From: Hahella sp. KA22
Lineage (GTDB): Bacteria > Pseudomonadota > Gammaproteobacteria > Pseudomonadales > Oleiphilaceae
Direction of reading: 5' to 3'
DNA: 64,000 nucleotides
Assembly (NCBI RefSeq): GCF_004135205.1
Contig: NZ_CP035490.1
Location: 3,241,501-3,305,500 of the forward strand
In this document: positions 1-64,000 of the stretch, one piece after another
How positions within the stretch are numbered: the first letter of the stretch is position 1
Layout of the letters: the number at the start of each line of letters is the position of its first letter
Notes under the pieces: model-generated
Told to the model about the DNA's origin: nothing
What the model saw: the letters and a program-made list of their open reading frames with translations, nothing else
Database searches by the model: none
Made by a program: the position numbers and the translations under genes

Positions 1-1448
1 TTCCGTTTCAGGCGTCGGAATTGTTCACATTGATGGCGATTTCCGGTTTGACCGGCGCCACGCTGCGCATTCCCAGCAGCTTTTTTATCCGCCTGTGCGG
101 CGGTCGTAACACGATCTTTTTTACGACGGCGCTGTTGATGATTCCAGCAGTTGGCGCAGGCATCGCCCTGCAAAGTAAAGACACGCCCCTGTGGGTGTTT
201 CAGGTGCTGGCGTTACTGTCCGGTCTGGGCGGAGGCAACTTCGCTTCTTCGATGTCCAACATCAGCTTTTTCTTTCCCAAGAAACAGCAAGGGCTGGCGC
301 TGGGCCTGAACGCAGGACTGGGTAACTTCGGCGTCACCACCATGCAGATACTGGTGCCGCTGTTCATGACGTTCGGCGCTTTCGGCGCGGCGGGCGGCGA
401 CCCAATGACTTTGGTCAATCCCTCCGGCACGCTGATCGGCAAGATTCCTGCCGGGTCTGAAACCTGGATTCAAAACGCAGGCTTTGTGTGGCTGCTGTTC
501 CTGGTTCCACTGGCGTTCGCCGGCTGGTTCGGCATGAACAATATTCGCACCGATGAAGTGTCGCCGGATATTGGCGGGCCTGTCGGCTCCTTCTCCAAGA
601 TCACCTTCATGCTGCTGATCGGCTTCCTGACTTCCATCGCCGGACTTTGGCTGATGTTGCCCGAGTCCGCCAATGGCGCAGGGTGGGGCATCCCTAAAGA
701 ACTGGTATTGGTGGCCGTCATCGCCGCTACGGTGTTCTTGCTCAAGTTATTGCCAGGGCAGATCCGCACAAGTCTGAATCGTCAGTATCGTATCTTCGGC
801 AACCGTCACACCTGGGTGATGAGCGTTATCTACACGATGACCTTCGGCAGCTTCATTGGCTATGCGGCGGCGTTTCCGCTGGCGATCAAAGTGATCTTTG
901 GTTACAGCCATGTGATGGTGGACGGGGTGATGACTCATAACACCGTTAATCCCAACGGTCCCAGCGCACTCATGTACGCCTGGATGGGCCCCTTCATCGG
1001 CGCGCTGATTCGTCCGGTAGGTGGTTGGATTTCCGATAAATTCGGCGGCGCGCTGGTTACTCAGATCTGCTCTCTGGTGATGGTGGTGTGCGCCCTGGCG
1101 GTCGCCTATTACATGAGCGCAGCCTATAACTCCGCAACCCCTGAAGAGTTCTTTGCGCCTTTCTTTATCCTGTTCCTGGCGCTGTTCGCGGCCTCTGGTA
1201 TCGGCAACGGCTCCACTTTCCGCACCATCGCCATGGTGTTCCCGAAAGAGCAGGCGGGCCCTGTACTGGGCTGGACATCTGCGGTGGCGGCCTACGGCGC
1301 TTTTTACATTCCCCAGGTGTTCGGCGAGCAGATCAAAGCCGCCACACCGGAATACGCGCTGATCGGTTTTGCGGTGTTCTACGCGGTATGCGTTCTGGTG
1401 AACTGGTTTTTCTATCTGCGGAAGGGGGCTGAGTTCTATAACCCTTGA
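1..1448 (+). CDS. narK: NarK-type nitrate/nitrite MFS transporter, 5' end cut by window
   Basis: This is an inner-membrane transporter of the major facilitator superfamily that imports nitrate and/or exchanges it for nitrite. The reading frame is open to the left edge (codons PFQASE precede the TTG at 21), so the true start lies outside the window. The visible 480 or so residues hold most of the 12 expected membrane helices. They include the nitrate-porter signatures GLGGGNFASSMSNISFFFP and GIGNGSTFRTIAMVFP, plus an MFS loop motif GGWISDKFGG. The style, with a long loop before helix 7, fits the NarK2/NarU branch of respiratory transporters. It lies about 7.6 kb from narGHJI on the same strand and is one of three nitrate transporters here. 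A strong terminator follows. The family call is secure; uniport versus antiport cannot be read from sequence. Confidence 0.93.
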   Translation, partial: PFQASELFTLMAISGLTGATLRIPSSFFIRLCGGRNTIFFTTALLMIPAVGAGIALQSKDTPLWVFQVLALLSGLGGGNFASSMSNISFFFPKKQQGLALGLNAGLGNFGVTTMQILVPLFMTFGAFGAAGGDPMTLVNPSGTLIGKIPAGSETWIQNAGFVWLLFLVPLAFAGWFGMNNIRTDEVSPDIGGPVGSFSKITFMLLIGFLTSIAGLWLMLPESANGAGWGIPKELVLVAVIAATVFLLKLLPGQIRTSLNRQYRIFGNRHTWVMSVIYTMTFGSFIGYAAAFPLAIKVIFGYSHVMVDGVMTHNTVNPNGPSALMYAWMGPFIGALIRPVGGWISDKFGGALVTQICSLVMVVCALAVAYYMSAAYNSATPEEFFAPFFILFLALFAASGIGNGSTFRTIAMVFPKEQAGPVLGWTSAVAAYGAFYIPQVFGEQIKAATPEYALIGFAVFYAVCVLVNWFFYLRKGAEFYNP

Positions 1449-1518
1449 TTCCCGAGTCACTCCTGCGGAGTGGAGTTCCGTCCCGTCGTTCACGCAGCTG
1501 GGACGGAACTTGATCTTG

Positions 1519-1542
1519 GCGCGCCTTAGGGCGCGCTTTTTT
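1519..1542 (+). terminator. Rho-independent terminator after narK
   Basis: A GCGCGCC/GGCGCGC stem (1519-1525 with 1530-1536) and a TTAG loop are followed by six T. It sits 70 bp after the narK stop codon. A second inverted repeat (GTTCCGTCCC...GGGACGGAAC, about 1472-1509) lies just upstream. The converging sco gene ends at 1575. Confidence 0.85.
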
Positions 1543-1574
1543 ATTGCGCTGAGGCAGGTTGCGGCAGATAAGCG

Positions 1575-2162
1575 TCAGCTTTTGAGCAGCTGGTTCAGAT
1601 CCTTGGCGATCATATCGGAGCTGAGATCATCCCTCAGCAACAGGCGGGCCTTGCCGTCCGCGTCGAACACGAATGCGGCGGAGCTGTGGGAGACCTCATA
1701 GGCGCCAGTCTCATCGGGCTTGCCATAACCGAACGCTACACGGTAACGCTTGGTGAGAGTCTGTAGCGCGTCCATATCGCCGGTAAGGCCGATAAACTCG
1801 GAGCCGAAGGCGTCGGTATAGGCCTTGAGCTGTTCCGGCGCGTCTCTTTTAGGATCGACGCTGACAAACAGGATATTGATGCGCTGCTGTTCGGCGGCGT
1901 CCAGTTTACTCAACGCGGATTTCAGTCTGGCGAGGGTGGTGGGGCAGATATCCGGACAGTAGGTGTAACCGAAAAACAGGATGTTGTACTTGCCTGAGAA
2001 ATCTTTCTCGGACACCGGTATGGCGTTTTCGCTCTGCAGGGAAAACTTCAGCTCCGGCAGCATGCCGCCGATATCGGTCCCTGACCACTCCAATGGTTCC
2101 TGACTACAGGCGCTGGTCAGCGTCATTACGATTGCGATAAAAACGAGGCGTATCGCCGTCAC
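1575..2162 (-). CDS. SCO1/SenC-family copper chaperone lipoprotein
   Basis: This is a periplasmic thioredoxin-fold protein that delivers or reduces copper for the CuA site of cytochrome oxidase. The 195 residues start with a lipoprotein signal (hydrophobic stretch, then LTSAC, acylated Cys19). The copper ligands are visible: C69 and C73 in CPDIC, and H159 in EVSHSSAAF. Length is typical of the family. It is the second gene of a minus-strand pair, 30 bp after ctaG, which supports a role in oxidase assembly. SenC/PrrC proteins also act in redox signalling, so the exact client is inferred. Confidence 0.9.
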   Translation of the reverse strand: MTAIRLVFIAIVMTLTSACSQEPLEWSGTDIGGMLPELKFSLQSENAIPVSEKDFSGKYNILFFGYTYCPDICPTTLARLKSALSKLDAAEQQRINILFVSVDPKRDAPEQLKAYTDAFGSEFIGLTGDMDALQTLTKRYRVAFGYGKPDETGAYEVSHSSAAFVFDADGKARLLLRDDLSSDMIAKDLNQLLKS

Positions 2163-2192
2163 GAAGGGATCTCCTTAACTGTCTTTGTTAGT

Positions 2193-3053
2193 TCAAGCCG
2201 CGCTGCTGAGAGCGCCAGGGCTGCGGACGCTCGCCAAATCCTGGCGTCGGATATAGGACAACATCACCAAAATAGCGATAGCGCTCATCATCGCAGGTGG
2301 AATCCAGGTGATCACGCCGCCCACCATTTGGTCCGCCGCCGGCGCGATGGGAAAGGCGCGTCCGCAGATGGCGTAGATATCGTACAGGGTGGATTCCGAC
2401 AGCGTAATATACGCGCCCAGCAGAATCTGGGGCACCATAATGGCCAATAAAATGATGATGCGCCAGCCGAAGGAAGGGCCTTGCTGGGGCGAAGGGTTGA
2501 GAATCAGCCACCAGAACAACAGTCCATCCAGAAACATACTCCAGTTCATCAAATGATAGAGCTTCAAGTCCAGCATGGCGTAAAAGTGTATGGACGGCGT
2601 TAGCCAGAAAAAGATGATGCCGACGAACAAGAAAGCGGCCAGGGGAGGAAACTGCAGTATCCGGTAGCCACCCACAATCAGCCACGCGCCGGGAAGGGCG
2701 CCCCAGTTGACGTCGCGCAAGCGTTGCGGCAAACCCGCCGCCAGCACTGACCAGGGCGCCGCCAGAGCGATAAAGAACGGTCCTAGATGATGCAGCACCA
2801 GATGCTGCAGGCGGTGCGCGAAAAACAGATATTGGGCGTAGTAATCAAATCGTGTGTGCAGAACAGCGTAGGTAATCGCCACGCCGACAAAGAATGACAG
2901 AGAGCGGGCGAAACCGACAGAATGACCCGTTGCACGCAATCTGCGCAAGCCGCGTATGTACAGCGTGACAGTGACCAGGGAAACTAAAACGACCGAAGGG
3001 TAAAATTCCCAGGGCGCGAGAACGGTAATCCATGTCGGAGCACTATCGGGCAT
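2193..3053 (-). CDS. ctaG: CtaG-type (caa3) cytochrome oxidase assembly membrane protein
   Basis: This is a 286-residue polytopic membrane protein with about seven hydrophobic segments. It has the conserved His-rich features of the CtaG (caa3_CtaG) family: FFAHRLQHLVLHHLGPFF near residues 74-91 and the SIHFYAMLDLKLYHLMNW segment. Family members are needed for copper-dependent assembly of cytochrome c oxidase; this is not the Cox11 protein that shares the name ctaG. It starts at an ATG with GGAAAGG upstream and is followed after 30 bp by the SCO-type chaperone, giving a two-gene copper-insertion operon. No oxidase structural genes are in the window, so the enzyme served lies elsewhere. Confidence 0.85.
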   Translation of the reverse strand: MPDSAPTWITVLAPWEFYPSVVLVSLVTVTLYIRGLRRLRATGHSVGFARSLSFFVGVAITYAVLHTRFDYYAQYLFFAHRLQHLVLHHLGPFFIALAAPWSVLAAGLPQRLRDVNWGALPGAWLIVGGYRILQFPPLAAFLFVGIIFFWLTPSIHFYAMLDLKLYHLMNWSMFLDGLLFWWLILNPSPQQGPSFGWRIIILLAIMVPQILLGAYITLSESTLYDIYAICGRAFPIAPAADQMVGGVITWIPPAMMSAIAILVMLSYIRRQDLASVRSPGALSSAA

Positions 3054-3238
3054 GAGCGACCTTTCCGTTACACCGCCGCGTTAACGTGAGAGCGGTGGTG
3101 ATTTAAGTTATTGTTATTCAATTCTGTTCGACAGATTCCCTGTTTTACCAGTCGCCACGAGAAATGACAATAACCGCCGCGCGGTGAAAAATACGGTACG
3201 CGCCGGCGAAATAACGATCTATATGACAGGAGTAAGTT

Positions 3239-4291
3239 TTGGGCGGTAACGCATTGAAAGATTACGGAGCGCAGCGCTTGTCCGTCGGGGACGCTTTGCG
3301 CATAGGCGAGAAGGCGCGTCATGCGATTCAGGCATTGCAGTGTCATGACGGCGCGCCAGTGCGTGCGGAGATAGTCACTGCGTACAGGAAGAAAGAGACC
3401 TACGGCGACATTGATATTGTGGTCAGCGAAAGCGTTAAGCGCGATCTTGGCAATACTTTTATAGCCGAGTTACTGGGTAACGTATTGGGTGATGGTCAAC
3501 CGCTGCCGTTTATCGCCAATGGCGGTGTGGCCAGTTTTGGCGCTCCGTTGGAGCAGGGAGGCGTGTTTCAGGTGGACCTGTTGTATACGCCCGCGTGTCA
3601 GTTCGATTTCGCATTAAGTTACTTTTCCTGGAACGACGCTGGTAATCTGATTGGTCGCGTCGCCCACAAAATGGGAATGAAGTTCGGCCACAATGGTTTA
3701 TGGCTGCCTTTTCGAGACGGGGACTATTTGTTTACCGAAGTGCTGGTGACGCGGGATTTCGACAAGGCCGTCCGCTTCTTGGGGTTTGATATCGCTCGCT
3801 GGAAGCAGGGCTTTGACGACTTGACTCAGTTATATCAGTTTATTTCAGCCTCCAAATACTTCGACAAAAACATCTATTTGCTGGAAAACCGCAGTCACAA
3901 TGCTCGCGTCCGCGACGCCAAGCGGCCGACTTATACGGGCTTCCTCAACTGGCTGCGTGAGGCTTATACGGGCGAAGACTTTAAAGACTGGCCGGCGAGT
4001 AAAACCGCTTGGCTGCCGCAGATCTTCGCCGAGTTTCCTGAGGCGGAAGCCGCCTGGGGGGATGCTGAAGCGGATCTGGCCCGCCAGCGTGAGATCAAGC
4101 GTAAGTTTAATGGCGAACTGGTCAGCGGGTTGTCAGGCCTGACAGGGACGGAGCTAGGAGCCTTGATGCAGCAGATCCGTCATAGTTTTGAGGATAAGAA
4201 AGCCTTTGATTCGTTCATATTGAGCGCCTCGGAAAGCGAAGTCGAAGCACTTGTGGTTGCGCAAAAGCGCGTATTGGATGGGAAGGAATAG
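3239..4291 (+). CDS. Nucleotidyltransferase-fold protein of phage type
   Basis: A 350-residue soluble protein of uncertain role. The N-terminus MGGNALK and the YGDIDIVV motif (residues 55-62) match the pol-beta-type nucleotidyltransferase fold, in which paired acidic residues bind metal. I recall similar MGG-starting proteins mainly from large phage genomes; that is memory, not a search. The start is a TTG at 3239, chosen because AGGAG lies 6 bases upstream and the next in-frame residues give the conserved MGG start. The C-terminal third (about residues 250-350) is charged and helical. The gene stands alone between ctaG (divergent) and cysH (convergent). The substrate is unknown. A single captured phage gene is plausible, but no other phage genes are near. 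Confidence 0.55.
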   Translation: MGGNALKDYGAQRLSVGDALRIGEKARHAIQALQCHDGAPVRAEIVTAYRKKETYGDIDIVVSESVKRDLGNTFIAELLGNVLGDGQPLPFIANGGVASFGAPLEQGGVFQVDLLYTPACQFDFALSYFSWNDAGNLIGRVAHKMGMKFGHNGLWLPFRDGDYLFTEVLVTRDFDKAVRFLGFDIARWKQGFDDLTQLYQFISASKYFDKNIYLLENRSHNARVRDAKRPTYTGFLNWLREAYTGEDFKDWPASKTAWLPQIFAEFPEAEAAWGDAEADLARQREIKRKFNGELVSGLSGLTGTELGALMQQIRHSFEDKKAFDSFILSASESEVEALVVAQKRVLDGKE

Positions 4292-4346
4292 AAGGGCGAG
4301 ATCCAGTGAGAGAGGCGACGAAGTGACCGTCGCCTTTGCATCAGAC

Positions 4347-5057
4347 TTACAGGTGCAGACCGCACTCGGTCTTTTCTTTACCCTGCCAGCGTCCCGCGCG
4401 TTCTTCCCCTTTACGGGTGCAGTGCTCGCAGCCGATTGAGGAGTAACCTTCACTCACAAGCGGATGGAAGGGCAGGTTGTGGTCGCGAATATACGCGTCG
4501 CGCTCTTCTCTGGTGACATCAATCATCGGATTGAATTTGATAATGCCGCGGCGCTCTTCAAATATCTGCAGGCCAGCGCGATGCTCGGTCTGCCAGCTCA
4601 TCAGGCTGGACACCCATACGTCGTAGTTTTCTTTCACTTCTTCCAGCGGCTGAACCTTGTTGACGGTGCAGCACAGGTCGGGGTCGGTTTCCCACAGGCG
4701 TTCGCTGACCGAATAAGCATGATGATGCCTGTCCGGTTTTACATCCTCCACATTCAACCCATACAAACGGGTGAGGTAATCCCTGTACTCCAGGGTTTCC
4801 TTGAAGTGGAACTGAGTATCAATGAAGTGAATTCTCTGCGAAGGCCGCATGCGCGAAATAATATGTAAGAAATAAGCGGACGTGGCGGCGAACGAAGACG
4901 TCACCAGCACCTTCTCCGGTGCGAAATCCTGATACAGGCGACGGATACGCGCTTCAAAATCAAGCGGGGCATAGGAGGCGTTCAAATCGGCGATGGCTTC
5001 GTAAGAAAGCCCTGCGCTATTGTCGCCTATGCGGGTTATCAGTTGCGCGCTGTTCAT
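4347..5057 (-). CDS. cysH: Assimilatory APS/PAPS reductase, Fe-S type
   Basis: This cytoplasmic enzyme reduces adenylyl-sulfate (APS, possibly also PAPS) to sulfite in sulfate assimilation, with thioredoxin as electron donor. The 236 residues carry the adenosine-binding segment SSFAATSA (54-61), C129-C130, C210-x2-C213 and the catalytic ECGLHL tail (C232). The CC plus CxxC set ligates a [4Fe-4S] cluster and marks the APS-reductase class found in pseudomonads and plants; E. coli PAPS reductase lacks it. It is a single-gene unit convergent with the nucleotidyltransferase gene. Confidence 0.93.
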   Translation of the reverse strand: MNSAQLITRIGDNSAGLSYEAIADLNASYAPLDFEARIRRLYQDFAPEKVLVTSSFAATSAYFLHIISRMRPSQRIHFIDTQFHFKETLEYRDYLTRLYGLNVEDVKPDRHHHAYSVSERLWETDPDLCCTVNKVQPLEEVKENYDVWVSSLMSWQTEHRAGLQIFEERRGIIKFNPMIDVTREERDAYIRDHNLPFHPLVSEGYSSIGCEHCTRKGEERAGRWQGKEKTECGLHL

Positions 5058-5255
5058 GAATCGGTCATCTCCAGACTACGGGTCATCAAGTCACGGAATT
5101 CATGATACGGAACGAACATAAAATTTAAAGTAATAAAAAATTCTATTGTTATGCGTTTTTGTTAATGCATGTGAGGAAGGGGGAGTTGTTTCTGGGAGCA
5201 TTTGGCGGAAGGGAAGCTCTCAGTTAAAAAACTTCCTGGCCGCCTATTAACAGAA

Positions 5256-5275
5256 AAGCCGCCTGGAGGCGGCTT
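5256..5275 (-). terminator. Terminator of the 308-residue membrane protein gene
   Basis: An 8-bp stem AAGCCGCC/GGCGGCTT with a 4-base loop is followed on the minus strand by a short T-rich tail (TTTTCTGTT). It lies just after the stop at 5281. Confidence 0.75.
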
Positions 5276-5280
5276 ACGGC

Positions 5281-6207
5281 TTAGCTTTCGATAGATGGCT
5301 CAACTGTATTGGTCTGTTGAATCTTTTGCTCCAGCGTGTGAAAGCTGCAGATGAGTTTTATCACGTAAACGAGGTAGGCGATGCTTAGCCCCAGCAAGAT
5401 TAGTGACAGCAGCCCCATGAAGATGACGGTCGCTTTGTCCGGATATCTGACGGTTACTGATATCAGGGTGATGAAAAGCCATCCGCACAGCAGGCTGACG
5501 AAGACATAGCGTACCCGGTCCGCCAGCTGCGCCTCGCGAGCATTGACGTCCCCCAAAGCTCCTTTGACGGTTTGCGCCCAGCGGCTGAGGCTGCTGCACA
5601 GCCAGAAAATATTGAATACCGGAATCGCCATCAACCAGGCCATGTATTTGGGCGAATGGGGGCGTTTGGATTCAGGAATCACCCGCCACTGGACGTATGT
5701 CATCAACATCAGTGAAACCAGTGAATAAGTGGTGGCGAACAGGTAAGTGATCAGGACGTAGATCAGCTCGTCACTTGCGCCGTACATGAACGAGGACTTT
5801 TTCGAGAAAGCCAGAATGCTGGTGTATACGCTCATGACGCTGGCTGCGGCGAGGAGGGTAAGAGTAAATCCACCCAATGCCTTGGTGGAGTCTCTAAGTC
5901 TGTCCACTCTTTCCTTTTTGAAAAGCAGAAAGCCGATGAGAGTGATCATCATTCCTTGTTGAAGACCCCCACCAATCGCTGAATACAAGCCGAAAATGAA
6001 CCTGTCGTCGCTCGTATCCAAATAAAAAGTGAAGGGAAATAGCAAGTAATAAAGTGCGCTTGCAATCAAACATACCGCCAAGGTGACGACCAGCGCGCTG
6101 CTGCTGCGGAAGTAGCGCAGTAGAATGATGGCGGCGAGGCTGTTAAAGGTAATTGGGAAAAGATTCTGCGCCAGAATATTGGCGAACTCCACGAATGTCA
6201 TATCCAT
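5281..6207 (-). CDS. Polytopic membrane protein of unknown function
   Basis: This 308-residue protein has about eight hydrophobic segments in two groups separated by a short charged stretch (KKERVDRLRDSTK) and a longer loop (QWRVIPESKRPHSPKY). The second half has the aromatic motif NIFWLCSSLSRWAQ. I do not recognise the family. ATG codons at 6207 and 6201 are both possible and neither has a clear ribosome site. It is the first protein gene downstream of the two predicted minus-strand sRNAs, with about 175 bp between the distal sRNA terminator and the start, so it is probably transcribed separately. No substrate or catalytic motif is visible. Confidence 0.6.
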   Translation of the reverse strand: MDMTFVEFANILAQNLFPITFNSLAAIILLRYFRSSSALVVTLAVCLIASALYYLLFPFTFYLDTSDDRFIFGLYSAIGGGLQQGMMITLIGFLLFKKERVDRLRDSTKALGGFTLTLLAAASVMSVYTSILAFSKKSSFMYGASDELIYVLITYLFATTYSLVSLMLMTYVQWRVIPESKRPHSPKYMAWLMAIPVFNIFWLCSSLSRWAQTVKGALGDVNAREAQLADRVRYVFVSLLCGWLFITLISVTVRYPDKATVIFMGLLSLILLGLSIAYLVYVIKLICSFHTLEQKIQQTNTVEPSIES

Positions 6208-6382
6208 AATGGCGGGCTATTCTATAGCTAATAGGTTTCTTGATGATAGCCGGCGAGGATATACGATAGCGTTTTTAAAATAAAATTTCGCAAGCATGCC
6301 ATAGATTTGTGAAAAGAAATCGGGGCGTAGACAAATCAGTGAAGAGATAAGAGTGGGGGAGTTTAGAAAGGCGGGGTCCAGA

Positions 6383-6512
6383 AAAACAAAAAGCGCAATA
6401 TCCATATTGCGCCTTTTCCATTTGATGCTTCCTTTTGCCGGTTCCTGCGGCTCTTTTGCTATCCTTGCTGCAGTCCTTTGCGGGCTTTCCTTGCCGCGTT
6501 TTCGCATCCGTT
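6383..6512 (-). ncRNA. CsrB/RsmZ-like regulatory sRNA, distal copy
   Basis: This is a predicted RNA of about 130 nt that would bind and sequester the translational regulator CsrA/RsmA. The minus strand carries eight GGA motifs (plus-strand TCC at 6401, 6417, 6430, 6443, 6462, 6474, 6488 and 6507), against about two expected by chance in this length. Most sit in A(A/G)GGA or CAAGGA contexts. The 3' end is a perfect 9-bp hairpin (6393-6401 with 6404-6412) with GGA at its tip, followed by a T-rich run: a classic terminator. A TAATAT -10 box lies at 6519-6524. It is a diverged duplicate of the copy at 6701-6829. Ends are estimates from the promoter and terminator. Confidence 0.82.
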
Positions 6513-6518
6513 GTGGCT

Positions 6519-6524
6519 ATATTA
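6519..6524 (-). promoter_or_regulatory. -10 box of distal sRNA
   Basis: TAATAT on the minus strand, followed by AGCCACAACGG. The start point is predicted near 6512. No good -35 hexamer lies at the right distance, as expected for an activator-dependent promoter. Confidence 0.65.
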
Positions 6525-6567
6525 GCCATGGCTTGGTAGGGAGGATAGACGACATATCTGCATTGTT

Positions 6568-6585
6568 TGTAGGATATTTCGCACA
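6568..6585 (-). promoter_or_regulatory. GacA/UvrY-type upstream element of distal sRNA
   Basis: The minus strand reads TGTGCGAAATATCCTACA, against the known GacA element TGTAAGNNATNNCTTACA (9 of 12 arm positions plus the central AT). It ends 43 bp before the -10 box, exactly as in the proximal copy. Confidence 0.7.
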
Positions 6586-6700
6586 CCCTGGCGTCCCGCC
6601 TGTTCATCCTTCAATCCTTCATCCCATCCAGCCCGGGTGTCCGTACCTGCTGTTGTCTGACTCCATTCAGTCGACGCGTCCGAGCGTTCGTGCTCCACAA

Positions 6701-6829
6701 AGAAAAAGACGCAACGTTCCATGCTGCGTCTTCCGTGTCAGATGCTTCCCTTGATGCCTATTTCCGTCGGCTTTGGTCGTCCTTGTTGCTTCCTTGCTTC
6801 ATGTCCTTATGTGTCAGCGCATCCTCTTG
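6701..6829 (-). ncRNA. CsrB/RsmZ-like regulatory sRNA, proximal copy
   Basis: This is the second predicted CsrA/RsmA-sequestering RNA, about 128 nt. It has eight GGA motifs on the minus strand (plus-strand TCC at 6718, 6732, 6746, 6763, 6780, 6791, 6804 and 6822). The terminator stem AAGACGCA/TGCGTCTT (6706-6713 with 6725-6732) has GGA in the loop and a T-rich tail. The -10 box TAATAT is at 6836-6841. It shares with the distal copy the upstream element, the GCAATGCAGA block, the -10 region and the GAAGCATC block ahead of the terminator. The sequence between has diverged except at the GGA motifs. The pattern fits duplication under selection for CsrA binding. Confidence 0.84.
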
Positions 6830-6835
6830 GTGCCT

Positions 6836-6841
6836 ATATTA
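6836..6841 (-). promoter_or_regulatory. -10 box of proximal sRNA
   Basis: TAATAT on the minus strand followed by AGGCACC. The predicted start is near 6829. As in the distal copy, no consensus -35 is seen. Confidence 0.65.
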
Positions 6842-6884
6842 GGGTGGGGAGGGGTAGGAAAATAGACGCGATGTCTGCATTGCG

Positions 6885-6902
6885 TGTGAGATATTTCCTA
6901 CA
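6885..6902 (-). promoter_or_regulatory. GacA/UvrY-type upstream element of proximal sRNA
   Basis: The minus strand reads TGTAGGAAATATCTCACA. It matches TGTAAGNNATNNCTTACA at 10 of 12 arm positions plus the central AT. It abuts the narX stop codon and ends 43 bp before the -10 box. Confidence 0.75.
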
Positions 6903-8765
6903 TTATTCGGCGTATGAGATTCTGCGCTCCTGTACGTAGCTGGGAGTAAAGCTGAAAAGCACGCCGGTGCCGCCCTCCGGCATGCGCTGAATAGACAGCT
7001 CTCCGTGCAGGTTACGGGTGCGCTCGCGCATGATGGCGAGACCATAGTGGTTGAGTTTTTCCGGGTCCTCGGGAATGCCGACGCCATTGTCCGTGATGGC
7101 CAAAGTGACTTTTTTCATTGGATCTGAATGCAGTGACACCATCACCAGATTGCCTTGAGAATGACGGACAGCGTTCTGTAGCGCCTCCCGCGTTATTTGC
7201 AGCAAATGAATTTCTTCATTAGGGGAGAAGGGAATATCTTCCACTCGGTAATCCAGCACGATTTTGACATTCGCGCTTTGCTCGGTCAGTTGCTCGACGG
7301 TATGCAAAATGGCTGCATGCAGACCTTTCTCGGAAATGCTCAGACGGAATGTAGTGAGCAGCTCCCGTAACTGCCGATAGGCGGAGGTGATGCCTTCCTT
7401 GAGTTCTGCGGTAATGCCGTCGATCTGTTCGTCTTCCACCTGTTTGGATTGCAAGGCGCGAGTCAAACGGGCGACCTGTATCTTCAGGTAGGAGAGGCTC
7501 TGCGCCAGCGAGTCATGCAGTTCCCGCGCAATCACGTTACGTTCGTTCATCAGAGATACCCGACGTTCCTGGTCGCCCTGGTTTTTCAAACTAAGCGCGA
7601 CGGCGACTTGATCAGAGAAAGATTGCAATAACTGATGCTGCCAACTTTCCAGGAATTGGCTGTTACGCAGTGTGCACACTATCACGCCGTACTGAACGCC
7701 TTCCTTGATAAGAGGATAACGCACCTGCACCTCATCATTGTCCCGGCATACCTGGGCTTTCTCCACCATGCACTTTTCGCACTCCTGGCGCTGGCAGGTC
7801 GAAGGCAGCTCCGTCATGTAATCGTTGCGGATGTGCTCATAGGGAATCACCGCTTCGGGGGTTTTCAGGCAAAGTTCGACGCCGCCGACGGCGGTAATGC
7901 TGGTGAGTTCTTCCAGCCAGGCCTGAAAATCAATGTTCTCATGGGTTTTCTCACTGACTTCCCGCGCCAGATGGTAGAGAAAGTTCAAGGAGTCGTTACT
8001 GCGTTTCAGCGCCTGGGTTTTGTTTTTGACCCGCGTCTCCAGAGACTCATACATCTCCGACAGCGCATCGCTCATCTGGTTGAATGTCTCCGCCAGCAGG
8101 CCCAGTTCGTCGTCATTTTTCACTTCCAGGCGATCACTGAAATCACCGCGGGCGATTTTGCGAGCGTTTTGCGTCAGGCTGCGCAAAGGCAGTTCGACAT
8201 GATGATGGAGAATGAGCAGGGAGAAGCTGACCAGGGCGAAGGTGAGAAAGAGGGCGCTGATTTGGATCAGGCGCAGGTTTTCAATGCGATCCTCTGCGCG
8301 GATCTGATAGAGCTGCACCAGGTTGTCTATCTCATCGACAAACTTGTCGATCTTTTCGCCCAATTGGTCCGCAACGCGCCGGTCTGGATTGCGGGCGTAA
8401 GTGGCGATAAAACCGCTGACATCTTTCTCCCAGCTCTCCCGAACCTGCAGAAACTGATGATGCAGTTCTGAAGAGTTGTCTTTCATGGCTTCCGCCACCA
8501 GCACAGGGTTTTCGATGCGTTCAGCGAACTGGCGGGTCAGCGCCGCCACGAAATCCGGAGACGGCGCATTCAGTGACAGCAGTCTCGCCTGCATGCGATA
8601 GCTCTGCATACGCAGTGAACCGGCGATATTCACCGCCTCCGCGTCTTTTTCGGCAGACTCAGAGATAAAGAAAGACGCCAGCATGGTGATCATCGCCAGC
8701 GACACCATGGCGATCATTAAAGCGCCCATTCGGAAGATCAGTGATTTCTGGAATCGCGCAATCAT
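6903..8765 (-). CDS. narX: Nitrate/nitrite sensor histidine kinase NarX
   Basis: This inner-membrane sensor kinase responds to nitrate and phosphorylates a NarL-type regulator. The 620 residues contain TM1 (about 11-32), a periplasmic four-helix ligand domain with the P-box NIAGSLRMQSYRMQ (about 46-59), TM2 (about 167-187), a HAMP linker, and a central GAF-like region with four Cys (CQRQECEKCMVEKAQVC, typical of NarX). The kinase core is of HisKA_3 type: H-box ARELHDSLAQSL, N-box REALQNAVRH and G-box DNGVG. It starts at ATG 8765 with AAAGGAG upstream and is divergent from narG across a regulatory region. No narL follows it; the next transcripts are the two sRNAs. Confidence 0.95.
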   Translation of the reverse strand: MIARFQKSLIFRMGALMIAMVSLAMITMLASFFISESAEKDAEAVNIAGSLRMQSYRMQARLLSLNAPSPDFVAALTRQFAERIENPVLVAEAMKDNSSELHHQFLQVRESWEKDVSGFIATYARNPDRRVADQLGEKIDKFVDEIDNLVQLYQIRAEDRIENLRLIQISALFLTFALVSFSLLILHHHVELPLRSLTQNARKIARGDFSDRLEVKNDDELGLLAETFNQMSDALSEMYESLETRVKNKTQALKRSNDSLNFLYHLAREVSEKTHENIDFQAWLEELTSITAVGGVELCLKTPEAVIPYEHIRNDYMTELPSTCQRQECEKCMVEKAQVCRDNDEVQVRYPLIKEGVQYGVIVCTLRNSQFLESWQHQLLQSFSDQVAVALSLKNQGDQERRVSLMNERNVIARELHDSLAQSLSYLKIQVARLTRALQSKQVEDEQIDGITAELKEGITSAYRQLRELLTTFRLSISEKGLHAAILHTVEQLTEQSANVKIVLDYRVEDIPFSPNEEIHLLQITREALQNAVRHSQGNLVMVSLHSDPMKKVTLAITDNGVGIPEDPEKLNHYGLAIMRERTRNLHGELSIQRMPEGGTGVLFSFTPSYVQERRISYAE

Positions 8766-8886
8766 CGTTTCGAACTCCTTTCAGGGGGGAGTACTACCAA
8801 AGAACCGAGACCTGTCGTTAGCTCAATCAAACTATGCTTCCAATGTATAACTTATTGAAAAATATGAATAACGCTTTTCCCGCCCG

Positions 8887-8902
8887 TACCCCATAAGAGG
8901 TA
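8887..8902 (+). promoter_or_regulatory. NarL-type 7-2-7 site upstream of narG
   Basis: TACCCCATAAGAGGTA is an inverted heptamer pair matching the NarL consensus TACYYMTNNAKRRGTA except at the two inner positions. Its centre lies about 93 bp before the predicted narG transcription start and 53 bp from the FNR box centre. Confidence 0.7.
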
Positions 8903-8940
8903 TGCGCCAGGGGATACTGACGCGTCCCCAAAAAACCGCT

Positions 8941-8954
8941 TTGATTTGCATCAA
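8941..8954 (+). promoter_or_regulatory. FNR/ANR box of the narGHJI promoter
   Basis: TTGATTTGCATCAA is a perfect TTGATNNNNATCAA site. A -10 box TAGAAT follows at 8976-8981, placing the box centre about 41 bp before the predicted start near 8988. This is the class II activator position used by FNR. Confidence 0.88.
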
Positions 8955-9058
8955 TTATAGTACCCCAGGCTCTCCTAGAATGAATTTGAAATTAAAAAAC
9001 GACCTGTCTCCAACGCTGTGCTCCATGCTTCGAAGCAGGTTCTGATGAGGAGTCCGAC

Positions 9059-12000
9059 ATGAGCCATTTTCTGGATAGACTGCAGTTTTTCAAACGCAAA
9101 GGAGAGACTTTCGCGGATGGACACGGCGCCACCACCAAGGATGATCGTAGCTGGGAGGACGGTTACCGCCGTCGTTGGCAGCATGACAAAATCGTGCGCT
9201 CTACGCATGGGGTGAATTGCACCGGCTCCTGTAGCTGGAAGATCTACGTCAAAGACGGTCTGGTGACCTGGGAAACCCAGCAGACCGACTATCCTCGCAC
9301 ACGTCCGGACCTCCCCAATCACGAACCTAGAGGTTGCCCCCGCGGCGCCAGTTATTCCTGGTACATCTACAGCGCTAACCGGCTCAAGTATCCCAAGGTC
9401 AGACAAAGCCTGATCAAGCTGTGGCGCGAAGCGAAGCAAAGGCACGACGATCCGGTCGACGCCTGGGAGAGCATTGTTGAAGACCCCGCCAAAGCGAAGT
9501 CTTATAAGCAACGTCGTGGTTTGGGCGGATTCGTGCGCAGTTCATGGAATGAAGTTAACGAGATTATCGCCGCCGCTAACGTCTATACGGCGAAGCGTTA
9601 TGGGCCAGACCGTATCTCTGGGTTTTCTCCGATTCCCGCCATGTCCATGGTGTCCTACGCCGCCGGCTCCCGCTATCTGTCTCTGATTGGCGGCAACTGC
9701 CTGAGCTTCTACGACTGGTATTGCGACTTGCCGCCAGCGTCTCCGCAGATCTGGGGTGAGCAGACTGACGTGCCGGAAGCGGCGGACTGGTACAACTCTA
9801 ATTACATCATCGCCTGGGGCTCCAATGTGCCGCAGACCCGTACTCCGGACGCTCACTTCCTGACAGAAGTGCGTTACAAAGGAACCAAGACCTGCGTCAT
9901 CACCTCGGACTATTCCGAGTGCTCCAAATTCGGCGATACCTGGCTGGCGCCCAAGCAGGGCACCGACTCCGCGCTGGCCATGGCGTTTGGCCATGTGATT
10001 CTGAAAGACTTTCACGTGGATAACCCCAGTGACTACTTCACTGATTACGTGCGCCGCTACACCGACATGCCCATGCTGGTCATGCTGGAAGAGCACGAAG
10101 GCCGTTACATTCAAGGCCGTTTCCTGCGCGCCTCGGACCTGTCCGGCAATCTGGGACAGGACAACAACCCGGAATGGAAAACCATCGCGGTTAATGAGGC
10201 TACCGGCGAGCTGATTTCACCCACCGGTTCTGTGGGATATCGCTGGGGTGAACAGGGCAAATGGAACATCCAGCAACTGGATGGTAAGTCCGGCGCGGAA
10301 GTGAAGCTGGCGCTCAGCCTGAAAACCCTGTGTGATGAAATCGCGCCTGTCGCATTCCCATACTTTGGCGGACAGGAACATGAATATGACTATTTCCAGC
10401 ACACGGACCACGATGAACTTCTGATCCGCAAAGTGCCGGTGAAGCACGTGCAACTGGCGGACGGCTCTACGGTAAAAGTGGCCTGTGTGTTTGACCTGAC
10501 CGTGGCTAACTATGGCGTCGACAACGGCTACGACGATCCCGCCTGCGCCAAGGATTACTCCGACGACATTCCCTATACGCCAGCCTGGCAGGAAAAAATC
10601 ACCGGCGTGCCCCAGGCGGACGTTATCCGCGTAGCGCGTGAGTTCGCCCGCAATGCGGATAAAACCCATGGTCGCTCCATGGTCATCGTCGGCGCCGCGT
10701 TGAACCACTGGTATCACATGGATATGAACTACCGCGGCCTGATCAACATGCTGATGCTGTGCGGATGCGTCGGCCAAAGCGGCGGCGGTTGGGCGCACTA
10801 TGTGGGACAGGAAAAACTGCGCCCTCAGTGCGGCTGGCTGCCTCTGGCGTTTGGATTGGACTGGCAGCGCCCACCCCGGCAGATGAATGGCACTTCTTTC
10901 TTCTATAACCATGCCGATCAATGGCGTTATGAAAAACTGCAGATGACGGAAGTGGTGTCGCCCCTGGCGGATAAAGGTAAATGGAGCGCCTCCATTATTG
11001 ATTACAACACCCGCGCCGAGCGCATGGGCTGGCTGCCGTCTGCGCCGCAACTGGGTATGAACCCGCTTTTGCTGACCAAGGAAGCGGCGATGGAGGGGAT
11101 GGACCCGAAAGATTACGCCGTCAAACTGCTAAAAGAGGGGCAGCTGAAATTCGCCTGTGAGGACCCGGATAACCCTCAGAACTATCCCCGCAATATGTTT
11201 ATCTGGCGCAGCAACCTGCTGGGCTCCTCTGGCAAAGGCCATGAATACATGCTGCGGCACCTGTTGGGAACCAAGCATGGCCTGCTTGGCAAAGACCTGG
11301 GTGAAATGGGCGAAACCAAGCCGGATGACGTGACTTGGCGCGACGAAGCGCCGGAAGGCAAGGTGGATCTGTTGGTGACGCTCGACTTCCGCATGTCCAC
11401 CACCTGTCTGTATTCCGACATTGTGCTGCCCACAGCGACCTGGTACGAAAAGGACGATCTGAATACGTCAGACATGCACCCTTTCATTCATCCTCTGTCC
11501 AAGGCAGTGGACCCGGTATGGGAGGCGCGCAGCGACTGGGACATCTTTAAAGGCATCGCCAAGCAATTCTCCGTTGCGGCGCAAGGCCACCTGGGCGTGG
11601 AAAAAGACTTGGTGACTGTGCCGATTCTGCATGACACCCCGGCGGAAATCGCCCAGCCGTTTGGCGTCGAGCATTGGTGGAAAGGCGAGTGCGATCTGAT
11701 TCCCGGCAAAACCGCACCCAACATGGTCGTGGTGGAGCGGGACTACCCCAACACCTACAACCGTTTCACCTCAGTCGGTCCTCTGCTGGACAAACTGGGC
11801 AACGGCGGCAAAGGCATCAACTGGGATACCAAAGAGGAAGTGGCGTTCCTCGCCAAACTGAACCTGACTCACGACGAAGACAGCCCACGCGGCGGTCGTC
11901 CCAGAATCGAGAGCGCCATCGACGCGGCGGAAGTGATTCTGTCTCTGGCGCCGGAAACCAACGGTCATGTGGCGGTGAAAGCCTGGGAAGCTCTGGGGCG

Positions 12001-12784
12001 CGCCACAGGCCTTGATCATACCCATCTGGCGCGGCCGAAAGAGGAAGAAAAGATCCGCTTCCGCGACATCGTGGCGCAACCCCGCAAGATCATTTCCTCG
12101 CCCACCTGGTCTGGCCTGGAGGATGAGCATGTGAGCTACAACGCGGGCTACACCAATGTGCACGAGATGATTCCCTGGCGCACCATCACCGGTCGTCAGC
12201 AGTTCTATCAGGACCATGAGTGGATGCGAGACTTCGGCGAAACCATGTGCGTCTACAAGCCGCCGATTAACCTGAAAACCACCTCGCCGGTGATGAACAG
12301 CAAGCCCAACGGCAACAAGGAGATCCTGCTCAACTGGATCACGCCGCACCAGAAATGGGGCATTCACAGCACCTACTCGGACAACCTGCTGATGCTGACC
12401 TTGTCACGGGGCGGCCCCATCGTGTGGATGAGTGAAACCGACGCCAAGAAAGCCGGCCTGGAAGACAACGACTGGATCGAGGTGTTCAACGTCAATGGCT
12501 CCATCGCCGCACGGGCGGTGGTGTCACAGCGGGTGCCGGAAGGCATGGCGATGATGTATCACGCTCAGGAGCGGATCATCAACACGCCCGGAGCGGAAAT
12601 GACCCAGACCCGGGGCGGCATTCACAACTCGGTGACCCGAGCGGTCATGAAGCCGACTCACATGATCGGCGGCTACGCGCAGCAGTCATACGGCTTTAAC
12701 TACTACGGCACCGTAGGCTGTAACCGCGACGAATTCGTCATCGTACGCAAAATGAACAATGTTGACTGGCTAGATACAGAGTGA
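9059..12784 (+). CDS. narG: Respiratory nitrate reductase alpha subunit
   Basis: This is the catalytic molybdenum (bis-MGD) subunit that reduces nitrate to nitrite on the cytoplasmic side of the inner membrane. At 1241 residues it matches the usual length (about 1245). The N-terminal FS0 cluster motif is clear: His in THGVNC with C-x3-C in CTGSC, then a later Cys in PRGCPRG. The Mo-ligand region GGNCLSFYDWYCDLPP is near residue 220. There is no Tat signal of the periplasmic Nap type. ATG 9059 has GAGGAG-like bases upstream. It is the first gene of narGHJI-ppiC, 13 bp before narH. The FNR and NarL-type sites upstream predict induction by anaerobiosis and nitrate. Confidence 0.98.
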   Translation: MSHFLDRLQFFKRKGETFADGHGATTKDDRSWEDGYRRRWQHDKIVRSTHGVNCTGSCSWKIYVKDGLVTWETQQTDYPRTRPDLPNHEPRGCPRGASYSWYIYSANRLKYPKVRQSLIKLWREAKQRHDDPVDAWESIVEDPAKAKSYKQRRGLGGFVRSSWNEVNEIIAAANVYTAKRYGPDRISGFSPIPAMSMVSYAAGSRYLSLIGGNCLSFYDWYCDLPPASPQIWGEQTDVPEAADWYNSNYIIAWGSNVPQTRTPDAHFLTEVRYKGTKTCVITSDYSECSKFGDTWLAPKQGTDSALAMAFGHVILKDFHVDNPSDYFTDYVRRYTDMPMLVMLEEHEGRYIQGRFLRASDLSGNLGQDNNPEWKTIAVNEATGELISPTGSVGYRWGEQGKWNIQQLDGKSGAEVKLALSLKTLCDEIAPVAFPYFGGQEHEYDYFQHTDHDELLIRKVPVKHVQLADGSTVKVACVFDLTVANYGVDNGYDDPACAKDYSDDIPYTPAWQEKITGVPQADVIRVAREFARNADKTHGRSMVIVGAALNHWYHMDMNYRGLINMLMLCGCVGQSGGGWAHYVGQEKLRPQCGWLPLAFGLDWQRPPRQMNGTSFFYNHADQWRYEKLQMTEVVSPLADKGKWSASIIDYNTRAERMGWLPSAPQLGMNPLLLTKEAAMEGMDPKDYAVKLLKEGQLKFACEDPDNPQNYPRNMFIWRSNLLGSSGKGHEYMLRHLLGTKHGLLGKDLGEMGETKPDDVTWRDEAPEGKVDLLVTLDFRMSTTCLYSDIVLPTATWYEKDDLNTSDMHPFIHPLSKAVDPVWEARSDWDIFKGIAKQFSVAAQGHLGVEKDLVTVPILHDTPAEIAQPFGVEHWWKGECDLIPGKTAPNMVVVERDYPNTYNRFTSVGPLLDKLGNGGKGINWDTKEEVAFLAKLNLTHDEDSPRGGRPRIESAIDAAEVILSLAPETNGHVAVKAWEALGRATGLDHTHLARPKEEEKIRFRDIVAQPRKIISSPTWSGLEDEHVSYNAGYTNVHEMIPWRTITGRQQFYQDHEWMRDFGETMCVYKPPINLKTTSPVMNSKPNGNKEILLNWITPHQKWGIHSTYSDNLLMLTLSRGGPIVWMSETDAKKAGLEDNDWIEVFNVNGSIAARAVVSQRVPEGMAMMYHAQERIINTPGAEMTQTRGGIHNSVTRAVMKPTHMIGGYAQQSYGFNYYGTVGCNRDEFVIVRKMNNVDWLDTE

Positions 12785-12797
12785 TTGGAGACAGATT

Positions 12798-14330
12798 ATG
12801 AAAGTACGCGCTCAAATCGGAATGGTCCTGAATCTGGACAAATGTATCGGCTGTCATACCTGTTCCATCACCTGTAAGAACGTGTGGACGTCGCGGGAAG
12901 GGGTGGAATACGCCTGGTTTAACAACGTGGAGAGTAAGCCCGGCGTGGGCTATCCCAAAGAATGGGAGAATCAGGACAAGTGGAAAGGCGGCTGGAAACG
13001 CGGCGCTGATGGAACCCTGAAGCCGCGCATCGGCGGTCGTCATCGGGTGTTGGCGAATATCTTCGGCAACCCTGACCTGCCGACCATTGATGAATATTAC
13101 GAACCCTTCGATTACGACTATCAATACCTGCACACTGCGCCGGACCGCAAGCATCAGCCTACTGCGCGTCCACGCTCGCTGATTGACGGCCGTCGCATGG
13201 AGAAAATCGAGTGGGGACCCAACTGGGAGGAAATCCTGGGCACGGAGTTCGCCAAGCGCCGCAAAGACAAAAACTTTGATCAGGTGCAGGCGGACATGTA
13301 CGGCGAGTTTGAGAAAACTTTCCTGATGTATCTGCCTCGCCTGTGCGAACACTGTTTGAACCCCGCCTGTGTGGCTTCCTGTCCCAGCGGCGCCATCTAC
13401 AAGCGGGAAGAGGACGGCATTGTATTGATCGATCAGGACAAGTGTCGCGGCTGGAGAATGTGCGTCTCCGCCTGTCCCTACAAAAAGATCTATTACAACT
13501 GGAAGAGCGGTAAGTCCGAGAAATGCATCTTCTGCTATCCGCGTATTGAGAGTGGGCAGCCGACAGTCTGTTCGGAAACCTGTGTAGGCCGCATTCGTTA
13601 CCTGGGCGTGCTGTTATACGACGCGGATCGTATCAAAGACGCGGCCTCCGCCGCCTCGGATCAGGATCTGTATCAGGCGCAATGCGATATTTTCCTCGAC
13701 CCGCATGATCCCAAAGTGCAGGAAGCGGCGCGGGCGGAAGGCATTCCCCAGGCCTGGCTGGAAGCGGCCATGCAGTCGCCAGTCTACAAGATGGCGATTG
13801 ACTGGAAGGTGGCGCTGCCGCTGCACCCGGAATATCGCACCTTACCCATGGTCTGGTATGTGCCGCCGCTTAGCCCGATCCAAAACGCGGTGGAGCAGGG
13901 TCATGTGGGTATGAATGGAGAGATTCCTGACCTGAAAAGCCTGCGCATCCCCCTGCGCTATCTGGCCAACATGCTGACGGCGGGAGATGAAGCGCCAGTA
14001 GTGCGGGCGCTGGAGCGCATGATCGCCATGCGCGCCTACATGCGCGCCAGGCATGTGGATAAGGTCGAGGACCTGAAAGTCCTGGAGCAGGTGGGGCTGA
14101 CCAAATCCCTGGTGGAAGACATGTATCGCATCATGGCCCTGGCCAATTACGAAGACCGCTTTGTGATTCCCACCACCCACCGGGAATACGCGGAGAATGC
14201 CTACGACCTCAAGAGCAGCTGCGGCTTCAGCTTCGGCAATGGCTGCTCCGACGGCGACAACCCTGTGAACCTGTTTGGCGGTAAACAGGCGGCGGTGCGT
14301 CAGGTCATACCGGTGCGGCAGGAGGATTAA
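12798..14330 (+). CDS. narH: Respiratory nitrate reductase beta subunit
   Basis: This iron-sulfur electron-transfer subunit links haem-bearing NarI to NarG. It has 510 residues. Four Cys groups are visible: CIGCHTCSITC near residue 16, CEHCLNPACVASCP, CRGWRMCVSACP and CIFCYPRIESGQPTVCSETC. The Trp in CRGWRMC replaces a Cys, as expected for the single [3Fe-4S] centre. It starts 13 bp after narG and ends 2 bp before narJ, so the genes are co-transcribed. The C-terminus has the conserved NGCSDGDNPVNLFGG tail region. Confidence 0.98.
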   Translation: MKVRAQIGMVLNLDKCIGCHTCSITCKNVWTSREGVEYAWFNNVESKPGVGYPKEWENQDKWKGGWKRGADGTLKPRIGGRHRVLANIFGNPDLPTIDEYYEPFDYDYQYLHTAPDRKHQPTARPRSLIDGRRMEKIEWGPNWEEILGTEFAKRRKDKNFDQVQADMYGEFEKTFLMYLPRLCEHCLNPACVASCPSGAIYKREEDGIVLIDQDKCRGWRMCVSACPYKKIYYNWKSGKSEKCIFCYPRIESGQPTVCSETCVGRIRYLGVLLYDADRIKDAASAASDQDLYQAQCDIFLDPHDPKVQEAARAEGIPQAWLEAAMQSPVYKMAIDWKVALPLHPEYRTLPMVWYVPPLSPIQNAVEQGHVGMNGEIPDLKSLRIPLRYLANMLTAGDEAPVVRALERMIAMRAYMRARHVDKVEDLKVLEQVGLTKSLVEDMYRIMALANYEDRFVIPTTHREYAENAYDLKSSCGFSFGNGCSDGDNPVNLFGGKQAAVRQVIPVRQED

Positions 14331-14332
14331 TC

Positions 14333-15067
14333 ATGGTCATTTTGAAGTTGATATCCCGGTTGTTGGATTACCCCACCGAGGAGTTGTACGCGAGTTCGGC
14401 GCTTGTCAGAGGCTTGGTTAAGGATGACCAGCTTCTGACAACCTTAACCCGGCGTCGTCTGGAAAATTTTGTCGACGATTTCTTCCGTCGCGACTTATTG
14501 GATTTGCAGAGTGAATACGACGGCCTGTTCGAACGCGGCCGGGCGGTATCCCTGCACCTGTTTGAGCATGTGCATGGCGAATCCCGTGACCGCGGGCAGG
14601 CCATGGTCAACCTGCTGCAACAATATCGTGAGGCGGGGTTGGAAATCAGTGTGCGCGAATTGCCGGATTATCTGCCGGTCTACCTTGAGTTCGCCGCGAC
14701 GCAGGGCGAACAGGCGCGAGGATGGCTGCAGGACGTGGCGCATATTCTCGCCCTGCTGGCGGCGCGTCTGGAAGAGCGCGACAGTCCCTATGCCCAGCTG
14801 GTTCATGCGCTGATCGAGCTTGCCGAGGTGGATGTGAATCTGGCGTCGCTGCGCGAGCAGATCAAAGGGGAAGAACGCGACGACACCCCTGAAGCCCTGG
14901 ACAAAATCTGGGAAGAAGAAGCGGTGACGTTCACGCAGGACAGCGCCATGAATAGTTGCGGCGACGCGCGTTATCGTCCTGCGGCGAGTCAGCGCAAAGA
15001 CGATGTTATGCCGGTGCAGTTACTGGACCCTGCGGCGATGGCCGAGCGCCAGTCCAATCTGGGTTGA
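14333..15067 (+). CDS. narJ: Nitrate reductase assembly chaperone
   Basis: This cytoplasmic chaperone is needed for molybdenum cofactor insertion into NarG before membrane docking, and it is not part of the final enzyme. It has 244 residues and belongs to the all-helical NarJ/DmsD family: N-terminal RLLDYPTEELY and the typical FEHVHGESRDRGQAMVNL segment near residues 81-98. The C-terminal 50 residues are low in conserved features. It starts 2 bp after narH. Confidence 0.95.
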   Translation: MVILKLISRLLDYPTEELYASSALVRGLVKDDQLLTTLTRRRLENFVDDFFRRDLLDLQSEYDGLFERGRAVSLHLFEHVHGESRDRGQAMVNLLQQYREAGLEISVRELPDYLPVYLEFAATQGEQARGWLQDVAHILALLAARLEERDSPYAQLVHALIELAEVDVNLASLREQIKGEERDDTPEALDKIWEEEAVTFTQDSAMNSCGDARYRPAASQRKDDVMPVQLLDPAAMAERQSNLG

Positions 15068-15078
15068 GGAGAAATATC

Positions 15079-15759
15079 ATGAACTATATCAATACGCTTC
15101 TGTTTTCCGTTTATCCCTACATCGCGCTGGCGGTATTTTTCGTAGGCAGTTTGATTCGCTATGACAGGGATCAGTACACCTGGAAAACCAGCTCCAGCCA
15201 GATATTTGAAAGCCGCCAGTTGCGCATAGGCAGTATTCTGTTCCATATCGGCGTCATCGCTATCCTGGCGGGGCATTTTGTCGGTCTGCTCACTCCCAAA
15301 GCGGTGTGGCATGTACTGGGTATTTCCGCCAGCTTTAAGCAGGCCATGGCGATGGGCATCGGCGGGCTGTTCGGGATTATCTGCTTCGCCGGACTGGCTA
15401 TTCTGATCAAGCGTCGCCTGACTAATCCGCGAGTGCGCGCCAATTCCAGCAAAATGGATATTGCGATTCTGTTGCTGCTTTTCGCGCAACTGATTCTGGG
15501 TCTGCTCAGTATCTTCGTCTCCGCTGGCCATATGGACGGAGCCGAAATGCTCAAGCTGATGAGCTGGGCGCAATCTCTGGTGACGTTTAATGCCGCGGAT
15601 GCCGCGGCGGCGGTAAGTAGCGTCCATGTGATCTATAAACTACACATCTTCCTGGGCATGACCCTGTTCCTGCTGTTTCCGTTCAGCCGACTGGTGCATG
15701 TGTGGAGCGTGCCGGTGCGCTACTTTACCCGCCACTATCAAGTTGTTCGGGCGAGATAG
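15079..15759 (+). CDS. narI: Respiratory nitrate reductase gamma subunit (cytochrome b)
   Basis: This membrane subunit oxidises quinol and carries two b-type haems. It has 226 residues and five membrane helices. Haem-ligand His pairs are visible in FHIGVIAILAGHFVG (near residues 53-67) and VHVIYKLHIFLG (near 180-192). I chose ATG 15079 because GAGGAG lies upstream and the protein then starts MNYINTLLF as in the family. The open frame extends 41 codons further into narJ, but those residues are not NarI-like. Confidence 0.96.
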   Translation: MNYINTLLFSVYPYIALAVFFVGSLIRYDRDQYTWKTSSSQIFESRQLRIGSILFHIGVIAILAGHFVGLLTPKAVWHVLGISASFKQAMAMGIGGLFGIICFAGLAILIKRRLTNPRVRANSSKMDIAILLLLFAQLILGLLSIFVSAGHMDGAEMLKLMSWAQSLVTFNAADAAAAVSSVHVIYKLHIFLGMTLFLLFPFSRLVHVWSVPVRYFTRHYQVVRAR

Positions 15760-15844
15760 AGGCCCTTTCCGCAACGCCCGCCCCGAACCTTCTTGAACTG
15801 CAGAGGGTGAGGGGCGACATGCAAGAAGCACAGTGAGGAAGACC

Positions 15845-16612
15845 ATGAGTACAGACATCAGCGTAAACGGCGTTGCAATCTCTGAAGCAGCGATGTTGCA
15901 GGAAATGCAGTATTTTCCCTCGGAAAGCCAGGAGGATGCTCTGAACCAGGCGGCGCGCGCCTTGATCGTCAGCGAGCTGTTGCGCCAGCGCGCGCAGGCG
16001 CTGGCGATGGAAACAGAGGGGTTGTCACAGGATGAGGTCATTGATCGACTGTTGCAACGAGAAGCCCCTGTGCGCGAACCGACAACTGAGGAGTGCGAGC
16101 GCTTCTATCGCGGCCACCCGGAACAGTTCAGCTCATCTCCTCTGGTAGAGGCCAAACATATCCTGCTGGCGGCGGCCCCTGACGACGTCAAGGAGCGCTC
16201 GCTAAAACTGGAGCAGGCCAAGGCGCTGATCGAGAGGCTGCAATCGAATCCAGATCAGTTCGCTTCTCTGGCGCAAAAATTTTCCGCTTGCCCTTCCAAA
16301 GAGCAGGGCGGCTCTCTGGGGCAGTTGTCGCGGGGACAAACCGTCGCCGAGTTTGAGGCGGCGGTGTTTCGTCATGATCATGGTTTGATCGCCAGTCCTG
16401 TAGAGAGCCGATATGGCGTTCATGTGGTCTGGGTGGAGCGCAACATTCCTGGCGACCTTTTGCCGTTCTCTTATGTTGAAGAAAAATTGCGCAGTTATTT
16501 ACATGAGCTGGCTGAACGCCGGGCGGTTGTGGATTATTTGCACAGGCTGGTGGAGGCGGCGGAAATTCACGGCTACCGCTTTGCGCAGGATGGATCTCCA
16601 TTGCTGCAGTGA
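15845..16612 (+). CDS. Parvulin-type peptidyl-prolyl isomerase of the nar operon
   Basis: A 255-residue rotamase with a C-terminal parvulin/PpiC domain (about 100-200): VEAKHILLAA, FASLAQKFSACPSKEQGGSLG and PVESRYGVHVVWV are standard signatures. The N-terminal helical half resembles NifM-type PpiC proteins. There is no signal peptide, so it is probably cytoplasmic and may help fold or mature NarGHJI. The ATG at 15845 is preferred over the GTG at 15833 because GAGGAAG precedes it. It lies 85 bp after narI on the same strand. A ppiC gene at the end of nar operons is known from pseudomonads; the client is inferred. Confidence 0.9.
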   Translation: MSTDISVNGVAISEAAMLQEMQYFPSESQEDALNQAARALIVSELLRQRAQALAMETEGLSQDEVIDRLLQREAPVREPTTEECERFYRGHPEQFSSSPLVEAKHILLAAAPDDVKERSLKLEQAKALIERLQSNPDQFASLAQKFSACPSKEQGGSLGQLSRGQTVAEFEAAVFRHDHGLIASPVESRYGVHVVWVERNIPGDLLPFSYVEEKLRSYLHELAERRAVVDYLHRLVEAAEIHGYRFAQDGSPLLQ

Positions 16613-16955
16613 TATTTTTCATTTATAACAAAGGGTTATGCCTCGCCATGCCGGGTGGGGCGGACCCTGGTGAAGCGGGGCTCGTCACAATAAATTATCC
16701 GTAAGCAATTAAACGCTCGTTTAGCGATTAAATTAAGGTATAATTGCGACCCCGTGGCCAGGTACGTTTGGCTTTTCGGGTTCTCTTCCAATATCGAGGC
16801 GACAGGAACACAGCCCTCGACAGAGCAGAAAAGCAAACGCTTCTCGCCAGGGGCGGACTCACTTATCTTTGACCTTTCGCCCAAATCCTCCATAATCGGC
16901 GGCGGTTTTATCGCTTGTCACCAGATTTTGATTTTCTTGCAAAGGCGCGATTGTA
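16613..16955. other. Intergenic region with mqo promoter
   Basis: This 343-bp gap has no convincing protein gene. It holds a TATAAT -10 box at 16739-16744 in an AT-rich stretch (with a CGCTCGTTTAGCG inverted repeat just upstream), giving a leader of roughly 200 nt before mqo. I see no clear terminator for the nar operon here. Confidence 0.5.
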
Positions 16956-18449
16956 ATGACTGTAAAAAAGGCGGATGTGCTGCTAGTCGGCGGCGGTGTT
17001 ATGAGCACGACCCTTGGGACGATGCTGATGCAGTTGGACCCATCCTTAAATATCGTCATGGTGGAAAGACTCGATCATGTCGCACACGAAAGCACATACG
17101 GCTGGAATAATGCAGGCACAGGCCACGCTGGATATTGTGAGCTGAACTACACCCCGGAAAGCGGCGACGGCGACATCGAAATCACCCGGGCGCTCGCCAT
17201 CAACGCTTCTTTCGAAGTTTCGCTGCAGTTCTGGAGTTATCTGGTGGAGCGCGGCGGACTGCCCAGTCCAAATGAATTCATCAACACCTGTCCGCACGAA
17301 AGCTTTGTCTGGGGCGAGTCGGACATCGCGTTTTTGCGCAAGCGTCATCAATTATTGAGCGCACATCATCTGTTCAAAGACATGGAGTTCAGCGACGATC
17401 CCCGCACGCTGCAGGATTGGATGCCGCTGGTCATGGAGCATCGCGATCCCATGCAGAAAGTGGCGGCGACTCGCGTTCGCTACGGCTCTGATGTGGACTT
17501 CGGCTCTCTGACCCGCAATATGGTGGAGCATCTGCAAAAGAACGCCAACTTTGAGTTGCTGTTGAGCCATCCAGTCAAGAGCTTGAAACAGAATTCCGAC
17601 GGACGCTGGACTGTGCAGTTGTCCGACAGCCGCAATGGCGGAAGCAAAACCATTGATACTGGATTCGTATTCCTGGGCGCCGGCGGCGGCGCGCTGCCGT
17701 TGCTGCAGAAATCCGGCATCCCGGAAGGCGACGGCTACGGCGGATTCCCGGTCAGCGGTCAGTGGCTGGTGTGCAAAAAGCCGGACATCGTCAAACGTCA
17801 TTACGCCAAGGTGTACGGTAAAGCAGCCATCGGCGCGCCGCCCATGTCGGTCCCGCATCTGGACACCCGTATCATCAACGGCGAGCCTGCGTTACTGTTT
17901 GGGCCTTACGCCGGTTTCACCACCAAATTCCTGAAAACAGGCTCTTCCTTCGACCTGTTCGGTTCCATTCGCGCCAACAATTTTGGCCCGATCATGTCCG
18001 TGGGCATCAATAACATGGACCTGACCCGTTACCTGATTAAAGAGGCGATGCAATCGCATTCAGATCGCGTGAAGTCGTTGCTGAACTACTTCCCCGAGGC
18101 GAAAGAAGACGATTGGACGCTGGCGGAAGCCGGACAGCGCGTGCAGATCATCAAACGTGACGCCCAAGGCCGCGGCAAACTGGAATTCGGCACCGAGCTG
18201 GTGGCTTCCAAAGACGGCTCGCTGGCGGCGCTGCTGGGCGCTTCGCCAGGCGCTTCCGTAGCGGTTAAGGCGATGGTTGACGTCATCGAGCGTTGCTTCA
18301 AGGACCGCTTGAGCAGTCCAGAGTGGAGCGCCAAGCTGAAGGAGATGATTCCTTCCTATGGCGAGTCGCTGGTGGACAATGCAGAGTTGCTGCATAGCGT
18401 GCGCTCCAGAACGTTGTCTGTGCTGGGGTTGGATAAGAAACGTATGTAA
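16956..18449 (+). CDS. mqo: Malate:quinone oxidoreductase
   Basis: This peripheral membrane FAD enzyme oxidises malate to oxaloacetate and passes electrons to quinone, as a TCA step independent of NAD. The 497 residues begin with the FAD-binding segment ADVLLVGGGVMSTTLG (6-21). They include family blocks WNNAGTGHAGYCELNYTP and FLGAGGGALPLLQKSGIPE, and the GYGGFPVSGQWL stretch. Length is typical. It is a single-gene unit with a -10 box about 215 bp upstream and a strong terminator just after. The ribosome site is weak. Confidence 0.96.
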   Translation: MTVKKADVLLVGGGVMSTTLGTMLMQLDPSLNIVMVERLDHVAHESTYGWNNAGTGHAGYCELNYTPESGDGDIEITRALAINASFEVSLQFWSYLVERGGLPSPNEFINTCPHESFVWGESDIAFLRKRHQLLSAHHLFKDMEFSDDPRTLQDWMPLVMEHRDPMQKVAATRVRYGSDVDFGSLTRNMVEHLQKNANFELLLSHPVKSLKQNSDGRWTVQLSDSRNGGSKTIDTGFVFLGAGGGALPLLQKSGIPEGDGYGGFPVSGQWLVCKKPDIVKRHYAKVYGKAAIGAPPMSVPHLDTRIINGEPALLFGPYAGFTTKFLKTGSSFDLFGSIRANNFGPIMSVGINNMDLTRYLIKEAMQSHSDRVKSLLNYFPEAKEDDWTLAEAGQRVQIIKRDAQGRGKLEFGTELVASKDGSLAALLGASPGASVAVKAMVDVIERCFKDRLSSPEWSAKLKEMIPSYGESLVDNAELLHSVRSRTLSVLGLDKKRM

Positions 18450-18500
18450 TGGCTGTTGTGCGGTAAGCAAACAGCGCCGCTGCAACAGCTCAAAGATGAA

Positions 18501-18525
18501 AGGGTCGCCGCTGCGGCCCTTTTTT
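18501..18525 (+). terminator. Terminator of mqo
   Basis: The stem AGGGTCGC/GCGGCCCT (one G-T pair) with a CGCT loop is followed by six T, about 50 bp after the mqo stop. Confidence 0.85.
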
Positions 18526-18542
18526 ATGCCTGCAATACGCCC

Positions 18543-18568
18543 ATAAAAAAGCCGCCCAGAGGCGGCTT
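18543..18568 (-). terminator. Terminator of the ankyrin-protein gene
   Basis: The minus strand reads an AAGCCGCC/GGCGGCTT stem with a 4-base loop and then six T. It lies 33 bp after the stop of the minus-strand gene. Confidence 0.85.
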
Positions 18569-18600
18569 AAATCTTAAATAGTTGTGCAAGTAAAGAAGCG

Positions 18601-20223
18601 TTATTGATTTACGCTTGCCTGGGACTGCGCAGCGAGGTTTTTCAGATAGGCCGCATTCTCAGGCTTGTCGTTTTCTTCTGCATAGGTCAACGCGGTGTCG
18701 CCGAGACCGTCCACCAATAAAGGATCGGCGCCTGCCTTGATCAGCAGCTCCAGCATGGCTGTATCAGCATGTTGGGCGGCGTGCATCAACGGGCTGCGCA
18801 AGGTGCGGGTGATGTTATACCGGCAATCGTACTGCACCTCAGGCCCGGACTTATAGCGATGATTGACCTCCGCGCCTGCGTCCAGCAGGGTTTGCGCAGA
18901 CTTGGGCAAATTGAACTGAATGGCGTAATACAGCGCCGTTTTGCCGAAGCCGTTCTGATAGTTGACGTCCGCTCCTTTGTTGAGCAGTAAGCGCATATTG
19001 TCGGGATTATGCACGGCGAAGAATAAAGGCGGCTCGTCGCCCTGATTGACGTCCTCGACAGAGTCCAGCAGCGCTTTGACGATCTCTGTCGGCAGCCCCA
19101 ATCCTAAAGCGGCGTTTAATGCTTGCAGGCGGGCGTTTTGGTCGGCGTCGATGATAAGTTCACGTACTGTGTCCAACGTGGGCGTTTCTTCGTTGAACAT
19201 CAGCGTCGCCAGCGGCGCGACGGTGTGATCCTGGCTGCTGGGATAGGCTCCCGCCGCTCGTTGCAGGAATAAGTCCACGCCAGCCTGTGCGGCGGCGTGC
19301 GCTTTGGCGTCGTCCATATTGAAGCGGCTGGCGTAATGAGCGGCCAGATCGGTCTCCGCCTGTTGCATCACCTGCAGGTATTCGTGGTAGTAGGGCAGGT
19401 TGTAGATGCTTTCCAGGGACCAGTAGCGGAGATAGTCCAGCGTCGCTGCGCGATAGCGCGCTCTGTCACCTGGTGCGATGCGGGCCAGATTCACTTCCGG
19501 CGCGAAACCCGCCTCCAGCAGTTCAAAGTGATAGTAGCGCCATTGGGCGTGAATAATTGTGCCGGTGCAGAGCTGAGACCCGTGTTCACTGCGGAAAGCC
19601 GCGCTCAATGTCTTCAAAGACTGCAGAAATGGTTGTTCAGCCAGACTCTCCGGACACCGGTAATCCACATCCAGCGGGCTGCCGCCGCCAGATCCCAGAT
19701 CCGGACCTTCAGAAAACACGCGCGCTGGCTGCGCCCGCATTTCCTCGCAGGTCAGCTTGCCATCCCCGTAAGGCCCCAGGGTAAGCGTGAAAGGCAGTTT
19801 TTTGCCCGAGTGAGTCCAATATCCCTTGATTTCGCTGGGAATCACCGCCCCGGCGTTGTAGCTGTGGCCTGCGATGACGGTAGTGGTGAAGCTGCCGTCA
19901 AAGTTCTCTTCATCCTTACCCTTGGGGGCGCTGCTTTCCAGGTGAATATTCGAGCCTTGAATGCCCCCATGCAGTTCGATGGCTGTCTTGTAGCGGTCGT
20001 AAAAGTAGCCGCCTTTTATGGAGCCGTTTTCTTCAATCGACAGCGTCATGGTGATCGGGTACTGATCGATGACGCCGTAGTATCTACTCTCAGCCGCCAA
20101 TGTCGATGAAGCGACGCCTGCAAAAAATAGCGCAGGCGGAACCATACGGGCGAGCCGCGTCAGGGAGTTCAGCTTGCGGCCGGGCCGCACGCGTAAGAGG
20201 TGGTTTGGGGATATTTTGTTCAC
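18601..20223 (-). CDS. Exported ankyrin-repeat protein
   Basis: A 540-residue protein with a GTG start (AGGACAG upstream) and a signal-like segment at about 27-43 (MVPPALFFAGVASSTLAA), so it is probably periplasmic. An internal ATG at residue 27 would give a shorter signal peptide. The middle (45-340) has no domain I recognise. From about 355 to the end come ankyrin repeats, e.g. PLFFAVHNPDNMRLLLNKGADVN, TALYYAIQFNLPKSAQTLL and SPLMHAAQHADTAMLELLIKAGADP. Ankyrin repeats bind proteins; the partner is unknown. It is a single-gene unit with its own terminator. Confidence 0.8.
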   Translation of the reverse strand: MNKISPNHLLRVRPGRKLNSLTRLARMVPPALFFAGVASSTLAAESRYYGVIDQYPITMTLSIEENGSIKGGYFYDRYKTAIELHGGIQGSNIHLESSAPKGKDEENFDGSFTTTVIAGHSYNAGAVIPSEIKGYWTHSGKKLPFTLTLGPYGDGKLTCEEMRAQPARVFSEGPDLGSGGGSPLDVDYRCPESLAEQPFLQSLKTLSAAFRSEHGSQLCTGTIIHAQWRYYHFELLEAGFAPEVNLARIAPGDRARYRAATLDYLRYWSLESIYNLPYYHEYLQVMQQAETDLAAHYASRFNMDDAKAHAAAQAGVDLFLQRAAGAYPSSQDHTVAPLATLMFNEETPTLDTVRELIIDADQNARLQALNAALGLGLPTEIVKALLDSVEDVNQGDEPPLFFAVHNPDNMRLLLNKGADVNYQNGFGKTALYYAIQFNLPKSAQTLLDAGAEVNHRYKSGPEVQYDCRYNITRTLRSPLMHAAQHADTAMLELLIKAGADPLLVDGLGDTALTYAEENDKPENAAYLKNLAAQSQASVNQ

Positions 20224-20530
20224 AACTACTGTCCTGGTGTTGTAACCGACTGCGGATATTGCCGCTTCAGACGGCGCTCCAGTTTTTCCGCAATATATAA
20301 AAATGTGGGACCCGGATCATAAACCCTAAATGGGCTTTTATGCAGTAAATTTTCGTAATTTCATTAAGTTAGTGGTTATTTACGGCATAAGGTGAAGCGT
20401 ATTTTTAATCAGCCCAAAGCGTCAAGAGGGAAGATTGCGGATGGTAAGAGTGAGGATGAAGGGAGGGGGAATGAAAAAAGGGAGCGTATGAAACGCTCCC
20501 CCGTTGCCTGTTCATCAGAGCCAATACGTA
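20224..20530. other. Intergenic region between two exported-protein genes
   Basis: This AT-rich 307-bp stretch holds the terminator of the beta-helix gene at 20480-20500 and presumably the promoter of the ankyrin gene. I see no consensus promoter and no gene in it. Confidence 0.4.
20480..20500 (-). terminator. Terminator of the beta-helix protein gene
   Basis: The stem GGGAGCGT/ACGCTCCC (20480-20487 with 20493-20500) has a 5-base loop and is followed on the minus strand by a run of T. Confidence 0.85.
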
Positions 20531-21868
20531 TTAGGGCATGACGAATTCGAAAGAGCCCAAATCACAGTTCTCAACGCCATCGCCATTCCCGTCTTTGGGA
20601 CGCACGACCCGGCGCTGGTCGGTTCTGGCGCAGAGGCCCATGCCAGCGTCAATCGCCGGACTGGTTTCACGCAGACGGTGAGTCTTGGTCAGACCGGTGT
20701 TGTCCATCAAAGGGTAGAGCACTTGAGTGAATACGTCCTCGCTGGCCACTTCCATATCCGCCTTACAGTTGCCCGCACCGACACCGGTCATCAGGCCTTT
20801 GTTGCGGTAGGATACGCCGTAATCCGCGCAATCAGCGAAGCCGCTGTTGTCGAGCAGGTGATTGCCAACCATCAGGCTGTTGCGCACGTTGACGTCGCCG
20901 TAGTTATAGAAGCCATGGCCGGTATTGTCCGCCAGAGTGACGTGTACGACTTTCATCGTGGCGACGCCTTGCAGTGTCGGGTTGGTGACGCCATTCACCA
21001 GCGCTGCGCCATTTTCGCCCAGTGCGATGTTGCCGCTCAATGTGCTGTTGCTCAACCACAGGTCGGCGGCGTCATCGTTCAGGAACGCGGAACCGGTGGA
21101 ATCGGCGACGTTGTTGGCGAAAGTGGTGCGGGAAATATCCGCTACGCCGCGGTTGTAGATCGCGCCGCCCGCGCCGGTCAGGCTTTCGTTCTCAGAAGAA
21201 TTGTTTTCAAAAGTGGTTTCACGCACAAACAGGGAGCCGGTGTTGTAGATAGCGCCGCCGTGGGCTTCGTCGCCTTGCGCGCGGTTGTCGTCAAGGATGG
21301 ACTGATAGATATCCAGCATGCCTTCGTTGGAGATGCCGCCGCCATTGCCGGGGTTCAGATCGCCTTTGGTGACGTTGCCGGTGATGCGCATTTGACGCAG
21401 CATCAGCTCGCCGTAGTTTTCGATGCCGCCGCCGTAGTCACGCACGTTGCCATTACGGATGGTGAAGCCGCGCAGCTCTACTTTAACTTCTTTCAATACT
21501 TCGATGACGCGATCCAGTCCGTCCGCATCGATGATGCTGATGTCGATGCCCTGACCCTCGATAACCAGGTCGTCCAGGATGTCGAGGTCGCCATTCAGGT
21601 TTTCGTCTTCTTCATCCATGGTGCTGTCGGCCGGGATGGATAATTTGTAGACGCCTGCGTCCAGGATGATTTTATCGGGGCCGGCGTTTTCGTTCGCTTG
21701 TTGAATGGCTTCGCGCAGAGAGCAGTCGCTGTCGCATACGCCGTCGTAGCCGTCAGTGAACTTGGTGACTTGGAAGCTGGTTGCGCCTGCTGGAGCAGCA
21801 ACGATGAGAGCGCCGAGGGTGAGTGAAGAGGTTAGCCGGGAGTAGCTTTTCGCTAATTTGTTATTCAT
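20531..21868 (-). CDS. Secreted right-handed beta-helix protein (CSLREAI type)
   Basis: A 445-residue exported protein: signal peptide (about 1-29, ending APAGA), then the CSLREAI motif (C48 onward) found in surface or secreted beta-helix proteins. A series of short asparagine-rich coils typical of parallel beta-helices follows, e.g. GGGIENYGELMLRQMRI and GGAIYNTGSLFVRETTF. The end carries SPAIDAGMG, typical of choice-of-anchor Q proteins, and a calcium-loop-like DGNGDGVENCD. It probably acts outside the cell; the ligand is unknown. Single gene with its own terminator. Confidence 0.85.
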   Translation of the reverse strand: MNNKLAKSYSRLTSSLTLGALIVAAPAGATSFQVTKFTDGYDGVCDSDCSLREAIQQANENAGPDKIILDAGVYKLSIPADSTMDEEDENLNGDLDILDDLVIEGQGIDISIIDADGLDRVIEVLKEVKVELRGFTIRNGNVRDYGGGIENYGELMLRQMRITGNVTKGDLNPGNGGGISNEGMLDIYQSILDDNRAQGDEAHGGAIYNTGSLFVRETTFENNSSENESLTGAGGAIYNRGVADISRTTFANNVADSTGSAFLNDDAADLWLSNSTLSGNIALGENGAALVNGVTNPTLQGVATMKVVHVTLADNTGHGFYNYGDVNVRNSLMVGNHLLDNSGFADCADYGVSYRNKGLMTGVGAGNCKADMEVASEDVFTQVLYPLMDNTGLTKTHRLRETSPAIDAGMGLCARTDQRRVVRPKDGNGDGVENCDLGSFEFVMP

Positions 21869-22104
21869 GTCATTCCTTCCTTAGTTTTGATGTTGGCGCG
21901 GTTAGATACCCCTTTAACCACGCGGGCGTAAATATACTGGTTTAAAAAACAAAAGAGTAGGTAAAATGACTTAGGACAAACCGCTATATAAATCCTCTAG
22001 TTAGCGTTTTTTAACGGAAACTTGATCTGGATGCGCTTTTTTGTTTTTGATGCATACTTATTTCATTCTCATGAAATGTTTTCTAAATGGCGGAGCAAAC
22101 GAAA

Positions 22105-22881
22105 ATGCCGAAGGCGTTGCTGTTATTGATCGCTCTCGCCGCTCTTCTGAGCGGTAGAATGTCGGCCGCCGTGGACCTTATCGAACTCAAGGCCGCCGCA
22201 GATCCCTGGCCTCCTTTTATTGACCCCGAACATCCCCAGGGCGGCGTTTCGGTGGAAATCGCCAACGCTGCTTTCGCCACTCAGGGGTATAAGGTAAAGC
22301 AGCTTATCGTTCCTTGGGCGCGGGCGGTGGAAGGTACCCGTCGAGGAACCTTTGATTTGGTTCTCGACGCTTGGTGGAGTCAGGAGCGCGCGGCCTTATT
22401 CGCCTACAGCGCTCCCTATCTGACCAATGAAGTTAAGTTCATCAAACTCAAGGGCGACCTGTTTGAGTTCAATGGACTGCAGAGCCTGCGCGGCAGAGTC
22501 ATCGGCGTGGTGCGGGGATATGCCTATAACGACGCTTTCATGGAGGCGGACTATTTTACCCGCATAGAAGTCACTCAATTTATGCAAAGCGTTTTGATGT
22601 TGTCGCAGCGGCGTATCAACCTGACCCTGGAAGATGAGCTGGTGGCCCGTTATCGCATAAAACGGGAAGAGCCTGCGCTATTGCCGATGCTGGAATTCGT
22701 AGAGCCGCCGCTGAGCGCCAATAAACTGTACGTTATCAGCGGCCTGGAAAATCCCCGTCACCAGCAATACATCGACGCCTTCAATCGGGGCCTGGCCATT
22801 ATCAAGGAGAATGGCGAGTTTGAGCGGATTCTGAAAGAAAACGGTTTGGTGAATGGCGACCGCGTTCAAGAAGGTCCCTGA
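22105..22881 (+). CDS. Periplasmic solute-binding protein, amino-acid type (SBP_bac_3)
   Basis: A 258-residue substrate-binding-like protein with signal peptide MPKALLLLIALAALLSG, then a two-lobed family 3 fold: DPWPPFIDPEHPQGGVSVEIANAAF and YAFSAPYL-like YSAPYLTNEVKFIKLKG. I prefer ATG 22105 (GGAG 9 bases upstream, signal peptide directly at the start) over ATG 22087. Many such stand-alone proteins lack ABC partners, as here, and their ligands are unknown. The 3' end overlaps the convergent PP2C-kinase gene by 16 bp. Confidence 0.85.
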   Translation: MPKALLLLIALAALLSGRMSAAVDLIELKAAADPWPPFIDPEHPQGGVSVEIANAAFATQGYKVKQLIVPWARAVEGTRRGTFDLVLDAWWSQERAALFAYSAPYLTNEVKFIKLKGDLFEFNGLQSLRGRVIGVVRGYAYNDAFMEADYFTRIEVTQFMQSVLMLSQRRINLTLEDELVARYRIKREEPALLPMLEFVEPPLSANKLYVISGLENPRHQQYIDAFNRGLAIIKENGEFERILKENGLVNGDRVQEGP

Positions 22882-24593
22882 CAGGAAAACAGAATCAGCA
22901 CCAGTATCAGGATCAGCGCCCAGAATCCTGACAGCATCTGCCAGAACATGACCGGACTGCGGTCCTCCATCTCCAGGGGGTTATCCTGAAGGAATGCTGG
23001 ATTAGGGTTTTTCAGATCTTGCAACAACGCGTCCAGGGTCTGATAGCGCTGATCCAGATCGAACGCCACGCCTTTTTGCAGCGCCCGGTCGAACCAGAGC
23101 GGAATCACCGGATTGAACTGCATTGCGGAGCGATAGCGCAGGCGGTCGTAATCAAAACGAGATCGACATTCGTTAATTTGGTCGCCGTAGGGCAGTTCGC
23201 CCGTAAACATTTCGTAGGCGATGGTCGCCAGGGCGTACAGATCTCCACGCGCGCCGGTATTTTGTCCCAGCAGGTACAGTGGGTCTGAATAGGAGGCGGT
23301 GCCCAGTGCGGCGACATGCTCCAAGGGACGGAAAACCTCGGCGACGCCAGCCACGTAGACGGAGCCGAAGTCGATGATAGTCGCCCGATTATCGGGGCTG
23401 ACGATGATATTGGCGGGTTTTAGATCCTGATGAATCGTGTCCTGGCTGTGCAGCGCGGTCAATCCGTTGGCGATCTGCTCGATCAGCGCAAAGGCGGCTT
23501 TGGGTTTGGGAAAGGGGTGGCCTTTGATCCACTGCTGCAGCGTGACTCCCTCCACGTGCTCCATCAAATAGTAAAGACAGGTTCGCGGTTGCGGCTGCTC
23601 AATGATGCGCACCACATGCGGATTGTCGATGCGCTTGCCGATCCACTCTTCCTGAATGAAGCGGTCGATATAGCTGACGTCTCCCAGATAATTTCGCGAC
23701 GGCGTTTTCATTACCCAGCGCTCGCCACTGTCCTGATCTTTCACCAAGTAGAGCTGGCTGCGTGAGGAAGCGAAAATTTCTTCTTCGACGACAAGTCCAT
23801 CCAGTGTCATGCCGGGCTCCAATTCTGGAGGAAAGGGCAGTCGGGTTAACTGGTTGCTGTAATCCTCCAGCGTGGTTTCCGGCAAATCGTCCACCGCCAA
23901 CACAATAGCGCTGAGGTTATCGTTACTGCCCGCCTGTAGAGACTGTTGCAGCAATTCATCCACCGCTTCCTGCGCGGTGGGCGCATGATCGACGATGTCC
24001 TTGATCCGATCATCATCGAGAAAATCATGCACGCCGTCGGAAGTCAGGATCAGAATATCGCCGATTTCCAGCGGGGTTTTGCCGTAATCAATGGGCAGGT
24101 TGTTATCCATGCCCACCGCCCGGGCGAGCATCTTTCTTCCGCCGCCCAGACTGACGATATGGTCCCGGGTCAGGCGGGTCAGTTCGCTATGACGCAGCAG
24201 ATAGATGCGGCTGTCGCCAACGTGAAAGATATGCGCGGTGCGGGACTTGATAATCAAGGCGGAAAAGGTACAGAGATAGCCCTTGGCCTCATGCACGAAT
24301 TCCTGGCTTTTGCGATACAGCCTGAGGTTGAGGGAGGAGAGTATCTTCTGGCCTGCGTGGCTTACAGCCCAGGTGTCCGGTGTCTTCAGATAGTCGGCGA
24401 TAAACAGGTCCACTGCGGTGGCGCTGGCTTCCTTGCCGGCTTCCGCGGAGCTGACTCCATCCGCCAGCGCGGCGACGACGCCTTTACTGAGCAGGCGACG
24501 TTCCTCAGAGGGGGCGCACACCCCCACCGCGTCTTCATTCAGGGCTTTGGCGCCGGGGGCGGTGATAGAGCCGTGGTGAACGATCAGAGGCAT
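22866..24593 (-). CDS. Fused PP2C phosphatase and Ser/Thr kinase, membrane-anchored
   Basis: A 575-residue bifunctional signalling protein. Residues about 1-235 are a PP2C phosphatase (NEDAVG, ALADGVSS, FHVGDSRIYLLR, LTSDGVHDFLDD, GSNDNLSAIVL). Residues about 260-530 are a Hanks-type kinase: VMKTP with the ATP-site Lys, HQDLKPANI catalytic loop (Gln in place of the usual Arg) and DFGS. One C-terminal membrane helix (about 553-571) anchors it with both enzymes in the cytoplasm. It follows the nasA-type transporter by 17 bp on the same strand. The same gene pair is known in pseudomonads, suggesting control of nitrate assimilation. The glycine loop is weak. Confidence 0.92.
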   Translation of the reverse strand: MPLIVHHGSITAPGAKALNEDAVGVCAPSEERRLLSKGVVAALADGVSSAEAGKEASATAVDLFIADYLKTPDTWAVSHAGQKILSSLNLRLYRKSQEFVHEAKGYLCTFSALIIKSRTAHIFHVGDSRIYLLRHSELTRLTRDHIVSLGGGRKMLARAVGMDNNLPIDYGKTPLEIGDILILTSDGVHDFLDDDRIKDIVDHAPTAQEAVDELLQQSLQAGSNDNLSAIVLAVDDLPETTLEDYSNQLTRLPFPPELEPGMTLDGLVVEEEIFASSRSQLYLVKDQDSGERWVMKTPSRNYLGDVSYIDRFIQEEWIGKRIDNPHVVRIIEQPQPRTCLYYLMEHVEGVTLQQWIKGHPFPKPKAAFALIEQIANGLTALHSQDTIHQDLKPANIIVSPDNRATIIDFGSVYVAGVAEVFRPLEHVAALGTASYSDPLYLLGQNTGARGDLYALATIAYEMFTGELPYGDQINECRSRFDYDRLRYRSAMQFNPVIPLWFDRALQKGVAFDLDQRYQTLDALLQDLKNPNPAFLQDNPLEMEDRSPVMFWQMLSGFWALILILVLILFSCQGPS

Positions 24594-24610
24594 GTTTGGC
24601 TCATGTTGGT

Positions 24611-26086
24611 TCAGCTCACATCGATCATATGCACGGTGCCGTCAGGCATGACTTCCGCAATCTGTCCGCTGGGCTCGTCCAGGAACCAGCAGGCGACGAA
24701 CACCACTGCTGCAGAGGCGGCGATCACCTGAAAGAAGGTGCTGTAATCGACGAATGACAATACGGTCAGATAGGCTACACCGCCCACGTTACCGTAAGCG
24801 CCGGCCATACCTGCGATTTGGCCGGTCATGCGACGTTTCACCAAGGGTACGATGGCGAATACCGCGCCTTCGCCCGCCTGTACGAAGAAAGAGCAGCACA
24901 TGGTGGCGGCTACCGCGAGAGGCAACCACCAGCCGCCGTCGATCATGCTGAGCACGAAGTAGCCGCCGGCAAGACCGCCGATCAGCAGCATCAGGCTTTT
25001 GCGACGGCCGATTTTATCGCTGAAGTGTCCCCCGGTGGGACGCGCCACCAGGTTCATGAAGGCGAATCCGGAGGCCAGCAGACCTGCTTTAACCGGGTCC
25101 AGACCATCGAAAGTCTCCAGGAAGAACAGCGGCAGCATGGACACCACCGCGAGTTCTGAACCAAAGGTTACGAAGTAAGCCAGATCCAGCAGCGCCACTT
25201 GTTTGAACTTATAGCGCTCATATTCCGGCGCGCCGTGGGTCAGGTTTTCCTTGTTGACCTTCCAGATCTGGCTGGTCTGGAACAGGAACAGTATCACCAG
25301 GGCTATCCACAGAATGTACATGGTGTTGTCGGTGAGCAGGGCGACGCCGGTGGGAGACAGCTTCCAGGCCAGCACCGCCAGCGCCAGATACATGGGCACG
25401 TTCATCACCAGATAGAAGATAAAGTCGCCTTTGCTGGTGACCTCCAGGCCGCCGGATTTTTTCGGTTTGAAGTAGGTTGAACCTTTAGGCGTGTTGCGGG
25501 CCACTTTGTAGTAAATGATGCCGTAGAGAAAAGTGAAGACGCCGGTCAGGCCCAGCGCATAGCGCCAGCCGTCATCGCCGCCGAACAGCAGGGCCAGGGT
25601 GGGTAGCGTCATGGCGCCGGCGGCGGAACCAAAGTTGCCCCAGCCGCCGTAGATGCCTTCGGCGATGCCGACCTGCTTGGCCGGAAACCACTCGCCCACC
25701 ATGCGAATGCCGATTACGAAGCCTGCGCCGACGAAGCCAAGCAGGAACCGGAACAAGGCCAGAGACTCATAGGTGTCCGCCATGGCGAAACCGGCGCAGA
25801 CAAATGAAGAGGACATCAGCAAGCCGCTATAAACCAATCGTGGACCGTATTTGTCGACCAGAATGCCGATCAGAATCCGCGCAGGAATCGTCAATGCGAC
25901 GTTTAGAATCAGCAGGGCTTTAACCTGTTGGCTGCTAAGATCCAGCGCTTCCTTAATGAACACCATCAAAGGCGCATGGCTGAACCACACTACAAAGGTC
26001 AGAAAGAACGCAAACCACGTGACATGGAGCGTCTTTATCTTGCCGTCGCTGAAGTTGAATAAATTGAGTTTGCTGTCGGTACTCAT
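24611..26086 (-). CDS. nasA: NasA-type nitrate/nitrite MFS transporter
   Basis: A 491-residue inner-membrane nitrate porter of the NarK/NrtP branch. The signatures [19 protein letters not shown] and [19 protein letters not shown] are nitrate-porter motifs, and [14 protein letters not shown] is the MFS loop. About 12 helices are present. I chose ATG 26086 because GGGGAG lies 6 bases upstream and the residues before it are not family-like. It is co-transcribed with the PP2C-kinase gene. An FNR box about 41 bp before a predicted start and NarL-type sites upstream suggest anaerobic nitrate induction, which is unusual if the job is purely assimilatory; a respiratory role is possible. Confidence 0.9.
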
Positions 26087-26161
26087 ACATCTCCCCTTCG
26101 CATAGGGTTGGAAAAGACATGGGAAAGCAGTGGCTTTCGTTAGGGACCATGGATGACTGCA

Positions 26162-26167
26162 ATATTT
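26162..26167 (-). promoter_or_regulatory. Candidate -10 box of the nasA transcript
   Basis: AAATAT on the minus strand, at the right distance from the FNR box (centre about -41). The predicted start is near 26155. It is a weak match to TATAAT, so it is inferred mainly from the spacing. Confidence 0.45.
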
Positions 26168-26188
26168 CACCTGTCCGATCTAATCGAA

Positions 26189-26202
26189 TTGATCAGTATC
26201 AA
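26189..26202. promoter_or_regulatory. FNR/ANR box between nasA and narK1
   Basis: TTGATCAGTATCAA is a perfect TTGATNNNNATCAA palindrome. Its position suits the minus-strand nasA promoter better than the plus-strand gene, for which no -10 box is seen at the matching distance. Confidence 0.85.
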
Positions 26203-26240
26203 ATTGCTTTAGTGGCTGATTCGCTCGCGAACAGGGGCTC

Positions 26241-26256
26241 TACCTCGAAAGAGGTA
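26241..26256. promoter_or_regulatory. NarL-type 7-2-7 site, nasA-narK1 region
   Basis: TACCTCGAAAGAGGTA is a perfect inverted repeat matching the NarL heptamer consensus except at the inner edge. Its centre is 53 bp from the FNR box centre, the same distance as at narG. Confidence 0.7.
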
Positions 26257-26307
26257 GCGGCTGCGGACCCATTGATTGCGGTGTTGAGGGCGGGTTCAGA
26301 GAAGTAT

Positions 26308-26323
26308 TACCTACAAGTGGGTA
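26308..26323. promoter_or_regulatory. Second NarL-type 7-2-7 site, nasA-narK1 region
   Basis: TACCTACAAGTGGGTA has both TACYY and RRGTA arms with a 2-base centre. It lies 67 bp from the first site and 130 bp before narK1. Confidence 0.6.
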
Positions 26324-26453
26324 GATAAACGTCAGTGTGCAGAGAAGCGTGGCTTATTTGGGTAAGAAGGGACTTCTTGATGTGTTTAACCAGTATTCTT
26401 GCAACAGAGGCCGATAAAACTCGGCGCATACTGCTGCATGGGGAAAAACACCA

Positions 26454-27725
26454 ATGCTCTATACCGAAAAACTGGGACAACGCGCGCTCGTCGCGGCGAC
26501 ATTGGCGTTCGCCGCCAACTTTTCGGTGTGGACGCTGTATGCGGTGCTGGGGTTGCGCATTCGAGAGCAGCTTGACCTCAGCATTATCCAGTTCGGATTG
26601 TTGCTGGCGGCGCCGATGTTCAGCGGCGCGCTGCTGCGCTTTCCCGCAGGCGTGTTAAGCGAGGTGATGTCCTGTCGTAAGTTGTTTGTCTGGCAGATGG
26701 CGTTGCTGCCGCCAGTGCTGTTTATATTGCCGTGGATCAGTAGCTATCGAGGATATCTGCTGGCGGGATTGTGGTTGGGCGTCTCCGGCGTGTCTTTTAC
26801 GATCGGCATACGCTATGTCACCGCCTGGTTTGAAAGTCGCAGCCAGGGCTTCGCCATGGGAGTATTCGGCGCAGGCAACGCCGGCGCAGCGGTGACGCTG
26901 GCGCTGGCTCCGGTCATCGAACGGGTATGGAGCGCCGAGTTTATCGGGCCAGCCTATGGTGTGGGGATGCTGGTCATCCTGGTGCTGTTCTGGGCGCTGG
27001 CGCCTGAGGACACTCGCTATATGCAAACCCGGCGGCGGGTGGATCTGGCGTATCATCTGCAGCCGCTGAAAGAGCCTCAGGTGTGGCGTTTCAGCCTGTA
27101 TTACTACTTCGTATTCGGCAGCTTCCTGGCGTTGTTGATGTGGTTGCCGCACTACTACGTCAATGCATATGGGCTGTCGTTACAGAACGCCATGCTGTTG
27201 ACGCTGCTGTTCGTCACCACCTCCAGCATGGTGCGGGCGCTGGGAGGCTGGTTCGCAGACCGGTATGGGGGCAGGGCGGTGAACTGGAGCGTGTTCTGGA
27301 TATGCCTGGTGTGCCTGTTCTTTCTGAGTTATCCCCCCACCAGCATGACCATTCATGGGGTTGATCGGGATGTGCAGCTGGAAATTCGCGTCAACGTGTG
27401 GGTATTTACTCTACTGATGCTGATTATCGGCGTGGCGCAGGGCTTCGGCCGTGCTTCCGTCTACAAAATCATCCACGACTACTTCCCAGACCATATGGGC
27501 AGCGTCGGCGGAACCGTCGCCACACTCGGCGCCGCAGGCGGTTTTACCTTACCCATCGCCTTCGCCCTGGCGGTGGAAGCGCTAGGCGTCCACTCCGCGA
27601 GTTTCATGGTTCTCTACGGCGTACTGGCCGCCTGCATGGTGGCCATGTACGCAGCCATCCGCAATGAACGCAGCCGACGCCGGGTGCGGGAGGCAAGAGA
27701 GCATAACTTTCTGTTGGATGATTGA
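26454..27725 (+). CDS. narK: NarK1-type nitrate/nitrite MFS transporter
   Basis: A 423-residue MFS protein with 12 likely helices and the nitrate-porter patterns GVSGVSFTIGIRYVTAWF, GVFGAGNAGAAVTLALAP and VYKIIHDYFPDHMGSVGGTVATLGAAGG. The GGWFADRYGG loop is the MFS motif. It fits the NarK1 branch (proton-nitrate symport in species where it was studied), distinct from the NarK2-like gene at the left edge. The upstream region shared with nasA carries FNR and NarL-type sites, so the pair may be co-induced. ATG 26454 has only a weak ribosome site. Confidence 0.85.
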   Translation: MLYTEKLGQRALVAATLAFAANFSVWTLYAVLGLRIREQLDLSIIQFGLLLAAPMFSGALLRFPAGVLSEVMSCRKLFVWQMALLPPVLFILPWISSYRGYLLAGLWLGVSGVSFTIGIRYVTAWFESRSQGFAMGVFGAGNAGAAVTLALAPVIERVWSAEFIGPAYGVGMLVILVLFWALAPEDTRYMQTRRRVDLAYHLQPLKEPQVWRFSLYYYFVFGSFLALLMWLPHYYVNAYGLSLQNAMLLTLLFVTTSSMVRALGGWFADRYGGRAVNWSVFWICLVCLFFLSYPPTSMTIHGVDRDVQLEIRVNVWVFTLLMLIIGVAQGFGRASVYKIIHDYFPDHMGSVGGTVATLGAAGGFTLPIAFALAVEALGVHSASFMVLYGVLAACMVAMYAAIRNERSRRRVREAREHNFLLDD

Positions 27726-27840
27726 GGGGGATTTAAACCCTGCATTTGCGGTATTCTTGGAGGGCTAAGTAAACGCTTGGGTCGTTAGTCCTGCTCGGGC
27801 TGTCTGGTTACAGGGAGGTCGCAACTGGGTTTATTAATCA

Positions 27841-27943
27841 GGCAGACAAATAGCTTCCTTCTATTTGTCTGCAACGACAGGGCCTGCACAGGTCAGGCCC
27901 TGTCTCCCGCGGCTAGCCGCCGCGCAGGCGCATCCATGCGCCT
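27841..27943. repeat. Array of consecutive hairpins at the edge of an AT-rich island
   Basis: Four inverted repeats stand head to tail. They are GCAGACAAATAG/CTATTTGTCTGC (12 bp), GACAGGGCCTG/CAGGCCCTGTC (11 bp), a GCGGCTAGCCGC palindrome and GGCGCA/TGCGCC. None has a T run, so they are not simple terminators. They mark the switch from mid-50s GC sequence to the AT-rich immunity-gene island. Role unknown. Confidence 0.7.
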
Positions 27944-28037
27944 AGTTATTAACATGTCAATATCATTGCCATATTAATAATAGAATTTGGGATGCCAAAC
28001 CCAGGCGAGTTTGAATAGCCTTTTGTAGACAGTCGAG

Positions 28038-28272
28038 ATGAAGAAAAAAGTCCCAATTACAATCATACTTATATTTGTTTTAAGCTTGCTTCCATGTATC
28101 AGCAGAACCTGGAAGTTGGCGTCGGACGTCTATTCGTAATGATATTATATTTCTTCTTTTTTTAGCTTCACTGATGATCTTTAGTCTTGTGTTAATTTAT
28201 ATTATTTTTAAAATATTAGAAATACTCTGGAAAATTAAAAATGTTCGAATATCACGGTTGGGTTACTGTTTG
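28038..28272 (+). pseudogene. Possible frameshifted small two-helix membrane protein
   Basis: An ATG at 28038 opens a short frame coding 33 residues with a signal-like helix (MKKKVPITIILIFVLSLL). The next frame over continues without its own start as a second hydrophobic helix (IIFLLFLASLMIFSLVLIYIIF) and stops near 28312. One +1 shift near 28090-28110 would join them into a small two-helix protein. The sequence is AT-rich and directly precedes the Imm7-like gene. It could also be random AT-rich sequence. Confidence 0.3.
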
Positions 28273-28636
28273 GGAAGGCGCTTGCGAGATTGAAGACGAT
28301 TTAGCTCTTCGCGAAAAAAACTGCCGTGAAATTAAGCTGTTAGTTGAAAATCATAAAGATGATATGTCAAGGGTTGAACTCTTTTATCAAAATGGTTCGC
28401 CCTATGTAAGGTTTGACGGTGATAGAAACCACTATCAAGCATGGGTGCTCGAATTGTTTATACGCATTGGCGAAATTGCCAAAGGCTCGCATGGGCTTTT
28501 GTATGTCAGAGATCAAGAAAATCCAGATTACGGCAACGAGTTTCAAGTGTGGCGAATGGCGAAAGGCAAGGTTACTAAAATGAAGGATACCCTCTTGTCT
28601 CCATGTGATCCTACTATTGAAACGTATGGGGAGTAG
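28241..28636 (+). CDS. Imm7-like immunity protein
   Basis: A 131-residue cytoplasmic protein resembling immunity protein family Imm7 of polymorphic toxin systems. The start MFEYHGWVTVWE, the central YVRFDGDRNHY and the LLYVRDQENPDYGNEFQVWRMAKGK stretch are the parts I recognise. Such proteins protect the cell by binding a matching toxin. No toxin gene is in the window. The gene is AT-rich compared with its surroundings, suggesting transfer, and lies 52 bp before a SUFU-domain gene, another immunity family. Confidence 0.65.
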   Translation: MFEYHGWVTVWEGACEIEDDLALREKNCREIKLLVENHKDDMSRVELFYQNGSPYVRFDGDRNHYQAWVLELFIRIGEIAKGSHGLLYVRDQENPDYGNEFQVWRMAKGKVTKMKDTLLSPCDPTIETYGE

Positions 28637-28688
28637 CCTTTTAATAGGATGCTGTGCGGATAGTTGAGGTGTATACAATGGAGGGTGT

Positions 28689-29312
28689 ATGAGTTTCCTT
28701 GAGGAGTCATGGGAAGAAAGGGAGGAGATTTTGTATAAGGAGATATTTGGGAATATTGGACCAGGGATATACCCGTTGTCTGTAGAGATATTTAATGGGC
28801 TGAACGCTAATAGTGTTGATCCACGATGGCTCTCTCATGGAGTTTTTAAGTGTCCGCCAGCACGAGATAGAGATACGTGGGCTTATGTTACCTCGGGAAT
28901 GTCTAACCCTTGGGAGACAGATAAACGAGAAGAATACTCAGGGCTTGGCGTAGAGTTTCTAATGGAAACGGAAAATGAAGAGCAATGGGCAGTTGAAGTT
29001 CTCCAAACACTAATGGGCTACAACCTAATGCTTGCAGCTGGTCAAATGGGGAATTTTCCGCCGTTGTCCTACGGAGATCGAGTGCCGTTGGTTTTGTCTG
29101 AATCAGTTAGAACAATGATGCTTATCCAACCTGCGCACTTTCCCAGCCGCTTTTCCATAAAATCGGGTAGTGTCGATTTGATACAGGTTGTCGGTATCAC
29201 TTCGTCAGAATTGCAGGCCGCTAAGCAGTCATCATCCGAAGAAATCAAAGAAAAGTTAGTTGGCAATCTGGGACGCTTGATTACCTGCAAGGAGCGAGAC
29301 AGTGTCGCGTAA
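28689..29312 (+). CDS. Suppressor-of-fused (SUFU) domain protein, likely immunity protein
   Basis: A 207-residue protein matching the bacterial SUFU domain: DTWAYVTSGMSNPW near 60-73 followed by LGVEFLMETENEEQWAVEVLQTLMGYN. Bacterial SUFU proteins are proposed immunity factors in polymorphic toxin loci. GGAGGGTG precedes ATG 28689. AT-rich, and in the same direction as the Imm7-like gene, so the two probably form an orphan immunity cluster. A more divergent SUFU-like gene is at 50976-51767. Confidence 0.7.
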   Translation: MSFLEESWEEREEILYKEIFGNIGPGIYPLSVEIFNGLNANSVDPRWLSHGVFKCPPARDRDTWAYVTSGMSNPWETDKREEYSGLGVEFLMETENEEQWAVEVLQTLMGYNLMLAAGQMGNFPPLSYGDRVPLVLSESVRTMMLIQPAHFPSRFSIKSGSVDLIQVVGITSSELQAAKQSSSEEIKEKLVGNLGRLITCKERDSVA

Positions 29313-29830
29313 ATCATCTGGCAAGCGATTGGTCCTCTGCAGTGCGCCAACTTTGCAGCAGAGTTTGGCGTAAGCTGACGCCCATTAACTCCGAAACTCT
29401 GCGCCACAACCACTCACAAACGCACATTTTTCAAAGTTTCACACTTCATGTCCGCCCTCCGACGCCCGACAAACAGGGCGTTTTCCAGGTTTTTTAGCGT
29501 TTAACCGGCGACATTAGTCGTACTCTTCGCCAAAAAATGGAGAGTTTTATCGGGTTGACGCCTGCATAGCATCAACTAGCTTCATTTTGCGTCTGTCAGC
29601 GTAATTGCAATAAACACGTATATACAGCAAAATTCACGACCTGCCTAAAGCCTGTTTTCGTCCTTCGATCAGCGACTTGAATTCGGTGTCATTTTCATGG
29701 GGAACCCGGACTCGGCGCGCAGGTTGGCTCTGTGTATAAATCTAATGCAGAAATTATAAAACTCAGGTGTTTAACTGGACTATTCATTCAATCTTTCGAG
29801 ACTCCAATATAAAAATAAAAGAGGGTTGAG
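29313..29830. other. Non-coding gap with a nested inverted repeat
   Basis: No protein gene is convincing in this 518-bp stretch. It contains a nested inverted repeat at 29358-29402: outer arms GCAGAGTTT/AAACTCTGC, inner arms GGCGT/ACGCC. A TATAAA about 90 bp before the symporter gene may be part of its promoter. The left portion may be leftover from insertion of the immunity genes. Confidence 0.4.
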
Positions 29831-31297
29831 ATGTTGGATTTCCTGACTCAATTGATATGGGGCAAGGTGCTTGTCGCCGTCCTCATCGCGCTGGGATTAT
29901 TGCTCACCATTACCTCGCGCTTCGTACAGTTCCGCTATTTCGGTCGGATGTTTCGTCTCGTCCGCCGTTCGATGAAAGAATCTCCGGATCAGATCAACTC
30001 ATTTCAGGCGTTATCCCTGACCCTCGCCGGTCGAGTGGGGGCGGGCAATATCGCTGGCGTCGCGATTGCTATCGCGTTGGGCGGGCCGGGCGCCGTGTTG
30101 TGGATGTGGTTGATTGGCTTGATCGGCATGGGGCTAAGCTTTTTTGAATGTTCTCTGGCGCAGCTGTTCAAGCGCAGAGATTCTGATGGCAGCTTCCGCG
30201 GCGGTCCCGCCTATTACATTCATCGTGGTCTGGGCCTCAAATGGCTCGCGGTTCTTTTTTCCGTATTGTTGCTAGTGACGTTCGGTTTTGCCTTTAACGC
30301 TTTGCAGGCCCATACCGTTGCGTCCACGCTTAAACATACCTTTGGCATCGCCACGCCGATTACCGGTTCTGTGCTGGTGGTGTTTATCGGGCTGATTATT
30401 TTTGGCGGGGTGCGTCGCATCGCCGAGGTGGCGGAAGTCATCGTGCCTATTATGGTGCTGGCGTATTTTGGCATTGGACTCTATGTCATCGGCATGAATT
30501 ATCATGCAGCGCCGGCGACCTTCCTGTTGATCTTCAAGAGCGCGTTTGCGCTGGAGCCTGCATTTTCCGGATTGATCGGCACCGCCATCATGATGGGTGT
30601 GAAGCAGGGTATGTTCTCCAATGAGGCGGGTTTGGGCAGCGCGCCTAACGTTTCCGCGGCGGCTAAAGTAGGGCACCCGGCGGACCAGGGTATTGTGCAG
30701 GCGTTCAGCGTGTTTATGGATACCATGGTGCTGTGCACCTGCACCGCGATGATCATTCTGATGTCCAATTCTCTGGATCTGGGCGGCGTTTTGAATGGCG
30801 TTGAGTTGACCCAATTGGCGCTTGCCAAGCAGATGGGAGAGCTGGGACGTGGATTGATCAGTCTGGCGCTGATGTTGTTCGCCTTCACCTCCATTATTTA
30901 TAACTACTATCTGGGAGAAAACAGCCTCAGATATCTGAACTCCTCTAATGAGAAAGCTGTCGCTATATACCGTATGTTCACGCTCGGATTGGTGATGTGG
31001 GGCGCCCTGCAGAACCTAGCGGCGGTGTTTGCGTTCGCCGACATCACTATGGGCCTGCTGGCGCTGGTGAATCTGGTGGCGTTGTTTATGCTGTTGAAAG
31101 TCGGGTTACGCCTGCTGCGTGACTATGACGAGCAGATTCAATCCGGGGTGAAGAGTCCGGTATTCGATCCAGACAAGTTCGCTGACCTGGATATTGATCA
31201 TTCCGCCTGGACGCCCTCCACGCGAGACGAGAGCGAAGAGCAGAATGAAGAGCTTTCTGTGTCGCCAAGAGTAGGCGCTCCGGTTATTCCCAGCTAA
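29831..31297 (+). CDS. Sodium:alanine symporter family (AGCS) transporter
   Basis: A 488-residue inner-membrane transporter importing alanine, glycine or a related amino acid with sodium. The AGCS signatures are clear: SLTLAGRVGAGNIAGVAIAIALGGPGAV near 63-90, GGPAYYIHRGLG near 126, and MMGVKQGMFSNEAGLGSAP near 257. About ten helices are present. The acidic C-terminal tail (about 445-488) is cytoplasmic. AGAGGG precedes ATG 29831. It is followed at 107 bp by an HTH regulator on the same strand. Confidence 0.92.
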   Translation: MLDFLTQLIWGKVLVAVLIALGLLLTITSRFVQFRYFGRMFRLVRRSMKESPDQINSFQALSLTLAGRVGAGNIAGVAIAIALGGPGAVLWMWLIGLIGMGLSFFECSLAQLFKRRDSDGSFRGGPAYYIHRGLGLKWLAVLFSVLLLVTFGFAFNALQAHTVASTLKHTFGIATPITGSVLVVFIGLIIFGGVRRIAEVAEVIVPIMVLAYFGIGLYVIGMNYHAAPATFLLIFKSAFALEPAFSGLIGTAIMMGVKQGMFSNEAGLGSAPNVSAAAKVGHPADQGIVQAFSVFMDTMVLCTCTAMIILMSNSLDLGGVLNGVELTQLALAKQMGELGRGLISLALMLFAFTSIIYNYYLGENSLRYLNSSNEKAVAIYRMFTLGLVMWGALQNLAAVFAFADITMGLLALVNLVALFMLLKVGLRLLRDYDEQIQSGVKSPVFDPDKFADLDIDHSAWTPSTRDESEEQNEELSVSPRVGAPVIPS

Positions 31298-31404
31298 AAT
31301 TAGCGGTTATATCAATATATTAAGAACCGTTTTGATCGTCTCGCCGGCGTCATGTTGAGATTCATGACGCGGGTGGGCGACGAACGGGAACCGCTAGGAA
31401 TAAC

Positions 31405-32223
31405 ATGACCGAGGACTTCTGCAGCAATCTGAAGTTGCTGTGCAGCCACTATAAATCCACCGCCGAAGTCTGTCGGCGCATGGAAATCCACCGCGCCCAA
31501 TTCAATAAATACCTGAACGGAACCAGCCAGCCCTCGCGCTTCGTTTTACGTAAAATCTGCGACTTCTTTGGCGTGGAGCCCCATGATCTGGCTCTGCCGC
31601 ATGATCGCTTCATGCAATTGGCTCAATCCCGCGTTACCAATGAAAGGCGCGTGAGTCCGTCGGAAAAGCCTTATGCGGAGAAACTGGAGCGTTTACAGAA
31701 GCAGTCGGAAGGGCGGCTGGATAAGTATCTGGGCTACTACTACGAATACCACTTTTCCATGACCTTTCCGGATCAGATTATTCGCAGCCTGCTGCAGATT
31801 GATATGAGCGGGAGCGATTATTACTTCCGTCGCCTGGAGCGCATGCGTCCGCCCAACAAGGAGGAGAAATACAAGTCCCGCTATGAAGGGACGGCCATGT
31901 TTCTCTCCGAGCGCATCTTTCTGGTGGGATACGAAACCCTGACCCACAACGAGATTGCACAGACGATTCTATACCCAACCTATAAGAGCAGGGTGAGTTA
32001 CTTGTCTGGCCTGAAGCTGGGAGTTTCCGCCAGCGACAGGCGCGAGCCGGTGTGCGTGAAGGTCGTGTTGGAATACCTGGGGCGCTCCATTGGCAAACGG
32101 GAGGCCTTGCAGAAATGCGGTTTATTCAATCCGGCGACAGACGCTGTGGCGCGGCATATCAAAGAAAAAATCGCTGACGCCACTGGGTATCGCGGCGCCA
32201 GTTTGTTGGCGACGCCGTTGTAG
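31405..32223 (+). CDS. XRE-like helix-turn-helix regulator with C-terminal sensor region
   Basis: A 272-residue protein with an N-terminal lambda-repressor-type HTH (about 6-60): STAEVCRRMEIHRAQFNKYLNGTSQPSRFVLRKICDFFGV. The rest (about 90-250) is a larger domain with aromatic-rich segments (YLGYYYEYHFSMTF) that I cannot name; it may bind a ligand or dimerise. It may control the adjacent AGCS transporter or itself; this is inferred from position only. Confidence 0.75.
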   Translation: MTEDFCSNLKLLCSHYKSTAEVCRRMEIHRAQFNKYLNGTSQPSRFVLRKICDFFGVEPHDLALPHDRFMQLAQSRVTNERRVSPSEKPYAEKLERLQKQSEGRLDKYLGYYYEYHFSMTFPDQIIRSLLQIDMSGSDYYFRRLERMRPPNKEEKYKSRYEGTAMFLSERIFLVGYETLTHNEIAQTILYPTYKSRVSYLSGLKLGVSASDRREPVCVKVVLEYLGRSIGKREALQKCGLFNPATDAVARHIKEKIADATGYRGASLLATPL

Positions 32224-32256
32224 TCGATGTTGTCGCGGCGAGGGCGGTTAGAGGAC

Positions 32257-32272
32257 TACCAATAAATAGGTA
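32257..32272 (+). promoter_or_regulatory. NarL-type 7-2-7 site upstream of the DGC-moaA operon
   Basis: TACCAATAAATAGGTA matches TACYYMTNNAKRRGTA at all but one position. Its centre lies about 90 bp before the predicted start of the operon. Confidence 0.7.
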
Positions 32273-32304
32273 CCACCAATGCCCTTGCGGTGCGGCGAAG
32301 GCAT

Positions 32305-32318
32305 TTGACGAGGGTCAA
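32305..32318 (+). promoter_or_regulatory. FNR/DNR-type box of the DGC-moaA operon
   Basis: TTGACGAGGGTCAA is the TTGAC-GTCAA variant of the FNR-family site. A -10 box TACAAT follows at 32342-32347, putting the box near -42 from a start near 32354. Confidence 0.7.
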
Positions 32319-32381
32319 GGGATCGTTGACGGCAAGCCTCCTACAATGAGGCTGTCTGATTACTGACCGAGGTAAGCCGTT

Positions 32382-32762
32382 TTGAACCGCCGCACCGATC
32401 TCCCCTTGATTTACGCCTGCTCCGGCTGCTCCAACGTTGCGCAGTTGGCCAACAATGCCGCTGTGGCGATGGATCGTCGGGGCTTAGCGGAAATGTCCTG
32501 TATCTCTGGCGTTGGCGGCGGCGTGAAATCTCTGGTCAAAGTCGCCTGCAGCGGACGCCCCATCATCGCCGTAGACGGCTGTCTGCTCGGCTGCGTCAAG
32601 CAGTGTCTGAACAATGTGAATGTGACGCCTAAAGTCTATGTGCGCCTGGACGAGCAGGGCTACCGAAAACGCTATGGCGAAGACTGCTCAGAAGGCGATC
32701 TGGAGACTGTCGTCGAGCAGATTCAGACCGCTATGGCGCAAGCCGGGCTGGACTCGCAATGA
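32382..32762 (+). CDS. DGC-domain putative zinc-binding protein
   Basis: A 126-residue Cys-rich soluble protein of the DGC family (putative zinc binding). It has YACSGCSNVAQLAN with C13 and C16, the namesake DGC at 65-67, and C71 and C75. TTG 32382 is the start, with GAGGTAA 6 bases upstream and no ATG near. It overlaps moaA by four bases (ATGA), so the two are translationally coupled. The FNR-type and NarL-type sites upstream, and moaA downstream, suggest a role in anaerobic nitrate metabolism, perhaps metal or sulfur handling for cofactor synthesis. The biochemical function of the family is not known to me. Confidence 0.8.
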   Translation: MNRRTDLPLIYACSGCSNVAQLANNAAVAMDRRGLAEMSCISGVGGGVKSLVKVACSGRPIIAVDGCLLGCVKQCLNNVNVTPKVYVRLDEQGYRKRYGEDCSEGDLETVVEQIQTAMAQAGLDSQ

Positions 32763-33814
32763 ACGCCTCCGCCACTTTTAAAAATCGCCTTCGCGTCACG
32801 TCTGTGACGGACCTTATGGAGGATCCTGAGCTGAGCGCGCCAGTATTGCAGGATAAGTTTGGCCGACGGTTGCACTATTTGCGTCTATCTATCACAGACA
32901 TCTGCAACTTCCGCTGCAATTACTGCTTACCGGACGGCTATCAATGCAAGACGGAAACACTGCCGTTAACGGTGAGCGAAATTCAGACTCTCACTACCGC
33001 CTTCGCCGCCTTGGGAACCCGCAAGGTGCGCATCACGGGCGGCGAGCCGGCCATTCGCCGCGACTTGCCGCAAATCATTAGCGCCTGCGCGCGGACTGAG
33101 GGCATACGCAAGGTCGCCCTGACCACCAATGGCTATAACCTGCGCAAGCAGGTCGATACATGGGCGGACGCTGGATTGAGCGCATTGAACGTGAGTGTGG
33201 ACAGTCTGGACCCGCAACGGTTTCACGCTATTACCGGGCATGACCGATTACATGCGGTGCTTAATGGCGTGGATCGCGCGCTGGAATTGGGGACAATGCA
33301 GGTCAAGCTCAACTCTGTTTTGCTGCGAGACTACAATGGCGACCAGCTGACGCCGTTTCTGGATTGGGTGAAGGACAAGCCGGTGGCGGTGCGCTTCATT
33401 GAGTTAATGCAAACTGGCGACAACGCCGTATTCTTTCGCGCCAATCACATATCGGGCGCGGAAATCGCAGAACGACTGGAACAGCAGGGTTGGTCATTAA
33501 TCCCTAAAGACATTGACGCAGGTCCTGCGCAGGAATATCAACATCCTGATTACCGCGGCCGCATCGGCCTGATCATGCCCTACAGCAAAGACTTCTGCGC
33601 CACCTGCAATCGGCTGCGCGTCTCCTCTCAAGGCAAACTCCACCTCTGCCTGTTCGCGGAAGCCGGCGTCAACCTCCGCGACCACCTCCGCAACGGCGAC
33701 GTAGTAGGAACCGTCGCCGCCATCCGCCGCGTGGTGGAAGGCAAACTGCCAGGGCACTCCCTGCATGAGGGGTTTACCGGCGCGATGTCTCATCTGGCGA
33801 TGTTGGGTGGGTGA
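32759..33814 (+). CDS. moaA: GTP 3',8-cyclase MoaA (radical SAM)
   Basis: This enzyme catalyses the first step of molybdenum cofactor synthesis, rearranging GTP to the precursor of cyclic pyranopterin monophosphate. The 351 residues contain the radical-SAM triad C49, C53 and C56 (DICNFRCNYC), the SAM motif ITGGEPAIRRD, the C-terminal cluster motif FCATCNRLRVSSQGKLHLCLF and the conserved GG end (HLAMLGG). It is co-transcribed with the DGC gene. The nitrate-type promoter fits a copy dedicated to supplying cofactor to NarG. No other moa genes are adjacent. Confidence 0.95.
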   Translation: MNASATFKNRLRVTSVTDLMEDPELSAPVLQDKFGRRLHYLRLSITDICNFRCNYCLPDGYQCKTETLPLTVSEIQTLTTAFAALGTRKVRITGGEPAIRRDLPQIISACARTEGIRKVALTTNGYNLRKQVDTWADAGLSALNVSVDSLDPQRFHAITGHDRLHAVLNGVDRALELGTMQVKLNSVLLRDYNGDQLTPFLDWVKDKPVAVRFIELMQTGDNAVFFRANHISGAEIAERLEQQGWSLIPKDIDAGPAQEYQHPDYRGRIGLIMPYSKDFCATCNRLRVSSQGKLHLCLFAEAGVNLRDHLRNGDVVGTVAAIRRVVEGKLPGHSLHEGFTGAMSHLAMLGG

Positions 33815-33919
33815 GCGTGTATAAGAATAGATTTTGGAGATGACTATTATTTTCTACCAAAGTACATTCCTTGTTGGTCGAATAAGAAGGCATCTTGTTC
33901 TGGTCAAATCCCACATCGC

Positions 33920-34600
33920 CCATACTTGCCCTGATTTCATACTTTTCCAGTAGTTTTCGATAATGTCCGCTGGTGTACTGAGAGCCTCGGTCACTATGGA
34001 ATACCAAGCCCTTGGGCGGCTTCCGCAAATTATAAGCCTTGATCAGCGCCTGGCTGACCAGGCTCGTTGTCATGCGCTTGTCGATGCGCCACCCGACGAT
34101 TCTTCGGGAATATAAATCCATGACAATGGCCAGATACATCCAGCCTTCTCCTGTTTTCAGATAGGTCACGTCGCCAGCCCAAACCTGATTGGGCGTTGTA
34201 GGATTAAAATTCTGATTCAACAAGTTATCCGCCACCGCATGATGGTGTTTGCGCCTTGTAGTGGGTTTGTAAGCAACGCGTTGCGTGACCTGAAGACCAA
34301 GCCGCCTCATGAGCTTGCGAACCCGGTAGCGTCCCACCTGAAAGCCTTCTTCGCGTAGATTCTTCATCATCTCTCGACTGCCCAGACTGCATCGAGAAGC
34401 TTTAAACAGTCGCTTCATTCGCCGATGCAGGTGAAGCTCATCAAAATGGATCACCGGCGCGGAGCGCCGACGCCAGGCATAGAATGCTGATCGACTTGCA
34501 CGCAGAGCCCGGCAAAGCACTTTCACAGGGAAGCGATTCGACTCTGCTTGAATGAAGGCGAACTTTATTTCATTTCTTTCGCGAAGAAGGCCGAAGCCTA
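33920..34600 (-). mobile_element. IS3-family insertion sequence remnant (truncated orfB)
   Basis: The minus strand carries the core of an IS3-type transposase: KVLCRALRASRSAFYAW, the HTH-like region, then DDE residues D1 in WAGDVTYLKT and D2 in FHSDRGSQYTS. Similarity ends abruptly after KYEIRASM near 33921, before the SRKGNCWDNA segment holding the catalytic Glu. Upstream, the frame continues only to about 34600 and orfA is missing. It is thus broken at both ends and inactive. The frame runs on by chance into the moaA end. I found no terminal inverted repeats. Confidence 0.85.
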
Positions 34601-34672
34601 ATGGGATGGTCTGCTCCCACTAGCCTGAGCGGCTATTCTAAAGAGAGGCCACAGAGGAGAACAGCCATGTCA

Positions 34673-34740
34673 TTATTAATCCGGCACCGATATAATCATG
34701 CGGGCATTGCATCATGCTTATATCGGTGCCGGATTAATAA
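34673..34740. repeat. Perfect 23-bp inverted repeat with 22-bp spacer
   Basis: Arms 34673-34695 and 34718-34740 are exact reverse complements (core CCGGCACCGATATAA). The spacer contains the ATG at 34698 of a small ORF, and the right arm is inside that ORF. A second ATG at 34667 with AGGAG upstream precedes the left arm in another frame. It looks like a transposon-end, recombination or cruciform site, or an inverted duplication made when the neighbouring IS inserted. Confidence 0.9.
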
Positions 34741-34946
34741 AATGGACGACGCCGGAGCAAGACGCTCAATGGGAAGAAAAGCTTAGAAAGGAGGCTGAGT
34801 ATCGCAGACAAATGGCGGTCTCAGAGGATGAACTCGCTCTTGAGGAGAAGCTGAAAGAGGCATCAGCGGAGGAGCTGACCAAATATATCGAGCAAGCCAT
34901 AGACGCGGAGAAGCAAAGCGGCGCTGGCGGCCAAGGAAAAGAATAG
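34698..34946 (+). CDS. Small charged helical protein, doubtful start
   Basis: An 82-residue frame, strongly helical and charged from residue 18 on (TPEQDAQWEEKLRKEAEYRRQ and EDELALEEKLKEASAEELTKYIEQ), suggesting a coiled coil. The first 15 residues are encoded by the spacer and right arm of the inverted repeat, so the original 5' end may have been replaced. No ribosome site lies before ATG 34698. Function unknown; possibly a gene remnant. Confidence 0.45.
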   Translation: MRALHHAYIGAGLIKWTTPEQDAQWEEKLRKEAEYRRQMAVSEDELALEEKLKEASAEELTKYIEQAIDAEKQSGAGGQGKE

Positions 34947-35256
34947 TTCGTGTCCGTATGAAATCGAGCATTGGGATTTTGGGCCATCCTAGGTGCTCGC
35001 TCCTGTTGTAGAACCCCGCTTGTGCGAGGCCTTCCATATCTGGTTTTTTTCATTTCGTACTTTGGCGATCGGGTGATTGCCTGCCCGTTAAACCGGGTGG
35101 CTTTTGACCCGCTTTTCCTTTTTCTGATTTTATGAGCGTTACCTCAGCCAGATCTCTGTGTCTTATCTGGGCGTTGGGGGGCCGAGTGATTTCCTTTGTC
35201 CTGGTGCGTAACTTGCTGCACCGGAACTGGAGAGCAGTTGGGAAGGAGCATTGCTT
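34947..35256. other. Gap without recognised features
   Basis: In this 310-bp stretch I find no supported gene, RNA or terminator. The segment just before 35257 contains the ribosome site (AAGGAG) of the following small gene. Confidence 0.35.
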
Positions 35257-35499
35257 ATGGATACGGAGCAAGAGGAAGAGGTAAAGATAATAGCCAGACA
35301 AATCTTCGAATACCTGCAGAGCCATCCGTCCGCTGCGGATTCACTGCAAGGCGTCATGCGTTGGTGGCTGGCGGGGGAGGCGGTCAGCTCTCGGGAACGG
35401 GTTCTGCGAGCGCTTGAAAGTCTGGTGCGTGAGGGGGTGGTCGGGCGTCGAAGCATAAGTGACGGCGGCGTCATCTTTTATTCACTTGAAAAGCTTTGA
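35257..35499 (+). CDS. Small winged-helix-like protein
   Basis: An 80-residue acidic protein: MDTEQEEEVKIIARQIFEYLQSH, then SLQGVMRWWLAGEA and VLRALESLVREGVVGRRSISDGGVIFYSLEKL. The last part has the helix-helix-wing pattern of a small winged-helix domain. ATG 35257 is chosen over the TTG two codons earlier because AAGGAG is 8 bases upstream of the ATG. I do not recognise the family. It is followed by another small same-strand gene. Confidence 0.6.
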   Translation: MDTEQEEEVKIIARQIFEYLQSHPSAADSLQGVMRWWLAGEAVSSRERVLRALESLVREGVVGRRSISDGGVIFYSLEKL

Positions 35500-35564
35500 A
35501 GCGATCGCATGTAAGAATGTAAATGCAGCTGTAATACGCTGCGCCCTCAGGAAAGGAGTTGCAT

Positions 35565-35753
35565 ATGAAACCTGATGAATTCATGAAGAAGTACGGCTTT
35601 GTAGAAGAGGACGAAAAAGAGCACAGTCTGCAGGAAAACGCCAAAGAGCGGGCCAGGCATTTGCATCGACCTAATGCCGGAACGCCTTTTGACTGGGAGG
35701 ATTGGGAGCGCTATCAGCAAGAAACTGATGAGGGTGAAGAGAAGACAAACTAG
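35565..35753 (+). CDS. Small acidic hypothetical protein
   Basis: A 62-residue protein, rich in Glu, Asp and Lys, with FDWEDWERYQQ near the end. A strong AAAGGAG precedes ATG 35565. No membrane segment or domain is recognised. It follows the winged-helix-like gene by 65 bp and ends 8 bp from the converging histidine kinase gene. Confidence 0.55.
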   Translation: MKPDEFMKKYGFVEEDEKEHSLQENAKERARHLHRPNAGTPFDWEDWERYQQETDEGEEKTN

Positions 35754-35760
35754 AGGCTTT

Positions 35761-37065
35761 TCATTGCGGATCGTGTTTTCCTGAGCCTCGTGGCAGCTCC
35801 AAAAAAAATCGACAGCCGCCCTCCGGTAGATTCTCGAAGCAGATGCGCCCCTGATGTTGCTCTATGATAGCTTTGCTGATGTAGAGACCAAGACCTGAGC
35901 CGCCGGTGCTGCGGTTGGCGGCGGTGCTGGCTTGCGCGAAGCGGGTAAAGAGTCGCTTGGTCAGTTCCTGTGGGATGCCGGGGCCTTGGTCGATGACGTC
36001 GATGAGCAGACGCTCTGGCGTATCCTTGAGCGTGACTTTGATCTCCCCACCATGAGGGGAGAATTTCAAGGCGTTGGAAAGAAGATTCTGCAGCACTTGC
36101 AATAAGCGATCATGGTCTGCGTCTATCCAGTCCGTTTCCTGGCGTTGATAACGTAGCGTCACATTCTGCAGTGAAGCCGCAGGTGAGATAGTGTCCACGG
36201 CCTCCTGGATTAGCTCGGCCGGGTTTAAAGGCGCTATGTCCAGAGTGAGCCGCCCCGACTCGATACGTTCGATGTCCAGCACCTCATTCACCAACTTAAC
36301 TAAGCGAACCGTATTGTTGCAGGCCATTTGCAGCATATGGGCTTTTTGATCAGGGTTGTGATCGAAACGACCGCTTTGCAGCAGTCCTAATGAACCCTGG
36401 ATGGCGGTTAAAGGCGTGCGCAACTCGTGACTGACCACCGCCACCCACTCCCTGCGGATGTGGTCGAGCCTGTCTTTCTCAGCTTCTGCGCGACGTCTTG
36501 CTTCCTCGTAGATGTGGGCGATGATGGCGACAAAGCTCATTGATGCGACGCTGGCGGACATACGTCCGACTAAAGAGTCGTCCCAACCTTTGCCTTGTAT
36601 CAGCGCTAAATCGTGGGCCTTGAGAATGGTGAATAAACCGATTGCCGCCAACAGAACGACTCCCGGCGCTCGATATTTGTCGCCGACAAAGCCAGCGATC
36701 AGCGGTAACGCTGGCAGCCAGGTCAGCACGCGAGAGGTGAGACCGCCATCGCTCCAGGCGGTGGCGAGAATGATGGAGAGTGTGGACAGCAATAGCAGAT
36801 CCGCCGCCAGGCCAGGTCGACCTGTCAGCCAGAGTGCAATCAAACCGGATAGCAACGACGGCGTGGCGAAGGCGACCACCAATGTGGAGGCGGTCCAGCC
36901 GTCTGTGGCGTAGCGCACCAGCGCCATCGTGGCGGCGCTGATGAAGCCATAGAACAGCAGGCCGACCAGCACTCTTTGGCGGCTTAGTTGCGCCTCGGAT
37001 AGAGACGCGCCGCCAGGAATAAGTCGGTCGAGCAGACTGACGTGCAGCTCTTTGAGTCTTCTCAT
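35761..37065 (-). CDS. Orphan sensor histidine kinase
   Basis: A 434-residue membrane kinase with about six N-terminal helices (about 30-195) in place of a periplasmic domain, then a HisKA domain with phospho-acceptor His in VVSHELRTPLTAIQGSLGLL. The HATPase domain follows: NLLSNALKFSPHG, DQGPGIP and GGSGLGLYISKAI. The signal is probably sensed within the membrane. No response regulator gene is adjacent, so the partner is elsewhere. The next minus-strand gene upstream (37244-37678) encodes a truncated haemoglobin, 178 bp away, so a redox, oxygen or NO link is conceivable but unproven. Confidence 0.92.
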   Translation of the reverse strand: MRRLKELHVSLLDRLIPGGASLSEAQLSRQRVLVGLLFYGFISAATMALVRYATDGWTASTLVVAFATPSLLSGLIALWLTGRPGLAADLLLLSTLSIILATAWSDGGLTSRVLTWLPALPLIAGFVGDKYRAPGVVLLAAIGLFTILKAHDLALIQGKGWDDSLVGRMSASVASMSFVAIIAHIYEEARRRAEAEKDRLDHIRREWVAVVSHELRTPLTAIQGSLGLLQSGRFDHNPDQKAHMLQMACNNTVRLVKLVNEVLDIERIESGRLTLDIAPLNPAELIQEAVDTISPAASLQNVTLRYQRQETDWIDADHDRLLQVLQNLLSNALKFSPHGGEIKVTLKDTPERLLIDVIDQGPGIPQELTKRLFTRFAQASTAANRSTGGSGLGLYISKAIIEQHQGRICFENLPEGGCRFFLELPRGSGKHDPQ

Positions 37066-37243
37066 GAGGCGTTGCGTTCATTGCTGGACTTTCCAGTGTT
37101 CCATCCGTCGCCGTCAATGTGGTCGCTACAGAGTGGGCGGGTTGAAACCAGAGAAAGGCCAGTCCTTGGAGCGCTGGAGTCAGTCTACTGTTTAGCTATC
37201 AGTTTAGACGAGAAATCAAGGCGGTTTAGACCAAAAATCAACG

Positions 37244-37678
37244 TTATAGAGCGGAGTAAAAGTTGGCTTCGTCGCCGGGAGTGGCGCTGCGAGCGGTTTC
37301 AAACGCTTTGGACATGGAGTCGGCGATGGCGGCTGCGCGGGTCTTCATTAATTCCGCTTTCGGCCCGGCGTGATGGCGATCTATTTCCTGTCGCCACAGG
37401 GTAAGCCAGCGCTCGAAATGCGCTGGGCGCAAAGGGGATTTTGCGTCCAGCGCCGCGTGCGCTTCATAGACTCTGCCTTGAAAACCCGCGCGCACTCCAA
37501 ACAACAGGGAGTTCCAGAAGGCGACGATGCGCGGCAGATGGGCGGGAAGGTCGATGGCGGCCACATCTGTGAAGAAAAAGCCTACCTGCTCATCGCTTAA
37601 AAGCAGGCCATAAAAGCGCTCCACGATATCTTGAATATCGTCGACGCCGGCGATGTCCTGTACAGGCTGAGTGGTCAC
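37244..37678 (-). CDS. Group III truncated haemoglobin
   Basis: A 144-residue haem protein of the 2/2 globin fold, group III. It has the RFYGLLLSDEQVGFFFTDVA helix B-C region, FWNSLLFG, and the F-G region HAALDAKSPLRPAHFERWL, which contains the candidate proximal His. Members bind oxygen or NO and are linked to nitrosative stress in the species studied, which would suit a nitrate-respiring cell that makes NO. Single gene or first gene before the kinase on the minus strand. Confidence 0.9.
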   Translation of the reverse strand: MTTQPVQDIAGVDDIQDIVERFYGLLLSDEQVGFFFTDVAAIDLPAHLPRIVAFWNSLLFGVRAGFQGRVYEAHAALDAKSPLRPAHFERWLTLWRQEIDRHHAGPKAELMKTRAAAIADSMSKAFETARSATPGDEANFYSAL

Positions 37679-37704
37679 AAGGCTTCCCCTTTACTATGTT
37701 TTTC

Positions 37705-38901
37705 TTATGCGTCAGCAAAGGCTTTTCGCGCGGCGCCGGGAGCTCCCCAGGCGAATGCGGCGTTCAGCAGTGCGCACATAAACATGACGGCGACAATAGG
37801 AATCAGTGTGCCGTCGGAAAGCGCGGATGACAAGGCGCTAATGGCGCCGGAAATGGTGAACTGCAGCGCCCCCATCAACGCAGACGCCGTGCCGCTGTTG
37901 CTTTTAAAAAACTGGATGAAGCAGGCGGAGCCGTTTGGCATGGCTGCGCCAAGCGATCCTACAGAAAGCATGAGCGCGGGAGCGAACAGATACAGTGACG
38001 GATAGAGGAAAACGATGGCCACCAGCAGGGCCACTCCGAAAGTCTGCAACCAGACCGCCAGTCGCAGCAGTTGAGCGGACTCCACCCAGGTCAGCAGCGC
38101 GCGGTTGGCCATGCTCATCAGGGCCATGACAGCGATATTGCCAGCGAAGAGCAGGGAGAATGCAAACTCAGATAAGTTGAACCATTCCTGATAGATGAAC
38201 GACGCATGGGTCAAAAACGTCAACATGACGCTAAAGCCCAGAGACTGGATAAAAATGAAGCGCAAGGCGGCGGTATTTTTCAGAATCTCCAGATAATCCG
38301 CCAGGACGTTGCGTTTGGGTGGCGGAGAGTGTGGCGGGGCATCGGCGAATAAAGAAAACCATAACGTGACGATCACCACGCCCGTATACAGCGCCAGGAA
38401 CAGGAATATCCAGCGCCAGTCAGCAAAAGCGAGAATAGTGCTGCCTAGTGTCGGAGCGATGGCCGGCGCCGCGATCATGATCAAACCGATCAGAGAAAAC
38501 AGTTTAGCGGTTTCCTGTCCTTCTGTGCGGTCGCGAATGATGGCGGGCACGCTCACCGCGCACCAGCCGCCGCCAAAGGCCTGGGTAAAGCGCCAGATGA
38601 GCAGGGAGGCCAGGCTCTCGCTTTGCGACAACATGAGACAGGAGAACAGGAAGACGCCCAGGCCGGTCAGCATGATCCGGCTGCGGCCAAGGCGGTCCGA
38701 TAACGGGCCGCCGATTAACTGTCCGATGGCCAGTCCCAGAATATACACGCTGATGCTGAGAGAAACGTCGTGAATATCTGCGCCGATCGCTTTGGCGATA
38801 TCGGGAAAAGCAGGTAGATAGGTGTCAATGGCGAAAGGGCCAAGGGCGACCGCCATCGCCAGAATAAAGGCTAGACGTGAGTGGCTGCTGGAAGATGTCA
38901 T
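37705..38901 (-). CDS. Bcr/CflA-family multidrug exporter
   Basis: A 398-residue MFS protein with 12 helices and the Bcr/CflA hallmarks: ALGPFAIDTYLPAFPDIA at the N-terminus, GQLIGGPLSDRLGRSRIM (loop motif) and APTLGSTILAFADWRWIFLFLA. It exports drugs or small metabolites such as sulfonamide, bicyclomycin or Cys derivatives in other species. It is 26 bp upstream of the truncated haemoglobin gene on the same strand, so the two may be co-transcribed. Confidence 0.9.
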   Translation of the reverse strand: MTSSSSHSRLAFILAMAVALGPFAIDTYLPAFPDIAKAIGADIHDVSLSISVYILGLAIGQLIGGPLSDRLGRSRIMLTGLGVFLFSCLMLSQSESLASLLIWRFTQAFGGGWCAVSVPAIIRDRTEGQETAKLFSLIGLIMIAAPAIAPTLGSTILAFADWRWIFLFLALYTGVVIVTLWFSLFADAPPHSPPPKRNVLADYLEILKNTAALRFIFIQSLGFSVMLTFLTHASFIYQEWFNLSEFAFSLLFAGNIAVMALMSMANRALLTWVESAQLLRLAVWLQTFGVALLVAIVFLYPSLYLFAPALMLSVGSLGAAMPNGSACFIQFFKSNSGTASALMGALQFTISGAISALSSALSDGTLIPIVAVMFMCALLNAAFAWGAPGAARKAFADA

Positions 38902-39118
38902 GAGAGTCGGCTGCGCTGCGGAGCTTTGCGCAAATAAACAACAAAGCTTGGTTATAACGAAGAAAGCAGGCTAGGATGCCTAATCCTGACCGCCCGGACA
39001 AGTGGTAAATTTCGAATTCCTTATGTAATTAATTCGAATTGAAAAATTAACGAATATTGTCACCGCCATTCCGCATATTCCCTTCGGCTGATTTCATTAG
39101 TTTGGAATTGCAGTTAGA

Positions 39119-39625
39119 TTGAACTTACCTGAAAACACAATAAAAATTGATTTTATGTTGCACGATAGATCATTTTTACTGAAAGCGAAAGACGCTCTTA
39201 CTGAAGCGGATCTGCTCAATACGGAAAGCCCGTTTTACGCCAGCGTATTGTTGCGTGAGGCGGGACGCACCATGCTGATGCCGGACCGCATTGGCGCAGC
39301 CTGTTGGATTGGAAAAAGCTATTCATTGCGGGATATTCCATCTTCGCAATCGAGATATTACGCCAGATGGTTCAAGGACTTGCTGGATAGATTGCGTCAG
39401 GAACGCGTGTTTCTGGTGTATAACGATGAAGCGCCGCCACAGATGCCTATCTTCCAGCGCAGCGCCAGCGGAGATGGCATACAGGCGGCTCCAGATTGCG
39501 CTGAACTTGCGGCGCGTTTGCTCGGAGAATTGCATACCGGGACGGCTCAGAGTGCGTCAAGCGAACCTGTCTCTCATACTAATCGGTCTCGTCAGAGAAA
39601 GCAGGCGGCCTTGATGTTTGAGTAA
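39119..39625 (+). CDS. Hypothetical protein
   Basis: A 168-residue soluble protein with no domain I recognise. It has a compact first part (LHDRSFLLKAKDALTEADLLNTESPFYASVLLREAGRTML) and a low-complexity, Ser- and Arg-rich tail. The start is uncertain: TTG 39119 or ATG 39155 (residue 13). The stop overlaps the frame leading to the glutaredoxin-like gene, whose ATG is 63 bp further, so the two may be co-transcribed. Confidence 0.55.
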   Translation: MNLPENTIKIDFMLHDRSFLLKAKDALTEADLLNTESPFYASVLLREAGRTMLMPDRIGAACWIGKSYSLRDIPSSQSRYYARWFKDLLDRLRQERVFLVYNDEAPPQMPIFQRSASGDGIQAAPDCAELAARLLGELHTGTAQSASSEPVSHTNRSRQRKQAALMFE

Positions 39626-39687
39626 TGTTTGCACACGCGGGCAAAAAGTGGTCTTATTGCGCGCCTTTTTGTTGTCGTGGTGTTTAC

Positions 39688-40329
39688 ATGAAAAAGTTGT
39701 TCGCGCTGGTGGTGGTCGCCGGTCTTATTTATCAGTTCAAGCCGGAGTGGATTCCGTTTACCCAGCCCGAAGGCGCCTTTTACGTTGATGGCTCTCCCAG
39801 AACGCTACTGTTTACTTTTAGCGATTGCAGGCAACCCTGCGCCAAAGTCAAAGACGAATTAAAACGGAGAGGCGCCGCATTTGAAGAAGTGGTGGTGGAC
39901 GCCAGTGCGGAAAATCGCCAGCTGTGGGACAGTTTCTCCCCCTATAACTCATTTCCATTGTTGATTGCCGGCAAAGAGCGGGTATATGGCGATATGGGCA
40001 TTGAGGTGGCGACTGCGCTGGCGTTGAACTATGGCGAGGATTCGCTCACTTCAGAAGAACGTGAGCTGACATCCTCGCATTTCAATGCGGACGGCTCTCC
40101 AAGAGTAGTGATGTATGGCGCGGACTGGTGCCCCCATTGTAAAAAGCTGCGCGGCGAGTTTCGGGATGACGGCATGGCGTTTTCTGAGATTGACGTGGAA
40201 AAAGCGTATAACAGAGACCAACTTATCCGCACGCTGGGCATCAACGGTTATCCCGTGACTTACGTGGGATATCGTCGTGTGGTGGGGAATGACATCAAAG
40301 CTATTAAGAAAGCGCTCGCCAGTTATTAA
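39688..40329 (+). CDS. Tandem glutaredoxin-like membrane-anchored protein
   Basis: A 213-residue protein with an N-terminal hydrophobic stretch (MKKLFALVVVAGLIYQF) that serves as signal or anchor. Two glutaredoxin-like units follow. The first has CRQPC (about residue 49) with SFPLLIAGKERVYGD; the second has ADWCPHCKKLRGEF with NGYPVTYVGYRRVVGND. Both redox-active Cys pairs are kept. It is likely periplasm-facing. A double-glutaredoxin layout is uncommon. Partner unknown. Confidence 0.8.
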   Translation: MKKLFALVVVAGLIYQFKPEWIPFTQPEGAFYVDGSPRTLLFTFSDCRQPCAKVKDELKRRGAAFEEVVVDASAENRQLWDSFSPYNSFPLLIAGKERVYGDMGIEVATALALNYGEDSLTSEERELTSSHFNADGSPRVVMYGADWCPHCKKLRGEFRDDGMAFSEIDVEKAYNRDQLIRTLGINGYPVTYVGYRRVVGNDIKAIKKALASY

Positions 40330-40352
40330 TCCTCGTTAAATATCCAAGCATC

Positions 40353-40378
40353 AAAAAGGCCGCTGTTGCGGCCTTTTT
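40353..40378. terminator. Bidirectional terminator
   Basis: GGCCGC/GCGGCC stem with a TGTT loop flanked by five A and five T. It serves both the glutaredoxin-like gene (plus) and the exonuclease gene (minus). Confidence 0.9.
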
Positions 40379-40935
40379 CACTTCAGGTTCTCCTGCAAAA
40401 TATTACAGAAAAGCGCGCCCTGTTCGATGGCGTCGTCCAGCGCCACATGGGTATGGGGCAGGGGATCAAACCAATGTTGGGGCATCTTACGCTTGGCGGT
40501 TTCCCTGAAGGGCGTTTTCAGCACCGCCATCGCGTAGCTTTTGATGTCCAGCGCAGAGTGAGAAAACGGACTCTCGCCGGTGAATTTCATCAGATACCAG
40601 TAGACGAACATAAAGTCGTAGGAAGCGGGATAACCGACGAAAACCGGCTTGCCGGGCAATTGCTTAAGCCACTGCAGATACTGCTGCATGGCCTGTTGCG
40701 GCGGCAGCAGGTCCTGGCGACAGGCATCCCAGGCGGCCTGATTCTGCTCCCACCAGGCTTGCGTATCTGGATGGGCGGACGCTTCAGGGAGTGTTTCCAG
40801 GTTGGCGGAGAAGGCTCCGACCAATTCCTTTTCCGCCGTATAAGCTGCTGACGCGAAGCTCAGCATGGAATGCGGTCCGGGAATCGGTCCGTCCGCCTCC
40901 ACATCGGTACTGACATAAATTTCTGGTTTCGCCAT
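40378..40935 (-). CDS. DEDD-family 3'-5' exonuclease
   Basis: A 185-residue soluble nuclease-like protein. Acidic motif I is STDVEADG (residues 9-16), motif II lies in the [15 protein letters not shown] region, and the end [16 protein letters not shown] supplies the His and last Asp of the DEDDh type. Such proteins trim RNA or DNA 3' ends. Single gene; ends at the shared terminator. Confidence 0.85.
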
Positions 40936-41461
40936 GAGTCACCTGTGCTGATTAAATAAGATGGGAATGTCATCGTGGATGAAAACCTCCATGATAGCTT
41001 CCAGCAGATATCGCTGCGCTGCGTGCAGTCCTCATGGCTTGTATACAATGGAGAGGGCGCACCTGGAAAGTTAGGCGTTTGGTAGTGACTACCTATTTTT
41101 CCGACGTTTTGGGTAGTTTAAGCTTAAACTCCAAATGCATAACCAGCGAGCGTTACTGGGTCTTGTCCAAACGTAGCGCCTCGCTAGTCATTGTGTAGCA
41201 AGCCAAAAAGAAAACCGGCCCTTATATCCCTTTCATACGTTACATATCTTCTTGTTTTCCCTAACAAAAAACCGTCAACGTTAATACTCTTTCATCTTTC
41301 TTGCAAACACTTTCCTATATGATGGCGTTTCCGTCGATGGAGTGGCGTTTATCCTTTGCTGATGCAGGTTGGCGACGGCAATTTCAGGCTTGCGTTCTAT
41401 ACTAGTGGCAGGACTGAAACCAAGTTTGCGAACTTTTGCAATCTGCGTTGAGGACAAAGGG
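40936..41461. other. Long gap, no gene found
   Basis: This 526-bp region has no supported coding frame. It has scattered short inverted repeats (ACTACC...GGTAGT at about 41090-41121) and a TATACT near 41397 that could be the -10 box of the methyltransferase gene. Nothing conserved is recognised. Confidence 0.35.
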
Positions 41462-42127
41462 ATGAACGGACAAGAAAGAGTGTTGTTGGACGCCAGGCCG
41501 GGGCAGGCGGTTTATAACCGCATTACCTTGCCCTTTTACGATTCCATGGTGCTTGGCTTTTCCAATCATTTCGCTTGGCGTTGTCCATCGGCGAATCTGC
41601 TCGAACTGTATAACCGGAACCTGTCCACTTCTCATTTGGAGATGGGCGTGGGCACCGGCTACTTTCTCGATCATTGTACTCCTGCCGTTCGGCTCGAAAA
41701 GCTGACGTTATTGGATTTGAATCCAACTTGCCTGCGTTATACGGCCGGTCGCCTTTGGCGCTATCAGCCAATATCCTTAAGGCACAATGCGTTAGAGCCA
41801 TTCCCTTTGGACTCACATCAGTTCGGCTCTGTGGGATTGAATTACTTACTGCACTGCATGCCCGGCTCGCCGGAACAGAAGGGCGTTGTATTTGATCACG
41901 TGAAAGCCGTGTTGGCGGAGGTAGGCGTCTGCTTCGGTTCGACGATCATTAATAACGGTGGGGAATCCCGGTTGGGCGGACTGTTGAAGATGCTCTACAA
42001 CCGCAAAGGAATTTTCAGCAACCTGAAGGATACCGCCGACGCCTGGATTGAGCAGTTGGAGGCTAGGTTCAGGCGGGTGCAAACGCAAGAGATCGGCGCT
42101 GTTCTGTTGTTTTCCGCTAGAGACTGA
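41462..42127 (+). CDS. SAM-dependent methyltransferase
   Basis: A 221-residue class I methyltransferase. The SAM-binding motif I is HLEMGVGTGYFLDH (about 58-71), followed by LTLLDLNPTCL (motif II acidic residue) and FGSVGLNYLLHCMPG. ATG 41462 is chosen for the GAGG 8 bases upstream; the frame is open earlier but the extra residues are not methyltransferase-like. The substrate is unknown. The next gene starts 46 bp later on the same strand. Confidence 0.85.
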   Translation: MNGQERVLLDARPGQAVYNRITLPFYDSMVLGFSNHFAWRCPSANLLELYNRNLSTSHLEMGVGTGYFLDHCTPAVRLEKLTLLDLNPTCLRYTAGRLWRYQPISLRHNALEPFPLDSHQFGSVGLNYLLHCMPGSPEQKGVVFDHVKAVLAEVGVCFGSTIINNGGESRLGGLLKMLYNRKGIFSNLKDTADAWIEQLEARFRRVQTQEIGAVLLFSARD

Positions 42128-42173
42128 TCTTGTTGCGGTCACTATTTGACTGACGACAAAGAGCTAAGCAAAC

Positions 42174-43382
42174 ATGGCAATTACTGCAAAGAGAACCGGA
42201 GTCATCGCGACGGTAGCTATTATCTGGCTGATCGCGACATCCTATTTTGTATACCTCAGCCTCACCTCTGAAGCGGACTCTGATCGCAGAAGGGATATGA
42301 GAGAGTTTCAGCATGGCGTGGATTTCGTGCGTCGGGCTGACGGTAAATATGTGTTGATCTGGTCCAGTTCCGGATCGCCGTTGGAACCGGAGGAAGCCGA
42401 CGGCGATGAATGGATACACGATGTTTATTACTCCCACATCGATCCGAAAAATCCTCAGCTTGATCCCGTCACTCTGATTTCCGCGCCGTTGGCGCAAGAG
42501 CCGGCCAGTTCCGCCATCAATGACGATGGCCATATCATGGTCACCATGGAAGACGCGTGGAATACGGAGAATGTGCTGGCGCAGACCTTCGGACTCTATG
42601 ACAGCGACATGAGTCCGATCAAAGCCTATCAGCAAGTCGTCTTTGATGGCGGGCACTCCGGCCATGTGACGGCGGCCGGTAAGCGTTTTGTCGTGTTCTA
42701 TTCCGAAGAATGGGTGGATGGCGGCGGCGTCGACGATCTCGGCTCTGGCGATGACGTGCTGATGGCGGTCTACGACACCCATGGCGAACTGCTGCATGAA
42801 CGTGATGTCGCCGTCGGCGACCGCACCCGGGACTGGTGGCCGTTGGCGGCGGGCTCAGATCGGCGCGCTTTGCTGGTGTGGCAGCGTTTCGTGGACGACA
42901 AGCCCTACGCGCGCCTGATGTATCGCATGTATGACCCGGTGGACGACAAATGGGTGAAAGGGGAGACCGAGCTGGTCAAAACCCAGGAATATTATACCTA
43001 TGATGTGCAATACATCGGCGCGATTGATCGCTTTCTGGTGACCGGCGCCTACAGTAATGGCGGCGGGTTTGCCTTTTTGATTGCTCCCGACGGCTCTATC
43101 TCAGCCAGAAACACCAGTCTGCCGCCATTGGTGCGAGAGGCCCAGCCTGCTATTCGAACCGTGAATGGCAAACTATTGGCGGTTTATCCTGCTGCGCCAG
43201 ACAGGCTAATGGTGCTGTCTCTCACCAAGACGTCGATCTCTCTTGAGAAGCGCATACCAGTGGACTATCGCTGGTCCTACATCGGAACCGATGGCATTTT
43301 CCTTGATGACGGCACGGTGTATTTCGTGTCCCTGTCCGCTAACGGTCCCAAACAGCTGAAAGTCAGCGTCAACCTCGATTAA
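42174..43382 (+). CDS. Membrane-anchored beta-propeller-like protein
   Basis: A 402-residue protein with one N-terminal helix (about 10-30) and a large non-cytoplasmic part made of repeated strand patterns with W, D and G (e.g. GKYVLIWSSSGSP, KRFVVFYSEEW, RRALLVWQRFVDD, DRFLVTGAYSNGGGF). It may fold as a beta-propeller. No catalytic motif is recognised. It is 46 bp after the methyltransferase and 125 bp before the di-haem cytochrome. Confidence 0.6.
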   Translation: MAITAKRTGVIATVAIIWLIATSYFVYLSLTSEADSDRRRDMREFQHGVDFVRRADGKYVLIWSSSGSPLEPEEADGDEWIHDVYYSHIDPKNPQLDPVTLISAPLAQEPASSAINDDGHIMVTMEDAWNTENVLAQTFGLYDSDMSPIKAYQQVVFDGGHSGHVTAAGKRFVVFYSEEWVDGGGVDDLGSGDDVLMAVYDTHGELLHERDVAVGDRTRDWWPLAAGSDRRALLVWQRFVDDKPYARLMYRMYDPVDDKWVKGETELVKTQEYYTYDVQYIGAIDRFLVTGAYSNGGGFAFLIAPDGSISARNTSLPPLVREAQPAIRTVNGKLLAVYPAAPDRLMVLSLTKTSISLEKRIPVDYRWSYIGTDGIFLDDGTVYFVSLSANGPKQLKVSVNLD

Positions 43383-43507
43383 TCCTCTCTCCCAGGCCGG
43401 CGGACTGAGCGCCGTCGGCGATCCCTGTCTATAGTAAAAGTGGCTGTGAATTAAAAAACGAATGGCGATTCTCATAGGGAGTGCACCAAAGCGAAAGGAT
43501 CAAGGCT

Positions 43508-45349
43508 ATGGCTACAAGACAGGTAAAGTCGGAGAAGGATAAAAGGCTGCAGGGAAGTAGATCGAAACGTCCCTTGGGGATGTTTATGCTGGCGCTGGCG
43601 TCAGGACTGTTGGGGTCTTGCGCATTGAAACAACAAGGAAACTGGATACAGGAGGGAGAGACTGTGCCCGGCGGCAAGGGCAACGTGGTGGATCTGGATC
43701 AGGGCTGGACCGACGACACCCAGGCGGCGTTTTATTTCTCCTCACAAGGCTCGCGCATCATTCCCTACAAATGGTTTCTGGTGCTGGAGCGGAAGGACAG
43801 TCAGGCGCTGTTTCGCGCAGATGACCATATGGAGCGCATGCGCTATCTGCCGTCTACGCAGGTGGGCTCATGGAATCCGGATGGATTGCCGGTAGGCTTC
43901 GTCAAAGATGTCGGAAAAGACGGCGAGCAATGGATGGGCTTTAGCTGCGCCGCCTGCCATACGGGGCAAGTCAGCTACCGGGGGCAGGAGATTCGTATCG
44001 ACGGCGGCCCGACCCTGGGCGACGTGCAGACTTTCAACGCCGCGCTGGTGGATGCGTTGAGCAGCACCTATCAGGACAACGCCAAGTTCGACCGTTTCGC
44101 TATCAATGTATTGGGTGAGCCGGACATGGAAGCGAAATTCAAACTGCGTCAGGCGTTGTTGGCGCAAACGGAAGAGCTGGCCACCCGCAATCTGATCAAT
44201 CACTCCGCGCCCCATCAGCCGGATTATGGCTATGGGCGGGTGGACGCCATCGGGCAGATCTTCAATCAGATTATGGTGTACTTCAACGATATGCCCAACA
44301 ATGGGCATCCCGCCAATGCGCCGGTGAGCTATCCGTTTCTGTGGGGAACTCAGCAGTCGGATGTGGTGCAGTGGACAGGCTTTGCGCCTAATGGCCCGTT
44401 TGATTTCGGCGCGCTGATTCGCAATGCGGGCGAAGTGCTTGGTGTGTATGGCCAGATTAATATTCCTGACGATAAATCGGTGTATCGTTACAAGTCCTCC
44501 TTTGATATCAAAGGATTGGGTGATCTGGAGGCCTGGGTGGCGGATTTGCGTTCGCCGGCGTGGCCGACGGAGTACCTTCCTGCTGTCAATCCAGAAGTCG
44601 CGGCCCAGGGTAAAATGCACTATGACAAATACTGCCTGAGCTGCCATCAAGTGATCCCCCGCAGTCGTGAAGCGGCGGTCTACAACGCGGTGCTGACGCC
44701 CATCAACCAGGTGGGTACTGATCCGTTGGAGTGGACCAACATGATGAAGTGCTATGAAGCCGGTAAGTATGAAGGCCGCAAGAGTATGGGCATTGTCGGC
44801 GATCCCATTCCCGCCGCGACATCCGGGCTTGAACCTTTGGTGAACGCCGCAGTGGGCGGTTTGCTGGAGCACACGGCGGACTCCATTGACGCAGCCTCTG
44901 TGGACTATGCGACCGAACTGCATTCTGAGAAGGCGCGCCTGGAGAAAATCCAGGATATTCTGGGGCAGTTCAAAATCAAGCAATCGCCATCCGTCGCCTG
45001 CGGCGATAATCTTCCGATCAGTGAGGGAACATATAAAGCGCGTCCATTGAACGGCATATGGGCGACGGCCCCTTATCTGCATAACGGCTCAGTGCCGAAT
45101 CTGTATGAGTTGTTGCTGCCGGCGTCGCAGCGTTCCAAGAAGTTCTATCTGGGCTCGCGGGAACTGGATGTGGCTAAGGTCGGCTATGTTTCACAGCCTC
45201 ACATGACTTTGTCAGACGGCACGTTGATCAAGACGTTTGAATACGATACGAGCCTGAAAGGCAATTCCAACAGCGGGCATGAGTATGGCGCTAAAGACCT
45301 GAAAGAGGCCGAACGCATGGCGTTGGTGGAGTATTTGAAAACGTTGTGA
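43508..45349 (+). CDS. RoxA-like di-haem cytochrome c lipoprotein
   Basis: A 613-residue exported di-haem protein. The start MATRQVKSEK has AAGGATCAAGG upstream; a lipobox LGSC follows a hydrophobic stretch (about 22-38). Two CxxCH haem sites are visible: CAACH (147-151) and CLSCH (about 376). The C-terminus has RPLNGIWATAPYLHNGSVPNLYELL, a motif of the RoxA/MauG-related di-haem group. RoxA cleaves polyisoprene outside the cell; whether this homologue does so is not known, and most relatives have no assigned substrate. Confidence 0.8.
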   Translation: MATRQVKSEKDKRLQGSRSKRPLGMFMLALASGLLGSCALKQQGNWIQEGETVPGGKGNVVDLDQGWTDDTQAAFYFSSQGSRIIPYKWFLVLERKDSQALFRADDHMERMRYLPSTQVGSWNPDGLPVGFVKDVGKDGEQWMGFSCAACHTGQVSYRGQEIRIDGGPTLGDVQTFNAALVDALSSTYQDNAKFDRFAINVLGEPDMEAKFKLRQALLAQTEELATRNLINHSAPHQPDYGYGRVDAIGQIFNQIMVYFNDMPNNGHPANAPVSYPFLWGTQQSDVVQWTGFAPNGPFDFGALIRNAGEVLGVYGQINIPDDKSVYRYKSSFDIKGLGDLEAWVADLRSPAWPTEYLPAVNPEVAAQGKMHYDKYCLSCHQVIPRSREAAVYNAVLTPINQVGTDPLEWTNMMKCYEAGKYEGRKSMGIVGDPIPAATSGLEPLVNAAVGGLLEHTADSIDAASVDYATELHSEKARLEKIQDILGQFKIKQSPSVACGDNLPISEGTYKARPLNGIWATAPYLHNGSVPNLYELLLPASQRSKKFYLGSRELDVAKVGYVSQPHMTLSDGTLIKTFEYDTSLKGNSNSGHEYGAKDLKEAERMALVEYLKTL

Positions 45350-45425
45350 GGCGATCTCCGTCGAGATAACCGGAGCGCCGTGAGGCGTTCCGGTCTGATC
45401 GAGTTTTGATGCCGCAGGGGAAGGA

Positions 45426-45683
45426 TTAGCCTCCCATATGCTCCACCAGCGCCCGAATTTCTGGGTCTCTGACCTCAAAGGTCTCGAACACGCCCAACTG
45501 ACGCAGGCCCGGGATAAGCCCCAGCAAGTCTTTTTTCGCCGCTTCCCGGTCCGCGTCAGAAAGGCTTGTATCCTTCATATCCCGAGCGCTGAGCATAAAC
45601 GCGGCGATTGACCCTTTGCGTAAAGTCACGCCCTGATGGGCGAACATGTTTTCGTTTTCAGCAAGCACTTGTTCTGGTTTCAT
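45426..45683 (-). CDS. Small hypothetical protein divergent from AraC gene
   Basis: An 85-residue soluble protein (MKPEQVLAENENMFAHQG...). AAAGGAG precedes the ATG by 9 bases. Three helices are likely; no domain is recognised. It is divergent from the AraC-family gene across about 100 bp, a common layout for a regulator and its target. Confidence 0.65.
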   Translation of the reverse strand: MKPEQVLAENENMFAHQGVTLRKGSIAAFMLSARDMKDTSLSDADREAAKKDLLGLIPGLRQLGVFETFEVRDPEIRALVEHMGG

Positions 45684-45787
45684 ATCAGCAATCTCCTTTG
45701 GGGTTAACGGCTCCTGATGTGGGAACCGGATTGATTTCCATGTTATTTCCTTCTAAATTGACCGGCTAACGCCAATCAGAAAATAAA

Positions 45788-46576
45788 TTGCTCAATCCGG
45801 CCAAATTTGTGTCTTCCATACGTGCTAATGCCGGTTCGCCGGTTTTACCTCAAGATATTTTGGTGCGCCGCCTAAGATCAGAGGGGGCGGAAGAACGGGA
45901 AGGGCACTCTCATGAACATGGGCAATTGTTCTGTGTATTGCAGGGGCTGACGGTGGTGGATACGGATGCCGGGCGCTGGTTAATGCCGTCCAGACGTCTG
46001 GGCTGGATACCCCCATGCGTACGGCATGGCGCGCAGTATTTCGGCGCCATAGCGGGCTGGAGCCTTTACTTGCATCCTGATATTTGCGAACCCTTGCCAG
46101 ACAAGCCATGCGTCTACGAAGCAAACGCCTTGATGACGCCTATCATCGCGCGAATTGCTGAGTGGCCCGGCGGCGAGCCTCTGGATGCTCCCCGTCGTCG
46201 TTTATTGCATGTTTTGCTGGATGAAATTCAAGCGGCGCAACAACCCGCACTGCACCTGCCCATGCCAAGAGACCAACGCCTTCTGCGTCTGAGCCATAAA
46301 CTGCTCGGAGCCCCGGAAAACAACGATTCCTTGCTGGCGCTGGCCAGTGACATCGGCATGAGCGAACGCACGCTTACCCGCAAATTCCGCGAAGAAACCG
46401 GTCTGTCCCTGGGACAATGGCGACAACTGGCCAGACTGGCCCGCGCCCTCGAACTACTGGCCCAGGGCGTCCCCGTCACCCAAACCGCCCTCGACCTGGG
46501 ATACGACAGCGTCAGCGCCTTTATTACGCTGTTTCGGCGTTATTTTGGGGAGACGCCGGGGCGGTATTTGAAGTAA
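45788..46576 (+). CDS. AraC-family transcriptional regulator
   Basis: A 262-residue regulator. The N-terminal cupin-like domain (GHSHEHGQLFCVLQGLTVVDTDAGRWLMP) has His residues typical of ligand or metal binding; the C-terminal AraC domain has two HTH units: LALASDIGMSERTLTRKFREETGLSLGQW and TQTALDLGYDSVSAFITLFRRYFGETPGRY. The start is probably TTG 45788; no stronger candidate is upstream. It may control the divergent 85-residue gene. Confidence 0.92.
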   Translation: MLNPAKFVSSIRANAGSPVLPQDILVRRLRSEGAEEREGHSHEHGQLFCVLQGLTVVDTDAGRWLMPSRRLGWIPPCVRHGAQYFGAIAGWSLYLHPDICEPLPDKPCVYEANALMTPIIARIAEWPGGEPLDAPRRRLLHVLLDEIQAAQQPALHLPMPRDQRLLRLSHKLLGAPENNDSLLALASDIGMSERTLTRKFREETGLSLGQWRQLARLARALELLAQGVPVTQTALDLGYDSVSAFITLFRRYFGETPGRYLK

Positions 46577-46664
46577 TGGTGGCATATGGCTAACGGTACT
46601 GAAGCTTTGTTTCAGAGTATTCCGACGTTATTTCGAATTAAGACAATGTGAGAACGTATTTTGC

Positions 46665-46976
46665 CTATGAAGGAGTGGGGTCGCTGTGATGAGTATATTT
46701 TTTTGACTCTTCTATCATTTTCTCATTTTCGAGTCTCCTAACCTCGGAGTATAAAGTTTTTTCTACTGTATCTGCGTGTTGGTCAAATAATGGTTGTCCA
46801 AATAAGGAATAAAAAAGCGCGCCAAGGTATCCATACGATATTTCAGTTCCTAAATTGAACGCGAAGATGCTGACTCCTCCAAGCACCATGAAGACAATGG
46901 AATACCTTCTTATCATTCCCTTGTTACGTACGCTTCTAATCGCCTCATTGAGCTTATCAATATTTCTCTTCGTCAT
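46665..46976 (-). CDS. Small membrane protein, hypothetical
   Basis: A 103-residue protein with basic N-terminus, two likely helices (about 24-62) and a charged C-terminal tail (EVRRLENEKMIEESKKY). AGGGAAAT precedes the ATG. AT-rich relative to its neighbours. No family recognised. Confidence 0.55.
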   Translation of the reverse strand: MTKRNIDKLNEAIRSVRNKGMIRRYSIVFMVLGGVSIFAFNLGTEISYGYLGALFYSLFGQPLFDQHADTVEKTLYSEVRRLENEKMIEESKKYTHHSDPTPS

Positions 46977-47234
46977 ATTTCCCTGATGAAACCTTAATTA
47001 GATTCGGTACGAAGAGAATACCTTTACGACACAAAGGCTTGCAAACGATTCGGCTCTGGATTGAGCAGAGTAATGGCCTTATTGTGGTGTGCAAGCGGTT
47101 CTTGGCGTCCAGGTGTTGGGATGCTGATTTCCTCATTTCTTACACACTTCTTCCGTAGTTCCTGCGGATTCGCCTCTTACTATGTATTTCACGGATCAGG
47201 AAGCGCAACGTGAACAACAGAGGTAGGTGGCTGT

Positions 47235-48326
47235 ATGAAAAACTATTTGAAAATAAAGAGCTTAAATGAGTCGCATGGAGCGTTTGGTAAAGCGGGCGGG
47301 GCCGGTCTGGTTGCGCTGTGTTTGAGCGCGGGTTTGGCGCTGTCTGGATGTGGCGGGTCTGCGGCGGTGTCGGATAGCGCAGCGGATGATTCTTCTGGAA
47401 CAGTGGTCGACGATAGTTCCTCCAGCGATTTTTCGGGTAGTTCTGGGGACGCCTTCAGCGTTGATATCACCAACGCCATTTTTACTGAAACCAGCGGCGA
47501 CTGCGCTGACTATGACAACACGCTTGAAGCGTCCGTGACGGATATCCAGCGTGGACTTGGTTTTGATGCGGCGGTGACTATTAGCAGCGACTCGGACAGT
47601 TGCACGCTGACTTCCAACTCCATTCCTAACCACGATTTTAACGACGCCACCGCGCATTTCGCCAACAACGTGGCGGAGGTCAGTCAGAGCTTCAGTATTC
47701 CCAGAAACCCTTCTTCCGCCTCTTCCACCACCTCGCTCAGTCAGCGTCTGGTGAACGGCGTGATGTTGAACGGCGTCATATTGGATCTGTTGTCTGCCGG
47801 TTGCTATAACCCCTCCAGCCCTATGGCGGATTCAGACGGCAACACCGCCATTGGGTGTCCAGATACGTCCGACTGGTTATTGGACCCTCTCGGCACGGAC
47901 AGCAAATTTGGCGCGGACGCCCATAACGCCCACACCCAGCCAGGCGGACTGTACCATTATCATGGCAACCCCAACGCCATGTTCGACAGCAACCCCGGAC
48001 CAAACGGATCGCCGGTGATTGGTTTCGCGGCGGACGGTTTTCCCATCTACGGCAGCTATTTCCTGGACCCTGATTCAGGCACGGTGCGCAAAGCCGTGTC
48101 CGGCTACACCCTAAAGACCGGCGCCCGGGGGACTAAAAGTACGAGTAACCCGGGCGGCTCCTACGATGGAACCTATATTGACGACTGGGAGTTCACCAAT
48201 GCCGGCGACCTTGACGCCTGTAACGGCATGACAGTGGACGGTCAGTACGGCTACTACGTGACGGATGCTTATCCCTGGGTGTTGAATTGCTTCCGCGGCG
48301 CGCCTGACAGCTCGTTCTACAAATAA
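47235..48326 (+). CDS. YHYH-domain exported lipoprotein
   Basis: A 363-residue lipoprotein: hydrophobic stretch then LALSGCGG (acylated Cys about 39), an acidic Ser/Asp linker (about 44-75), then the YHYH domain with GGLYHYHGNP, GFAADGFPIYGSYF and YGYYVTDAYPWVLNCFRG. The domain is of unknown function, common in marine bacteria. It is followed after 13 bp by a HupE/UreJ-type gene, a pairing that suggests a shared metal- or redox-related role in the envelope; this is inference. Confidence 0.85.
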   Translation: MKNYLKIKSLNESHGAFGKAGGAGLVALCLSAGLALSGCGGSAAVSDSAADDSSGTVVDDSSSSDFSGSSGDAFSVDITNAIFTETSGDCADYDNTLEASVTDIQRGLGFDAAVTISSDSDSCTLTSNSIPNHDFNDATAHFANNVAEVSQSFSIPRNPSSASSTTSLSQRLVNGVMLNGVILDLLSAGCYNPSSPMADSDGNTAIGCPDTSDWLLDPLGTDSKFGADAHNAHTQPGGLYHYHGNPNAMFDSNPGPNGSPVIGFAADGFPIYGSYFLDPDSGTVRKAVSGYTLKTGARGTKSTSNPGGSYDGTYIDDWEFTNAGDLDACNGMTVDGQYGYYVTDAYPWVLNCFRGAPDSSFYK

Positions 48327-48339
48327 TGGGAGGTTGGCG

Positions 48340-49440
48340 ATGAGCGCTTTCAGATTCGCATTCGCAGCGTTGTTTGCTCTTCTGACCGCCCCGGCGTGGG
48401 CGCACCAGGCTGGCGTTACCGATACCGCTGTGCAGATCGGCGCCAGTAAGGTGAAAGTTGTGTATACCGCGCCAGAGGCGGAGCTCGTCGCCGACTCAGT
48501 CATCGCTTCCAGGAGCGAAGCGATGACTGCCCTGGTTGGCGCAGGCTTTCAATTGCGTAACGATAATCGCGCCTGCGCGCTGATCGACGCCCGCTCACAG
48601 ACCCTGGATCAAATCGCCTCGCGGCAGTTCGCCATGCTTTACGATTGTGGCGGCGATGTCGGCGTATTAACGGTTAGCTATCTCCTGTTGCAAGACAATG
48701 CCGAGCACAAGAACTTTGTGCGCATTGTCCTGGCGGACCGGACCGCCACGGTGGTGTTTGATAGCGATCGTAGAACCCAGGAAATCCCCGTCGCGCAGTC
48801 TTTGCGGGCATGGAGCAAAGCACTGACGGACGACTTTATGGGGGACTTGGGCGGCTCCAGCGGCATGAGCCAGTATTCCGACTATTTTATGCTGGGGCTG
48901 GAGCACATTGTTTTCGGCTTTGATCATCTTTTATTTCTGCTAGGCCTCTTGCTGCTGCCTTTAGGGTGGAAACAGCTGGCTGCGCTGATTACCTCCTTTA
49001 CTGTCGCGCACTCTATTACGCTGGCGGCCTCCGTATTGAATTGGATCAGCCCACCGATGATGTGGGTGGAGGCGGGCATTGCGTTAAGCATTGTCTATGT
49101 GGCCCTGGAGAATCTGTGGGAGCTGCGTGGTGAACCGACCGCGAAAACTCTGGCTGCCCGTTGGAAGCGGCGTTTACTGGTGACGTTCTCATTCGGATTG
49201 ATTCACGGCTTCGGCTTTTCGTTCATCCTGCGGGAAATCGGGCTCGGCGACCAACTTGCCGGGGCGCTGATGTCGTTCAATATAGGCGTGGAGGTGGGGC
49301 AGATCGCTATCGTAACGGCGGCGTACGCCTTGATCTATTACGCGATGAAAGACTGGAATCTGTTGCGGATGGCGCGGGTTGGCTCGTTGTTTGTGGCGGC
49401 GATGGGCGGTTATTGGCTGGTGGAGCGCTTAGCCGCCTGA
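48340..49440 (+). CDS. HupE/UreJ-type membrane protein
   Basis: A 366-residue protein with signal peptide (to AWAHQAG), a periplasmic domain (about 22-185), then about six to seven membrane helices carrying the HupE/UreJ_2 features: GLEHIVFGFDHLLFLLGLLLLP, TSFTVAHSITLAAS and GLIHGFGFSFILREIG, which are His-rich. GGGAGG lies 6 bases before ATG 48340 (a TTG at 48334 is less likely). Relatives are candidate nickel or other metal permeases. It is probably co-transcribed with the YHYH gene. Confidence 0.85.
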   Translation: MSAFRFAFAALFALLTAPAWAHQAGVTDTAVQIGASKVKVVYTAPEAELVADSVIASRSEAMTALVGAGFQLRNDNRACALIDARSQTLDQIASRQFAMLYDCGGDVGVLTVSYLLLQDNAEHKNFVRIVLADRTATVVFDSDRRTQEIPVAQSLRAWSKALTDDFMGDLGGSSGMSQYSDYFMLGLEHIVFGFDHLLFLLGLLLLPLGWKQLAALITSFTVAHSITLAASVLNWISPPMMWVEAGIALSIVYVALENLWELRGEPTAKTLAARWKRRLLVTFSFGLIHGFGFSFILREIGLGDQLAGALMSFNIGVEVGQIAIVTAAYALIYYAMKDWNLLRMARVGSLFVAAMGGYWLVERLAA

Positions 49441-49577
49441 CGCAGGAAAACGCGGCGTCGAGCCTGTTTCAGCAGACGGTTAATCGCGGAAGAATTATTT
49501 GCGTCGGGCTGTATTGAGCGCCCCGAAAGGCGTGGATAAAATCGCCGGATTTCCAACTATCGTCGGTGAGACAGCAT

Positions 49578-50159
49578 ATGTGGCGTTCGGTTTCTTCAAG
49601 CGAGCAGGGACAACAGCAGGAACGGCGTCCAGCCTCTGGCGGCGTCAAGGAATCCAGCTTCTGGCTGAGTCAGATATTCATGTTGGCGGCGACCGTGCTG
49701 GGGGTATTTCTCGCTGCCCAGGAAGGCCTCAATCAGGCGATTGCGTTTGACGACCTGACATCCCGTCAGAACAACTATTATTTACGCAGCTCCCTGGCCA
49801 GCGAGTTGCAGAGCAATATTGCCCAGGCCAAGGAGTATGCAGCGTTTGTGCAACGGTCCAGCGACAATACGATCAAACAGTATCCGCTGCAGTTGGACCT
49901 GTTTGTGTGGGAGAGCATGCGCTATTCCTCCGCCACCCTGGAGACGCCATCGGAGTTTATCTCTGAGATTCAGCGCTTCTATCGAGAAGCCAATGACATT
50001 CGCCAGAAGATTGAGCGTAGAGTTTATAGTTCTGAGTTTGGTGGACAGGAGCTGCTGAAAGTGACGGAGCGCATGGAGAAAGACGTCGCGCCAAAATTGC
50101 GCGCCAACATCGATGGCCTGAAAAAGTCACTGGCGGACAAGGGCGTAGTGTTGGATTGA
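49578..50159 (+). CDS. Membrane protein, paralogue of the 54497-55099 gene (copy 1)
   Basis: A 193-residue protein with a variable hydrophilic N-terminus and one membrane helix (KESSFWLSQIFMLAATVLGVFLAA). A helical soluble part follows with DDLTSRQNNYYLRSSLASELQSNIAQ and PLQLDLFVWESMRYSSATLETPSEFI. The start is probably ATG 49578; GTG 49566 is also open. It is strongly similar along its whole length to the second copy about 4.9 kb away. Family unknown to me. The long helices suggest a coiled-coil or scaffold-like periplasmic or cytoplasmic domain. Confidence 0.75.
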   Translation: MWRSVSSSEQGQQQERRPASGGVKESSFWLSQIFMLAATVLGVFLAAQEGLNQAIAFDDLTSRQNNYYLRSSLASELQSNIAQAKEYAAFVQRSSDNTIKQYPLQLDLFVWESMRYSSATLETPSEFISEIQRFYREANDIRQKIERRVYSSEFGGQELLKVTERMEKDVAPKLRANIDGLKKSLADKGVVLD

Positions 50160-50322
50160 AACCGTTGCGTGGGCGACGATGTCGCCCAAAATGTTCAATT
50201 ATTCCACAGACTTGCTTGCATTCTAGTGGGATGGGCTTGATCAGATTTTCTACGAGTGTTAGAACTTGATCCTGTCCACTAACGGAAAGACTTATCGCCA
50301 CGCCATAAGCAAGGGATAAACT

Positions 50323-50937
50323 ATGGTTAGCCTCGAATATCTGATGACTTCCCTGATTGTCGTATTACTCCCTGGAACCGGTGTGTTGTACACCGTATCC
50401 GCCGGATTAATGGGCGGTCGGCGCGCAGCTCTGTTCGCCGCGGTGGGATGCACTGCAGGCATTATTCCGCATTTGCTGGCCTGCGCTCTGGGGTTGGCGG
50501 CGATTCTACACGCCAGCAGCCTGGCCTTTCAGGTAGTCAAATATGTTGGCGTAGCTTACTTAATGTATCTCGCCTGGATGATGTGGAGGGACTCCGGCGT
50601 TGTCGCTTTTGACGCTTCGCCGGATGAGAAAAAAGCCACAAGCTTCGCTATCAAAGCCTGCCTGATCAATATTCTTAACCCCAAACTGTCCATCTTTTTT
50701 CTGGCGTTTCTACCCCAGTTCGTTCCCCATGAAGCCGCCTCGCCAATCTCTCATATGTTGCTGTTAAGCGCTATTTTCATGGGGATGACGCTGGTGGTCT
50801 TCACGCTTTATGGCCTGTTCGCTAACGCCGTGCGCGACTACATAGCAGGCTCTCCCAAACTGATGCAATGGACCCAGAAAACTTTCGCCGGCGCTTTCGT
50901 CGCTTTAGGCGTCAAGCTCGCGACAGTGGAGCGTTGA
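50323..50937 (+). CDS. LysE/RhtB-family amino-acid exporter
   Basis: A 204-residue membrane protein with about six helices and the LysE signature at the start (LLPGTGVLYTVSAGLMGGRRAALFAAVGCTAG) and the ACLINILNPKLSIFFLAFLPQFV block. Such proteins export amino acids or homoserine lactones. It is followed at 38 bp by the SUFU-like gene. Confidence 0.9.
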   Translation: MVSLEYLMTSLIVVLLPGTGVLYTVSAGLMGGRRAALFAAVGCTAGIIPHLLACALGLAAILHASSLAFQVVKYVGVAYLMYLAWMMWRDSGVVAFDASPDEKKATSFAIKACLINILNPKLSIFFLAFLPQFVPHEAASPISHMLLLSAIFMGMTLVVFTLYGLFANAVRDYIAGSPKLMQWTQKTFAGAFVALGVKLATVER

Positions 50938-50975
50938 GAGCCTCAACTCACAGGAAGTCGTCAAAAGGAGTGAGC

Positions 50976-51767
50976 GTGAAAAGCTTATTTAACAAACTGG
51001 CCGGATTATTCTCCAACAGGGCGTCTGAGAGTGGCCAGGGCTCTGCGCCGATCACGCAGAATGAATCCCCGCAAGAGCAGTTCTGGCAAAAAGTTTACGA
51101 TGAGCGGTCGGAATACTATGAGACCCATTTTGGCGCTCTGCCGTCGGAAATTCTAAAGATCGGCCACATGTTTGGCGTCTGGCCCGGCGGTGGGCTGTAT
51201 ATGATTCCCGCCAATAAACTGGGGGAAGGCATGTGGGTGTACACCACCTTTGGTTTCACCAATCCGGATATGCCCTCGGGCGTGGCGGCGAATAATGTGG
51301 ACGTGGAGAAGGATGAGCAAGGTCGCGTGATCAGTAGCGCGGCGATGCTGACCCGAAAGAACGTGGCGGCGCACAACGAGGGCGTTCCCGGCTACGGCTA
51401 TGAGATGCTGATGATCGCCCGGGAAAAGGCGGAATGGCCGCTTTGGTTTCTGCAGTGGACCGCCAATGCGGAGATCCTCAACGATGCGGGCATACTGGAG
51501 CGGGTCAGTAAGCATGACGGCCTGACGGTGGAGGAGATTCAGGCTGGCGAATCCGAATTCATCAATGTTTTGATCGCAAAAGCCCAGCCTCCGCTGCCGT
51601 CAACAGGAAAGCTCTCCAATGGCAATATGGAAATCCTGATCGCCACCGTGATCACCGACGAGGAGATGCGCTGGTCCATGGAGCATGGTCGGCCAGCGCT
51701 ACTACAAAGATTGATGAAGGCCGGCGTGGGGCAGGTGAGCGATCGTCATCGGGCGAGTGTGGTGTGA
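50976..51767 (+). CDS. SUFU-like protein, divergent
   Basis: A 263-residue soluble protein. From about residue 30, FWQKVYDERSEYYETHFG, MWVYTTFGFTNPDMP and YGYEMLMIAREKAEWPLWFLQWTANAEIL resemble the suppressor-of-fused fold. GTG 50976 is the start (AAGGAG 6 bases upstream); an open frame upstream belongs to the lysE gene overlap. Unlike the 28689 gene, it sits in ordinary-GC sequence with no toxin nearby. Confidence 0.65.
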   Translation: MKSLFNKLAGLFSNRASESGQGSAPITQNESPQEQFWQKVYDERSEYYETHFGALPSEILKIGHMFGVWPGGGLYMIPANKLGEGMWVYTTFGFTNPDMPSGVAANNVDVEKDEQGRVISSAAMLTRKNVAAHNEGVPGYGYEMLMIAREKAEWPLWFLQWTANAEILNDAGILERVSKHDGLTVEEIQAGESEFINVLIAKAQPPLPSTGKLSNGNMEILIATVITDEEMRWSMEHGRPALLQRLMKAGVGQVSDRHRASVV

Positions 51768-51814
51768 GCCCTCTTTTACGCATGATAGCTCAAAACCCTG
51801 CATACACTTTCGTT

Positions 51815-52354
51815 TTACTCCGCCTGTAATTCTGGTTGTTCAATCAGATATTCATAGAAAAGCGTGTCGGAATGGCTGGAGGCGAGATAGAAATTATTTT
51901 TCTCCAGCATTTTAAGTGAGGCGGCGTTGTCTCTGGCGACGCCGCAGCTTATTTTGGCGACGCCTTTGTTTTGCCCCGCCCAACCAATAATTCCTTCCAT
52001 GAGTTCCGTACCAAGCCCTTGCGACCAATATGACTCGCCTAAAATGTAGCCCAGGCGCAATTCAGTGAGCGCCAAAGGAAGCGGGATCGAGTGGAGAAAT
52101 ACGAATCCGACGACGTCGGAAGACTTGATTTCCTTGACGACAAACACCGGCGACTCAGCTAATCGGTCGTCCAGCCATGATATGGCGTCCTGCCGATTGA
52201 CGATGCGGCGCCAGTCATCAGGAGCAAAGCGCGTTGCGTTCGGTGTGAGAATCCTCTCGATATTGCGATAGAGGTCATCGCCGTCGCCAGTGGAGGTCAC
52301 GCAGCGAAGGTTATACACATAAAGTCTTTGCGTTTTGAATCCACATCGGTACAT
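51815..52354 (-). CDS. GNAT-family acetyltransferase (RimJ/RimL type)
   Basis: A 179-residue acetyltransferase. Motifs: FKTQRLYVYNLR, ELRLGYILGESYWSQGLGTELMEGIIGWA (acetyl-CoA binding) and ARDNAASLKMLEKNNFYL. It probably acetylates a protein or small molecule at an amino group. Single gene on the minus strand; the ribosome site is weak. Confidence 0.9.
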   Translation of the reverse strand: MYRCGFKTQRLYVYNLRCVTSTGDGDDLYRNIERILTPNATRFAPDDWRRIVNRQDAISWLDDRLAESPVFVVKEIKSSDVVGFVFLHSIPLPLALTELRLGYILGESYWSQGLGTELMEGIIGWAGQNKGVAKISCGVARDNAASLKMLEKNNFYLASSHSDTLFYEYLIEQPELQAE

Positions 52355-52524
52355 AGCGGTATACGGCTCTCTGGTGTGGCGTTAATGGGGCGATATGGGA
52401 AAGCTATCTATCCTAGAGAATGGAAATGGGGCGCAGTAGAGCGGATATAGGCATTTAATCGGCGGATTTTGGGATTTGCTGGGATGAGGGGCATCACTGA
52501 ACCTCCCTTTTCTGACTACACTAA

Positions 52525-52538
52525 GTCAGTAGACTGAC
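52525..52538. promoter_or_regulatory. Short palindrome before the hexanucleotide repeat
   Basis: GTCAGTAGACTGAC is a perfect 14-bp palindrome 8 bp before the tandem repeat and about 50 bp before the solute-binding gene. It may be an operator. Confidence 0.45.
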
Positions 52539-52545
52539 CAACGCC

Positions 52546-52575
52546 GCCAGTGCCAGTGCCAGTGCCAGTGCCAGT
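52546..52575 (+). repeat. Five tandem GCCAGT hexamers at the start of a solute-binding gene
   Basis: GCCAGT is repeated five times without change, then GATAGTGATA leads to ATG 52586. Read from the GTG at 52550, the repeats encode VPVPVPV in frame with the gene. Six-base units would keep frame if copy number changed but would alter promoter or ribosome-site spacing. Confidence 0.95.
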
Positions 52576-52585
52576 GATAGTGATA

Positions 52586-54340
52586 ATGGATGAAACGAGC
52601 GCTTCTGCGATGTTATCAAAACGACGCCAAGGACAAAGCTTATCGACGCCATTTAAAGCGCTGCTATCTCTCTTTGCGCTAGGGTGCATGGTGTTTGCGT
52701 CAGGAGGCGTTCCGGCCAAAACAGCGCAGGAGTGGGTGGAAACGGAGTTCACCCCCTCCACTCTCAGTCGGGAACAGCAACTGCTGGAAATGCAGTGGTT
52801 TCATAAAGCCTCTGAGCCGTTTCGGGGCATGACAATTTATGTGGTGTCGGAGCCTATCGATACCCATTGGTATGAAGCCGATACGCTCGCTAAAGCCTTC
52901 GAAGATATTACCGGTATCCGCGTGGTGCATGAAATCACCGGCGAAGATGATGTGGTGCGTAAGCTGCTGGCGCAGATTGAGACGCAACACAACATATACG
53001 ATGGATTCATCAGCGATTCAGACCTGATTGGCGGGCACTTTCGCAGCGGCGCTGTGGTGGCGTTGTCGGATTATATGCAGGGAGAAGGCAAAGACGTCAC
53101 ACTGCCGACGCTGGATATAGAAGACTTCTTTGGCCTGTCTTTTACGACGGGCCCCGATGGCAAAGTCTATCAGCTGCCTGACCAGCAATTTCCCAGTGTG
53201 TACTGGTATCGCCATGACTGGTTCAGCCGTAAGGACTTAAAGGACCGTTTTCGCAAACTCTATGGGTATGAGCTGGGCGTGCCGATGAACTGGTCCGCCT
53301 ACGAAGACATTGCGGAATTTTTCACCGTGCATGTGCGGGAGCTGGATGGCCATCACGTATGGGGGCACATGGATTACGGTAAAACCGATCCCTCCCTGGG
53401 GTGGCGTATTTCCGACGCCTGGCTGGCGATGGCGGGCATGGGCGACAAAGGATTGCCCAATGGCCTGCCGGTGGACGATTGGGGCATTCGAGTGGAGGAC
53501 TGTCGGCCGGTTGGCGCCAGTGTTCAGCGCGGCGGCGCTTTGGATAGTCCTGCGGCCATTTACGGCATTCGCAAATTTCTCGACTGGTTCCGGCTGGCGC
53601 CGCCAGAGGCTCTCAACGTGACGGATAAGGTGATGGGCGAATGGGTCGGCTCCGGTCTGATCGCGCAGCAAGCGTTCTGGTATACCGCCTATCTGGCGCA
53701 AATCACCCAGCCGGGCCTGCCGGTCGTCAACGCCGACGGCACGCCCAAATGGCGCATTGCGCCGTCGCCATTGGGAGCATATTGGCGGGAAGGGATGAAG
53801 TCCGGCTATCAGGACGCCGGTTCCTGGACCTTTCTGAAGAACACGCCGGAGAAGCGCCGCAAAGCCGCCTGGCTATATGCGCAGTTCACGGTATCCAAGA
53901 CGGTGTCCCTGAAAAAGACAATGGTGGGGCTCACGCCGATTCGATTATCCGATATCAACTCCCAGGCGATGACGGAGCGTGCGCCTTATCTGGGGGGATT
54001 GGTGGAGTTCTATCGCTCCAACGCCCGTTACTACTGGACCCCGACGGGAACCAACGTGCCCAATTATCCTAAACTTTCTCCTCTGTGGTGGAAGTATATG
54101 ACCCAGGCGTTCAAAGGAACCCAGCCAGTAGAGGAGGTCATGCATGATCTGGCGCAGGCGATGGATGAAGAACTGGCCGCGATCGGCCGCGAAGAACCCG
54201 GCCCCTGTGCGCCTCGCCTCAACCCCCAGTCCTCCAGAGAATACTGGCTTAACCAGCCCGGCTCGCCCAAACCCAAACTTAACGAACGCCCGCCGGGGAA
54301 AACCTTGAGTTATGAGGAGGCGTTAAAGGCGTGGCATTGA
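52586..54340 (+). CDS. Extracellular solute-binding protein of ABC carbohydrate type
   Basis: A 584-residue exported binding protein. It has a hydrophobic signal (about 22-45), with LGC as a possible lipobox, then a two-lobed CUT1-type fold: RGMTIYVVSEPIDTHWYEADTLAKAFEDITGIRVVHE at the start of lobe 1 and PLGAYWREGMKSGYQDAGSWTFL in lobe 2. The size, near 580 residues, fits the long binding proteins of the glycerol (GlpV-like) group, but that is tentative. No permease or ATPase genes adjoin. ATG 52586 is preferred, but GTG 52550 in the repeat tract is possible. Confidence 0.75.
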   Translation: MDETSASAMLSKRRQGQSLSTPFKALLSLFALGCMVFASGGVPAKTAQEWVETEFTPSTLSREQQLLEMQWFHKASEPFRGMTIYVVSEPIDTHWYEADTLAKAFEDITGIRVVHEITGEDDVVRKLLAQIETQHNIYDGFISDSDLIGGHFRSGAVVALSDYMQGEGKDVTLPTLDIEDFFGLSFTTGPDGKVYQLPDQQFPSVYWYRHDWFSRKDLKDRFRKLYGYELGVPMNWSAYEDIAEFFTVHVRELDGHHVWGHMDYGKTDPSLGWRISDAWLAMAGMGDKGLPNGLPVDDWGIRVEDCRPVGASVQRGGALDSPAAIYGIRKFLDWFRLAPPEALNVTDKVMGEWVGSGLIAQQAFWYTAYLAQITQPGLPVVNADGTPKWRIAPSPLGAYWREGMKSGYQDAGSWTFLKNTPEKRRKAAWLYAQFTVSKTVSLKKTMVGLTPIRLSDINSQAMTERAPYLGGLVEFYRSNARYYWTPTGTNVPNYPKLSPLWWKYMTQAFKGTQPVEEVMHDLAQAMDEELAAIGREEPGPCAPRLNPQSSREYWLNQPGSPKPKLNERPPGKTLSYEEALKAWH

Positions 54341-54496
54341 TCAAGTAGGAAATTGCCGCGTTAGGGGCGGCTGCCAGTATTTGCCTTGTGAATGCAAAAA
54401 ATCCAGATGTGCGCTAACCATGGCGCGTCGTTCATCTTGAAGCCCTGTTCTTTACACAGCTAGAATCCTCCTCCTGAATTCACTTACCAAAGGTCT

Positions 54497-55099
54497 ATGG
54501 ATATGCAGCAGCCCTCGTCCGCCGCGACTAACGACAGCCGTCGCACGCATGAAACTCAAGTTAAAAAAGAGGGAAGCGGCATCAAGGAGTCCAGTTTCTG
54601 GATCAGCCAGATTTTCATGATCCTGGCGACGGTGCTCGGCGTTTATCTGGCGGCGCAGGAAGGATTGAATCAGGCGATTATTTTTGACGACCTGACCTCC
54701 CGGCAAAACAACTTCTATTTGCGCAACTCTTTGGCCAGTGAGCTGCAGAGCAATATTGCGCAGGCGGAGAAATATGCTGAGTTTGTGAAATCACCTCCCA
54801 GTCGCAGCGCCATCAAAATGTTTCCGCTGCAACTTGATCTATTTGTTTGGGAAAGCATGCGCTACTCTCCTTCGGCGCTGGAGACGCCCAGTCAGTTTAT
54901 CCTCGAAATCCAGCGTTATTATCGGGAGTTGGAAGATATTCGCGGCAAAATTGAGAGCAGCGCCTATGCGCCTCATTACGGCGCAGAGGAAATGAAAAAG
55001 CTTACGGAGCGGATGAAGAACGAGGTGCTGCCCAAGTTGCTCGCCAACATAGAGACGTTACAGCGTTATCTGAAAGATCACGATGTTCCGGTTGATTAA
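54497..55099 (+). CDS. Membrane protein, paralogue of the 49578-50159 gene (copy 2)
   Basis: A 200-residue protein with hydrophilic N-terminus, one helix (ESSFWISQIFMILATVLGVYLAA, about 35-55) and a helical domain. It shares DDLTSRQNN, SLASELQSNIAQAE and FPLQLDLFVWESMRYSPSALETPSQFI with copy 1; only the N-terminus and extreme C-terminus differ clearly. Two ATG codons, 54497 and 54503, are possible. Function unknown. Confidence 0.75.
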   Translation: MDMQQPSSAATNDSRRTHETQVKKEGSGIKESSFWISQIFMILATVLGVYLAAQEGLNQAIIFDDLTSRQNNFYLRNSLASELQSNIAQAEKYAEFVKSPPSRSAIKMFPLQLDLFVWESMRYSPSALETPSQFILEIQRYYRELEDIRGKIESSAYAPHYGAEEMKKLTERMKNEVLPKLLANIETLQRYLKDHDVPVD

Positions 55100-55122
55100 G
55101 TGTCCGAAACGCGTCGCGAGCG

Positions 55123-55449
55123 CTATTTATGGCGGGTTTCCGACATGACCCACAGGGATATGCCGTTGCTGACGCTTCGGCAGAAAGCCAGCACCGGCTT
55201 TTCGCAATGCTCCATGATATCGATAAAAGAACTGATTTGAGTTTGCTCGTCCGCGTTTATATGTGAGGGAACACTGTGATACGACAGTCCGAGGGCGTCG
55301 GCCCCGCGGCGTAGAGATTCGGACTCCGCCTCCTGATCGGGTTCATTATTGACGATTGAACGCACGCCCAGTTGGGCGGCGGCCTCCAGCTCGTCGCTTG
55401 ACAGGCTGGAGGTGACGTAAAAATCAATTGCTAATCTGGTAATCGACAC
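55123..55449 (-). CDS. DUF442-type phosphatase-like protein, active site altered
   Basis: A 108-residue protein of the small phosphatase-like family (TIGR01244, also found as a beta-lactamase-hydrolase partner domain). GVRSIVNNEPDQEAE matches the family. At the C-x5-R site it reads FCRSVSNGISLW, with Gly where the catalytic Arg is expected, so it is probably inactive as a phosphatase. GTG 55449 is preferred (AAGGCGG upstream); an ATG 33 bases earlier also keeps the frame. Confidence 0.7.
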   Translation of the reverse strand: MSITRLAIDFYVTSSLSSDELEAAAQLGVRSIVNNEPDQEAESESLRRGADALGLSYHSVPSHINADEQTQISSFIDIMEHCEKPVLAFCRSVSNGISLWVMSETRHK

Positions 55450-55551
55450 TGTTAACCGCCTTCTGCTTGTAATAAAGGCCAATCCCTGATGTAGGACTCT
55501 TTGTGAAGCCTTGCGAAAGCAGCTGGTTTGGCCAGCGCTTTCACAGGCTCC

Positions 55552-56952
55552 TTAGTTGTTGTTCTTCACCTTAACTCTCTGCGCCTTGACAGACTGCACG
55601 CCGGTCAAGTCGCCTACAATTTCTACAAACGCGCCCACCTTGAGTCCGTTTTGCGAACCGGAAGCGTCACTGATGTCCACGGAGATCCCGAGTATGGTCA
55701 GCACTTTGCCGGAGATGGCTGTTACAGGGCCTTCCACTGTCACAGCATCATCCGCGCGCAGACGTTCAATACGGGTAGCGGTTAATGGCGTGACGCCGCT
55801 CGCCGCGCGGATGGACAGTTTGTCGCCGCTGCGAATGTCATCCAAACCGAAGTAGGGCTGGTGCGCTTCGCTGCGGTCATCGAAGGCGGTCAGCTCATTA
55901 ATGCTGAACGCGACCCCAAGGACGACGACCTGTTTGTCCGCTTCGCTGACTGAATCCACGGTAGCTTCGACATGAATATCATTGGCTTTCTTGAAGGTAA
56001 TCGTTTGCGCCTGCAATACGCCGTCCGCGTCAATCGGACCTTCCGCTTCGATGCGGACACCGTCAGCCAAATCCTGTTTCTGACCTCTTCTGAATTTGGC
56101 GCCGGCGGCGTTGACGGGCTGACCGCTCAGGTAGAAGCTTTGTTGTGACGCAAAGTCAGTAATGATGCCTTCGTACTCCAGTCTGACGCCGCTTGCGGAC
56201 ATATCGCCGCGGGCTTTCAGTTTGACTTTCGCGGCGATGACGCCGGTATCTTCAAAGAAGCGCCCGTTGACTCTCACGTATTGGCCAACTTCTGGTTGCC
56301 CGTCTGAGAAGCCCTGTAGATCCGCCATGCTGTAATCCACGCTCAAATCGCCAATGACGAAGGTTCGATTCGGTGAGTCTACGCTTTGAATAAACGCATT
56401 CACCGCGACCTGTTCGCCATCGCTGTATGCGTCCGCCATTTTCTCAATGCGGGTGGCTACGACGCCTGTTGCGTTGGTGAGTCCGCTGATCGCCACCACC
56501 TGGCCGGTTGCGAGATCACTGAAGTTGAGGTTTTCGAAAACGGCGCTGTCAGGAATCAGTGCGGTTTGTCCCAGTACGCTGATCTCGGCGTTATAGTCAT
56601 CGGCGTAACTCACCTGGGTGATCGGGCCGAATAAAGTTTGTTCAAAACTGACGCGACGAGCGTCGCCCGTTGTTTCGCTTGCATCTAGAGCGCCCTCGAT
56701 AAGCACCACCATGCCCACTTTTAGTGCGCCTTCAGAGTAGCCGCTGACGCTGTCGATAACGATGTCCGCTGAATCGGTCTCATACTCCACGCCATTGACG
56801 AATACGCTGCCGAAGCCGCTGATTTCGCCGCGGGCGGCCACTGGCGCGCCAGTGCCTTCAATGCCGCCGTCAGAAGATGCGCCGCCGGAGCAGGCTGAGA
56901 GCAGGCTGGTCGTCAATGCCAGCGCCGTCAGGGTATAAATAATTCTGCTCAT
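55552..56952 (-). CDS. DUF5666-domain lipoprotein
   Basis: A 466-residue lipoprotein: signal, then LLSACSGG (acylated Cys19), then repeated beta-rich units like GEISGFGSVFVNGVEYETD and GEISGF-style blocks (RVNGRFFEDTGVIAAKVKLK, GPIDADGVLQAQTITFKKAND, GPVTAISGKVLTILGI), characteristic of DUF5666. ATG 56952 with GAGGAG 6 bases upstream is used; its ATGA overlaps the stop of the DUF6502 gene, so the two are translationally coupled. Ligand unknown. Confidence 0.85.
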   Translation of the reverse strand: MSRIIYTLTALALTTSLLSACSGGASSDGGIEGTGAPVAARGEISGFGSVFVNGVEYETDSADIVIDSVSGYSEGALKVGMVVLIEGALDASETTGDARRVSFEQTLFGPITQVSYADDYNAEISVLGQTALIPDSAVFENLNFSDLATGQVVAISGLTNATGVVATRIEKMADAYSDGEQVAVNAFIQSVDSPNRTFVIGDLSVDYSMADLQGFSDGQPEVGQYVRVNGRFFEDTGVIAAKVKLKARGDMSASGVRLEYEGIITDFASQQSFYLSGQPVNAAGAKFRRGQKQDLADGVRIEAEGPIDADGVLQAQTITFKKANDIHVEATVDSVSEADKQVVVLGVAFSINELTAFDDRSEAHQPYFGLDDIRSGDKLSIRAASGVTPLTATRIERLRADDAVTVEGPVTAISGKVLTILGISVDISDASGSQNGLKVGAFVEIVGDLTGVQSVKAQRVKVKNNN

Positions 56953-57794
56953 GGCTGCTCCTCGCGGGTTAAGGATTGCTCGAAATAGTATACGCCTATT
57001 CCCGCGCGAAATTTCCCGCTGCCCTGGAGCTTGGTATTGACGCCTCTGTCGTACCCGGATAACCACCGGTTTATACGTTGCAAAATTTCTTCCACCTCTT
57101 CTTTACTGCGTCCGCGTATCGCTTCCAGACACTCCATGGGGATGTCGTTGTACGCCACGGTGCGCTGGACGCGCGCTTCAGTGCGGTCCGCTTCCAGGTT
57201 GTGATCTATGGTGCGAAGCAGATCCGCGACCGCCGTACTCATAATCCTTAGTTTCTCTTTTAAATCCGTTTGCGGCACGTAGCCGTCCACTTTCAGAGCA
57301 ACCCGCTTGCCCGCCGCTTCTCCCTGATCGCTGACCTCCACGGAGTCCAGTCTGATCAGCTCGTCCAGGACCGCGCGCACCGGCACGTCGCCGCCGTATA
57401 ACCGCACCAGCTCTGTGAAACTGCTATCGCCTTCGTCCAGGGGGAGGGTAAGAGGCGCGCCATGCTCATCCTGAAACCGGATATCTCTGATCCAGCCGTT
57501 GACCACTCTGGAGCTTCTATTGGCGCTTTGCGCCTCGCCAGTCTCAATGGGATTGGGCAGCTTCTCCAGTCTGGCGATTTCTTTGCGGTTAATGCCGGTC
57601 AATACGGACACTCTGGAGAGGCTCTGTTTGCGGTTGGGGAGGGAAAACTCTTCCGTGGCGGCGTCAATATAGGCGCGCTTCGCGATTTCCGCGAACTCGT
57701 TGTACGACATGCCGCGCCGCAGCAGCAGCGCAGCCAAGGGTCGCAGTAATTTGTAAATGGCGGCGTACAGCGCCTGACTTAATGCCTGGTTCAT
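56949..57794 (-). CDS. DUF6502-family protein, putative regulator
   Basis: A 281-residue soluble protein with a helical N-terminus that looks DNA-binding: RRGMSYNEFAEIAKRAYIDAA and RVSVLTGINRKEIARLEKL. The rest holds a strand-rich middle and a helical end. I recognise it as DUF6502-like; no function is proven. ATG 57794 is chosen (a TTG lies 7 codons earlier, inside an operator). It is first in a two-gene operon with the DUF5666 lipoprotein and divergent from the DUF4382 lipoprotein. A role as regulator of both, through the two operators next to its start, is my inference. Confidence 0.75.
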   Translation of the reverse strand: MNQALSQALYAAIYKLLRPLAALLLRRGMSYNEFAEIAKRAYIDAATEEFSLPNRKQSLSRVSVLTGINRKEIARLEKLPNPIETGEAQSANRSSRVVNGWIRDIRFQDEHGAPLTLPLDEGDSSFTELVRLYGGDVPVRAVLDELIRLDSVEVSDQGEAAGKRVALKVDGYVPQTDLKEKLRIMSTAVADLLRTIDHNLEADRTEARVQRTVAYNDIPMECLEAIRGRSKEEVEEILQRINRWLSGYDRGVNTKLQGSGKFRAGIGVYYFEQSLTREEQP

Positions 57795-57796
57795 GA

Positions 57797-57816
57797 TTTG
57801 GGATATTATCGCCAAA
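57797..57816. promoter_or_regulatory. Operator-like palindrome next to the DUF6502 gene
   Basis: TTTGGGATATTATCGCCAAA has arms TTTGG/CCAAA. It begins 63 bp before the second, similar palindrome. Confidence 0.65.
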
Positions 57817-57859
57817 CTGTTGGTAAAAATGTGAACTGTTTCACAAAACGACTCCGATA

Positions 57860-57879
57860 TTTGGGCTTATTATCCCAAA
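57860..57879. promoter_or_regulatory. Operator-like palindrome before the DUF4382 gene
   Basis: TTTGGGCTTATTATCCCAAA has arms TTTGGG/CCCAAA and a TTAT centre in common with the first site. The 63-bp offset equals six helical turns, so both lie on one face of the DNA. Confidence 0.65.
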
Positions 57880-57910
57880 AGAACACAACCAACCCATAGG
57901 AGTAGATGTC

Positions 57911-59446
57911 ATGAATCGTTGGATTGCCATAGCGTTCACGTTGCTAATCGCCTCATGCGGCGGAGGCGGCGGCTCCGGCAGTGACGACACCGCCGCTGCA
58001 GACGCCAAGGTGGGCTTGATCCTCACGGACGCGCCCAGCGGCGATTATACTAGAGCCATGATTACTTTCACGAAAGTCGAGCTGGTGGGCGATCAGGGCA
58101 AGGTGACCCTGTTCAGCGGCGAAGAGACTTTCGACTTATTGAGTCTTCCCGACTTTTACGAATTTCTGGACACCACCGACGTGCCTGCTGGCCAATACAG
58201 CTCTTTGCGCATTACCACATCAGACGTGAACCTGTATGAAGACGATGGCGCAGGCGGTGAAACCGAAGTGCCTTCCAAGCTGCCTTCCAAAGTTATCAAA
58301 GTGGTTAACCAAGGCGGCTTCACCGTCACGCCTGGCGCTGTATTGTTCATCGAAATCGATTTTGATATGAACAAAGCCCTCAAGTTCACAACCACGGGGC
58401 AGGGTAAAGTCATCATACGCCCCGTCGTATTCGCCAACATTCGTTCCGAGATCCCCAACAACAAATTCGTAAGGGTTCACGGTGATATTGAAAGCGTGGG
58501 CGACAACGCCTTTAGTTTGTGTCGCACCCAGTTCATCACCGATACGGACGCTACGCCAGCGGCCAGTTCTGAGGACTGCATGCGCGTGCGGATGGATGAG
58601 GATACCGGCATCTTCGCCAGCAACGGGCTTCCCGCTGAGGCGGCGTCACTGGTTGAGGGCGATGAAGTGACGGTCATTGGTCGCCTGGTTCGGACCGTCG
58701 CCACGTCGCCCGACATTGATGATGCGAACTTGCCGGAAGAAGGATACTGCATTGTCTGGTATCTGGATCGCACCGTGGAAGAGCAGCCTGCCGCGCAGTT
58801 GTGCTCAACAATCACTACCGTGCCTGAGGGAGCGGTTCTGGTTAACAGTCAGGGCGTCGTGGATGCTCATATCTTCGCTATCAATGCGTTGACCATCGAA
58901 GAAGGTCTGTTGACCGCATTCAGACGCTACTCCGGTGAAGCGGCGTCCACAGTAGACGTGGATACCAGTCGCTTTAATGTCGCTCTGGATGAAGGGCAGG
59001 GCATCGCGACAGATACCCCCATTGCCGTGCAGCTGTTCCCGAAAACCCGTGTCTTCAACGATGTGGGAACCGAGCTGACGCAGGCGGATATCCAAGCGGG
59101 CCTGAACGCTCTGATTGATGCGGTGCTGGTACTGCCGAGCGGAGAGGATAACTACCTGCGTTCGCCGTTCCTGGTGCTGAGCGAGAACGATGAAGAAGCG
59201 GGCGTCAGCGGCGAGCTGCTGTCCGTGGATGGCGATAATCTCCGTCTGACAGTCAGCGGTGATGCTGGCGATCAGTGTGTTGACGCCGCCGGCGCCAACA
59301 TCTATCTGGTCGTCACCTCTGGCGATGAAACCACTAAGATGTCCGCTGCGTTCAGTGATCTGGCGGCGGGAGACACGTTGGATATCTTTGGAGAGGAAGA
59401 TATTGCGGACGGTTGTTTCAACGCGGAGACAATCTTTATCTATTAA
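57911..59446 (+). CDS. DUF4382-domain lipoprotein
   Basis: A 511-residue lipoprotein: short signal MNRWIAIAFTLLIASCGGG (acylated Cys16), then a DUF4382 domain (VGLILTDAPSGDYTRAMITFTKVEL through VRVHGDIESV). A C-terminal part of beta-rich, DUF5666-like repeats follows (EGDEVTVIGRLVR, LRLTVSGDAGDQC). Cell-envelope protein of unknown ligand. It is divergent from the DUF6502-DUF5666 operon across a 116-bp region with two operators. A ribosome site is seen (CATAGGAG). Confidence 0.85.
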   Translation: MNRWIAIAFTLLIASCGGGGGSGSDDTAAADAKVGLILTDAPSGDYTRAMITFTKVELVGDQGKVTLFSGEETFDLLSLPDFYEFLDTTDVPAGQYSSLRITTSDVNLYEDDGAGGETEVPSKLPSKVIKVVNQGGFTVTPGAVLFIEIDFDMNKALKFTTTGQGKVIIRPVVFANIRSEIPNNKFVRVHGDIESVGDNAFSLCRTQFITDTDATPAASSEDCMRVRMDEDTGIFASNGLPAEAASLVEGDEVTVIGRLVRTVATSPDIDDANLPEEGYCIVWYLDRTVEEQPAAQLCSTITTVPEGAVLVNSQGVVDAHIFAINALTIEEGLLTAFRRYSGEAASTVDVDTSRFNVALDEGQGIATDTPIAVQLFPKTRVFNDVGTELTQADIQAGLNALIDAVLVLPSGEDNYLRSPFLVLSENDEEAGVSGELLSVDGDNLRLTVSGDAGDQCVDAAGANIYLVVTSGDETTKMSAAFSDLAAGDTLDIFGEEDIADGCFNAETIFIY

Positions 59447-59497
59447 GGATAAGCGATTGATCACGGGACGCTGAAAAACTGGCGTTCCCGATACACC

Positions 59498-59534
59498 CGC
59501 GCCGGCGAGCAGGCATTATCTGTTCGCCGGCGCG
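59498..59534. repeat. Inverted repeat between convergent genes
   Basis: Arms CGCGCCGGCGA and TCGCCGGCGCG (11 bp) are separated by 15 bp, between the DUF4382 gene and the convergent metallo-hydrolase gene. There is no T run; it may still end transcription from both sides. Confidence 0.6.
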
Positions 59535-59538
59535 GCGT

Positions 59539-60288
59539 TTACAGCAGCTCCCAATCCCCCTGCACCAGGCGGAAACATTGCCCCTGTTCAGGTAGATAGA
59601 CATCTTCGCGCTGATAAATCAGGTCGCCCAAACGGGCCTTTTCCTGTTCCAGAACCTGATACAGGCATATCAGGCTACCGGCTTTGAAAGTCAGGCCATG
59701 ATAGGCCTCCCAACTGCCGTGAAAATCATGTCGGTCTTTTTTAATCGAACGGCATTCGAGAAATATCAAATCCGCCTCGCCAGCCAGACGTAAGGGCGCT
59801 TCCAGCAACACGCCTTCTCCATTGAAGAACAGAGCGCCGTTAGGCCCTGACAGCAATAGGGCGCGATTGGGCGCGGCATGCTGGGTCATGGCGGTGGACA
59901 GATTCCAGGGGCCAACGGCGAGCCCTTTATCTGACTGCTTCCAACGCAGTAGAAAACAGAGCCGTTGCTCAGGCCAGATGGCGTAATTCAGCAGATTTTG
60001 CAGCAGGGGGCGATGGCCGTGAGGCGTAATCAGCACCAGAGGCTTGGTGCGTCCCCTGGCGTGCATCCAATTTACCAGGGTAATAAGGCCGGCGGCGTGG
60101 TCCGGGCCGCAATGGCTTAGCAGAATGGCGTCGATATCCTCAATGGCGGTTTCTCGCCGCCACAATGCCTGAGGTACGGTAGGACCGCAGCCGATCAGCA
60201 TTTGAAAACGCTCTTCCGTGACGAGCAGGGATGAGTTTACCCGGGTGCGGTCGTAAGCTTCTCCGCTCCCCAACACTTCAATGTGCAT
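59539..60288 (-). CDS. Metallo-beta-lactamase-fold protein with altered metal motif
   Basis: A 249-residue RNase Z-like MBL-fold protein. The N-terminus MHIEVLGSGEAYDRTRVNSSLLV and LIGCGPTVPQALWR fit the fold. The metal motif reads S-H59-C-G61-P-D63-H64 where HxHxDH is expected, so one His is replaced by Gly. ATG 60288 is chosen (GAGGAA upstream); ATG 60300 is also possible. The enzyme may be inactive or bind one metal. Substrate unknown. Single minus-strand gene. Confidence 0.75.
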   Translation of the reverse strand: MHIEVLGSGEAYDRTRVNSSLLVTEERFQMLIGCGPTVPQALWRRETAIEDIDAILLSHCGPDHAAGLITLVNWMHARGRTKPLVLITPHGHRPLLQNLLNYAIWPEQRLCFLLRWKQSDKGLAVGPWNLSTAMTQHAAPNRALLLSGPNGALFFNGEGVLLEAPLRLAGEADLIFLECRSIKKDRHDFHGSWEAYHGLTFKAGSLICLYQVLEQEKARLGDLIYQREDVYLPEQGQCFRLVQGDWELL

Positions 60289-60500
60289 AGTTTTCCTCAT
60301 AAATCCTGGGGCCTGAACGGAATGTCTATGTTCCGTTCATTCCAACGAGCGATGACGGCGTCGATCATTCTGGGCTTCGCCGACGCATCAATGCGGCCGC
60401 TCATTGTAACCAAATACAACGACGTCAGGGCAACCCCCGTTACGTTGCAAATTGGATCAGGCGTTGTAAGTTAATTTATTGAATTTAAAAAAGATACAGA

Positions 60501-60521
60501 ACGGCGGCGCAAGGCCGCCGT
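60501..60521 (-). terminator. Terminator of the acyltransferase gene
   Basis: The stem ACGGCGGC/GCCGCCGT with a 5-base loop is followed on the minus strand by a T-rich tract about 8 bases later. It lies 9 bp after the stop. Confidence 0.6.
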
Positions 60522-60529
60522 GAGGGAGA

Positions 60530-61750
60530 TCAGGTTTGCGGCGCGGAATCTCCCGGAGCGCCGGCGAACTTGTTGATCAAAGGATTGGCGTACATTTCCA
60601 GAATGTAGCGTTGCAGCAGGTTAGGGTAGCCGCCGACCCGATCGGAGAACTCCGAGGCTTTTTGCCCCATCTCATCCCGATCCAGATTGTCCCAGGCCTG
60701 TCTGGCCTGTCCCGCCAACTCCTGCAGACGATGCAGCGATTCCTCCTGTAAATGAGCGAAAGACTCGCTCAGCGTCTTCAATTGCTCAAACGCCAGAATA
60801 TTGGAGGGGAATAGCTTGTAGTTGCGGGTAATCTGCCGGTCGATCGCGGCGGCCACTTCTTCCGCATTCTCAAAATCCTGTTGCAACGGCTCGCCGAAGG
60901 CGATGTGCACACGACCTTTGGGACAGGAGATGCCGCGAATGATGCTGGTGATGTCCTCGCCTTCGCCCTTCACATATTCGGACTGCTCCCGCGCCTGCAG
61001 TTCTTTCGCTTTGAGCAGATCACAGGGATCGTATTCATAGGAAATGGACACCGGCACGATATTCATGCGTTTGATGGTGTCGGCGAAGGCCATGCCTTGC
61101 TTGCGGCCATAAATATTAAGCATCTTGATGATGGCCGGATCGGTTTTATCCAGGCCATTCTTTGCCCGGCCTTCCCGCTGTGCGATCCAGATGGAGCGAT
61201 TTTGCGACAAGGTGTCGTCAATATAGGCGGAAAGCTGGGTTAACGCCTGCAGTTTGGCCTTGTGCCCCTCTACCGAGCGCTTGACCGTAAAACTCCGGTT
61301 GAGACGCATGATGTCGGACACCAGGGGGTTCGACAGCAGGTTGTCGCCGATGGCGATTTCCACGAGTTCGCGACCGGATTGATACAGCGCGAAGTTGACC
61401 AGCGCCGGGTCCATGGCGATGTCGCGATGGTTGCTGATGAACAGACAGGCGCGGTCCTTGGGAAGCTTGTCCAGACCTTCATAAGTGAAGCCGGAAGTGG
61501 TTTTCCTGACGGTGTTGGTCATGAACCCCGCCACCATGTTCTGTACATCGTGTATCGTATTGATTCTGCGCAGATTGTGCTGCAGATTGCGTCTTACCAG
61601 GAACGAGGTGAGACTGCGGCAGTATTTGGATAACCTGGGAAACTTATAATGTTCTATGGCCCGGACGAGTTGCTCGTCATGGCGCAGCCGCGAGATCACC
61701 TGAGGAACTTCATCATCCCGATAGGGACGAATATCATCAAATGTACTCAT
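60530..61750 (-). CDS. 1-acylglycerol-3-phosphate acyltransferase-like protein
   Basis: A 406-residue membrane-associated acyltransferase. It has the catalytic HX4D motif in FISNHRDIAMDP (about 104-115), a second block NRSIWIAQREGRAKNGLD (equivalent of the EGTR motif) and VPVSISYEYDPCD. The C-terminal 80 residues are helical and extra to the basic fold. It probably transfers acyl chains in phospholipid synthesis. It starts 112 bp after the stop of glpD on the same strand, a link to glycerol-3-phosphate. Confidence 0.85.
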   Translation of the reverse strand: MSTFDDIRPYRDDEVPQVISRLRHDEQLVRAIEHYKFPRLSKYCRSLTSFLVRRNLQHNLRRINTIHDVQNMVAGFMTNTVRKTTSGFTYEGLDKLPKDRACLFISNHRDIAMDPALVNFALYQSGRELVEIAIGDNLLSNPLVSDIMRLNRSFTVKRSVEGHKAKLQALTQLSAYIDDTLSQNRSIWIAQREGRAKNGLDKTDPAIIKMLNIYGRKQGMAFADTIKRMNIVPVSISYEYDPCDLLKAKELQAREQSEYVKGEGEDITSIIRGISCPKGRVHIAFGEPLQQDFENAEEVAAAIDRQITRNYKLFPSNILAFEQLKTLSESFAHLQEESLHRLQELAGQARQAWDNLDRDEMGQKASEFSDRVGGYPNLLQRYILEMYANPLINKFAGAPGDSAPQT

Positions 61751-61862
61751 GAATTATATTTATGCTCATGCTTATTGGACGCGCAAGTGTCTCATTTATG
61801 TTTCAGCCGGTCCATTACAAAATGTACGTGGAGCGCTGGGTTAATGGGCGCTAAGCGCTTGT

Positions 61863-63461
61863 TTATTTGAAATATTCCGCCCACTTTTCATCCGCTTCGT
61901 CACCGAATAGAATCCGGCAGGCCTCCAGCAAACCCTGGGCGTTTTTAATTTTATCACGCCGCACCACCAAAGATATTTTCGATCTTCGGCGTAGAAAGTC
62001 ATCCAGTTTGGTCACCATTTCCCGTCGCGCCGCCTGTTCTATCTCGCAACGCAGGTACTCCGCATTCTCGATCAGCAACTCCGCCTGCCTGGGATCGGCG
62101 CGAATAGTCTCCAGCAGGTCGAAGGCGTGCGCAGCGTAACGTCGCCACAGCCTGGTCGACAGTTTTTCTGAAGAGGACGGCGGCGTCAGGTTGTCGAGAT
62201 CCATGAGTCGGGCCTGATGCATGAACTCCTCTTTCACACGGTTGGGAGGCTCTCCGTACCAGATTTTTTCGGGATAGGGCGGATACATCCCAAGCGCGGC
62301 GGCGGCCTGACAGATCTCATCGCCCACATTCAGACAATCCGTGAGCTTGCCGCCGAAGATACTGATGTGGCGGGTTTCGGCATTGACCTCAATCACGTGT
62401 TTGCGCGACAACTGCAGCCAATCCGTTTTGGCGCCATTGTCGCCTTGCACCGCCAAAGGGCGAACGCCACATCGTTCGGCCACCACATCGCTTTCCGTCA
62501 ATGGTTGCGGCAGACGTAAACGCGCATTGATATTGTCCAGCACGAACTTGCGATCTTCCGGCGTCACTGTCGTATAGGGCGACTCCATACGCGTGTCTGT
62601 TGTGCCAATGCAGGTTTTCGGCCCCATGGGAATGACGAAAAACAGGCGGCCGTCATCGGCGAAAAAAGTCAGCACCCGCTTGTTATTCGTTATGCGGTCG
62701 ACAATCAGATGGATGCCTTTGGAAAAGGCGTGTCGATATTTGGTGGTTTGTCCTGTCAAACGGTTGTGGTCGTCAACGAAGGGACCACATGCGTTGACCA
62801 ACAACCCTGCGCGGATCTGAAATTCTTCCCCGGAGATATTGTCCCGGGCATCGATTGTCCAGATGCGGTCCGCCCAGCGTGCGCTGACGGACTCCACGTA
62901 ATTGGCCGCGATGCAGCCGTAATCCATGGCGCGGCGAATGAAATTGAAGACGAAGCGGGCGTCGTTGTCATGCAGAAAGGCGTCAGAATACTCGAAACCG
63001 CCTGTGCTGCCCCCGGTATTCACGATAGGCTCTTCACGACCGATTCGCTCCGGGGTCAGATAGTGAGGGAAGCGCGTGAAGCCATTTCCCATAAACCAAT
63101 ACAGCACTCCGCCCAGATAGAGAAACCAGGGAGGATAGCGAAATCCTTTTTTAATTGTGGTGAAGAAGCGGATTTCCTGCACCGTGGAGGGGTAGCTGCG
63201 CATTAACTTGTTGCGCGACATACAGAGTTTGCGCACCAGACCGAACTCGTAGGTTTCCATGTACTTGATGCCGCCCCAGGCCAGGTTTGAAGACTCCTGG
63301 CTGGTGAAGCCGGCGAAGTCGCCCCGATCTATGAGGGCCACTTTCAATCCCCGTGCGGACATGGCTGCGGCGGAGACTGCGCCATTAATGCCGCCGCCGA
63401 TCACCAGGGCGTCGAAACTAAGACGTCGGAGTTTGCTGAGATTATTGTCTCTAAGCTGCAT
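61863..63461 (-). CDS. glpD: Aerobic glycerol-3-phosphate dehydrogenase (FAD)
   Basis: A 532-residue peripheral membrane flavoenzyme oxidising glycerol-3-phosphate to dihydroxyacetone phosphate with quinone as acceptor. The FAD site FDALVIGGGINGAVSAAAMSARGLKVALIDRGDFAGFTSQESSN, the substrate-region motif GIHLIVDR, the GTTDT block and a C-terminal helical domain are visible. The length fits GlpD. Minus strand, before the acyltransferase. Confidence 0.93.
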   Translation of the reverse strand: MQLRDNNLSKLRRLSFDALVIGGGINGAVSAAAMSARGLKVALIDRGDFAGFTSQESSNLAWGGIKYMETYEFGLVRKLCMSRNKLMRSYPSTVQEIRFFTTIKKGFRYPPWFLYLGGVLYWFMGNGFTRFPHYLTPERIGREEPIVNTGGSTGGFEYSDAFLHDNDARFVFNFIRRAMDYGCIAANYVESVSARWADRIWTIDARDNISGEEFQIRAGLLVNACGPFVDDHNRLTGQTTKYRHAFSKGIHLIVDRITNNKRVLTFFADDGRLFFVIPMGPKTCIGTTDTRMESPYTTVTPEDRKFVLDNINARLRLPQPLTESDVVAERCGVRPLAVQGDNGAKTDWLQLSRKHVIEVNAETRHISIFGGKLTDCLNVGDEICQAAAALGMYPPYPEKIWYGEPPNRVKEEFMHQARLMDLDNLTPPSSSEKLSTRLWRRYAAHAFDLLETIRADPRQAELLIENAEYLRCEIEQAARREMVTKLDDFLRRRSKISLVVRRDKIKNAQGLLEACRILFGDEADEKWAEYFK

Positions 63462-63550
63462 GAAAACCGGGTTCCTCTGAATAGGAAGTTCGACGGTTGT
63501 GGTTATCTTTTATCCAGTATTGCAGGCAAGAACGGATTTCGCGAATTCCG

Positions 63551-64000
63551 CTAGCCCTGCGCGAGTCTGGAAACCAGGAAGTCCACTGCGGCTTTGACTT
63601 TGGGAACGGCGTATTTGGGGCGTTGATAGAGCAGATAGATGCCAAGTTGCGTGGCGCGACTGACGTACAGGGGGTAATCCAGTTCAAGTGTTTGAAATCC
63701 GGCGGGCAGCGTATTGGAGCGCCACACCCAATTCGGCATCATCGCCAGCCCCTTGCCGTCGCTGGCCCACTGCCGCAGCAGACGGGGAGAGCTGGTGATC
63801 AGGGCGGGGCGGATATCCACCTGTCGCCAGCGACCGTTGATGTTGGCCTGCCAGTAAAGCACTTGATCGGAAGTACGGAAGACGAGCGCCCGGTGTTGGC
63901 TTAAATCCTCAATACTTCGCGGCATTCCGTATCGTTGCAGATAGGCGTCGGAGGCGGCCAGTGAGAAGTTATTGTCGTCAATATATTTGGCCACCACCCG
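63551..64000 (-). CDS. LysR-family regulator, N-terminus beyond window
   Basis: The last 150 residues of a LysR-type regulator, substrate-binding part only: ASDAYLQRYGMPRSIEDLSQHRALVF, ASDGKGLAMMPNWV and LGIYLLYQRPKYAVPKVKAAVDFLVSRL are the family patterns near the C-terminus. The frame runs off the right edge, so the DNA-binding domain and start are not seen. Divergent or unrelated targets cannot be judged. Confidence 0.88.
   Translation of the reverse strand, partial: RVVAKYIDDNNFSLAASDAYLQRYGMPRSIEDLSQHRALVFRTSDQVLYWQANINGRWRQVDIRPALITSSPRLLRQWASDGKGLAMMPNWVWRSNTLPAGFQTLELDYPLYVSRATQLGIYLLYQRPKYAVPKVKAAVDFLVSRLAQG

Follow-up and report, generated by a model that had tools for sequence, protein, structure and literature searches.

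Putative tandem Csr/Rsm-type small RNA genes next to narX in Hahella sp. KA22

Tandem small RNA (sRNA) genes of the Gac/Rsm pathway have been described in Pseudomonas brassicacearum, where rsmX-1 and rsmX-2 are 75% identical, GacA-dependent RNAs of ~110 nt carrying GGA motifs and a GacA upstream box, and the same report names P. fluorescens F113 and P. stutzeri as potential further tandem rsmX cases (PMC7911923). For rsmX, rsmY and rsmZ, a palindrome located upstream has been put forward as a potential GacA site (PMC2375449). A head-to-tail pair of such genes, which the original prediction for the Hahella locus had considered less usual, is therefore an already known layout with a published precedent in rsmX (PMC7911923), and a triple array in the same Hahella genome also speaks against that view.

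The stretch of DNA analysed here, referred to as the window, comprises 64 kb of the Hahella sp. KA22 chromosome. Two adjacent minus-strand units in it are very probably tandem Csr/Rsm-type, Gac-dependent sRNA genes that sequester CsrA. Good support for the proposed tandem CsrB/RsmY/RsmZ-like pair comes from its promoter boxes, its conservation and its homologues, and from the fact that the genome encodes GacA, a GacS-like kinase and CsrA. By most of the sequence features tested, the pair would act like Csr/Rsm sRNAs outside the catalogued Rfam families. As far as searched, the uncatalogued RNA type, the copy number in Hahella, the triple array and a conserved GGA-rich spacer are new. Open-licence literature combining Hahella with RsmY, CsrB or GacA yielded no earlier report of such RNAs; a prediction may have appeared before in other literature, for example in work from 2006 on CsrA-sRNA prediction.

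The two units and their promoters

Two ~130-nt minus-strand units with eight GGA motifs apiece lie where they had been predicted (Table 1), with start positions inferred from their -10 boxes. Many GGA motifs on the transcribed strand are typical of the Csr/Rsm class, and the opposite strand contains none in either unit. Eight or more GGA were reached by 11/2000 dinucleotide shuffles of unit 1 and 0/2000 of unit 2, while the nine GGA of the spacer were not clearly above dinucleotide chance (131/2000 shuffles). GGA density alone is not decisive for the pair, since the highest count per 140 nt in the window, 12 GGA, is found elsewhere, at 28630 on the plus strand, and several other sites reach eight. 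Both units end, like other members of the class, in an intrinsic terminator, and the anticipated GGA at the tip of the hairpin was found in each. As to exposure of GGA in loops or single strands, 6 of the 8 motifs per unit have a P(unpaired) above 0.5, but folding adds little, as shuffles with fixed GGA and terminator reach the mean P(unpaired) in 35/200 and 18/200 cases, so that accessibility is not significantly above that of shuffles.

Table 1. Coordinates of the features at the narX locus (positions within the window)
Feature	Position	Strand	Basis or remark
sRNA unit 1, ~128 nt, 8 GGA	about 6703..6830	minus	GGA count, duplicate alignment, matches of covariance model R1
sRNA unit 2, ~128 nt, 8 GGA	about 6386..6513	minus	GGA count, duplicate alignment, matches of covariance model R1
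GacA-type upstream box of unit 1, TGTAGGAAATATCTCACA	6885..6902	minus	first base directly after narX stop codon
GacA-type upstream box of unit 2, TGTGCGAAATATCCTACA	6568..6585	minus	strict-pattern genome search
-10 box of unit 1, TAATAT	6836..6841	minus	
-10 box of unit 2, TAATAT	6519..6524	minus	
Terminator hairpin of unit 1, GGA in loop	6704..6734	minus	first terminator-like site downstream of narX
Terminator hairpin of unit 2, GGA in loop	6388..6417	minus	
GGA-rich spacer between units, 9 GGA	6586..6702	minus	
NarX/NarQ-type nitrate/nitrite sensor kinase (narX), upstream neighbour	6903..8765	minus	NCBIfam models
narG	9059-12784	plus	model above cut-off
narH	12798-14330	plus	model above cut-off

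The consensus of the GacA box is TGTAAG-N6-CTTACA. Each unit is preceded by an 18-bp GacA-type palindrome placed 43 nt ahead of its own -10 box, with identical spacing in both; the TAATAT boxes had been predicted, while the GacA-type boxes and the spacer GGA are features absent from the original prediction. No sigma-70 hexamer pair was reported on the minus strand at the units. A search of the 6.96-Mb single-contig genome with the strict pattern TGTRNGANATNTCNYACA found five exact places, and eight places with one mismatch versus two for the reversed control. Four of the five strict boxes precede GGA-rich units, namely the narX pair (two), the first unit of the triple array (2276161) and, at 1269372 on the minus strand, a CsrB-like gene of greater length; the remaining one, at 131195, stands before a small DUF6316 protein gene. 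The combination of a GacA/UvrY upstream box and a -10 box, characteristic of the Csr/Rsm class, also occurs in the homologues. The GacA-type boxes of units 1 and 2 constitute the strongest evidence for the predicted pair.

Several further observations concern the boxes. The DUF6316 gene behind its GacA-type box (locus L055, 1001-1305, Pfam match) is a possible protein-coding GacA target; in L104 and L123 the box is likewise followed by a similar ORF, and in L114 by one that is less closely alike. In one Hahella genome (G003, L078-L101), 24 forward GacA-type box matches were counted versus 7-8 in the other six, and at 18 of the 24 neither side showed 6 GGA clustered within 140 nt, an excess that suggests an enlarged direct regulon or another regulator. 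At L110 and L113, in two Hahella genomes, a GacA-type box precedes small ORFs that resemble each other and contain CxxC pairs, as judged by eye. Across 28 promoters, a second and weaker element resembling the box was noticed, its start offset by 22 bp from that of the first box; among offsets 18-49, this one is best on both averages. At the narX pair, it is best on the inner-palindrome measure only (6/8 and 7/8).

The protein partners of a Gac/Csr circuit are encoded in the same genome. A GacA/UvrY-family regulator adjoining uvrC at 3215382-3216023, ~32 kb from the pair, scores 315 bits (cut-off 280), and a single CsrA gene lies above its model cut-off. A GacS/BarA-like kinase at 5518407-5521208 covers positions 1-910 of the 920 in the GacS/BarA model and reaches 863 bits, just under the cut-off of 890.

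Duplication, conservation and the wider family

The units are 74% identical over 122 alignment columns, and none of 1000 GGA-preserving shuffles reaches their alignment score (0/1000). Their 70-nt promoter regions match at 48/70 ungapped positions. Units 1 and 2 are thus diverged duplicates, as had been proposed. All ten pairings of the five units in the two arrays likewise outscore GGA-preserving shuffles.

Conservation was counted over the four Hahella genomes sharing the narX pair (G000, which is KA22, G001, G002 and G005). Variable sites amount to 5/129 in unit 1, 3/127 in unit 2 and 5/110 in the ungapped spacer, so that the units and spacer together vary at 13/366 ungapped sites versus 32/169 in the downstream flank (Fisher p 1.4e-8); the spacer itself is conserved above that flank. 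The 3' end of narX varies at 74/345 sites, the unit-1 box at 0/18 and the unit-2 box at 2/18. The original prediction also held that the GGA sites were kept amid divergence. This stands insofar as both units carry eight GGA and 0/75 GGA positions vary, compared with 13/291 other positions, a difference that is weak evidence alone (one-sided p 0.048).

In an alignment of 20 units, which come from five genomes only and include many near-copies, compensatory changes were found in 9/14 predicted pairs. The 11-pair terminator stem accounts for six of these and a small helix for three; two pairs of that helix are broken in four sequences. The terminator-loop GGA is present in 20/20 aligned units and missing in two held-out units (G006_C115 and G004_C151).

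A covariance model termed R1 was built from the transcribed part of these 20 training units, with no promoter included. In total, 36 matches at E<=0.01 were found in seven Hahella genomes (seven each in G000, G001 and G005, six in G002, four each in G006 and G004, and one in G003), 20 of which are the training units. Seven copies, five of them training units, belong to KA22, which with the longer CsrB-like gene makes at least eight RNA genes of the Csr/Rsm type, spread over four places in the genome. One of these places is a head-to-tail triple array of related units at 2276161-2276850 (L061), whose second and third units are 95% identical over 208 nt and have only half a GacA box each. The CsrB-like gene (L062) holds 15 GGA in 204 nt; similar longer genes were noticed in other Hahella genomes (L080, L102, L109, L111, L117 and L120).

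Promoter boxes accompany the R1 matches to different degrees. Among the training units, 13/20 have a 10/10 box and the other seven, all later array units, score <=7/10. Within the scanned 100 nt upstream of the 16 held-out Hahella matches, five boxes score 9/10, four 8/10 and seven <=7/10, where shuffles reach 9/10 in 2-6% and 8/10 in 19-27% of cases. Three of the seven low-scoring matches are the ends of longer RNAs with full boxes further upstream, and the other four have no box better than chance.

A family search with 84 candidates scored per genome gave R1 matches in 13/41 genomes. The 21 matches outside Hahella, from three genera, provide the cleanest promoter test because R1 holds no promoter, and 16 of them have a 10/10 box and four a 9/10 box, starting 70-110 nt upstream; not all are independent, since some are near-identical copies. 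The single match without a box (L194) lacks the usual upstream sequence, and in our own reading the DNA there resembles a transposase end. An order-wide search with 11 candidates scored per genome gave matches in 4/293 genomes, a depth that is unable to show absence. Two weak order-wide matches (L133 and L134) look RsmY-like by eye, with no Rfam match at E<=1.

The narX neighbour and rival readings

The kinase upstream of the pair resembles both nitrate sensors, scoring 434 bits with the NarQ model (cut-off 553) and 400 bits with the NarX model (cut-off 578), both below threshold, and its sequence is 98% identical to the counterpart in Hahella sp. HN01. For P. aeruginosa, a connection between RsmA and denitrification has been reported (PMC11784011), and the original prediction had linked the Gac/Rsm switch to the respiratory locus of Hahella through the position of the pair. 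The pair follows narX in 4/7 Hahella genomes, and the other three have no unit in the stretch after narX; in G004 and G006, a unit shares the contig with narX at a distance of ~14 kb, and in G004, the one of these for which the intervening ORFs were listed, we read them as nar genes followed by others. Related units also occur at other loci in other Hahella genomes and elsewhere in the same genome, so the narX site may be accidental and position alone proves no nitrate link. The inference from synteny was hence rejected as unproven, and the link from Gac/Rsm to nitrate respiration keeps that status.

Transcripts of narX are expected to run into unit 1, as no terminator-like site was reported before it; within 6210-9100, terminator-like sites on the minus strand were reported solely at the hairpins of the two units. 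As read from the sequence, the adjacency of narX and unit 1 is a physical link, not demonstrated regulation. This arrangement, with the unit-1 box starting directly behind the narX stop, would also fit units serving only as the narX 3' UTR and terminator, whose GGA motifs let CsrA act in cis on narX mRNA. Such a role as sole function is very improbable, however, because unit 1 and unit 2 are each equipped with a separate upstream box and -10 box at the same spacing, and related units lie far from narX, also in genomes whose narX is without them. Divergence at roughly one in four aligned positions might likewise mean that one unit is live and the other a decaying duplicate, but both retain eight GGA, the box, the -10 box and the terminator and both are conserved in four genomes, which makes decay of either highly improbable. 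Coding potential was considered as well, since ORFs of 96-133 aa cross the units (6217-6507 and 6275-6607 on the minus strand, 6353-6754 on the plus strand). None of the three has a Pfam match at E<=0.01, and the two minus-strand ORFs overlap in different frames and have ends that vary among the four genomes (81-110 and 58-103 aa); a protein-coding region was rejected on these grounds, its probability being next to nil.

An extension of the preferred reading, two tandem sRNA genes, is that the block 6386-6832 forms a tunable sponge joined to narX, which we regard as rather unlikely. If transcription continued past the unit-1 terminator, a single CsrB-sized RNA of ~447 nt with 25 GGA would span both units and the spacer, and CsrA binding could alter termination because both terminator loops carry GGA. 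If this were true, sponge size would depend on free CsrA and on nitrate-driven transcription of narX.

Proposed mechanism and relation to known systems

In the proposed mechanism, phosphorylated GacA would bind the 18-bp box upstream of each unit and activate a promoter that has a -10 box and no evident -35 element. Each ~130-nt RNA would present its eight GGA motifs, one of them on the terminator loop, to CsrA/RsmA dimers, and capture of CsrA/RsmA by the sRNAs would free the target mRNAs. The pair belongs to a larger set of such genes, at least eight in this genome. Transcription of the pair, its GacA dependence, CsrA binding and titration are all predicted from sequence. The findings would add Hahella, a marine genus counted among the producers of prodigiosin (PMC11188435), to the bacteria with a Gac/Csr sponge system, here with an RNA type that has no Rfam match at threshold. 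Questions of gene dosage and redundancy among CsrA sponges become testable through the covariance model, the clear signature of the promoters and the tandem arrays of two kinds.

The Rfam covariance-model search suggested with the original prediction proved negative at gathering scores, as none of 4227 families matched in the window, and RF00166 rose above gathering in 0/7 Hahella genomes. Under relaxed thresholds, the only match of a Csr/Rsm family on the pair was that of CsrC at the terminator of unit 2, with 14 bits against a gathering score of 61, and unrelated families outscore CsrC on that hairpin. An Rfam family assignment for the pair was accordingly rejected at both gathering and relaxed thresholds. 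CsrB (RF00018) and CsrC (RF00084) have in common with the narX units the design of a GGA-rich CsrA sponge, and the narX units are shorter. The likeness to RsmZ/PrrB (RF00166) lies in sister unit B of the triple array, which matches the model over its whole length at 27.6 bits, below the gathering score of 44, and is the top RsmZ match in each of the four genomes with the narX pair; the pair itself is not matched by RsmZ at E<=1. RsmZ matches below threshold lack specificity, as 8/14 control genomes match at E<=1.

Azotobacter vinelandii is listed with nine such RNAs, RsmZ1-7 and RsmY1-2 (PMC7366521), so the copy number of Hahella, at least eight, is high and no record; the two large sets are likened by number alone. 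The closest parallel is the rsmX-1/rsmX-2 pair of P. brassicacearum (PMC7911923), which is likewise tandem and furnished with GGA motifs and a GacA-type upstream box. Different from it, the Hahella pair, compared by description only, occurs in another genus, consists of ~130-nt units beside narX, and belongs to a set of at least eight that includes a triple array.
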